Part shown: piece after piece, positions 1-35,390 of the stretch
Numbering within the stretch: the stretch's first letter is position 1
How the letters are laid out: each line of letters opens with the position of its first letter
Assembly (NCBI GenBank): GCA_012516065.1
Contig: JAAYXD010000222.1
Span: forward strand, 1 to 35,390
Length of the DNA stretch: 35,390 nucleotides
Origin: Clostridiaceae bacterium
GTDB taxonomy: Bacteria > Bacillota > Clostridia > DSM-8532
Direction of reading: 5' to 3'
The notes under the pieces: model-generated
Seen by the model: only the letters and a program-made list of their open reading frames with translations
What the model was told of the DNA's origin: nothing
Database searches by the model: none
Made by a program: the position numbers and the translations under genes

Positions 1-22
1 GTATAAATAGCCAATTATTTTC

Positions 23-51
23 TTTTACTATAGAAAATAATGTGGTATAAT
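23..51 (+). promoter_or_regulatory. Sigma-A promoter of the GntR regulator gene
   Basis: A perfect TATAAT at 46-51 is preceded by TG at 42-43 and by GG directly before it. A weak -35 (TTTTAC, 23-28) lies 17 bp upstream. The probable transcription start falls close to the palindrome at 62-79, so a bound regulator would block transcription, which suggests autorepression. Confidence 0.6.
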
Positions 52-61
52 TATTTTGTAG

Positions 62-79
62 TTGTAATACATCTTACAA
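62..79. promoter_or_regulatory. Palindromic operator 1, upstream of the GntR gene
   Basis: TTGTAA-TACATC-TTACAA is a perfect inverted repeat with 6-bp arms and a 6-bp centre. It lies between the -10 box and the start codon of the GntR gene. A near-identical copy, including the same centre TACATC, lies at 860-877 before the transketolase genes. Two copies flanking a regulator and its neighbouring operon suggest that this regulator binds them; that is inferred from position and symmetry. Confidence 0.65.
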
Positions 80-94
80 TGTAGGAGAGGCAAA

Positions 95-811
95 ATGACA
101 ATTACGGCAATTAAACCAAAACGTATAAGCGACGAAGTATTTGAACAAATGAAAGAGCATATCATTACAGGCGAGTGGGCTCCGGGGAGTAAGATTCCCA
201 GCGAACACGAACTGGTTGAACTGTTCGGCGTAAGCAGGGTTTCGGTCAGGGAAGCAATTCACAGGCTCGTCGGCATGGGCGTTTTGACCATCCGCAGAGG
301 AGAGGGCACTTTTGTTAATGAAGTGCTTCCGGAGAATTACATGAATACTCTGCTGCCTATTTTGATGATTGAGAGCGCGAGTTTTTCCGAAACGCTTGAG
401 TTTCGTGCAATAATGGAAGCGGAAAGCGCAAGGATGGCCGCAAAAAGAGCCGATGAAAAAGACATAGCCAGGCTTGAAAAGGCTCTTAAGGCTATGGAAA
501 AGAAAAAAGGCAATATTCAGGAATTTGCCGAGGCGGATTTAAATTTCCATGTAGCTGTCGCTATGGCGACGCATAACAGTGTTATCATCAAAGTAAATGC
601 CATAATCCACGACATGTTGAAAAAAATAATGGAAGAAATTGTTGATATCACCGGGTATGAGGGTGGACTCTACTATCACGGAAAAATCCTCGAGGCGATA
701 AAAAACAGGGACGAAAGCACGGCAGCGAAACTGATGAGAGAGCATATCAGCGCGACAGTGGATAAAATAAGCGGCTTGGATGAACTGAAGAGTAAAAAGC
801 CGCTCGCCTGA
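95..811 (+). CDS. FadR-subfamily GntR transcriptional regulator
   Basis: This is a 238-residue DNA-binding regulator. An N-terminal winged helix-turn-helix (about residues 10-75) carries the family motif PGSKIPSEHELVELFGVSR, followed by SVREAIHRL and a wing RRGEGTFV. The C-terminal all-helical FCD ligand domain (about 100-225) has the expected metal-site pattern: ADLNFH, then YYHGKI and REHI. FCD domains usually bind small organic acids or sugar acids. A GGAGAGG ribosome site sits 5 bases before ATG 95. The transketolase operon follows on the same strand. A shared palindrome before both units suggests control of itself and that operon. The effector cannot be read from sequence. Confidence 0.93.
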   Translation: MTITAIKPKRISDEVFEQMKEHIITGEWAPGSKIPSEHELVELFGVSRVSVREAIHRLVGMGVLTIRRGEGTFVNEVLPENYMNTLLPILMIESASFSETLEFRAIMEAESARMAAKRADEKDIARLEKALKAMEKKKGNIQEFAEADLNFHVAVAMATHNSVIIKVNAIIHDMLKKIMEEIVDITGYEGGLYYHGKILEAIKNRDESTAAKLMREHISATVDKISGLDELKSKKPLA

Positions 812-859
812 TTTGCGAATTCAATTTATTCAATACGGGGGAATTTTTGCCTTTTATAA

Positions 860-877
860 ATGTATTACATCATACAA
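860..877. promoter_or_regulatory. Palindromic operator 2, upstream of the transketolase operon
   Basis: ATGTAT-TACATC-ATACAA repeats the architecture and exact centre of the site at 62-79; 15 of 18 positions are identical, and GTAG follows closely in both. It lies 25 bp before the transketolase start at 902. An in-frame ATG at 860 falls inside this element, so it is more likely operator than coding sequence. Confidence 0.65.
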
Positions 878-901
878 GTAGACAATGGAGAGGATGATTT
901 T

Positions 902-1726
902 ATGACTATTCAACAGTTGGAAAGGAAAGCGCAGGAAATCCGGCTGACTATTGTAAAAATGGTTGGTCCGGGTAAAGCCGGTCACTTCGGAGGTTCATGC
1001 TCCATCGCGGATGTAGTGGCAGCGTTGTATTTCCACAAGATGAGACATGATCCGAAAAACCCTAAATGGCCTGAACGTGACAGGCTGATCTTCAGCAAAG
1101 GACATGCGGCGATTGCCCAGTACGCAGCGTTGGGAATATGCGGATATTTCCCCGAAAAAGAACTGTGGAATTTAAAGGAACTGGGTTCGATACTGCAGGG
1201 ACATCCCGATATGAATAAAACTCCCGGCATCGAAGCGAATACTGGATCGCTTGGCCAGGGTTTATCTATATCATGTGGAATCGCAGCGGGTTTGAAGCTC
1301 GATAAAAGCAGCGCACGTGTATATTGTATTGTCGGAGACGGCGAGCTGGCCGAAGGGCAGATTTGGGAAGCCGCAATGGCAGCTTCTTATTACAAACTCG
1401 ACAATCTGCTGGCAATACTCGATCACAACAAACTGCAGGCTACAGGTCCGATTGCGGATCGTTTCGATACGAGACCGATAAGAGAAAAATGGGAAGCCTT
1501 CGGATGGCATACCGTTGAAATAGACGGACACAACATGAAAGAAATAGTTGAAACCCTTGACAGTATAGAAAAGGTAAAGGGCAAACCGTCAATAATTATT
1601 GCCCATACGGTTAAAGGTAAAGGTATACCATTTGCGGAGAACAACGCGGCCTTCCATAACGGCGCGATGACGCAGGAACAGTTCGAAACGGCTTGCGGAA
1701 TCCTTTCGGAACAGGGGGTAATGTAA
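902..1726 (+). CDS. Transketolase, N-terminal (TPP-binding) subunit
   Basis: This 274-residue subunit of a split transketolase transfers two-carbon ketol units between sugar phosphates using thiamine diphosphate. The pyrophosphate/metal motif is visible as GDGELAEGQIWEAA followed by LDNLLAILDHNKLQATG. HFGGSCS, SKGHAA and TGSLGQGLS are further transketolase signatures. The start at 902 is chosen because TGGAGAGGATG sits just upstream, while the longer frame begins within the operator palindrome. The C-terminal subunit follows after 1 bp, so the two are co-translated and must assemble. Paralogues of this type often act in dedicated sugar pathways rather than the pentose phosphate pathway, so the donor sugar is uncertain. 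Confidence 0.93.
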   Translation: MTIQQLERKAQEIRLTIVKMVGPGKAGHFGGSCSIADVVAALYFHKMRHDPKNPKWPERDRLIFSKGHAAIAQYAALGICGYFPEKELWNLKELGSILQGHPDMNKTPGIEANTGSLGQGLSISCGIAAGLKLDKSSARVYCIVGDGELAEGQIWEAAMAASYYKLDNLLAILDHNKLQATGPIADRFDTRPIREKWEAFGWHTVEIDGHNMKEIVETLDSIEKVKGKPSIIIAHTVKGKGIPFAENNAAFHNGAMTQEQFETACGILSEQGVM

Positions 1727-1727
1727 T

Positions 1728-2651
1728 ATGAAGATGCAGAACCAGAGGACAGCGTACGGAAAGACGCTTGTGGAGCTTGGCAGGGAAAATGAAAGGATTG
1801 TCGTGCTTGATGCCGATCTTAGCAAGAGTACAATGACCTGCCTGTTTGAGCAGGAATTTCCGGATAGATATTTTGAAATGGGTATCGCGGAAGCCGACAT
1901 GATTTCTTTTGCCGCAGGGCTTTCGCTGACTGACAGGATTGCGTTTGTGAACTCATTTGCCGTGTTTTCAACGGGTCGTCCGTATGATCAGATCCGGCAG
2001 GGCGTTGCAATAGGCAAGCTGAATGTCAAGATTATCGGTTCGAGCGCCGGGCTTTCGGACTTCGGCGACGGGGCGACACACCAGTCCGTCGAAGATGTCG
2101 CGATTATGCGGGCAATACCGAATATGACCGTTCTTGTGCCGTGTGACGCGATTGAAACGGTAAAGGCCGTAAGGGCTGCTGTCGAATACAATGGTCCGGT
2201 TTATATCCGGATTTGCAGGAATGATGTTCCGGATATATTCCCTGAAGACGAGGAATTTGTTATCGGTAAACCGTATGTATTGCGTGATGGCAGTGATATA
2301 ACGATATTTGCGATGGGCAGGATGGTATGCGAAGCGCTTGCTGCAGCCGACAGGCTCGGTGAACAGGGTATTTCGACAAGGGTCGTTAACGTAAGCACGT
2401 TAAAACCGGTTGATGACAATTCGATTATAAAGCTTGCCGAAGGCATGAAAGGGGTTATAACGGTAGAAGAGCATTCGATTATAGGCGGCCTCGCCAGTGT
2501 CGTTACCTATGCGTTGAGAGGAAAAGGTATACCGGTGGAAACGATAGGAATAAACGACGAGTTCGGCCAATCGGCAAATACATATGATGCGCTTCTTAAA
2601 CATTACGGGCTTACGGCTGATAATATCGTAGAAAGGGCAAAAGCTCTTTAG
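1728..2651 (+). CDS. Transketolase, C-terminal subunit
   Basis: This 307-residue partner of the preceding subunit contributes the pyrimidine-binding half of the active site and the C-terminal domain. The pyrimidine domain shows YFEMGIAEADMISFAAGLSL, whose glutamate activates thiamine diphosphate, followed by FVNSFAVFSTGRPYDQIRQ. The C-terminal part contains VTVEEHSIIGGLASVV, typical of transketolase C domains. GGGGGTAATGTAAT precedes ATG 1728. The gene starts 1 bp after the N subunit stop and is followed after 14 bp by the dehydrogenase, so the genes form one operon. Confidence 0.93.
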   Translation: MKMQNQRTAYGKTLVELGRENERIVVLDADLSKSTMTCLFEQEFPDRYFEMGIAEADMISFAAGLSLTDRIAFVNSFAVFSTGRPYDQIRQGVAIGKLNVKIIGSSAGLSDFGDGATHQSVEDVAIMRAIPNMTVLVPCDAIETVKAVRAAVEYNGPVYIRICRNDVPDIFPEDEEFVIGKPYVLRDGSDITIFAMGRMVCEALAAADRLGEQGISTRVVNVSTLKPVDDNSIIKLAEGMKGVITVEEHSIIGGLASVVTYALRGKGIPVETIGINDEFGQSANTYDALLKHYGLTADNIVERAKAL

Positions 2652-2665
2652 AAAGGAAGATGGCA

Positions 2666-3718
2666 ATGGAAAAGACGATGAAAGCGGTTGTCAAGTATGA
2701 TAATGTAGCCGATGCTACGGAGCTTCGCGAAATGCCGGTTCCGGAAATCGGCCCGACGGATGTTCTTGTACGGGTCGCGTATACCGGGGTTTGCGGCACT
2801 GATCCGCATATGCATAAAAATCTTGTTTCGATTCCGTTGAATGTTCCGCTGATTCTCGGGCATGAGTTTGCAGGAACTATAGAAAAGGTCGGAAGCGAAG
2901 TAAAAGGCTACAAACCGGGCGACAGGGTAACAGCGGAAACCCATGCTGATTACTGCGGAGAGTGTGAATTATGCCGGACCAACCAGTACCCGATTTGCAG
3001 GGACAGGAAAGGCTTTGGTTTTAAAGTTCACGGCGCGTTTGCGAAATACGTAAAGGTTCCGGCAAGGATCCTGCACAGGGTTCCCGATAACGTATCGCTG
3101 AAAGAAGCGTCGCTGACCGAACCGCTTTGCGTGGCATATAAAGCAGTCGTGCACAGCAGCAGGGTAAACCCGGGAGATACGGTAGTTGTAATAGGTCCGG
3201 GCCCTATCGGAATGCTTTGCATTAAAATGGCGCAGATCTGCGGGGCCAGTGAAATCATAGCCGTTGGCGCGAACGGGGATGAAGAGCGCCTTAAGATGTC
3301 GCTCGACTACGGCGCGACAATGGCGTTAAACAGCGAAAAAGACGATGTTGCATCGATAATCATGTCGATGGGAGACGGTTACGGCGCCGATCTTGTCGTT
3401 GATGCCGCGGGCGTATCGCAGACGCTTAAGCTGTCGATGGATGTCGTCCGTCCCGGCGGTCAGATCACGAAGATAGGCTGGGGACCGAAGCCCGTCGGAT
3501 TTTCCCTTGACCCGATCATATCGAAAAGCGTTACGCTGAAAGGGCATTTCAGCCACACATGGGATGTTTGGGAAAAGTGCCTTGTGCTGCTTTCAAAAGG
3601 CCAGGTCGACCTTAAGCCGCTGATAACGCACGAACTTACGATTGATCAGTGGGAAGAGAGCTTCAGGCTTATCGAAAGAAGGGAAGCAATGAAGGTCGTG
3701 CTGAAACCTATTGATTAG
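2666..3718 (+). CDS. Zinc-dependent medium-chain dehydrogenase (sorbitol/threonine dehydrogenase-like)
   Basis: This 350-residue NAD(P)-dependent alcohol dehydrogenase shows both zinc sites. The catalytic site is GVCGTDPH with LGHEFAG. The structural site is the four-cysteine lobe CGECELCRTNQYPIC. The Rossmann fold has VVIGPGPIGMLCIKMAQ. The fold and length fit polyol or L-threonine/sorbitol dehydrogenases. The start at 2666 is preferred because AAAGGAAG gives 9-nt spacing, whereas ATG 2660 would be too close. Between a transketolase and a beta-hydroxyacid dehydrogenase, it probably interconverts a sugar or polyol with a keto sugar. The substrate is not deducible. Confidence 0.9.
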   Translation: MEKTMKAVVKYDNVADATELREMPVPEIGPTDVLVRVAYTGVCGTDPHMHKNLVSIPLNVPLILGHEFAGTIEKVGSEVKGYKPGDRVTAETHADYCGECELCRTNQYPICRDRKGFGFKVHGAFAKYVKVPARILHRVPDNVSLKEASLTEPLCVAYKAVVHSSRVNPGDTVVVIGPGPIGMLCIKMAQICGASEIIAVGANGDEERLKMSLDYGATMALNSEKDDVASIIMSMGDGYGADLVVDAAGVSQTLKLSMDVVRPGGQITKIGWGPKPVGFSLDPIISKSVTLKGHFSHTWDVWEKCLVLLSKGQVDLKPLITHELTIDQWEESFRLIERREAMKVVLKPID

Positions 3719-3746
3719 TACATAAATATATAAGGGGGTAGTCATC

Positions 3747-4631
3747 GTGAAAATTGGTTTTATAGGACTCGGAATAATGGGCAAGCCTATGGCGAAAAAC
3801 CTGTTGAAGGCCGGGTATTCCGTCGTAGTTTACGATATCGTTCCGGAAGCCGTGAAGGCGCTGACCGACGCCGGAGCGGAGAAAGGGGAGTCTTCCGCGG
3901 ACGTAGCGTCGAAAACCGAAGTTGTCATTACGATGCTTCCGAATTCACCGCATGTAAAGGAAGCGGTATTAGGGAAAAACGGAGTGCTTGAAGGCGCAAA
4001 GCCTGGTACGATACTTGTCGATATGAGCTCTATCGCTCCGCTGGCTTCCAAGGAGATTTCGGAAAAGGCAGCCGAGAAAGGCGTTATTATGCTCGATGCG
4101 CCCGTCAGCGGCGGTGAACCGAAAGCAATCGACGGGACACTGTCGATCATGGTCGGCGGTCCCGTGGATGCGTTCAAAAAAGTTGAAGATATATTGAAAA
4201 AGATGGGTTCATCGGTAGTTCATGTAGGCGAAATCGGCAGCGGGAACATGACAAAGCTGGCGAATCAGATTATCGTCGCGCTGAATATCGCAGCAATGTC
4301 CGAGGCTATGGTGCTTGCCACTAAAGCCGGCGTCGATCCCGAAAAGGTGTACCATGCCATTCGCGGAGGGCTGGCGGGCAGCACAGTACTGGACGCAAAA
4401 GTGCCGCTTGTTTTGCAGAGGAATTTTAAGCCCGGCTTCAGGATAGAACTCCATATTAAAGATTTGATGAACGCGATTGAAACAGGCCATGAAGTCGGAG
4501 TGCCGCTGCCGCTCACAAGCCAGGTGATGGAAATTATGCAGGCTCTTAAGGTAGACGGCAAAGCCGGAAATGATCACGGCGGCATTATACAGTTTTACGA
4601 AAAACTCGCGCAAATCGAGGTAAAAAAATAA
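3747..4631 (+). CDS. Beta-hydroxyacid dehydrogenase (tartronate semialdehyde reductase / 3-hydroxyisobutyrate dehydrogenase family)
   Basis: This 294-residue NAD(P)-dependent enzyme begins at GTG 3747 behind AAGGGGG. It has the full family signature set: GLGIMGKPMAKNLLKAG at the dinucleotide site, DAPVSGGEPKAIDGTLSIMVGG at the substrate site, and GSGNMTKLANQ with the catalytic lysine. Relatives reduce tartronate semialdehyde, succinic semialdehyde, glyoxylate or sulfolactaldehyde. In this operon it could handle the short aldehyde or hydroxyacid left after transketolase action, which is inference. It is the last operon gene, with a terminator 25 bp downstream. Confidence 0.9.
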   Translation: MKIGFIGLGIMGKPMAKNLLKAGYSVVVYDIVPEAVKALTDAGAEKGESSADVASKTEVVITMLPNSPHVKEAVLGKNGVLEGAKPGTILVDMSSIAPLASKEISEKAAEKGVIMLDAPVSGGEPKAIDGTLSIMVGGPVDAFKKVEDILKKMGSSVVHVGEIGSGNMTKLANQIIVALNIAAMSEAMVLATKAGVDPEKVYHAIRGGLAGSTVLDAKVPLVLQRNFKPGFRIELHIKDLMNAIETGHEVGVPLPLTSQVMEIMQALKVDGKAGNDHGGIIQFYEKLAQIEVKK

Positions 4632-4655
4632 AATCCTTAAAACTTGAAGCTGAAG

Positions 4656-4700
4656 ACGGATCTTTATGACGGACTTGTTGGAATCATAAAGATCCGTTTT
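4656..4700 (+). terminator. Rho-independent terminator of the transketolase operon
   Basis: A 14-bp perfect stem (ACGGATCTTTATGA at 4656-4669 with TCATAAAGATCCGT at 4684-4697) encloses a 14-nt loop and ends in TTTT, 25 bp after the dehydrogenase stop. Confidence 0.85.
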
Positions 4701-4754
4701 CTGAATAGAATAATACCGGATAAACAAGCTCCGTAAGAATGGGGGGCGACCGGT

Positions 4755-5021
4755 ATGAACAGCGAATTACTCATCCTGCTTGCGTGGATTGCGGGAATTA
4801 TTATCGTATTTGCGTTCGGCAAAGCTTTGAAAGTGCCTCTGAAATTTGCCGTTAAACTTATGATTAACGGCATTATCGGAGGCATTGTCATTCTTTTGAT
4901 AAATCTTATCGGCCAGTATTTTGATTTCCACATATCGTTGAACATCTTTTCGGCTTTGATAGCGGGGACGCTCGGGCTGCCGGGCGTGATACTGCTTATT
5001 ATACTGAAGTACCTGCTGTAG
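4755..5021 (+). CDS. bofA: BofA-family sporulation membrane protein (pro-sigma-K processing inhibitor)
   Basis: This 88-residue, almost wholly hydrophobic protein has an N-terminal segment (LLILLAWIAGIIIVFAFGKAL), a central helix (MINGIIGGIVILLINLIGQ) and the family-typical C-terminal loop IAGTLGLPGVILLIILKYLL. In Bacillus subtilis, BofA sits in the outer forespore membrane and holds the SpoIVFB protease inactive until the SpoIVB signal arrives, which delays sigma-K activation. GGGGGG precedes ATG 4755 with good spacing. Its usual recR neighbour is absent; the next gene is coat-related. The family call is good; the exact role in a clostridium is inferred. Confidence 0.85.
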   Translation: MNSELLILLAWIAGIIIVFAFGKALKVPLKFAVKLMINGIIGGIVILLINLIGQYFDFHISLNIFSALIAGTLGLPGVILLIILKYLL

Positions 5022-5061
5022 GTGTGTCTGTTTTGTCCAAGCCTGTGTTTTCCGGTGTTTT

Positions 5062-5091
5062 GGTATAATCAATATCCCAGCGGCATATAAT
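5062..5091 (+). promoter_or_regulatory. Possible sigma-E/sigma-K sporulation promoter for the CotS-like gene
   Basis: GGTATAAT (5062-5069) and CATATAAT (5084-5091) are 14 bp apart. The downstream box matches the CATANNNT form of mother-cell sigma -10 elements and the upstream box resembles an ATATT-type -35. GGTATAAT could instead be the -10 of a vegetative promoter (TGGTATAAT), though no good -35 precedes it. The transcript would have a leader of about 130 nt. Confidence 0.35.
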
Positions 5092-5227
5092 TGTTCAGTA
5101 GACAACATGCCTTATCGAGAACTGTTGAACCCATCTGTTTGCGTTGTGGGTATTATACAAACCTGCTGATCTGCGTCTCCGGGAAAGGATTTAAAACCTT
5201 TAGTAAAAGACTGGATGGGAGAACCGT

Positions 5228-6211
5228 ATGCATGAAGCGAAAGGATTAATTGAAGCGTATTATGGCATTCATATTTTGGGGATCAAGCCTTACCGGGCGG
5301 GATATATCCTGGAAACCTCCGGCGGAAGGAAATACATAAAAGCATGCCAGTACCAGAAAGAGCGTGTTGAATTTATCCATCAGGCGAAACAGCATCTTAT
5401 AAGCCGTAATTTCTCCCGGATAGATCCTTACTGTATTGCACAGAACAATAAGCCGTATGTTGAGATCGACGGGAACGTATATACTATGGTCAATCTGATT
5501 GACGGCAGGGAGTGCGAGTTTGACGACGACCGCGATGTGGCTATGGCTGCGGAAGCGCTCGCCTTAATGCATAAAGCCGGGCACGGTTTTCTGCCGAAAG
5601 ATGTGAAATATGTCCCGAGCAGCCTCGGTAAACTGCCTTACAGTTTCAAAAAACGCCTTGAAGAAATACGCAAGCTCAGAAGAAAGGCCGAAAAGGAACG
5701 CAACGGTTTTGATTATTTGTTTATCGAGCATTTTGACGATTTTTACAAGCTCGGGTATGACAGCCTTGAAATACTGTACGGATCAAAATACAACAAGCTT
5801 GTTGAGCAGACACAAAAGGAAGGCATGATATGCCATCATGATTATTCGTACCAGAATATAATAATCAAGGGCGACAAGACTTTTATCATAAATTTTGATT
5901 ACTGCAACCTGGAACTTAAGATATACGACATAGTGAACATGTTAAGAAGAAGAATGAGAAAATGCAACTGGGACATAAAAAAAGCAAAGGCTATCCTTGA
6001 CGTTTACAGGAAGATAGAACCTCTGGAACAGGACGAAATGAAGGTAATGAAAAGCATGCTGCTGTTCCCGCAGAAATTCTGGAGGATAATAAACCGTTAT
6101 TATAACAGCAAGCGCTGCTGGGCGCAGAAAAATTTCACAATTATGCTCGAAGAAGTTATAAACGAAAAAGATGCGCACATTGCTTTCATGAAAGAATTCG
6201 ACAAGCTGTAA
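5228..6211 (+). CDS. CotS-family spore coat protein (kinase-like fold)
   Basis: This 327-residue protein has an aminoglycoside phosphotransferase/choline kinase-like fold as found in the CotS/CotI/YutH coat proteins. The catalytic-loop region is visible as CHHDYSYQNIIIKGDKT, followed by the metal-binding equivalent IINFDYCNLELKIYDIVNMLRR. NFD in place of the usual DFD suggests a divergent or weak kinase. RYYNSKRCWAQKNF near the C-terminus is typical of the group. The gene starts at ATG 5228 behind TGGGAG. It stands alone after a possible sporulation promoter and is probably expressed in the mother cell. Confidence 0.85.
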   Translation: MHEAKGLIEAYYGIHILGIKPYRAGYILETSGGRKYIKACQYQKERVEFIHQAKQHLISRNFSRIDPYCIAQNNKPYVEIDGNVYTMVNLIDGRECEFDDDRDVAMAAEALALMHKAGHGFLPKDVKYVPSSLGKLPYSFKKRLEEIRKLRRKAEKERNGFDYLFIEHFDDFYKLGYDSLEILYGSKYNKLVEQTQKEGMICHHDYSYQNIIIKGDKTFIINFDYCNLELKIYDIVNMLRRRMRKCNWDIKKAKAILDVYRKIEPLEQDEMKVMKSMLLFPQKFWRIINRYYNSKRCWAQKNFTIMLEEVINEKDAHIAFMKEFDKL

Positions 6212-6247
6212 AAAACGCATAGGGTAAAGCAAAGCTTTACCCTATGC
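6211..6247 (-). terminator. Terminator of fhs, possibly bidirectional
   Basis: A perfect 14-bp stem (GCATAGGGTAAAGC at 6217-6230 with its complement at 6234-6247) closes an AAA loop. On the minus strand it is followed by TTTTTT, the classical form for fhs. On the plus strand it directly follows the CotS-like gene but has no T tract. Confidence 0.85.
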
Positions 6248-6281
6248 TCAGGGAACGATTTTATGAGACAATCCCATTTTA

Positions 6282-7952
6282 TCAGAATAATCCGGTTATA
6301 GTACCATCGGGACTAATGTCAATCTTATTTGCGGCCGGTTCTTTTGGAAGACCCGGCATTGTCATTATATCTCCCGTTAACGCTACAATAAAACCCGCGC
6401 CGGCGGAAACACGCACGTCCCTGACCGTCAGATCGAACCCTGTCGGGCGGCCCAATAAAGAAGGATTATCGGAAAGTGAGTACTGTGTTTTAGCCATGCA
6501 TACCGGGAGTTTGTCCATATTAATCGCTTCAATGCGTTTTATAGCTTTCTCGGCCGAATCGGTGTAAATAACATGTCTTCCGCCGTATATTTCCCTGTTA
6601 ATAATCTCTATTTTCTGTTTAATCGGAAGGTTTACATCGTAAAGGAATCTGAAATCCGACGGTTCGGTTTCTATAAGCCGGCACAGCTTCCGGGCCAGCT
6701 CGATACCGCCTTCCCCGCCTTTTTCGAACACTTCGCTTATGCCGACATCTACGCCGAGATTGCTGCAGTGATCGATCACATATTTAATTTCCGCATCGGT
6801 GTCGGTTCCGAAACGGTTGAGCGCGACTAAAACGGGCACACCGAATTTGCGTATGTTTTCTATATGCTTCTCAAGGTTGGCAATGCCTTCTTTGAGCGCG
6901 GGCAGATTCTCGCGCGAAAGATCCGCCCTGCTGACGCCGCCGTTATATTTTAGAGCCCGTACCGTTGCGACAAGAACGACAGCGGAAGGCGTCAGCCCGG
7001 CGTAACGGCATTTTATGTTGAAGAATTTTTCAGCACCGAGATCGGCTCCGAAGCCCGCTTCGGTAATAACATAATCCGAAAGCTTAAGCGCGAGTTTTGT
7101 GGCCGCTGCGCTGTTGCATCCGTGCGCGATATTTGCAAACGGGCCCCCATGCATGAAGGCGGGAGTGTTTTCAATCGTTTGTATAAGGTTCGGCTTTATC
7201 GCGTCCTTAAGAAGCAGCGCCATCGCGCCGTCAACCTTGAGATCTTTCGCCGTAACGGGGTTCCCGTCATAATCGTAGGCAGCGATGATTCTGCCAAGCC
7301 GGGACTTTAAATCGGATAAATCATTGGCAAGACAAAGAATTGCCATTACTTCCGAAGCAACGGTTATTAAAAACCCGTCCTCGCGCGGGAAACCGTTTGC
7401 TTTTCCGCCGAGGCCGACAATTATATTTCTGAGCGCCCTGTCGTTCATATCGATAGCGCGCTTCCACACGATTGTACGAATATCTATGCCCAGATGATTT
7501 CCCTGGTGGATGTGATTGTCTATCGCCGCTGAAAGAAGGTTGTTGGCAGCGGTTACGGCGTGCATATCGCCTGTAAAATGCAGATTCACGTCTTCCATCG
7601 GCACTACCTGCGAATAACCCCCGCCTGCAGCACCGCCTTTTATTCCCATAACAGGCCCAAGGGAAGGCTCCCGCAAGGCGATTACGGCCTTCAGGCCAAG
7701 CTTTGTCATAGCCTGTCCAAGACCCACGGTTGTAGTGGTTTTGCCTTCGCCCGCGGGAGTAGGGTTAATGGCTGTCACAAGAATAAGCTTCCCGTTGGGT
7801 CTGTTTTTAACCGAGTCATAAAGCGATGGTTTTATTTTAGCCTTGTAGTCGCCGTAAAGTTCGAGGTCGTCCCTTTTAATCCCCAATATTCCCGCAATTT
7901 CTTCAATGGGCTTCAGTTTTGCTTTTTGAGCGATTTCAATATCTGTAAGCAT
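6282..7952 (-). CDS. fhs: Formate-tetrahydrofolate ligase
   Basis: This 556-residue, full-length enzyme makes 10-formyl-tetrahydrofolate from formate, tetrahydrofolate and ATP. It feeds one-carbon metabolism and, in acetogens, the methyl branch of the Wood-Ljungdahl pathway. The nucleotide loop [18 protein letters not shown] lies near residue 70. The family-typical [23 protein letters not shown] and [20 protein letters not shown] follow. The C-terminus [23 protein letters not shown] is intact. It has its own promoter and terminator and no other folate gene beside it, so it is monocistronic. No tetrahydrofolate riboswitch is apparent in its short leader. Confidence 0.98.
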
Positions 7953-7979
7953 GTTAATCTCCGATCTTTTTTTCGTTAT

Positions 7980-8009
7980 ATTATATCAAACCCGAAAAAT
8001 TAAATTCAA
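7980..8009 (-). promoter_or_regulatory. Sigma-A promoter of fhs
   Basis: Reading the minus strand, TTGAAT (8009-8004) and TATAAT (7985-7980) are separated by 18 bp. The -10 box is 27 bp before the fhs start at 7952, so the leader is very short. Confidence 0.7.
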
Positions 8010-8065
8010 GGGGAAGACGGGGAAAGAAACCAGAACCGGACAGCAGCCGGCGGAAGCCTGTATGG

Positions 8066-10351
8066 TCACCGGATAAGGGCCATCACCACTTTCCCTCCGT
8101 AACTTAACGGTTTATCAAGGTACAGTGTAACGGTCCCTTCAGTTTCTTTGCTGATTTCGTTTGTTCCGACCCGTTTCCACACATTCCCCGTTTTCAGCTT
8201 ATAAACTGTAAAATCCCTGTGGTATCTGTAAGTAGTATCATTTATTCTTATCCTCGAAGTGTCTGCGGCCTGTATCGAATCGGATGAGGCGTACGGGTAA
8301 ACTATGCCGGAAACCGATAAAATGCTGCTGCCGCTCATTCGGAGTTTCAGAACGGCGCCGGTTGATAATCCTGGTATAGGGTCGGTCGAATAAACGTATT
8401 CTTCTCCCTGTATCAGCATCGTTATAACCTGCTCAGTCCCCATAGGCGTATAGTTTGTTTTGTATCCGGTGACAAGGCCGTAGGAAATACCTTCGTCAAG
8501 GACATTATCGAGGAAAATAACATCAATATCCTTAAAGTCGCCCGTTGTATGAATGTATTTCACCTTCGACGCTTCGAGTTTTCCCGAGGGCAGATCCGAC
8601 CATTTTAAAATCGATGCTTCGCTGTTTCGACCGTATATATTATGAATCAGGTTAAATATAATAACATTGTCGGTCACATACGAATCGTCCAGTCGGCGCT
8701 CATCCTTAAACACTTCGTGTGTCTTTTTTTCCAGGTATTTAACCTGTGTCAGCGTAACCGTATCATAATCCTCGCCGGTTTCCAAAATGCTGTATGTGGC
8801 AAGATCGCCCTTTAACGCGCTCATATCGCGTTTAGTAAGGTATGTTTTAATACTGCCGTCGGTATGAAGAAGATTTACGAAATATAAAGTTTTCCCGAAG
8901 TCTTCCGCTCTGCGGGATGTTTCGCTGTAACTGTCCACAACCAGTACAAAATGATCATTTTCCCCGGTTCCGCTCAGGATAATATCGACAGCCTTGCCAT
9001 CCTTCCCTAAAAGAACAGTAACGGTCTGACCGGTTTCAATAGCTCCGGTGCCGCTTATTTTACGCTTTGGGAACGATGAATCAAGCTGGTAGGCAACCCC
9101 GTCGATCTCAATTGAGGTCGGCGATATAAGATTCGGCAGGATTGCCGTAACATCGCCTTCCGCTTTTTGCGCATAAACAAGTATGAATCCGTTGTTTTTC
9201 CAGATATCGGTGATTTCATATACGACATCGTTTACTTCCAGCTGCGACGGGCGGATGCTCTTTCCCTGCCGGTCTATAAGCCTGCCCGAGTACATCGATT
9301 CAAGCATATCGCTCGTCATGGCCTGCGTTATGATTTTGGGAGAAGAATAAACCGGGTCATAAACCACTCCGTATTTCGGTTCCCCGTTTTCAAAAGCGAT
9401 AATCACCGAGGAATTTGCCTGCAGACAATCTGTTATCGAACCGGAATCCGTTTCGATGCCGCCGTAATAATATTTTATGTTTTTCGGAAGCTGCATGCTT
9501 TTCCCGTTGTTAAGAAGAATATATTGACCGGATACACCCTTGACCGAATAGTTTTCATATTCGTAATCCCTGCCGGCGAATGCCTGGATAATATTGTTTT
9601 CTGTTTTCACTATATAGGCGTGTCCGGGCTCAAGCTGCGGCATGCCTTCCTGCAGATAGAATTCGCCGCAGTCGGTCAGAATCCTTAACGGATCAAGATC
9701 GTTACGTATATTTCCGTTTTCAAATACAATAATGTTTTTGTAGATACCGGTTGTATCTATAAAAAGCTGCTGGCCGCCTTTTATTTCCGTCTGAAACAGG
9801 CGGTTTATAATAACCGCGAAATCTTTGCGCAGCACCTCCGCCTGAGGGGAATACCTGATTCCGTCCAGGATATTCAGGCTTGCCATTAAATTCAGGTAGT
9901 TATAAGGCCAGTTTCCGGACAGATCGCTTTCAATATACCCGAGAAGCTTGACAATGACCGGTGCGAGCTGGGAATACGTTATAGGCGCGTCGGGATGAAA
10001 AAGGCCGTCCGGCATTGCGGTTATATAACCCTGTTCAGCCGCCATGCCAATCACGCCGTTTGAGCGGTGCGATGCGGGAATATCGGGAAACAGGCTGTTA
10101 TTTTCATATAAGACGGTTTTCTTTTCCTGCCCGGAGATTTTTGCAATGATCCGCACGTATTCTTCGCGGGTTACCGCACTGTCGTAAGATAAATCCGCCT
10201 GTTCCGTGTCAAAAATTCCAAGCCTGACCATCATATCCAGGCTGAAACCGGCTGCGTTATCCCGGCTGTCTGAACCCGATGCGGGAACCTGCACAGTCAA
10301 TGTAAAAGCGATAACTAAACACAACAAAACAATTTGGGTTCTTTTTTTCAT
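8066..10351 (-). CDS. Secreted SLH-domain protein encoded with a MacB-type ABC transporter
   Basis: This 761-residue exported protein starts at ATG 10351, chosen because GGGAGGTTTTTTCA directly precedes it. Residues 1-25 form a signal peptide (KKRTQIVLLCLVIAFTLTV). Three SLH-like repeats follow (about 35-185), with motifs such as SLFPDIPASHRSNGVIGMA and PDGLFHPDAPITYSQLAPVI, which anchor proteins to pyruvylated cell wall polymer. The remaining 570 residues are beta-rich and unassigned, with no catalytic motif I recognise. It begins 13 bp after the permease stop, so it is the fourth gene of the adaptor-ATPase-permease operon. A role as the wall-side part of that system is inference. Confidence 0.85.
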   Translation of the reverse strand: MKKRTQIVLLCLVIAFTLTVQVPASGSDSRDNAAGFSLDMMVRLGIFDTEQADLSYDSAVTREEYVRIIAKISGQEKKTVLYENNSLFPDIPASHRSNGVIGMAAEQGYITAMPDGLFHPDAPITYSQLAPVIVKLLGYIESDLSGNWPYNYLNLMASLNILDGIRYSPQAEVLRKDFAVIINRLFQTEIKGGQQLFIDTTGIYKNIIVFENGNIRNDLDPLRILTDCGEFYLQEGMPQLEPGHAYIVKTENNIIQAFAGRDYEYENYSVKGVSGQYILLNNGKSMQLPKNIKYYYGGIETDSGSITDCLQANSSVIIAFENGEPKYGVVYDPVYSSPKIITQAMTSDMLESMYSGRLIDRQGKSIRPSQLEVNDVVYEITDIWKNNGFILVYAQKAEGDVTAILPNLISPTSIEIDGVAYQLDSSFPKRKISGTGAIETGQTVTVLLGKDGKAVDIILSGTGENDHFVLVVDSYSETSRRAEDFGKTLYFVNLLHTDGSIKTYLTKRDMSALKGDLATYSILETGEDYDTVTLTQVKYLEKKTHEVFKDERRLDDSYVTDNVIIFNLIHNIYGRNSEASILKWSDLPSGKLEASKVKYIHTTGDFKDIDVIFLDNVLDEGISYGLVTGYKTNYTPMGTEQVITMLIQGEEYVYSTDPIPGLSTGAVLKLRMSGSSILSVSGIVYPYASSDSIQAADTSRIRINDTTYRYHRDFTVYKLKTGNVWKRVGTNEISKETEGTVTLYLDKPLSYGGKVVMALIR

Positions 10352-10364
10352 TGAAAAAACCTCC

Positions 10365-11540
10365 CTATTCATGTCTTAGTGCCATAATCGGATCCAGTTT
10401 GGACGCCTTGTTTGCTGGAAACATTCCGAAAATAACTCCTACCAAAAGTGATATCCCGAAAGACAATGCCATCCATAACGGTGAATAAACAGCCGGAACG
10501 AGCCCTGCTTTTCCAATCCCCCAAATGGCTGTGCATCCGATGATAAGGCCGAAGGCTCCTCCCAGCCCGGTTATAAGTAATGCTTCGATTAAAAATTGTG
10601 TCAGAATATTCCTTCGTTTCGCACCGACAGCCTTGCGGATTCCGATTTCCCGCGTCCTCTCGGTTACAGAAACGAGCATGATATTCATTATTCCAATTCC
10701 TCCGACCAGCAGCGAGATGGCTGCAATTCCTCCAAGCACCGTCATCATTGTCTCGGTTACCGAATTTAACGTATCGAGCATTTGTGCTGAATTTGTCACA
10801 CGAAACATATTTTCGTTCCCGTAAACATCCGTAAGGAATTCCGATATTCTTTCCATGGCTTCTTTTACGTTTTCCGGGGAAGTAGCCAGGAACGAATAAT
10901 TTCGTATTGCTGAGTTCCGGGTGATTCTCTGAGCGGTGGAAACCGGGATAATAATCTGATCGTCCTTTGTGTTCTCCGCTCCGTCCTCAAGCTCTTCCAA
11001 TATGCCCACAACGGTAAATATCTGCTCCCCCACTTTTATTGTTTTGCCAATGGGGTTTTCATTCTCAAAAAGTTTGTCTTTTATTCGTGAACCGATAACG
11101 GCAACCTTCTGCCTTAAATCACTGTCGATATCCAGGATATATCTGCCTTCGGATACTCCTTGGCTGTTAATTACGGAATAGTCATAAGTTGTTCCGCGGA
11201 TGGTTGTAGACAGGCTGTTCCTTCCCGCTTTCACGGTCATGTTTCCGGTGACCTGCGGTGCCACTGCGGCAATAACGTCTGCATTGTCCGAAGCAAACTC
11301 GCTTAAGGTTTCCCAGGTCAGATCACGGTTTGTATTCCTGCCGAAAATATTTACCTGTATTAACTCCGTCCCGAGTTGGGAAATTCTGTCCGTTATTTGT
11401 TTCGTGCTTCCCTGAGCAAATGCGACCGCGGTAATAACTGCCGCAACTCCGATTATTACGCCGAGCATCGTCAGGAAGGAGCGCACTTTATTAGAAAAAA
11501 TACTTTTAACAGCCATCCGGAATGCCTGCCATATTCCCAT
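10365..11540 (-). CDS. MacB-like ABC transporter permease (FtsX family)
   Basis: This 391-residue protein has the MacB/FtsX layout: one N-terminal membrane helix (SFLTMLGVIIGVAAVITAVAF), a large extracytoplasmic MacB-PCD domain (about residues 45-250), and three C-terminal helices. The conserved cytoplasmic coupling sequence ERTREIGIRKAVGAKRRNI lies between the last helices. These permeases act as mechanotransmitters or exporters for peptides, antibiotics or lipids. The start at 11540 is chosen for GTGGAGG at good spacing; the ATPase stop ends 1 bp before it. The operon order adaptor-ATPase-permease matches Gram-positive MacAB-like systems. Confidence 0.94.
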   Translation of the reverse strand: MGIWQAFRMAVKSIFSNKVRSFLTMLGVIIGVAAVITAVAFAQGSTKQITDRISQLGTELIQVNIFGRNTNRDLTWETLSEFASDNADVIAAVAPQVTGNMTVKAGRNSLSTTIRGTTYDYSVINSQGVSEGRYILDIDSDLRQKVAVIGSRIKDKLFENENPIGKTIKVGEQIFTVVGILEELEDGAENTKDDQIIIPVSTAQRITRNSAIRNYSFLATSPENVKEAMERISEFLTDVYGNENMFRVTNSAQMLDTLNSVTETMMTVLGGIAAISLLVGGIGIMNIMLVSVTERTREIGIRKAVGAKRRNILTQFLIEALLITGLGGAFGLIIGCTAIWGIGKAGLVPAVYSPLWMALSFGISLLVGVIFGMFPANKASKLDPIMALRHE

Positions 11541-11541
11541 A

Positions 11542-12219
11542 TTAACCAACCTCCACATCATCGACGATCTGCCCGTCAAGAATCCGAATAATTCTTTGAG
11601 CCTGTCCGGCTATGTACTCGTCATGGGTTATAAGCACAATCGTGTTCCCCATTTCGTGCAATTTCTGAAAAAGTTTAAGGATATCGCGGCCGGAATGGGA
11701 ATCCAGGTTCCCCGTGGGCTCGTCGGCGAGTATTATGGGCGGCCTCGTTACCAGTGCCCTGGCAATGGCAACACGCTGCTGCTGCCCGCCGGATAATTCG
11801 GACGGAAGGTGGCTGCTCCTGTCCGTTAGCCCCACCTTCTCCAGCGCTTCCGCAGCAAGGCTGCGCCTTTCTTTCTTCGATACTCCGGAATAGATTAACG
11901 GGAGTTCCACATTTTCCAATGCCGTCAGTTTTGGCACCAGGTTAAAACCCTGAAAAACGAATCCGATTTTCCGGTTCCGTATTTCTGCGAGCTGATTATC
12001 GCTCATATTGCTTACTTCCATGCCGTCCAGCAGGTATCTGCCGGAGGTTGGTGTGTCCAGGCACCCGAGAAGATTCATCAACGTTGATTTACCGGAACCG
12101 GACGGGCCGACAATTGATACGAAAGAATGCGCCGGGATATGAAGGGTTACATTGTCCAGTGCCTTAACTATCGTATCGCCTATATGATAGTGCTTTGACA
12201 AAGCTTCCGTTTTTATCAC
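11542..12219 (-). CDS. ABC transporter ATPase (MacB/LolD family)
   Basis: This 225-residue ATPase drives the neighbouring permease. It has Walker [17 protein letters not shown]-loop [23 protein letters not shown], signature [15 protein letters not shown], Walker [14 protein letters not shown] and the switch histidine in LITHD. It begins with GTG 12219, which overlaps the adaptor TGA stop (GTGA), with GGGAGG nine bases upstream. This implies translational coupling. Confidence 0.96.
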
Positions 12220-14099
12220 GGTCTTCCGCCTCCCGGTATGCTGAAACCTCCTCCGCCCATTCCGCCAAATCCGCCCATTGGCATTCTGAATCCTCCCATT
12301 TGCCGGTTTCCTTCGAAAGCGGGAGCGGCGGTACCGGCGCTCTGCTGCGGCAGAATGACAATATCCCCTTCTTTCAGGCCGCTTACTATTTCGATGTAAT
12401 TTTCGTTATATAAGCCGGTCTCTACGGGAACCAGAATCGCCCCCTGATAATAATTGTCCTCTCCGGGACGGATTTGCTGCCTTACCGCAGAACCGCGGGA
12501 ATTGGGTGCTGCGCCTGATTCGGCCTGGCTTCCGATATTCCTGCGCAGTGCTTCTCCTGCTTCTCCCGCCGCATTTCCGAACCTTCGGTTGTTTGAGGGC
12601 AGCGGCCTGTCCGTTTTCCCGGCATTTGCAGCGGCTGCGGATCTGTCCGTTTCCCCGGTATTTGTCGCGGCTGTGAATCTACCTGTTTCCCCGGTGTATG
12701 CTCTGCCTGCCCTGCTGTCATCCGTAGTTTTCAGCCATACCATATAGGCACCACCGACTTTTTGCAGCGCTTCCAACGGTAAAAGCAGTGTATTTTCCTT
12801 GTTCACAACCTGGATTTCGGCATCAACATTCATTCCGACCTTCAGTTCGCTCCTTCCCGGTATCGAAATCGTTACCGGATAACTTGTCACACCGTTCGAA
12901 GTGGTGCCTTTAAGAGCGATATTCGAAACCTTTCCTGTAATGGGATCATCCTTTGTGCTTTCAATGGCTTCGGTGGTGACAATAACCGGCTGCCCTTCCT
13001 TTACCTTGTTGATATCCAGTTCATCGATGCTGATGTCGAATTTCATTTCATCCGTATTGATAAAGGAACAAACAATATCTCCTTTTTTAAGTGAATCTCC
13101 CACAAGCAGTTCTTTTACCGAGATTATATATCCGTCCATCGGTGCCGTAATGGTATACTGATCGGTGTCTATACGGGACTGCTCAATGTTGTATTTTGCT
13201 TCTTCCACCTGGAGAAGCGCATTTCGCAGGTTGATTTCGGCCTCTTCGTTATACAGCGTAATCAGCGTCATACCTTCGGAAACAATTTGGTTCAGTTCAA
13301 TATTAAGGTTTTGTACTATACCCGATGCCTGCGCATAAACGGTTTTTTGGTTATACCATTTCAATGTGCCGGTTGTGCTGCTTAATGTTTTTTCAAAACT
13401 TTCCGCTTCGCACCATACGCTTATTCCTTCTTGAAGTGAGCCCGGGTTTTTAACGAGAAGTTTTATGTCAACATCATCCGCATTTTGCTGAATTGATATA
13501 ATGTCAGCGGAAACAGTCGTCATATAATCAGGAATATGAAGCATTACCTGCTGTGTCAGGATGCTTTGGGCGGATGTATTTTTGAAGCTGACTTCAGCCG
13601 TAAGGGCGGATGTATCGGTTATTGTCAGAAGCTTCGTGCCGGTATTGACTTCATCATCCGCCGCAACAAAAAGCTCGGTGATTTTTCCCGAAATCGGAGC
13701 CTTTACGGTTAATGCCTCATTTTTCTTCAACTGCTGCCGGTAGGCCAGTTCTTTCTGTTCAAGCGTATTCTGCAGTTTTTTGTTTGAGATGTCATAATCA
13801 TACTTGTTCAGAACCAGCAGAACCTCACCGGCCTTAACCGCCTTTCCTTCCTTCAGGTAATTCTCTTTTATCGTTCCTTCGACATTTACCTTTATATCCG
13901 TACTGACGGCAGGATACACGGAACCTGACCCCGACAGCGTTACCTTAAGCGTTCCGCGTCTAACGACAGCAGTACGCTGAATAACCTCTCCCGAAGCTGC
14001 CTGAACCTTTGAGCCTTTCAGAAAGTACCACCCTGCCGCGCCGGCGATCAGAACAACAGGGATTGCAATAAACAACCATCGGATTTTCTTTTTCTTCAT
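12216..14099 (-). CDS. Large HlyD/RND-type membrane fusion (adaptor) protein
   Basis: This 627-residue adaptor of the MacAB-like exporter starts at ATG 14099 (GGAGGG 8 bases upstream) with an N-terminal membrane anchor (IRWLFIAIPVVLIAGAAGWYFL). Two lipoyl/barrel-like units are visible: one around LTVKAPISGKITELFVAADDEV and one around YTITAPMDGYIISVKELLVGD. A beta-barrel region (VSNIALKGTTSNGVTSYPV) follows. It is longer than typical 350-450 residue adaptors because of a low-complexity insert near residues 462-500, built on a 12-residue repeat, and a Gly/Met-rich tail (MGGFRMPMGGFGGMGGGGF). The first gene of the operon, it lies downstream of a promoter next to the 11-bp repeats. Confidence 0.9.
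   Translation of the reverse strand: MKKKKIRWLFIAIPVVLIAGAAGWYFLKGSKVQAASGEVIQRTAVVRRGTLKVTLSGSGSVYPAVSTDIKVNVEGTIKENYLKEGKAVKAGEVLLVLNKYDYDISNKKLQNTLEQKELAYRQQLKKNEALTVKAPISGKITELFVAADDEVNTGTKLLTITDTSALTAEVSFKNTSAQSILTQQVMLHIPDYMTTVSADIISIQQNADDVDIKLLVKNPGSLQEGISVWCEAESFEKTLSSTTGTLKWYNQKTVYAQASGIVQNLNIELNQIVSEGMTLITLYNEEAEINLRNALLQVEEAKYNIEQSRIDTDQYTITAPMDGYIISVKELLVGDSLKKGDIVCSFINTDEMKFDISIDELDINKVKEGQPVIVTTEAIESTKDDPITGKVSNIALKGTTSNGVTSYPVTISIPGRSELKVGMNVDAEIQVVNKENTLLLPLEALQKVGGAYMVWLKTTDDSRAGRAYTGETGRFTAATNTGETDRSAAAANAGKTDRPLPSNNRRFGNAAGEAGEALRRNIGSQAESGAAPNSRGSAVRQQIRPGEDNYYQGAILVPVETGLYNENYIEIVSGLKEGDIVILPQQSAGTAAPAFEGNRQMGGFRMPMGGFGGMGGGGFSIPGGGRP
12607..12714. repeat. Three tandem 36-bp repeats inside the adaptor gene
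   Basis: Units at 12607-12642, 12643-12678 and 12679-12714 share CTGTCCGTTT(T/C)CCCGG and a GCGGCTG core; the third has decayed. They encode a 12-residue repeat (forms of TGETDRSAAA and AGKTDR) in a presumably flexible insert. The period preserves the reading frame, consistent with expansion by slippage. Confidence 0.8.
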
Positions 14100-14157
14100 T
14101 ACAGCATCCCTCCATAATCCGGGTATTTTAAATACTGCGCCGTGGTTTGCTTTTACC

Positions 14158-14186
14158 ATTATAATTTCAGATATATTCCAAAATCT
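14158..14186 (-). promoter_or_regulatory. Promoter of the adaptor-ABC-SLH operon, weak -35
   Basis: On the minus strand a perfect TATAAT (14163-14158) lies 58 bp before the adaptor start. The -35 position 17 bp upstream reads AGATTT, a poor match. Good -10 with poor -35, next to the phased repeats at 14196-14228, is the usual look of an activator-dependent promoter. Confidence 0.5.
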
Positions 14187-14195
14187 CCGATAAAC

Positions 14196-14228
14196 TGCGG
14201 CAAATTTGCGGCAGATTTGCCGCAAATT
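14196..14228. promoter_or_regulatory. Three 11-bp phased direct repeats: probable OmpR-type response regulator site
   Basis: TGCGGCAAATT, TGCGGCAGATT and TGCCGCAAATT follow each other without a gap, each one helical turn long. The second and third also form a palindrome with 10-bp arms (14204-14213 and 14218-14227). OmpR/PhoB-type regulators bind tandem half-sites at 10-11 bp spacing on one DNA face. The element lies between the divergent efflux operon and the response regulator gene. Confidence 0.65.
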
Positions 14229-14239
14229 AAGCGGAGGGG

Positions 14240-14267
14240 ATGACTCTTTTCCGGGATGTGATAAAAT
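14240..14267 (+). promoter_or_regulatory. Candidate promoter of the two-component system genes
   Basis: ATGACT (14240-14245) and TAAAAT (14262-14267) are 16 bp apart, with TGTG just before the -10 region. The repeat array ends 11 bp upstream of the -35, a position suited to positive autoregulation. Confidence 0.45.
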
Positions 14268-14314
14268 ATACATGACAGTGGTATTATGGCGCGGAAAAGG
14301 AATGTTTCTGTCAA

Positions 14315-15016
14315 ATGAATCCGAAGCTGATTTACATAGCCGACGATGAAGTTAACATATTGAATATAATAAAATCCTTTCTGACTAAAGAAGGTTTTCT
14401 TGTGGAAACCTTTCGGGACGGCCGTTCGCTTTTTAAGGCCTTTACCGAAAAGAAAGCCGACCTTCTGGTACTTGATATTATGATGCCCGAAATGGACGGG
14501 TATTCGTTATGCACTGCCATTCGCAGCATAAGCAGTGTACCGATTATTTTTGTATCGGCAAAGGATAGTGAAACCGATCGAATTGCAGGACTGACCTTGG
14601 GAAGTGATGATTATTTAACGAAGCCCTTCAGTCCGTTGGAATTGATCGCCAGGATTAAAAGCCTGTTTCGAAGAATTGAACTTGACACGGCATGCAGGAA
14701 TGAACCGGAAATAATACGCGCTGTGGATGTAACCCTGGACAGCGGAGCAAAAACTGCCACCTGCAGAGGAAAGAACCTGAACTTAACCCTTATGGAATTC
14801 AACCTGTTATTATACCTGGTTCAAAACCGGGGCCGTGCCGTCAGCCGTGAAGAACTGCTGAACAAGGTATGGGGATTTGAAGTAATCACCGAAACCCGCG
14901 CGACAGATGATACGGTTAAGCGCCTCAGAAAAAAGCTTGAACTTGCGGAATCGGCACTGAAGATTGAAACCGTCTGGGGATTTGGCTTTAAAATAAGTGG
15001 GGAGACAGTGGAATGA
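14315..15016 (+). CDS. OmpR-family response regulator
   Basis: This 233-residue regulator has a receiver domain (about residues 4-118) with acidic pocket ADDE, phospho-acceptor Asp54 in VLDIMMPEMDG, the conserved Thr/Ser region FVSAKD and the lysine of LTKPFSPLEL. A C-terminal winged helix DNA-binding domain (about 135-230) contains LTLMEFNLLLYL and RATDDTVKRLRKKLE. It overlaps the kinase gene by 4 bp (ATGA). The 11-bp phased repeats upstream match how this family binds DNA, so it probably controls its own operon and the divergent exporter. Confidence 0.95.
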   Translation: MNPKLIYIADDEVNILNIIKSFLTKEGFLVETFRDGRSLFKAFTEKKADLLVLDIMMPEMDGYSLCTAIRSISSVPIIFVSAKDSETDRIAGLTLGSDDYLTKPFSPLELIARIKSLFRRIELDTACRNEPEIIRAVDVTLDSGAKTATCRGKNLNLTLMEFNLLLYLVQNRGRAVSREELLNKVWGFEVITETRATDDTVKRLRKKLELAESALKIETVWGFGFKISGETVE

Positions 15017-16431
15017 AACGGGCGACAATTAAATGGAAAATATTTAGTTTTAATGTGTTTACCGTCGGCCTTTTATTGCTGATCACCGCTGTAGCGTTCA
15101 ATATATTTGCAAGAATCTATATGGAGAACCAGACTCTGAACCAATTAAGAGCGATTGCCGGCCAGGTAAGTGAAGAAACAGGCCGCCGGCCTCCTCCCAG
15201 AAGAACAGGGGATGAACGGATGTCGGTTATCGGGCCTTATATTGCGCTTACCCGTGCCATCCGGCGCCCTCATTCCGTATTCAGCGCGGAAGTGGCCCTT
15301 GTTGACAAAAATATGAACCTTCTTGCGCCGTATGAAGAATTCACGAATGAATCAACTGCTTTCGAACACGATATCGTGTCTTTCATTCTTTCGGATGCTG
15401 AAAAAAAAGGAACGAACGAAATCACATTCACTTACTCCGGGGATGAATATGCCGCTATTATCGTTCCGTTTGATTATGAATATATCAGTAAAATTATAGT
15501 TTATACCAGCATGGAAAAGGTCAAAGACCTTCAAAAAAGCATTAATTTAATCCTTCTTGCGATATTATTGGTTTCCGCATTGATTGTAACGCTGGTATCA
15601 TCATATCTGTCCAGAAAAATATCAACCCCGCTGTCAAAGCTCTGCAAGCACATACGGGATTTATCCGAAAGGCAGTTCAGCAACCGCATTCAAATTCCTG
15701 CAGAGGATGAAATTCTTGAACTGGTGAACAATATCAATAACATGGCGGAAAAACTGGAAACATATGACAAAGCCCAAAAAACATTTATGCAGAACGTTTC
15801 TCATGAACTGCGCACGCCTATCATGTCGATACGGAGCTATGCTGAGGGAATCCGGTACGGGGTTGTGGAAAATGATGAGGCCGTCAGGGTTATTCTGGAA
15901 GAAACAAACCGTCTGACCGAACTGGTTGAGGATCTTATATATCTGTCGCGCCTTGATTCGATTGAAGAGACCTATCACATGGAGTATCTTGATTTTCACG
16001 AACTTCTGCATTTCTGCACTACGCGTATGAAAGCCATTGCTAAAAACCAGGGAAAGGAAATATGTGTTTGCCTTGAGCCGGAATCAATTTTTATGTTTGG
16101 GGATGAAGAAAAACTGACACGTGCCGTTACAAATTTGCTTGATAACAGTATCCGGTACGCGAAAAGCAAGGTTATTTTATCTTCGAGGCTCCTTAATGCG
16201 GAAGTCGTGGAATTTACGATAACGGACGACGGTCCGGGTTTTGATGCGGATGAACTTGAGCATGTCTTTACCCGTTTTTATAAAGGTAAAAAAGGCCACT
16301 TCGGGCTCGGTCTTTCAATAACGAAAAGCATTATCGAAAAGCATAAAGGGACAATTACCGCAGAAAACGTTCCGACAGGCGCCGTGATAAAAGTTATTCT
16401 GCCTGTCGGACAGGGTAAAGCGGCAGAATAA
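15013..16431 (+). CDS. Membrane sensor histidine kinase
   Basis: This 472-residue kinase has two membrane helices (about 9-33 and 176-197) bracketing an extracytoplasmic sensor of about 140 residues. A HAMP linker (SRKISTPLSKLCKHIRDLS) follows, then a HisKA domain with phospho-acceptor His264 in NVSHELRTPIMS. The ATPase domain has N box NLLDNSIRYA, G1 DDGPGF and G2 GLGLSI. An arginine/proline-rich stretch (GRRPPPRRTGDER) sits early in the sensor. Genes of this type beside MacAB-like exporters often sense antimicrobial peptides or envelope stress; the actual stimulus is unknown. Confidence 0.95.
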   Translation: MKRATIKWKIFSFNVFTVGLLLLITAVAFNIFARIYMENQTLNQLRAIAGQVSEETGRRPPPRRTGDERMSVIGPYIALTRAIRRPHSVFSAEVALVDKNMNLLAPYEEFTNESTAFEHDIVSFILSDAEKKGTNEITFTYSGDEYAAIIVPFDYEYISKIIVYTSMEKVKDLQKSINLILLAILLVSALIVTLVSSYLSRKISTPLSKLCKHIRDLSERQFSNRIQIPAEDEILELVNNINNMAEKLETYDKAQKTFMQNVSHELRTPIMSIRSYAEGIRYGVVENDEAVRVILEETNRLTELVEDLIYLSRLDSIEETYHMEYLDFHELLHFCTTRMKAIAKNQGKEICVCLEPESIFMFGDEEKLTRAVTNLLDNSIRYAKSKVILSSRLLNAEVVEFTITDDGPGFDADELEHVFTRFYKGKKGHFGLGLSITKSIIEKHKGTITAENVPTGAVIKVILPVGQGKAAE

Positions 16432-16574
16432 GGCTCTGTCTTTGTAAACTGAAAGCAGTCCGGTTTAATTTGTATATTTTTTCTACGACTGCAGATACTA
16501 TTTGGTAATTTCCGTTGTTTTTAAATGCAAAACGGAAGTTAATAAATATATCATTTGTCCGGAAGGTGATTGTA

Positions 16575-16793
16575 TTGGCAGAGCATGCGGATATAAAAAT
16601 AACATCTTACGACAGGCTGTTAAGGGCCTGGGAGAATTCAATGGAACTTACAAGGGATTTCGAGGTATACTCGAAAGAAGTTGACGATGATGAACTTAAG
16701 AAGGTTTTTAAAAAGTTTGCCGAGGAAGAAGGAATGCATGCGGCTAAATTCAGGGAGTTGTTGGTAAAGCGCCAGAATGAAAGATTGAACTGA
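16575..16793 (+). CDS. Very small ferritin-like / rubrerythrin-type protein
   Basis: This 72-residue, mostly helical protein is read from TTG 16575, chosen because GGAAGGTGATTG lies directly upstream; the frame extends further but lacks a ribosome site. The sequence DELKKVFKKFAEEEGMHAAKFRELL carries an ExxH-like motif of the ferritin-like fold, and an earlier helix has ENSMELTRDFEVYSKE. At this length only two helices are present, so a homodimer would be needed to build a four-helix, di-iron bundle. It may be a rubrerythrin fragment or a genuine half-size family. The metal role is inferred. Confidence 0.7.
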   Translation: MAEHADIKITSYDRLLRAWENSMELTRDFEVYSKEVDDDELKKVFKKFAEEEGMHAAKFRELLVKRQNERLN

Positions 16794-17085
16794 AGCGGAA
16801 TGACAGCCATCCGTCGCCTCGTGGATGTCATTTATGTGTTTATGAATTATACAACAAGATTATGGAAATAATAAAACAAGGCGGAAATAGCCGGCTGTTT
16901 GTCAAATAAATCGCGCATTATGCATCAAAACTACGCAATCTGTCCGGCAGACAAGCATTATCAGCAGTTTAGCGGCATGTAAAACCATAAAATAGTTATA
17001 CTGACATAATAAGGCCGGACGAGATAAATTTGGTGCGTAAAATATAAAAAATTCATAAAAAAAGTGAAAATATTCACCGAAAGAC
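16794..17085. other. Gene-free stretch between the ferritin-like gene and veg
   Basis: An imperfect hairpin (around 16799-16832: AATGACA...TGTCATT arms with a bulge) directly after the stop could act as a weak terminator. Further down there is only AT-rich sequence. A small palindrome, GTGAA-AATA-TTCAC (17064-17077), sits 8 bp before the first veg promoter and could be an operator or part of an A/T-rich UP element. Confidence 0.5.
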
Positions 17086-17114
17086 TTGACAGAAGTACTA
17101 AACGCTAGTATAAT
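17086..17114 (+). promoter_or_regulatory. Consensus sigma-A promoter P1 of veg
   Basis: TTGACA (17086-17091) and TATAAT (17109-17114) are both perfect and separated by the optimal 17 bp. The sequence upstream is A-rich. The leader to the veg start would be about 65 nt. Confidence 0.85.
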
Positions 17115-17126
17115 AATTCGCTTTTG

Positions 17127-17156
17127 TTGACACAGCCATGAAATTTGTGATATAAT
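17127..17156 (+). promoter_or_regulatory. Consensus sigma-A promoter P2 of veg
   Basis: A second perfect TTGACA (17127-17132) and TATAAT (17151-17156) pair with 18-bp spacing lies 41 bp downstream of P1. The -10 box overlaps an in-frame ATG at 17155, which rules out that upstream start. Confidence 0.85.
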
Positions 17157-17184
17157 GTCAAAGACAAAAGAAGAGGTGATTGGT

Positions 17185-17445
17185 ATGGTTGAAAAAAACT
17201 CTCTGGTTCAAATCAAGAAAGAGATGGAGTCCTGTATCGGTAAACGTATCCAGCTTAAAGCAAACAAAGGAAGAAAGAAAACGTTCGTAAAGGAAGGCAT
17301 TTTGGAAAGTACCTATCCCAGCATATTCACGGTTCGCTTCGAAAATGATTACAAGAACGTCAGAAAAGTGTCCTACAGCTATACCGATGTATTAACCAAC
17401 ACCGTAGAAATTAAAGTTTGCGGCAGCAATAAAATGATTGTCTGA
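17185..17445 (+). CDS. veg: Veg protein
   Basis: This 86-residue small conserved Firmicutes protein matches the length and layout of Bacillus subtilis Veg: an N-terminal helix (LVQIKKEMESCIGKRIQLKANKGRKK), then a small beta barrel with ESTYPSIFTVRF and KVSYSYTDVLTNTVEI. In B. subtilis Veg is very highly expressed and influences biofilm matrix genes through SinR; whether that holds here is unknown. Start 17185 follows GAGGTGAT. It is monocistronic, with two consensus promoters and a strong terminator. Confidence 0.93.
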   Translation: MVEKNSLVQIKKEMESCIGKRIQLKANKGRKKTFVKEGILESTYPSIFTVRFENDYKNVRKVSYSYTDVLTNTVEIKVCGSNKMIV

Positions 17446-17501
17446 TCCGGTTTGGTTGCATTATTTCGGTAATTATTTGTGAATCCCGGTTAATAACCCC
17501 A

Positions 17502-17529
17502 AAAGCTCCGGCACCTGCCGGAGCTTTTG
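17502..17529. terminator. Bidirectional terminator between veg and the PHP gene
   Basis: A 12-bp perfect stem (AAAAGCTCCGGC at 17502-17513 with GCCGGAGCTTTT at 17518-17529) with loop ACCT. T-rich ends on both strands let it serve veg and the convergent PHP gene. Confidence 0.85.
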
Positions 17530-17563
17530 TTCATTGCGAATTAAGCGGTCGGCGCTTTTCCGG

Positions 17564-18250
17564 TCATGGTCCTGTGCATATGACAAATTCGCCTTTTCTG
17601 ACCGCGTCAATAAAATCCCTTATATCGGTAATTTCCCGGAAGAATTCCATGCCGGCGCCGACAATTTCACCGGTATGATGCGTATCCGAACCCGCCGTTT
17701 GAAGCAGCGAATGCTCTTTTGCGTATTTAAGCGCCTTGTCATTGTACGGTTTTAAATTTCTCGCGTTGTACACTTCCACCGCGTCCACAAGCGAAGGATA
17801 AAGTCTTATGGCCGGGATGTAAGGAGCTTCCCTGAACGGGTGGGCATGGGAGATAAACCCCCCGCTTTTGCGGACCCTGTAGCAGTACTCCTCGGGCGTC
17901 CATGAAAGCATGTCCGGGTGGGAAAGAAGGAACGTTTTATCAAGTCCGTAGGTTAAAAATTCCGTGCCGTTAAAAGCATATTCCCAACCGAAAAAGACAT
18001 GGAAGGAATACGGTTCGGCCGCTTTTTTCGCGTTTTCGTATCCCTTGCAGAACAGGTTGACCCTTTCTTCCCACGGAAGAGAGCCAGGAATGGCGGTGTT
18101 TCCGTTAAAAAAGTGATCGGTTACGATTAATCCGGCATACCCCGCCTCAATGTGAGCGATGACCAGTTCGGCGCCCGTGTTTTTTGCGCAGGCGCTCGCC
18201 TCGCTTGTGTGCATGTGCGTTTCGAATTTATATCTTTTCGTTTGTATCAT
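17564..18250 (-). CDS. PHP-domain metal-dependent phosphoesterase
   Basis: This 228-residue protein has the PHP motifs in order: HMHTSEASACAKNT, VTDHFF, a mid-protein GWEYAF, SHAHPFRE, and AGSDTHH. These histidines and aspartates form a metal cluster typical of histidinol-phosphate phosphatase and nucleotide 3'-5' phosphatases of the YciV/RNase AM type. The start at 18250 is the only ATG ahead of the first metal motif, but AAAGG abuts it, so its ribosome site is poor. It stands alone between convergent veg and divergent UroD-like genes. The substrate is unknown. Confidence 0.88.
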   Translation of the reverse strand: MIQTKRYKFETHMHTSEASACAKNTGAELVIAHIEAGYAGLIVTDHFFNGNTAIPGSLPWEERVNLFCKGYENAKKAAEPYSFHVFFGWEYAFNGTEFLTYGLDKTFLLSHPDMLSWTPEEYCYRVRKSGGFISHAHPFREAPYIPAIRLYPSLVDAVEVYNARNLKPYNDKALKYAKEHSLLQTAGSDTHHTGEIVGAGMEFFREITDIRDFIDAVRKGEFVICTGP

Positions 18251-18551
18251 CCTTTATCCGTAATGTTTCACTTGATTATAATAACTCAATATCGTTTCCG
18301 GTACAATATGTCGAAATATGTCATTTTTTATTTATTATCATCCGCCCGTACAATTCTTAATGAAATAAATCACCGGGCGTTCTGCGGAATTAAAAACGGT
18401 ATTTATACCACGAATGAAGCGGTCTTACGGTTATTATTGCATATTAACATAAGTTTATTGCAAAAATTTATTGATTAATTGCACTGGGGTTTTCATTGTG
18501 TTAATATCAAGCTGTACGTAAATTGAAATTTGTACCAAAGGAAGTGTTTCT
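18251..18551. other. Divergent intergenic region between the PHP and UroD-like genes
   Basis: This region is AT-rich. It holds a promoter for the UroD-like gene (18479-18507) and three ATTGCA motifs spaced exactly 21 bp apart (18436, 18457, 18478). No clear promoter for the minus-strand PHP gene is seen. Confidence 0.55.
18479..18507 (+). promoter_or_regulatory. Promoter of the UroD-like gene
   Basis: TTGCAC (18479-18484) and TAATAT (18502-18507) are 17 bp apart, 45 bp before the start codon. The -35 overlaps the last of three ATTGCA repeats. Confidence 0.55.
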
Positions 18552-19637
18552 ATGGCATTTGATTTGGATATGAAAAAGTTCTGGGAAATAAATGAAAAGT
18601 GTAAAAATCTCAAGGGAGATATAATAAGGGTACCCGTCAGCATCCATTTGGACGGGGACTGGATTTGCGAATATTTGAAACTTGATAACGCAAAATACTA
18701 CTCCGATTTTGAATACCAGCAGGAAAACCGGCTGAGATGCTCCGAAATTACCGAAAAAGAACTTGCTTACACTATAAAACCGGACGTGGATTTCGGCGTA
18801 ATTATGGATTCGTCGATTTACGGCGGCACGGTAAACTATGAATCAAATGCGACGCCTACACTCAAGCCGGTTGTGAATGATCCCGAAGAGATTGATGCTC
18901 TCATCGAGAAAATGCAGAAAGTCGATATTCTTGAGCAGGGTTTGATTCCGAAGTACCTCGAATGGAGGGAAAAGATTAAAACAAGGTACGGCATCGATCT
19001 TAAATACGGAGGCGGCATAAAAGGCTGCGCGACGATGATGGGGCAAATCTGCGGAATTACCAATTTCCTTACGTGGATTATCACTAACCCGGATGAGATA
19101 CACAGGCTTATCGGGTGCTGGCTTGAAACATCGAAACGGTATTTGAAAATAATGAGAGAAGTTACCGGTTTCCCTGAGGATCACCGCGGGTTCGCCTTTG
19201 CAAGTGACGTGGCTGGTATGCTTTCACCCGATCTGTACAGGGAATTCATTATGGAGGCCGAAAAAGAGCTGTATGACACGTTTGCACCAAACCCCGAAGA
19301 TACGAGGTTTTATCATGCCGATTACCATATGCTGCACCTTTTGGACTCTTTAAGGGAGATCGGCGTTAATGCCGTTAATATCGATCCGTATATCGAACCG
19401 AAGCAGATTATGGAGAAAATGCCCGGTGTTATAATTCATGGCCAGATTCCTCCCACAAAGGTACTGCTTTACGGCACGCCCGAAGAAGTGTATGAATGCG
19501 CGAAGCGGGACATAGAACAGGCCGGCCCGAGCAAGCAGCTTGTCCTGTGCACCGCGGGAAGCATTAATCCCGGGACTTCATTCGAGAACCTTAAGGCAAT
19601 GTGCCGCGCGGCGGAGGACTTCGGCTATATTTATTGA
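18552..19637 (+). CDS. Uroporphyrinogen decarboxylase-like protein (methyltransferase-type family)
   Basis: This 361-residue protein has the UroD TIM-barrel fold, recognisable in the C-terminal half: GVNAVNIDPYIEPKQIMEKM, VIIHGQIPPTKVL and LVLCTAGSINPGTSFENLKAM. It lacks the N-terminal arginine-rich RQAGRYxPE loop of true uroporphyrinogen decarboxylase, and no haem gene is nearby. It is therefore probably one of the many paralogues related to corrinoid methyltransferases (MtaA/MtbA) of unknown function. Their zinc motif HxC appears here as HGQ, so even that activity is doubtful. No corrinoid protein lies nearby. It is monocistronic, with its own promoter and terminator. Confidence 0.82.
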   Translation: MAFDLDMKKFWEINEKCKNLKGDIIRVPVSIHLDGDWICEYLKLDNAKYYSDFEYQQENRLRCSEITEKELAYTIKPDVDFGVIMDSSIYGGTVNYESNATPTLKPVVNDPEEIDALIEKMQKVDILEQGLIPKYLEWREKIKTRYGIDLKYGGGIKGCATMMGQICGITNFLTWIITNPDEIHRLIGCWLETSKRYLKIMREVTGFPEDHRGFAFASDVAGMLSPDLYREFIMEAEKELYDTFAPNPEDTRFYHADYHMLHLLDSLREIGVNAVNIDPYIEPKQIMEKMPGVIIHGQIPPTKVLLYGTPEEVYECAKRDIEQAGPSKQLVLCTAGSINPGTSFENLKAMCRAAEDFGYIY

Positions 19638-19963
19638 TATGCATGACAGGTTTACGCTGCATTATAACGGTACTCCGTTTTTTAACTCCAGGGCAGGGTT
19701 CTGTTTTTCCTTTGACAGAAACCCTGTTTTTATTTCAATAGCAGGTTTCCTTTCTCACCGCAGCCTGGTATTATCTTCAAAATAATATTTACTTTCCTGC
19801 CGCAGAAACATTTCGTTTTTCCCGGCCATACCGGTCCCTCCCCCTGCCGGACAGGGCATTTCCAACCGGAAGCGTTGAAAAAATATCCTCGGAAAAGACA
19901 TATTATAAGGACAACATTCATATATATTACAAAATGGATTTTGTGCCTTAAGGGGGATTACAT
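19638..19963. other. Gene-free stretch between the UroD-like gene and sipL
   Basis: It contains the terminator at 19694-19733 and, nearer sipL, CATATTAT (19899-19906), which fits the -10 form of mother-cell sigma factors, although no well-spaced -35 is present. No open frame or repeat stands out. Confidence 0.45.
19694..19733 (+). terminator. Terminator of the UroD-like gene
   Basis: CAGGGTTCTGT (19694-19704) pairs with ACAGAAACCCTG (19715-19726) with one bulged A, followed by a T-rich tail. Confidence 0.8.
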
Positions 19964-21502
19964 ATGTCTGTTGAGTTGATAAAAAGACCCGTTAACGTTT
20001 ATCAGACAATTGACGAACAGCAGAAGGAAGAGCTTATAGAAACCGGTATAATTGTTCCGGACAGCAAGCCTGATGTCATGGAAGTGCTCGTTGTCGATTC
20101 GAATGTCAACGTAAAAACAAGGGAAAAAACCGGAAAGGTCATGGAAGTAGGGGGAGAGATAAACTATCAGGTTGTCTACCGCGCAGATAATCAGAACCAG
20201 GACATCGAAACGATTAATGTAAAGGCGCCGTGGTCCGTTTCGTGCAATTACCCGGCCAGGGAGGAAGATGTATATACGCTCGTCAGGAGCAGCATAGAGC
20301 ATACTGATGTGGAAATTGCGAACGGGCGTAAATTAAGCGCGAAATCGGTATTGAAGCTTAATGTGAAATATCTTGTCGCAAAAAGCGTAGAAGCGGGTGA
20401 AATGATGTCCGGGGATCAGGTTTACCAGCGTTCGGATACGCGGGAAGTATCGGTACTCGAAGATATCGGGGAGAAAGCTGTCAATGTGTCGGAAAATGCG
20501 GAACTCCCGGAAGGCAAGCCCGAGATACAGGAAATATTGTGCTTCAACAGCAATATAAGAGATTTAAAGGTACACGAAAACATGAGCATGGAATGTGTTT
20601 TGGAACTTGACTTTTTATACCGGCCGAATAACAACGATAAAGATGTTGAGAACGTCCACATGGAGTTCCCCGTTAATAAGAACCTGGAAATAGAGAACTT
20701 CGATTATTCCGACGCGAATGTCAACGCAAATGTTAAATCCGTTTCGGTAAAACCTGACGAAGACATTGACGGGCTGTTGACGCGCGTAAGGATTGACGCC
20801 GAAATAGGCGTTGAATACATTCTTTACTCGAAGGAAAATGTGCATCTTGTAAATGACGCGTACTCGACGGATTTTGATTTCGAACTTGAAAAGAAATCCG
20901 TCACGTTATGCGTAGAAGAAAGGGATCTGCAGGATACTCTTCAGGTGACGGGAAAAATTCAGCTGGACTGCGGCGGCGAGCCGGTTGAGGAAATTGTGTA
21001 TATTACCGTTAAACCGAGACTTTTATCGGCTGAAAAGGACGGCAGCGATATTGAAGTAAACGGCAGTCTTGACATCTGCATGCTCTATGTGTGCGGGATA
21101 CAGAACAGGATACTACGCGGTTCAAACCAGGAAATTCAGTTTACGCACAGGATCCCGCTGCCTGAATGTGACTGCCCTTATGAATATGATGTTGTAATGA
21201 CCGCAGACGGTTTCAGTTACGAGATCGTGTCCGACGATGAGGTTGAAATAAAGGCCCAGGTCTTTGTAAAGGCGCATATCTCAAAAAAGCAGCAGCTCGA
21301 GGTTGTAACGGGAGTTAAGGAAATAAGGCCGGCAGAAAAGAAGGAAAATCCTCCCCTGTTGATATATTACGCGCAGCAGGGCGATAATCTCTGGAAAATA
21401 GCCAAAAGATATAAAGTGCCGGTACAAAAAATACTTGAAGATAACCGTATGGCCGAAGAAAAGGAACTGGAAGCGGGACAAAAAATACTTTTAATCGGAT
21501 GA
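19964..21502 (+). CDS. sipL: SPOCS-domain (DUF3794) and LysM protein, SipL-like
   Basis: This 512-residue spore morphogenesis protein contains repeated SPOCS/DUF3794 units: one at residues about 30-130 with PDSKPDVMEVLVVDSNV, a second near 175-290 with EGKPEIQEILCFN, and a third near 320-440. A C-terminal LysM domain (about 465-510) is seen as YYAQQGDNLWKIAKRYKV and LEAGQKILLIG. In Clostridioides difficile SipL binds SpoIVA through its LysM domain and tethers the coat to the forespore; it is made under sigma-E. Start 19964 follows AAGGGGG. No signal peptide is present, as expected for a mother-cell protein. Position before ispE fits clostridial gene order. Confidence 0.9.
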   Translation: MSVELIKRPVNVYQTIDEQQKEELIETGIIVPDSKPDVMEVLVVDSNVNVKTREKTGKVMEVGGEINYQVVYRADNQNQDIETINVKAPWSVSCNYPAREEDVYTLVRSSIEHTDVEIANGRKLSAKSVLKLNVKYLVAKSVEAGEMMSGDQVYQRSDTREVSVLEDIGEKAVNVSENAELPEGKPEIQEILCFNSNIRDLKVHENMSMECVLELDFLYRPNNNDKDVENVHMEFPVNKNLEIENFDYSDANVNANVKSVSVKPDEDIDGLLTRVRIDAEIGVEYILYSKENVHLVNDAYSTDFDFELEKKSVTLCVEERDLQDTLQVTGKIQLDCGGEPVEEIVYITVKPRLLSAEKDGSDIEVNGSLDICMLYVCGIQNRILRGSNQEIQFTHRIPLPECDCPYEYDVVMTADGFSYEIVSDDEVEIKAQVFVKAHISKKQQLEVVTGVKEIRPAEKKENPPLLIYYAQQGDNLWKIAKRYKVPVQKILEDNRMAEEKELEAGQKILLIG

Positions 21503-21581
21503 AAAAACCGGCGTGACATATGGCACGCTGCTGTCGAAATATAATAAACACATAACCTGAAAAATTTCTGTCTTTATTCTG

Positions 21582-21607
21582 AACCGCCTTCGGAGCGGTT
21601 TTTTTGC
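21582..21607 (+). terminator. Terminator of sipL
   Basis: AACCGC (21582-21587) pairs with GCGGTT (21595-21600) around a TTCG-containing loop and is followed by a run of T. Confidence 0.8.
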
Positions 21608-21640
21608 GCGGATTGCATTCCATCAGGCGGTGTCGGTTCG

Positions 21641-21669
21641 TTGCGTTTAAATTGTATATTGTATATAAT
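21641..21669 (+). promoter_or_regulatory. Sigma-A promoter of ispE
   Basis: TTGCGT (21641-21646) and a perfect TATAAT (21664-21669) are separated by 17 bp. Confidence 0.65.
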
Positions 21670-21864
21670 ATTTATTAGCAATAAAACACATAATGAATTA
21701 TAAACACATCTGCGGGCAGAATTTAGGGCAATTCCGGCGTTAAGAAACGGCGCCGGCTGAGACGCTCTGTTCTACAAATGAAAATAGTATGTTTCCTGCG
21801 GACGGCAGGCCGGGTTTATGTTACCGCGCGTGCGCGCAAAAGGAAACAGGAAGGTGTGTGGTGT

Positions 21865-22743
21865 TTGGAACAGATAACTATTGCAGCCCCTGCTAAAATA
21901 AACCTGTCTTTGGATATAACCGGAAAACTTGAAAACGGGTATCATACTCTTGATACAATAATGCAGACTATATCCATTGAAGATAAAATTACGCTGACAA
22001 AAACCGGCCGCGGAATATCGGTTTCATGCGGCCATCCGCAGGTGCCTGATGGGGACGGTAATATATGCTATAAAGCGGCAAAGGCGTTTTTCGAAAAAAC
22101 AGCAATAGACGGCGGTGTGTTAATAACAATTGAAAAAAACATACCGGTCGGAGCAGGCCTTGCGGGCGGAAGTTCGGATGCGGCTGCGGTCATAAAGGGT
22201 TTAAACCTGTTATACGGCGCAGGCCTGACACAGAAGGAAATGTGTGAAATCGGCCTTAAATGCGGTGCGGATGTCCCGTTTTGCATTACGGCCGGTACAT
22301 GCCGCGCAATGGGCATCGGCGAAAAACTGACGGTTTTGCCGTCGTTCGCCGGCGTTTATATTGTGCTTGTTGTACCGGATTTTTTAGTATCCACGGCATG
22401 GGCTTATAAAAATTACGTTGCTGACGACAATATTGAAAAACCCTGTACCGAAGAGATCATAAAATACATGGGCAGCAGGGATATAAAAAACACGGCCGAA
22501 AGAATGGTAAACGTTCTTGAGAGTGTGACCGCAAAACAGCATCCGGTAATACGGGAAATAAAAAATGAAATAATAAAAAGCGGAGCTTGCGGAAGCGTAA
22601 TGAGCGGAAGCGGCCCTTCGGTTTTCGGCTTGTTTGAAAGCGAAAGGGAAGCCCGGACAGCGTATTCCGCGATCCGGGAAAAATATAACAGGTCATATCT
22701 GGCTTTGACTGTTGATGGAGGAATTAAGCAATGGCAAAACTGA
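21865..22743 (+). CDS. ispE: 4-diphosphocytidyl-2-C-methyl-D-erythritol kinase
   Basis: This 292-residue GHMP kinase of the MEP pathway phosphorylates CDP-methylerythritol on the way to isoprenoid precursors. The N-terminal AAPAKINLSLDITGKLENGYH motif, the ATP loop VPVGAGLAGGSSDAAAVIKG-type sequence (NIPVGAGLAGGSSDAAA) and C-terminal GSVMSGSGPSVFGLF are all present. TTG 21865 is chosen as start, 10 nt after AGGAAGG, which gives the usual family N-terminus. The 3' end overlaps the next GntR gene by 13 bp. Confidence 0.95.
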   Translation: MEQITIAAPAKINLSLDITGKLENGYHTLDTIMQTISIEDKITLTKTGRGISVSCGHPQVPDGDGNICYKAAKAFFEKTAIDGGVLITIEKNIPVGAGLAGGSSDAAAVIKGLNLLYGAGLTQKEMCEIGLKCGADVPFCITAGTCRAMGIGEKLTVLPSFAGVYIVLVVPDFLVSTAWAYKNYVADDNIEKPCTEEIIKYMGSRDIKNTAERMVNVLESVTAKQHPVIREIKNEIIKSGACGSVMSGSGPSVFGLFESEREARTAYSAIREKYNRSYLALTVDGGIKQWQN

Positions 22744-23393
22744 CAAAGATAAAGTTTGACGATTATATGCCCCTTAGAGATGTGATATTCAATACCCTTC
22801 GGGATGCGATTGTATCCGGGGAACTGAAACCGGGAGAACGCCTGATGGAAGTCAGTCTTGCTGAAAAAATGGGTGTAAGCAGAACACCGGTAAGGGAAGC
22901 GGTAAGAAAGCTTGAAATGGAAGGCCTGGTAAAAATGACCCCGAGAAAGGGGACACATGTTGCCGAGCTTTCGGCTAAAGATATAATTGATGTCCTTGAA
23001 ATAAGAGCGGCGCTTGACAAGCTTGCCACAAAACTCGCGGCTGAAAGGATCAGCAAGGACGAACTCCGCAGGCTTGAGAATATACACAGGCAGTATATAG
23101 CTTCTCTGGAAAAGGAAAACCTTGCGGCGGCAATAAAAAAGGATGTCGAGTTCCACGAAGTGATATATAACGCTTCCGGCAACAAAAAGCTTGTAACCGT
23201 TGCCGGAAACCTGCGTGAACAGATATACAGATACCGTGTTATTTATATGAAGGATTTTTCAAACGCCGAAGAAGTATTAAAAGAACATGAACAAATCCTG
23301 AAATCGATTTCGGAAGGAAACAGCGAAGAAGCCGGCAGGCTCGCCGAAGAGCACATTATTCACCAGCAGCGCACGATAATAGAGCGTATGTAG
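22731..23393 (+). CDS. GntR-family (FCD-domain) transcriptional regulator
   Basis: This 220-residue regulator has an N-terminal winged helix (LKPGERLMEVSLAEKMGVSR then TPVREAVRKLEMEGL and the wing PRKGTHVAEL) and a C-terminal FCD domain with DVEFHEVIYNASGN and EEHIIHQQR. It overlaps ispE by 13 bp with GGAGG inside the ispE coding end, so the two are co-transcribed. No copy of the TACATC palindrome found near the first GntR gene is seen here, so its targets differ. The ligand is unknown. The ispE-GntR pairing recurs in clostridia as I recall it. Confidence 0.92.
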   Translation: MAKLTKIKFDDYMPLRDVIFNTLRDAIVSGELKPGERLMEVSLAEKMGVSRTPVREAVRKLEMEGLVKMTPRKGTHVAELSAKDIIDVLEIRAALDKLATKLAAERISKDELRRLENIHRQYIASLEKENLAAAIKKDVEFHEVIYNASGNKKLVTVAGNLREQIYRYRVIYMKDFSNAEEVLKEHEQILKSISEGNSEEAGRLAEEHIIHQQRTIIERM

Positions 23394-23405
23394 GGTAATT
23401 TATTC

Positions 23406-23434
23406 TTGTTTTCGGATGTTTTATGTGATAAAAT
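23406..23434 (+). promoter_or_regulatory. Promoter of rpsF-ssb
   Basis: TTGTTT (23406-23411) and TAAAAT (23429-23434) are 17 bp apart, with TGTG preceding the -10 region. Confidence 0.55.
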
Positions 23435-23458
23435 CAATAAAGCTGTCACAGATTCCTT

Positions 23459-23477
23459 GCTCTGCCGTACGCAGGGC
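23459..23477 (+). promoter_or_regulatory. Hairpin in the rpsF leader, candidate S6 autoregulatory element
   Basis: GCTCTGC (23459-23465) pairs with GCAGGGC (23471-23477) around the loop CGTAC, 12 bp ahead of the AGGAGGTG ribosome site. Many bacteria carry an S6:S18-binding RNA in this leader. I cannot confirm the full conserved pattern by eye. Confidence 0.35.
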
Positions 23478-23505
23478 CATAGTCCAGAAGGAGGTGAACA
23501 TCTGA

Positions 23506-23793
23506 ATGAAGAAATACGAAGCCATTTTTGTAATAAATGCTTTGCTGGAAGACGAGAAAATTCAGGAAATAATTACAACGGTTAAGAACCTCGTTGAATC
23601 TTCAGCACAGCTTGAAAAGGTGGACGAATGGGGAAAGAAACGCCTGGCTTACGAAGTGGATAACCAGAAGGAAGGCTATTATGTGCTTATCCATTTTTCC
23701 GCAGAACCCGACTTCCCCGCCGAACTGGAACGAATCTTCAAGATTACCGAGGGCATTATGAAGTACCTTATTGTCAAAAGACAGGAAAAGTAA
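23506..23793 (+). CDS. rpsF: 30S ribosomal protein S6
   Basis: This 95-residue ribosomal protein binds S18 and 16S rRNA in the platform of the small subunit. MKKYEAIFVINALLEDEKIQ, the central EWGKKRLAYEVDNQKEGYYV and the C-terminal YLIVKRQEK are typical. AGGAGGTGAACATCTGA leads into ATG 23506. ssb follows at 41 bp. The usual third member, rpsR, does not follow ssb in this window. Confidence 0.97.
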   Translation: MKKYEAIFVINALLEDEKIQEIITTVKNLVESSAQLEKVDEWGKKRLAYEVDNQKEGYYVLIHFSAEPDFPAELERIFKITEGIMKYLIVKRQEK

Positions 23794-23834
23794 ATCTTTG
23801 AGAGCCAACGGGTTCTTTATTGGAGGTTGAATGT

Positions 23835-24284
23835 ATGAACAGAGCTATTTTGATGGGTCGTTTGACAGCAGATCCGGAACTCAGGTACACCACCGAAAAT
23901 GTCCCGGTATGTCGTTTCAGGCTGGCTGTTGACAGGCCTTATGTCAGACAGGGTGAAGAGCGCCAGGCTGATTTTTTCAGAGTTGTCGCCTGGAGAAGCA
24001 CCGGAGAATTTGCAAGCCGTTATTTCAAAAAAGGCATGCGGGTTCTTGTGGAAGGCTGGATAAGAACCGACACTTACGACGACAACCAGGGAGTGCGCCA
24101 TTATACGTTTGAAATTCAGGCCGACAGGCTGTACTTTGCCGACAGCAGGAAGGATGATATCGGCGCCGGTGGATTTACTCAACCTTCATATAAAGACCAG
24201 CCGCAGGGCGAACCTGCAATGATACCGGAATCCGGTGACGGTTTCTTCCCGTTATCGGATGACGACGACGATTTACCGTTTTAG
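23835..24284 (+). CDS. ssb: Single-stranded DNA-binding protein
   Basis: This 149-residue protein has the OB fold (about residues 1-105: MNRAILMGRLTADPELRYT, then ADFFRVVAWRSTGEFASRYF and GMRVLVEGWIRTDTY), a Gly/Pro/Gln linker and the acidic tip DDDDDLPF that recruits repair and replication partners. Start 23835 is set by TGGAGGTTGAATGT. It coats single-stranded DNA at forks and in repair. In the usual order it lies between rpsF and rpsR; here a terminator follows instead. Confidence 0.97.
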   Translation: MNRAILMGRLTADPELRYTTENVPVCRFRLAVDRPYVRQGEERQADFFRVVAWRSTGEFASRYFKKGMRVLVEGWIRTDTYDDNQGVRHYTFEIQADRLYFADSRKDDIGAGGFTQPSYKDQPQGEPAMIPESGDGFFPLSDDDDDLPF

Positions 24285-24361
24285 GTTTAATCTGTTTTTA
24301 CACTCGGCCGTTGCATAACGTTGCGGAAAACGGCAAAAATAGCACACACAACAAATTAACG

Positions 24362-24391
24362 CCCTTTTTATACAAAAAGGGTTTCTTTTTG
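24362..24391 (+). terminator. Terminator of rpsF-ssb
   Basis: CCCTTTTT (24362-24369) pairs with AAAAAGGG (24374-24381) around ATAC and is followed by TTTCTTTTTG. Confidence 0.8.
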
Positions 24392-24459
24392 TTTACTGAT
24401 AGATTAAAATCTTAATTGCATAACAGCTTGATGCCAGAGAATTATTGGAGGTGGAAAGG

Positions 24460-25968
24460 GTGCGCTATGTCGCCGGAGGTATTCTTGCGGTAGCAGCCTT
24501 TTTGCTGGTCATGATGTGTATGCCCCAAACCGGCGCGATATACTCCCATGACACGCAGTCTTATGAATACGCGGCTTCTACTCTTATCGAGTTGGGAGAT
24601 ATGAGGTATTTCGGATATGATACTCCAATAATTCAATGGCCTCCATTTTATATCATAATGCTCGCGTTTTTGAACCTGATTGGCCTCGATACGGCAAACG
24701 GCGCCGCATGGCTTAACGCCATTCTGATTGCGTATATGATATACGCGTCCGCCGTTTTTCTGTTCGACCTGCTGAAAGTAAAATGGATGGCGGTCCCGGC
24801 GGCGTTGATGATGGCCGTATCGGTGCCGTTGCTTTATGTATCGGGGTATGCGTGGAGCGAAACGCTGTTTATTTTTCTGTCTGTAGTCTCAATGATTTTT
24901 CTGCTCCAATATATAATAAAGAAGAAAAACGGGTGGTTTTATGCCGCCGCGGTTTTGTCATCTCTTTGCTGGCTTACGCGTTATATAGGGATTGTGCATG
25001 TCGCCGTTGCCGCGCTTACCCTTTTCATCGGGGTAAAACCGTTTTGGGAAAAGGTTAAGAAAATGGTCATTTTTCTTTTTATCTCATGTGCTCCGATGGC
25101 ATTGTGGGTTTACAGGAATTACACGTTATCAGGGACTTTTACGGGCGGAAGGCAGCCCGGCCAGTTCACCCTCGAAGAGAACGCCGAGCTTACGGTGGAA
25201 GTTCTTGAAAGCTGGTTTTACGAATGGGAGCCTGTTTTCGCTTATATCGCGGCCGGGTTTTATGTATTGCTCGTAATTTTGGCCGTGGTTTTCAAAAAGA
25301 ATAAAAGGAACAAGCAGGAACCGGGAAAAGGCGTGTGTCTGTTTTCGTTCTTTTTATATATCGCTGCTTACGCTGCCGTCCTTTTTGCGACCACGACAAC
25401 AACCGCGCTCGATCCGATAAGCAGCCGTTTATGGGCGCCGGTATACCCGCATATTGTATTTGTCTTCGTATTACTGCTTGATATATTGACACAGAACATA
25501 AAGATGCAAAAGATCCGGAAATGGTTTGCCGCCGGGTTTACGGTGTTTGCGCTGACAGCGCTGATTAACCCCGCGGTTTGGATTTTAAACGAAGGAATCG
25601 AAAGAAGGGAAGCTCTTCTTGGAACGAAAGAATCGCCGGAAATAAAAAAAGCTCCAATTTTGAAAGTCGCGAATGATTATTTGGAGCCGTCCGAGGATAC
25701 CCTTATAATAAGCAACCAGGCTTCGATACTTGCAATGCACACAGATTTTAAATGCTACTACCCGCCTAAAAAAGAAGGTATTGAAATTTATACTTTTAGC
25801 CGATACAAAGAGAAAATGGAGGATTTTCGCGATATATACCTGGTCTGGTACGGGGACCCGCAGTCGCAGGATTTTATGGACATACCCGAATTCAGGCAGA
25901 ACTATGAGCTTGAGGTTATCGCCGATGAAGGTATTTGCGTGATACTTAAGATAAAACAGGGCTCTTAA
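24460..25968 (+). CDS. Integral membrane GT-C type glycosyltransferase (ArnT/PMT-like)
   Basis: This protein of about 502 residues has roughly ten or more membrane helices. It starts with GTG 24460, chosen because GGAGG ends 8 bases before it. After the first helix comes an extracytoplasmic loop with the acidic motif SHDTQSYEYAA, matching the catalytic aspartate loop of GT-C enzymes that use polyprenyl-phosphate sugars. TRYIG and the soluble C-terminal part (about 380-500) follow. It would transfer a sugar from a lipid carrier to a target outside the membrane. The UbiA-type gene 25 bp downstream and the later GT2 gene could supply the donors. Confidence 0.83.
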   Translation: MRYVAGGILAVAAFLLVMMCMPQTGAIYSHDTQSYEYAASTLIELGDMRYFGYDTPIIQWPPFYIIMLAFLNLIGLDTANGAAWLNAILIAYMIYASAVFLFDLLKVKWMAVPAALMMAVSVPLLYVSGYAWSETLFIFLSVVSMIFLLQYIIKKKNGWFYAAAVLSSLCWLTRYIGIVHVAVAALTLFIGVKPFWEKVKKMVIFLFISCAPMALWVYRNYTLSGTFTGGRQPGQFTLEENAELTVEVLESWFYEWEPVFAYIAAGFYVLLVILAVVFKKNKRNKQEPGKGVCLFSFFLYIAAYAAVLFATTTTTALDPISSRLWAPVYPHIVFVFVLLLDILTQNIKMQKIRKWFAAGFTVFALTALINPAVWILNEGIERREALLGTKESPEIKKAPILKVANDYLEPSEDTLIISNQASILAMHTDFKCYYPPKKEGIEIYTFSRYKEKMEDFRDIYLVWYGDPQSQDFMDIPEFRQNYELEVIADEGICVILKIKQGS

Positions 25969-25993
25969 TTGAGTTTACGAGGAGACTTGAAAA

Positions 25994-26851
25994 ATGTTTA
26001 AAGATCTGATTATGCTGATTCGCCCGAAACAGTGGGTAAAAAACCTTTTCGTTCTCGTTCCGCTTATTTTCTCAAAAGCGTTTATGAATACCGATTCGGT
26101 GTTTAAGGCTTTAGCGGTGGCGCTTTGCTTTACGGCGGTTTCATCGTCGGTTTATATCCTCAACGACATAATAGATTATAAAAGGGACAGGCACCACGAC
26201 AGGAAACGGACAAGGCCCATAGCTTCCGGGAGAATGGATAAACGGAACGCTGCCGGTTTTATGCTTGTATTTATGGCGGCGGGCCTTATCCCGGCATATT
26301 TCATCCATCCTTATGTTGTTCTGTGCCTCATTGCGTATATTGTACTGAATATCCTGTACAGCGTAGTCCTTAAAAAAATCGCGATCCTTGACATAATGAT
26401 TATAGCGATAGGCTTTGTGATAAGGGTTATTTCGGGAGCTGTCGGAATACAGGTTTATATTTCGTCATGGGTACTTTTATGCGCGTTTTTCATATCGCTC
26501 TGTATAGGCGCCGGAAAACGCAAGTCGGAAAAGGCCGCGCTTATGGAAAACTCGACACTACACAGGAAAGCGCTTGAGAACTATACCGACAAGTTCCTGG
26601 ACGGCGTAATGGAAATAAGCGTTACGGGAACCGCGATAACATACTCCCTTTACACGATTCTCGAATATGAAACGCAGCTTCCGATGATAACGATATTGTT
26701 TGTGTTTTTCGGCCTCCTCAGGTATATGCAGCTTATTTTCGAGGAAAAAGAAGGGCGTCTGCCCGAGGAGATAATCCTGTCGGACAAACCGCTTCTTTTG
26801 AGTATTTTTCTGTTCGGAGCGGCATGGATATTAATTTTCCTGACGATTTGA
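25994..26851 (+). CDS. UbiA-family phosphoribosyl-polyprenol (DPPR) synthase
   Basis: This 285-residue membrane protein has about eight or nine helices. The N-terminal RPKQWVKNLFVLVPLIFSKA and NDIIDYKRDRHHDRKRTRPI motif (NDxxDxxxD) are those of decaprenyl-phosphate phosphoribosyltransferase, which joins PRPP to a polyprenyl phosphate. In mycobacteria this starts lipid-linked arabinose synthesis; in Firmicutes the product is less understood. A GAGGAG site precedes ATG 25994. It forms a pair with the GT-C gene upstream. The membership in UbiA is firm; the substrate is inferred from motifs. Confidence 0.9.
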   Translation: MFKDLIMLIRPKQWVKNLFVLVPLIFSKAFMNTDSVFKALAVALCFTAVSSSVYILNDIIDYKRDRHHDRKRTRPIASGRMDKRNAAGFMLVFMAAGLIPAYFIHPYVVLCLIAYIVLNILYSVVLKKIAILDIMIIAIGFVIRVISGAVGIQVYISSWVLLCAFFISLCIGAGKRKSEKAALMENSTLHRKALENYTDKFLDGVMEISVTGTAITYSLYTILEYETQLPMITILFVFFGLLRYMQLIFEEKEGRLPEEIILSDKPLLLSIFLFGAAWILIFLTI

Positions 26852-26885
26852 CAAAAAACCCTGAAGGATTTTATCAGAAAAAGCA

Positions 26886-26894
26886 TGGTATAAT
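26886..26894 (+). promoter_or_regulatory. Extended -10 promoter for the radical SAM gene
   Basis: TGG followed by TATAAT (26889-26894), in the 157-bp gap after the UbiA-type gene, makes an extended -10 element. No good -35 is seen. The leader to the start at 27009 is about 110 nt. Confidence 0.5.
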
Positions 26895-27008
26895 AAGAAC
26901 GGCAGTAAGAGCGTTAAGCCCTGCCGCTTTTAAAAACACGCGGGATTAAGCCGGCGGATTAAAAACCTGCCGTCCGCAAACCGACCGCAATATAAAAAGG
27001 AAGATATT

Positions 27009-28004
27009 ATGCTGAAAGCAGTTATAAATCTCATATTAAAAAGGCCGATTCTTGCGATATACGATGTTACGAAGCTTTGCAACCAGCGCTGCCTTATGTG
27101 CAACATATGGAAGACCAAAAGCGATGATATGACCGTTGAACAGTTGGAACGGGAAATAAAAAAGCTTAAGCGGTTCGGCGTCAGATATGTTTTTGTGCAG
27201 GGCGGGGAACCGCTGATTAGAAAGGATATTATAGAAATAACAGATCTTTTCATTAAGCACCGCATTAAGCCGACAATAATAACGAACGGTATTCTTCTTA
27301 CACCGGAAATTGCGGAAGAAATTGCGAAGCGCCGCTGCAACCTTGCGATAAGCATCGATTCGATGGATCGGGCGCTGTTTGAAAAACTGCGCGGAAGCGA
27401 TAAATTACCCGTGATACTTGATAATATAAAAAAGATATCGGGGCTTAAAAGAAAGGGCAACTGGTCTATAACGACGACAATAACGGGGCTTTCGAAGTTC
27501 GACGATATACGGGAAATTGAACGGTTTGCCGCGGAGCACGGCTTTATGTACGCAATACGCCCGTATATTTACGTGAGAGGAATCGCGGGAAAGAAAAACG
27601 ACGAACTGGCATATGAGTGGAAAGATGTAAGGGAAATATTCCTTTACATGCTCGCAAAGGCTAAAGAGAACAATTTCCTTGCTTACCTCGTATACCGGGA
27701 ACATATCCGGTATATAAAGGGCGAGGCGATGCCGGTATGCGACGCGGCGCGGTATTCGTTCCTCATGACCGAACAGGGTATTAAGCACCCGTGCATAGAG
27801 TTTACCGATTATACCTTTAACCTTGAAACTTTCCGCAGAGACAAAAGGATGTTCCGCAAAGCGCTTGAAGAATGCAACAGGCAAACGCCGTGCTTCTATA
27901 ATGACGCGAGGGAAATAGGAATTCTCTGGAGAAAAAAGTGGTTAATACTTTTAAATGCTCCGAGGATTATACGCCAGCTTATAAAATACGGCAACTTCTT
28001 CTGA
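27009..28004 (+). CDS. Radical SAM protein, unassigned function
   Basis: This 331-residue enzyme has the iron-sulfur motif CNQRCLMC (CX3CX2C) at residues about 24-31, followed by the GGEP SAM motif (VQGGEPLIRKDI) and the TNG strand (TIITNGILL). Later cysteines (MPVCDAARYS, KHPCIEF, EECNRQTPCF) suggest a twitch/SPASM-like auxiliary cluster. It is not HpnH-like at the N-terminus, so a hopanoid role is not supported. Its position among lipid-sugar genes suggests modification of a sugar or lipid carrier. ATG 27009 has AAAAGGAAG upstream. Confidence 0.85.
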   Translation: MLKAVINLILKRPILAIYDVTKLCNQRCLMCNIWKTKSDDMTVEQLEREIKKLKRFGVRYVFVQGGEPLIRKDIIEITDLFIKHRIKPTIITNGILLTPEIAEEIAKRRCNLAISIDSMDRALFEKLRGSDKLPVILDNIKKISGLKRKGNWSITTTITGLSKFDDIREIERFAAEHGFMYAIRPYIYVRGIAGKKNDELAYEWKDVREIFLYMLAKAKENNFLAYLVYREHIRYIKGEAMPVCDAARYSFLMTEQGIKHPCIEFTDYTFNLETFRRDKRMFRKALEECNRQTPCFYNDAREIGILWRKKWLILLNAPRIIRQLIKYGNFF

Positions 28005-28014
28005 TTATAAAAAG

Positions 28015-28040
28015 CCTGAACCAATTACAGGTTCAGGTTT
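28015..28040 (+). terminator. Weak terminator or attenuator hairpin
   Basis: CCTGAACC (28015-28022) pairs with GGTTCAGG (28030-28037) around a 7-nt loop, followed by TTT only. It ends 16 bp before the ribosome site of the epimerase gene, so it may attenuate rather than stop transcription. Confidence 0.5.
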
Positions 28041-28064
28041 GCAATAAAGCCTTGGAGGGATTTG

Positions 28065-28955
28065 ATGAACGTAATGGTAACGGGCGCATCCGGTTTTATC
28101 GGAAAACACGTTGTTGAAGCTATGTCAACGGAACCTGCCGTTGACAACATATTCGCGCTGTACCGGAACAAGGAACAGATAGCTTTTCTGCCGAAAGTAA
28201 ACCCGGTTATCGGCGATTTGGATTCGCTGCCTTCAATAAAGGTTGACGCCCGCATCGACATTATCGTTCACCTGGCGGGCTATTATAAAACCGAAACGAA
28301 AAAACTGTGTGAGAAAATAAACGTTGACGGAACAAAAAACACCGTTTCATTCTGCAGGGAAAACAATATACCGCGCATTATTTTCTTCAGCACAATAAAT
28401 GTGAACCTGAAAACAAAGGGCTGTTACGCGGCGTCGAAGGAAAAGGCCGAAGAAATAGTCAGAAACAGCGGCATCGAGTATATGATTGTAAGGCCGTCGC
28501 TGGTATATGCGGGCAGGGCCGGCAGCCTCGGCAGGATCATAGGTTATGCCGAAAAATTTCCCATATTGCCCATTTTCGGATCGGGCAAGGCAAAAGAGCA
28601 GCCGATACATATTAATGAACTGGTTGACCTGACCCTGATGATGATAAAGGATTTCAAACCGGGTGCGGAAATATACGCTGCAGGCCGCGACGCGATGCCG
28701 TTTTCGGCGCTTGTTAGGACAATAGGAACTTGCATCGGCAAAAAGGTAAGAATAATGCCGATTCCTGCAAAACCTGTGTACTGGCTTGTAAAGCTCGCCG
28801 AAAAAGCGGGCATCCACCCCGGGCTGTCCTCCGAGCAGATAGCGCATATGAGCCAGGACCTGACGGCGGACATGACAGAAACGCTGAAACTGTACCCCAT
28901 AGAATTGAAACCGTTTGAAGAAAATATCAAGTCCGACCTGAAAGGTAAAAGATAA
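28065..28955 (+). CDS. NAD-dependent epimerase/dehydratase (extended SDR)
   Basis: This protein of about 296 residues begins MNVMVTGASGFIGKHVVEAM, the NAD-binding glycine motif of extended short-chain dehydrogenases. The catalytic YxxxK is seen in GCYAASKEKAEE, and FFSTIN supplies the serine/threonine. The family includes sugar-nucleotide epimerases and the HpnA-type hopanoid proteins. ATG 28065 follows GGAGGG. The GT2 gene starts 2 bp after its stop, so the two are co-translated and the epimerase product may feed that transferase. Confidence 0.88.
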   Translation: MNVMVTGASGFIGKHVVEAMSTEPAVDNIFALYRNKEQIAFLPKVNPVIGDLDSLPSIKVDARIDIIVHLAGYYKTETKKLCEKINVDGTKNTVSFCRENNIPRIIFFSTINVNLKTKGCYAASKEKAEEIVRNSGIEYMIVRPSLVYAGRAGSLGRIIGYAEKFPILPIFGSGKAKEQPIHINELVDLTLMMIKDFKPGAEIYAAGRDAMPFSALVRTIGTCIGKKVRIMPIPAKPVYWLVKLAEKAGIHPGLSSEQIAHMSQDLTADMTETLKLYPIELKPFEENIKSDLKGKR

Positions 28956-28957
28956 TT

Positions 28958-29905
28958 ATGATCACGGTTATCATTCCCGCTTTCAATGAAGAAAAGCAGA
29001 TAGAAAAAACAATATCCGCGGTAAAGGACGTTTTTAAAAACACCGGCGAGAACTGCCGCATTGTTGTCGTCGATGACGGCTCGGCCGATGGAACATGGGA
29101 CGTCCTGAAAAACCTTGCCAAAACCGACGCGGCGCTGAATGCGGTGCGTTTAAGCCGCAATTTCGGAAAAGAAGCCGCAATCATGGCAGGGCTTTCAAAA
29201 GCAGGCGGGGATGCGTGCATAATTATGGACGCGGATTTGCAGCATCCTCCGGAAATAATTCCGGAAATGATCGCGCTGTGGAAAAAGGGGTATGAGGTTG
29301 TTGAAGCGGTAAAGGAGGACCGGGGCAGGGAAAGCGCAGGAAAAAAGATCGGAGCTTCGCTGTTCTACAAGATTATGTACCGGCTTTCTGGTTTTAATCT
29401 CGAAAATGCGTCGGACTTCAAGCTCCTTGATGCGAAAGTCGTAAAAGCCATACTTCAGATGCCTGAAAGGGAAACCTTTTTCCGCGGTCTATCGGCATGG
29501 GTCGGCTATTCAAGAACACAGGTGCATTTCAAGGTTCAAAACAGGGAATACGGAAAAAGCGGATGGTCCCGCGTAAAGCTTTTCAGGCTTGCGGTGACCG
29601 CTCTTGCGTCGTTTTCATCGCTGCCGCTTCAGTTTGTGACATTTATCGGGATTCTGTTTTTGATAGGCTCGTTCATTCTTGGAATACAGACGCTTGTAAT
29701 GAAGTTCCGCGGCCTTGCTGTGGACGGATTCACAACCGTTATCCTGCTTATTCTTATAACGGGAAGCTGTCTTATGATAAGCCTCGGCCTTATAGGAACG
29801 TATATAGCGAGGATATATAACGAAGTTAAAGCCCGCCCCAGGTATATTATTTCGGAAGAATGCGGCCCGCGGGAAGAAAGCATTCAGGGGCGTAAGGATT
29901 CCTGA
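28958..29905 (+). CDS. GT2 polyprenyl-phosphate glycosyltransferase (DPM1/GtrB-like)
   Basis: This 315-residue enzyme transfers a sugar from a nucleotide donor to polyprenyl phosphate. The GT-A domain shows VIIPAFNEEKQIEKTI, VDDGSADGT, the family-specific RNFGKEAAIMAGL and the metal motif MDADLQHPPE. Two C-terminal helices (about 230-250 and 265-285) place it at the membrane, as in GtrB. The lipid-sugar would be flipped and used by a GT-C enzyme such as that at 24460. It is the last gene of this cluster. Confidence 0.93.
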   Translation: MITVIIPAFNEEKQIEKTISAVKDVFKNTGENCRIVVVDDGSADGTWDVLKNLAKTDAALNAVRLSRNFGKEAAIMAGLSKAGGDACIIMDADLQHPPEIIPEMIALWKKGYEVVEAVKEDRGRESAGKKIGASLFYKIMYRLSGFNLENASDFKLLDAKVVKAILQMPERETFFRGLSAWVGYSRTQVHFKVQNREYGKSGWSRVKLFRLAVTALASFSSLPLQFVTFIGILFLIGSFILGIQTLVMKFRGLAVDGFTTVILLILITGSCLMISLGLIGTYIARIYNEVKARPRYIISEECGPREESIQGRKDS

Positions 29906-29926
29906 AAAACCAACAACAAACGTGAA

Positions 29927-29955
29927 TTGCTGAAAAATTGAAAATGTAATATACT
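29927..29955 (+). promoter_or_regulatory. Promoter of the MntA/HepT-dusB unit
   Basis: TTGCTG (29927-29932) and TATACT (29950-29955) are separated by 17 bp, 44 bp ahead of the GTG start. Confidence 0.6.
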
Positions 29956-29998
29956 GTAATCGGAGGGAAATATACAAAGGCAGGTGGAGGTGAAAATA

Positions 29999-30310
29999 GT
30001 GGCAAACACAGTTATGACTGTTGAAGAGATAAAACGTAAGATTGCTCCAATTTTTCAATCTTATCCTGTCAAAAAAGCTGTACTTTTTGGATCGTATGCA
30101 AAAAGAGCATCCGATAATAACAGCGATATTGATTTATTCATTGACTCGGATGGCAAGCTTCGTGGTCTGGATTTTGTCGGATTACTTGAAGAATTGGTAT
30201 GTGCACTGGGAAGGGAAGTCGACCTGTTTGAAAAAACACATATTAATCCGGATTCTCCTATTGTTAATGAAATAAGAAATCAGGGGATAATACTGTATGA
30301 AAGACCGTAA
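29999..30310 (+). CDS. mntA: MntA-type nucleotidyltransferase antitoxin
   Basis: This 103-residue minimal nucleotidyltransferase reads from GTG 29999 with GGAGG eight bases upstream. The catalytic pattern GSX10DXD is intact: G31-S32 in FGSYAKRAS and Asp43/Asp45 in DIDLF. Family members AMPylate a tyrosine of the partner HEPN toxin and so neutralise it. The gene overlaps the toxin gene by 14 bp. The pair is visibly AT-richer than its neighbours, suggesting acquisition. Confidence 0.9.
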   Translation: MANTVMTVEEIKRKIAPIFQSYPVKKAVLFGSYAKRASDNNSDIDLFIDSDGKLRGLDFVGLLEELVCALGREVDLFEKTHINPDSPIVNEIRNQGIILYERP

Positions 30311-30641
30311 ATTGATATATAGGATGCTTGAACATATTGAAAAAATAATGAGATATGTTCAAGATACTGATTATAAAAGTTTTGAAAATAATAAGATGAT
30401 GGTTGAGGCATGTGTATTCAACCTAAGCCAGATTGGTGAATTGGTAAATAAATTAAGTGCAGAATTTATTAATATGCATGCTGATATACCCTGGAACAAA
30501 ATAAGAGGTTTAAGAAATAGAATAATTCATGATTATGAAGGGATAAATCTAAAACTTATTTGGGAGATAATCACTGCTGATCTTGATAAGCTCAAAAAAC
30601 AGCTTATTGGTTTAATAGCTGAAAAGGAGAGCAATGGATGA
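30297..30641 (+). CDS. hepT: HepT-type HEPN ribonuclease toxin
   Basis: This 114-residue all-helical HEPN (DUF86) protein has the RX4HXY catalytic motif as R73-NRII-H78-D-Y80. Tyr80 is the position that MntA-type partners AMPylate. Studied members cleave RNA, including tRNA 3' ends, as dimers. The last codons overlap the dusB start (ATGA, 30638-30641), and the AAGGAG ribosome site for dusB lies inside this gene. The motif is complete, so the toxin is probably active. Confidence 0.9.
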   Translation: MKDRKLIYRMLEHIEKIMRYVQDTDYKSFENNKMMVEACVFNLSQIGELVNKLSAEFINMHADIPWNKIRGLRNRIIHDYEGINLKLIWEIITADLDKLKKQLIGLIAEKESNG

Positions 30642-31666
30642 GCGGTGAACAGGGAATACTTTTTTCGAAGAAAAATAAAAAATCAAATCTTAAAATCGGT
30701 TCATTTACCCCGAAAAACAACATATTCCTGGCCCCAATGGCCGGCATTACAGACATGCCTTTCCGTTGCCTTTGCGCCAGGTTCGGCGCCGGGTTGACGT
30801 ATACCGAAATGGTAAGCGCGAAAGGCATGTACCATAACGACAAAAAAACAGGCCGCCTCACAATGACACATCCTGACGAAGCGCCGTGCGCCGTTCAGAT
30901 ATTCGGCTCCGAGCCTGATATTATGGCGGAGGCCGCGCGGGTTTTCAACGAACGCGGCGATATTGCGCTGATAGACATAAACATGGGCTGCCCCGCGCCG
31001 AAAATAGTAAAAAACGGCGAAGGCTGCGCGCTTATGCGGGATGAAAAACTTGCATCGGAAATAATAAAAGCCGTTGTAAAAGCGTCGAAAAAGCCTGTTA
31101 CAGTAAAGTTCAGAAAAGGCTTTGACCGCGTTAACGCTGTGGAATTCGCAAAGATGGCCGAAGAATCGGGAGCCGCGGCGGTTACCGTTCACGGAAGGAC
31201 AAGAGAGCAGTTGTATTCCGGGAAAGCTGATTGGGACATTATTGCCCGGGTAAAGCGGTCGGTATCTATTCCCGTAATCGGAAACGGCGATATCCGCACC
31301 CCGGAAGATGCGGCCGATATGTTTGAACAAACCGGATGCGACGCGGTTATGGTGGGCAGGGGCGCGCTGGGAAATCCCTGGATATTTCAAAAAATTGTCC
31401 AATATATATATAACGGGGTACAAACACCCGAGCCGGCCTATGACGAAAAATACCGCATCATTAAGGAACACCTTGAAATGATGATTGCGGTAAAAGGCGA
31501 AAAGACCGCGGTAAATGAAATGCGAAAACACATCGCGTGGTATATAAAGGGGATGCCCGGCGCATCGCGTACGAGAACCGAAATAATGCGGATATCGTCG
31601 GCCGGGAAAGTATTGGAACTACTGGCGGAATATTTTAAAGTACTTCCAAATTTATCTTATTTATGA
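30638..31666 (+). CDS. dusB: tRNA-dihydrouridine synthase
   Basis: This 342-residue flavin enzyme reduces specific uridines in tRNA D-loops. LAPMAGITDMPFR, the FMN-region sequence INMGCPAPKIVKNGEGCAL with the catalytic cysteine, TVHGRTREQLYSG and VIGNGDI match DusB. The first 20 residues (SGEQGILFSKKNKKS) are a short basic extension before the usual start KIGSFTPKNNIFLAPM. The start ATG overlaps the toxin stop by 4 bp, so translation is coupled to hepT. A start internal to the extension cannot be excluded. Confidence 0.95.
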   Translation: MSGEQGILFSKKNKKSNLKIGSFTPKNNIFLAPMAGITDMPFRCLCARFGAGLTYTEMVSAKGMYHNDKKTGRLTMTHPDEAPCAVQIFGSEPDIMAEAARVFNERGDIALIDINMGCPAPKIVKNGEGCALMRDEKLASEIIKAVVKASKKPVTVKFRKGFDRVNAVEFAKMAEESGAAAVTVHGRTREQLYSGKADWDIIARVKRSVSIPVIGNGDIRTPEDAADMFEQTGCDAVMVGRGALGNPWIFQKIVQYIYNGVQTPEPAYDEKYRIIKEHLEMMIAVKGEKTAVNEMRKHIAWYIKGMPGASRTRTEIMRISSAGKVLELLAEYFKVLPNLSYL

Positions 31667-31918
31667 TAAACTATTTTATTGCAACAGCCGATAATTATAG
31701 AGGTTATCCCTTTACGGGAAACGGGTTGTAAGCCCAGGTAAAGCGACGATACCGGACGGAGCCTGATATTGGAAAGACGAAAGCCTGTCCGGAGCGGAAC
31801 AAAGCAGCGCTGTTTAACGTCAAAACGCAGGCGCATTGTGTCTAAAATGCCTGGTATTACTGAATATTACGGTACATTGTTATAAAGTTACAATTTGTTT
31901 ACACATATACAGGCGTTG
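31667..31918. other. GC-rich structured intergenic region, candidate non-coding RNA
   Basis: Between dusB and the S-layer gene promoter, 31690-31855 is distinctly GC-richer than its AT-rich surroundings and contains several successive pairings: CCC/GGG (31708-31718 region), GGGTT/AGCCC (31723-31735), GGTA/TACC (31737-31753), CCGGAC/GTCCGG (31752-31757 with 31787-31792), and a bulged CAG-GCATT hairpin (31828-31853). No protein frame with a ribosome site covers it. I do not recognise an RNA family. It could be a separate RNA or the remnant of a leader. Confidence 0.35.
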
Positions 31919-31947
31919 TTGACGCCCCTATTCCTCAATGATATAAT
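31919..31947 (+). promoter_or_regulatory. Sigma-A promoter of the S-layer-type gene
   Basis: TTGACG (31919-31924) and a perfect TATAAT (31942-31947) are separated by 17 bp. Transcription from here gives a leader of about 135 nt, long enough for the pseudoknot-like structure at 32002-32062. Confidence 0.75.
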
Positions 31948-32001
31948 TACTTTGAAATTCATGATAAACGGCCACGTTTATCTTGAATTTATAGAGCAAA
32001 C

Positions 32002-32062
32002 AAAGCGGGTTATTTAAAGGAAGCAGGATAACCCTGCTTTGCAAAATCAATCGTCTGCTTCC
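32002..32062 (+). promoter_or_regulatory. Pseudoknot-like leader structure before the SLH gene
   Basis: Stem 1 pairs 32002-32013 with 32028-32040, with one unpaired position. Its loop contains GGAAGCAG (32019-32026), which is perfectly complementary to CTGCTTCC (32055-32062), giving an H-type pseudoknot. A competing local hairpin pairs AAGCAGG (32021-32027) with CCTGCTT (32033-32039). The element ends 13 bp before the GGGAGGA ribosome site. It may control translation or protect the mRNA end. Confidence 0.55.
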
Positions 32063-32090
32063 ATAAATTTCAAAAGGGAGGATTTTAAAC

Positions 32091-35021
32091 ATGAGAAGTC
32101 TTAAAAAGCTTTTAGCGGTAATCATGACGGTTGCTATGATTGCATCAATCATGGTTCCTGCGCTTGCGGCTGATTATGATGATGATGCCCAAAAGCTTTA
32201 CAAACTCGGCCTGTTTAAAGGAACCTCAGGGTCTTCATACCAGCCTGATCTCGATGCTACGCTGATCAGGGAAACCGGTTTGGCTCTGATGATCCGTGCA
32301 ATGGGTCTTGAGGAAGAAGTTTTGGCAATGTCTGACGCAGAAGTCAACGAACAGCTTGCAAAAGTCGTTGATGCCAGTGACATTGCTGATTGGGCAAGAC
32401 CTTACGTAGCATATGCCGTAAAGAACGGTCTTACCAAAGGTATTGACGCTTCCGTTGCCCCGAACATTAAGTTTGGTGCGAAGCTTGATCTCAGCGGTAG
32501 GGAATTCATCGGCTTTATGCTGTATGCAATGGGTTACACCAATGTAGGTTGGGACGATTTTCTTGACAAAGCTGCCGAAATAGGTATGCTTTCTGCCGGT
32601 GAAGCTGTTAAATTCGGAACAATGAACCCGATTAACAGAGACAGTGCTGTAGGCATACTGGCAAAATCAATGCACGGAATAACTGCTGCAGGAATCACAC
32701 TGGGGCAGGCACTGGTTGAAGCCGGTGTTGTTGATGCGGATGCTATGGCAGAAGCCGGATACTTTACACCAACAGCTACTCCTACACCTACACCTGCTGT
32801 ACTGACTGCTACGGCAAGTACCGACAATCTTATTCAGATATACGTAGTATACAGCCAGGAAGTAGATAAGGATTCTGCGGAAGATCTGGACAACTATGAA
32901 ATTGATGATGTAGATATCGTATCTGCAGAGCTTCAGGAAGACGGTGTTACCGTTGTATTAACACTTGATAGCAAACAGGCTCAACAGAGCAAGGTTGATC
33001 TGGTTATTAATGATGTTAAAGATACAGCCGGCACCGAAATAGCTACCGATTATACCATTAAGGATATCGAATTCCTTGATATGATCATTCCTTCAATAGA
33101 GGAAGTAAAAGTTGTTGGTAATGACACAGTCAAGGTCGTATTCTCAGAACCGATGGATCCGGCAACATTAACAGTAAGGGGTAACTATGAAGTAAAGAGC
33201 TCCAAAACTCTTTATGTAAAACAGGCAGTTCCTCAGAAGAATAATACTGAAGTTTTGGTTGAAATGTATGCAAAACTTCCTGAGGGACAGATAACCTTCA
33301 AAGTAAAGAGCGATGTTAAAGACTTTGCAGGATTTGGCGTTGTTGCCGATGCGTTCACTCTCGATGTTGTTCCGGATGAAGAGAAACCTGTAGTAATCGG
33401 TTATGAAAAAGCTTCCCAGGATGAAGTAACTCTTATATGGAATGAAGACATCGAAGTTAAAGACGGTGCTAAAGCTAACTTCTATCATACGAACTACAAG
33501 AACACGATAGATGCTAACCTGACAGCATCGGATATCGATGGCAACAAGATGACACTGAAATTCACAAACAACCCGCTGCCTCAGGGAACGGCTTACGTAT
33601 ATGTTTTGGCTAAGGCAGTAAATGATTTGTGGGATAACGAAAATGATCAGCAAATGGTTCAGATCGAAGTAGCGGTTGACGAAATCCCGCCTGAAGTCGA
33701 CGAGATAAAAGTTAAGGCAGAAGACGAGATTGAAATCACATTTACGGAAAATCTCGACGCCGATACGGCAGAAGAAGAAGACAACTATACGATTCTTGAT
33801 GATGAGGGCGATGAAATCAAGGATATTATCTCCGATGTTACCCTCAGCGGCAAGAAAGTAACAATTACCTTCGTTGATAAACTGGCTGGCGATTACTCAA
33901 TCGTTATTGAGAACGTCAAAGACAAGGCCGGCAATAAGATAGCCAAAGTTACGGTACCGTTCACCGTCGGCGACAAGACGGCTCCGGATCCTGGTGAATT
34001 TAAAGTGACTGTTTACAATCCGGGTGAAGAAGGTCAGATGCTGAAGGTTGATTTCTTTGACAAGATGGCAACCGAAGGCAAATATTCAGTACTCGATGTT
34101 GAAAAATACGTTATTAGAAGAGGATCCACCGATTACAGACTTGAAGACATAGACGGTGTAAAAATTGAAATATCTGAAGATGGAAAATCTGTTGAAATTA
34201 CCATTCCTTCAGATGATGACGTTGATGATCCGGCCAAGGATGACTATCTGAACATTAATACTGCTACCGATAAGCTTGTTATCGCACGCGTGGCTGACGC
34301 AGCAGGCAATAAGATGGAAGCCCTTTATACTGACCCGATAGACATTGATCTTAGCGATGAAATCGGAATTGCATCTGCAGAAGCAACCGCGCTCGATACT
34401 GTCAAAGTAAAATTTGATGGTAAGCTTGATAAGTTTGAGGTAGAAGATCTTGCAATTACAACCGGCTCGACGTATGTTGCGTCCCAGAAAGTTGGTATTG
34501 GAGCGGTTGAAGTAGGCCTTGACGATGGCAAGACCGTTGTAACCTTCACGCTGAGCGAAGATCTTGATCCCGAGTACGATAGCGGTGACTTGTATGTACA
34601 CGTAATAAGCGATGCATCGGAAGACGCATATGGAGCAAAAATTAAGAACGGTGACAAAAAAGCAATAGACGATAAGATTGCTCCTACAGTAGCCGAAAAC
34701 GCATACGAGAAACCTGATATCGTATTCGCGAACGGTACAACCGACAGCACTATTACAATTACGTTCAGCGAAGAACTGAAGACTAATACTGACGGTGCTA
34801 ATTACGAATATTATAAGTTTGACCTGATTATTAGAGACAAAGATGGAAAACAGCTGAAGGCCGATAAGTATACGGTTTCTGTCAGCGGTGATCAGTTGAT
34901 AGTTACTATACTCAACGTAAACAATTTGAAAGACTACTCAATCCAGTCAGTTGACAGTCCTGCTTATATCGTAGACAAGAATGACAACGCGATTACAAAA
35001 TTCGCTAGAGTCAGGAACTAG
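32091..35021 (+). CDS. Large acidic SLH-domain surface protein with Ig-like repeats
   Basis: This 976-residue exported protein has a signal peptide (1-26, cleaved after PALA) and divergent SLH repeats at about 30-220 (LYKLGLFKGTSGSSYQPD, GAKLDLSGREFIGFML). A Thr/Pro linker PTATPTPTP near 226 leads to some seven or more Ig-like or SbsA-type beta domains with recurring phrases such as VKVVFSEPMDPATL and ITFTENLDADTAEEEDNYTI. It is strongly acidic and nearly cysteine-free, as S-layer proteins often are. GGGAGGATTTTAAAC leads into ATG 32091. It has a strong promoter, a long structured leader and its own terminator. It could be the main S-layer protein or a paralogue. Confidence 0.88.
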   Translation: MRSLKKLLAVIMTVAMIASIMVPALAADYDDDAQKLYKLGLFKGTSGSSYQPDLDATLIRETGLALMIRAMGLEEEVLAMSDAEVNEQLAKVVDASDIADWARPYVAYAVKNGLTKGIDASVAPNIKFGAKLDLSGREFIGFMLYAMGYTNVGWDDFLDKAAEIGMLSAGEAVKFGTMNPINRDSAVGILAKSMHGITAAGITLGQALVEAGVVDADAMAEAGYFTPTATPTPTPAVLTATASTDNLIQIYVVYSQEVDKDSAEDLDNYEIDDVDIVSAELQEDGVTVVLTLDSKQAQQSKVDLVINDVKDTAGTEIATDYTIKDIEFLDMIIPSIEEVKVVGNDTVKVVFSEPMDPATLTVRGNYEVKSSKTLYVKQAVPQKNNTEVLVEMYAKLPEGQITFKVKSDVKDFAGFGVVADAFTLDVVPDEEKPVVIGYEKASQDEVTLIWNEDIEVKDGAKANFYHTNYKNTIDANLTASDIDGNKMTLKFTNNPLPQGTAYVYVLAKAVNDLWDNENDQQMVQIEVAVDEIPPEVDEIKVKAEDEIEITFTENLDADTAEEEDNYTILDDEGDEIKDIISDVTLSGKKVTITFVDKLAGDYSIVIENVKDKAGNKIAKVTVPFTVGDKTAPDPGEFKVTVYNPGEEGQMLKVDFFDKMATEGKYSVLDVEKYVIRRGSTDYRLEDIDGVKIEISEDGKSVEITIPSDDDVDDPAKDDYLNINTATDKLVIARVADAAGNKMEALYTDPIDIDLSDEIGIASAEATALDTVKVKFDGKLDKFEVEDLAITTGSTYVASQKVGIGAVEVGLDDGKTVVTFTLSEDLDPEYDSGDLYVHVISDASEDAYGAKIKNGDKKAIDDKIAPTVAENAYEKPDIVFANGTTDSTITITFSEELKTNTDGANYEYYKFDLIIRDKDGKQLKADKYTVSVSGDQLIVTILNVNNLKDYSIQSVDSPAYIVDKNDNAITKFARVRN

Positions 35022-35039
35022 TTAAAACTGTCTGATCAG

Positions 35040-35070
35040 AACCGCCCCGCTTTTGTGGGGCGGTTTTTTT
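35040..35070 (+). terminator. Terminator of the S-layer-type gene
   Basis: AACCGCCCC (35040-35048) pairs perfectly with GGGGCGGTT (35057-35065) and is followed by seven Ts (35064-35070). Confidence 0.9.
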
Positions 35071-35390
35071 ATATTTAAAGACTATACATATTTATGGTAT
35101 TATATAAAATAAAATATAATTTTTTGTCAGGTGCATATCAAATGGCGAAAAAAACGAAAGCAAGGAAAAAAAGACTAAATATTAAACTGATGCCTGTCTA
35201 TGCAATGGCAGCCTTTGTTCCTTTAATTGTATACATGAAAAGGATAAAACGGCTCTGTTAACTAAGTATGAAAGAAATGAGACCTGAAAGACCTTTGGTA
35301 GGCAAAAAAAGAAAAAGGCCTACAAATGGAAACGACTAAGTGTAAAATAGCACGAAAAAAAGAAATGTGCAAGCCTTGAAGAAATAATTA
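35071..35390. other. AT-rich end of window
   Basis: After the terminator the sequence is AT-rich and holds only the short frame at 35142-35261 and a few lysine-rich mini frames. No complete large gene starts here. Confidence 0.5.
35142..35261 (+). CDS. Short basic, hydrophobic ORF, possibly a truncated membrane protein
   Basis: This 39-codon frame starts at ATG 35142 with AGGTG upstream. It encodes a lysine/arginine-rich N-terminus (KKTKARKKRLNIKL) and one short hydrophobic segment (PVYAMAAFVPLIVY), then stops. The layout resembles the beginning of larger membrane proteins with a basic cytoplasmic tail, so it may be a broken gene, a small membrane peptide, or chance. The frame shifted by one at the end (KTALLTKYERNE) also runs only a little further. 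Confidence 0.35.
   Translation: MAKKTKARKKRLNIKLMPVYAMAAFVPLIVYMKRIKRLC

Follow-up and report, generated by a model that had tools for sequence, protein, structure and literature searches.

The leader of the S-layer gene in the window (the whole 35,390-nucleotide stretch of clostridial DNA that was analysed) carries an H-type pseudoknot, which is established as far as comparison between related sequences can establish it. The pseudoknot is part of a larger fixed cassette that runs from an upstream box through an extended -10 promoter, a 5′ hairpin, the pseudoknot itself, an A-rich stretch and a strong Shine-Dalgarno (SD) sequence to the start of a signal peptide. Cells make few proteins in larger amounts than those of the S-layer.

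All features described here lie on the forward strand. The 5′ strand of the first helix (S1) occupies 32001–32013, of which 32002–32013 reads AAAGCGGGTTAT, and its 3′ strand occupies 32028–32041, of which 32028–32040 reads ATAACCC-t-GCTTT with T32035 bulged; the outer C-G pair, 32001/32041, is read directly from the sequence and lengthens the helix from 12 to 13 bp. The second helix (S2) consists of eight perfect pairs, also read directly, between 32019–32026 (GGAAGCAG) and 32055–32062 (CTGCTTCC), and joins the loop of the first hairpin to downstream sequence, which is the defining H-type arrangement. Both strands of S1 and both strands of S2 were assigned by direct reading together with covariation. 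Loop L3 (32042–32054), which spans S1, is A-rich and varies in sequence and length in relatives. The pseudoknot ends about 13 nt upstream of the SD (GGGAGG, 32076–32081), which follows an A-rich spacer and lies 9 nt upstream of the ATG. The gene (32091–35021) encodes an S-layer-type protein of 976 amino acids with SLH and Big_5 domains; since a strong intrinsic terminator follows it (35038–35067, a 13-pair stem and then a T run), we take the transcript to be monocistronic.

Conservation and covariation of the two helices

The nested fold of 31980–32080 has a modest advantage over shuffled sequences (z = -1.76), a value that, coming from a single sequence, proves little, and it is therefore conservation in relatives that decides. 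Within the family to which the window belongs, DNA and protein searches located the leader 5′ of S-layer homologues, and 17 of these leaders were aligned without use of structure (alignment A1). Covariance models R1, R2 and R3 were built from S1 and sequence; S2 was not entered as pairs, so the alignment carries no model-imposed fit to S2 pairing. R1 gave strong matches in 17 of the 32 genomes of the window's family, R2 matched 12 of 14 genomes in family f54 and 39 of 58 in the order around it, and R3, run on a sample of 391 genomes from the class, matched 34. The final alignment (A4) holds 59 copies from 14 families, every one of which directly precedes an S-layer-type open reading frame that starts like M[RK][NS]L[KR]K... 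and has a signal peptide. Eight further copies inspected outside A4 have the same layout, which brings the related genes with this leader to more than 60.

Across 398 genomes of the phylum, centred on the window's relatives, R3 recognised no further pseudoknot copy; it returned the window and two marginal matches, one of them false and the other an SLH-like gene without S2. Marginal scores have to be read with gene context, because weak matches such as L137 (E = 7e-4), which belongs to an oxidoreductase gene without the promoter box, proved false. Others discarded were L075, a weaker R1 match with a plain hairpin only, a weak second match in L085 that did not survive checking, and L125, a weak match inside another gene region. 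A scan of the genome collection with the S-layer protein found one relative only, and the mature proteins fall to about 25% identity or to no detectable match where the leader is still present. The leader is not essential, since even in the window's family some genomes carry S-layer homologues that lack it.

In A1, 96.5% of the S1 and S2 cells are standard pairs, and eight pairs have changed on both sides (six in S1, two in S2). Shuffles averaged 93.0% and never reached the observed value, and shifting the partner by one to three columns brought pairing below 50%. In A4, 90.8% of cells are paired and 21 of the 24 pairs show double changes, which none of 500 shuffles matched; for S2 alone the figures are 85.6% and 8 of 10 pairs, again with no shuffle in 500 equalling the pairing or the double changes. 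Because relatedness inflates such column shuffles, we also used a tree-aware null in which the 3′ columns were re-evolved along a tree. Double changes fall on 27 branches for the whole structure, against a null mean of 5.5 (0 of 400 runs reach it), and on five for S2 alone, against 1.0 (1 of 400); the pairing percentage of S2 is attained by 6 of 400 null runs.

The weakest point of the statistics is that a generic R-scape-like G-test over all pairs, which had too little power, found no individually significant pair in S2. This result, and the fact that much of S2 is invariant within single families, is what one would expect if chance or sequence conservation by shared ancestry had produced the pairing with no RNA structure under selection. 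We find that explanation scarcely credible given the tree-aware excess of double changes, and the strands themselves argue against it. S2 duplexes in the 59 leaders average -14.8 kcal/mol, compared with -6.1 kcal/mol for shuffled S2 strands, and exchanging partners between species costs a mean of 3.4 kcal/mol. Two distant copies lie outside A4: instead of GGAAGCAG/CTGCTTCC, L138 has GAAAGAGGG/CCCTCTTTC and L139 has GAAAGAGAT/ATCTCTTTC, wholly different strands that are nevertheless perfectly complementary. If the pseudoknot is charged an assumed penalty of 7 kcal/mol, it is still more stable than any nested alternative in 33 of the 59 leaders, and at 9.6 kcal/mol in 12.

The first-pass annotation had described three helices in this leader, two of them able to coexist as a pseudoknot, and had named covariation in relatives as a check. 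All three pairings exist in the window, S1 being one pair longer than described, and S1 and S2 are conserved with covariation in the leader of what is indeed an S-layer gene.

We note some variants. In family f26 (L111, L117, L119, L121 and L123), a second stem-loop is inserted in the 5′ hairpin and the leader is about 162 nt long. In L035 (genome G023), a downstream paralogous S-layer-like gene has a leader with GGAAGCAG and TTTGCTTC near each other, perhaps a reduced hairpin version of S2. The first codons of the gene (ATG AGA AAT CTC AAA AAG, 32091–32117) are conserved at third positions too (CTC in 48 of 59, AAT in 44 of 59), which possibly serves translation initiation.

The promoter region and the 5′ hairpin

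The upstream box (31888–31904) is a direct repeat, TTACA-N6-TTACA, with an 11-bp period, and a weaker third repeat lies 11 bp further upstream. Its TTTACA is placed exactly 21 bp 5′ of TTGAC in all 59 leaders, the window's among them, the bases of TTACA and TTTACA reaching 2.0 bits. Of the 31 genomes searched, 10 contain the combined pattern of box and TTGAC, each of them a single time, and the reversed control gave no match; the listed matches adjoin the leader in the window's genome and in the other nine. The box looks like a site for an OmpR-family (PhoP/WalR-type) response regulator, and S-layer transcription may therefore answer to a two-component system. The promoter (31919–31947) comprises TTGACG, a 17-bp spacer and TATAAT (11 of 12 consensus matches), with an extended -10 TG at 31939–31940; the TG is present in all 59 leaders and the spacer length in 58. 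In L126 (genome G624, same phylum, another class), an SLH-like gene is preceded by this box with unchanged spacing, and its leader has a hairpin but no recognisable S2, a layout that suggests the box is older or more widespread than the pseudoknot.

Transcription is predicted to start at about 31954, which would place a stable hairpin (31955–31990) only a few nucleotides from the 5′ end of the transcript, as in known stabilising leaders. In the window this hairpin has an energy of -16.2 kcal/mol (z = -5.2), and the mean z over the 59 leaders is -3.9. The shorter hairpins, which were aligned, are paired in 92.8% of cells, compared with 87.5% after shuffling, and have 26 double-change cells against 5.4. 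The segment 31690–31845, downstream of which lies the S-layer promoter and on whose other side lies the dus gene, is also rich in GC and in hairpins; it has no Rfam match and folds no better than shuffled sequence (z = -0.81).

What the leader may do

Among the 59 leaders we found no invariant unpaired base in the loops (L1 is 3–13 nt and L3 7–19 nt long, the latter 51% A), which fits a structural rather than a sensing element. Strong conservation is seen instead at the top of S1 (GGNTTA/TAACC) and at the ends of S2, and GGAGG is nearly invariant after the A-rich stretch 3′ of S2. The same leaders have no conserved anti-SD helix or terminator state, anti-SD pairing being at background, and a switch in which the S2 3′ strand would pair with the SD was rejected because this pairing is no stronger than that of shuffled strands. 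In an energy model that is itself nested, the gain in SD accessibility with the pseudoknot is modest, the probability that the SD is unpaired averaging 0.51 with it and 0.36 without it over the 59 leaders (0.47 and 0.17 in the window).

The first-pass annotation had also pointed to a local hairpin that excludes both pseudoknot helices and had envisaged a switch among the three. The hairpin (AAGCAGG, 32021–32027, with CCTGCTT, 32033–32039) does have seven pairs in the window and is worth -11.7 kcal/mol there as a duplex, but that value is an outlier against the 59 leaders. In the 17 close relatives only 67.8% of its cells are paired and there are no double changes; two of the seven pairs, at columns 38/48 and 40/46, are each broken in 15 sequences and are essentially confined to the window. 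The equivalent pairing of the loop with S1 averages -6.35 kcal/mol in the 59 leaders, which is the background set by shuffled S2 strands (-6.1 kcal/mol). With the competing hairpin unconserved and the family-wide pairing at the shuffled level, the switch is not a conserved property of these leaders, and as a conserved mechanism it is refuted; we consider a three-state switch very improbable.

We suggest, with somewhat better than even confidence, that the leader works as a constitutive protector and booster, which shields the mRNA and keeps the SD open. The 5′ hairpin would deny a free end to nucleases that depend on one, and the pseudoknot, with S1 stacked on S2, would form a second barrier against 5′-to-3′ decay. 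As S1 and S2 would both be occupied in the knot, flanking sequence would be kept from pairing with the SD. A protein that ranks with the most abundant in the cell would then be made from an mRNA that lasts long and is heavily translated. We infer this role from the position of the 5′ hairpin at the end where decay starts, the loops devoid of invariant bases, the lack of a conserved anti-SD or terminator in the 59 leaders, the freer SD and the precedents discussed below. A stabiliser had been one of the options in the first-pass annotation, beside a feedback or metabolite-controlled switch; it is the option that appears to fit best, strengthened by the 5′ hairpin, which that annotation had not included. 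What does not fit is that the top of S1 and the ends of S2 are conserved beyond the need of a mere barrier, which hints at a bound partner.

Such a partner is central to the main rival, protein-mediated feedback, in which the S-layer precursor, a ribosomal protein or another RNA-binding protein would bind the pseudoknot and block or allow translation, matching supply to cell-surface area. The exclusive link of the leader to S-layer genes, its strongly conserved positions and the short distance from its end to the SD would all suit this explanation, and in Thermus slpA is repressed by its own product through its own leader. However, neither a conserved alternative fold nor a conserved SD-occluding helix was found, and a changing binder would have to recognise a constant site, given that the leader is constant while the proteins have diverged so far; we rate feedback as possible, at roughly one chance in four. 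Metabolite control, for instance by c-di-GMP as suggested for the "SLH motif" of 2019, is less likely than feedback, and we think it improbable. H-type pseudoknots are a common fold among small aptamers, and a riboswitch candidate that precedes SLH genes in Clostridia and elsewhere has been published (PMC6429828). Against this, neither the sequence nor the length of L1 and L3 is constant, and they offer no conserved ligand pocket of invariant unpaired bases, there is no conserved expression platform with two exclusive states (terminator or anti-SD) in the 59 leaders, a single type of gene is controlled and no riboswitch model in Rfam matches.

More tentatively, box, 5′ hairpin and pseudoknot may together represent an undescribed family of leader RNAs that is the standard S-layer control region across a large part of the Clostridia, the knot being either a sensor of S-layer supply that is read by a protein or a structural block to 5′-to-3′ decay, similar in principle to the one that exonuclease-resistant RNAs of viruses form. 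A compact leader that has been kept while the proteins diverged beyond recognition provides a testable handle on mRNA longevity and translation, and a well-defined pseudoknot with which to ask whether leader structure halts RNase J-type decay. The clostridia concerned include cellulose degraders of biotechnological interest, and the leader would also serve as an expression element.

Comparison with known leader RNAs

Neither the window nor any of six relatives scanned against Rfam matched a family. The preQ1, SAM-II and rpsO-type elements share with this leader an H-type topology near the SD; unlike them, it has no conserved loop bases, does not sequester the SD, precedes one type of gene and is without an Rfam match. 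For the role that we favour, the closest precedents are 5′ stem-loops that stabilise the ompA, papA and aprE mRNAs, going by the titles cited in PMC3997798. This leader shares with those mRNAs a hairpin that stands a few bases from the 5′ end, which is predicted here, and a strong ribosome site downstream of the hairpin; in contrast to them, the hairpin is followed here by a conserved H-type pseudoknot, and stabilisation is our proposal. The untranslated slpA leader of Lactobacillus acidophilus (Boot 1996, cited in PMC6482533) was likewise proposed to fold and to stabilise an abundant S-layer transcript. That leader, which we liken to ours by its description, belongs to the Bacilli and is described as one large stem-loop, with no pseudoknot reported in that account.

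The nearest published element is the SLH motif of Stav et al. (2019), a riboswitch candidate with 80 examples from groups that include Clostridia, Synergistaceae and Negativicutes; about 60% of them are found ahead of SLH genes and the others precede genes whose function is unknown (PMC6429828). What it has in common with the leader described here is RNA structure and, in Clostridia, a place ahead of genes for SLH-domain proteins; the passages that present it mention no pseudoknot, promoter box or 5′ hairpin, all of which this leader has. On a comparison of descriptions, the two may be the same RNA, may overlap or may be separate. If they are the same, the present analysis adds to the published description a pseudoknot, a hairpin at the 5′ end, a promoter box and, in the Clostridia, an exclusive link to one kind of gene.
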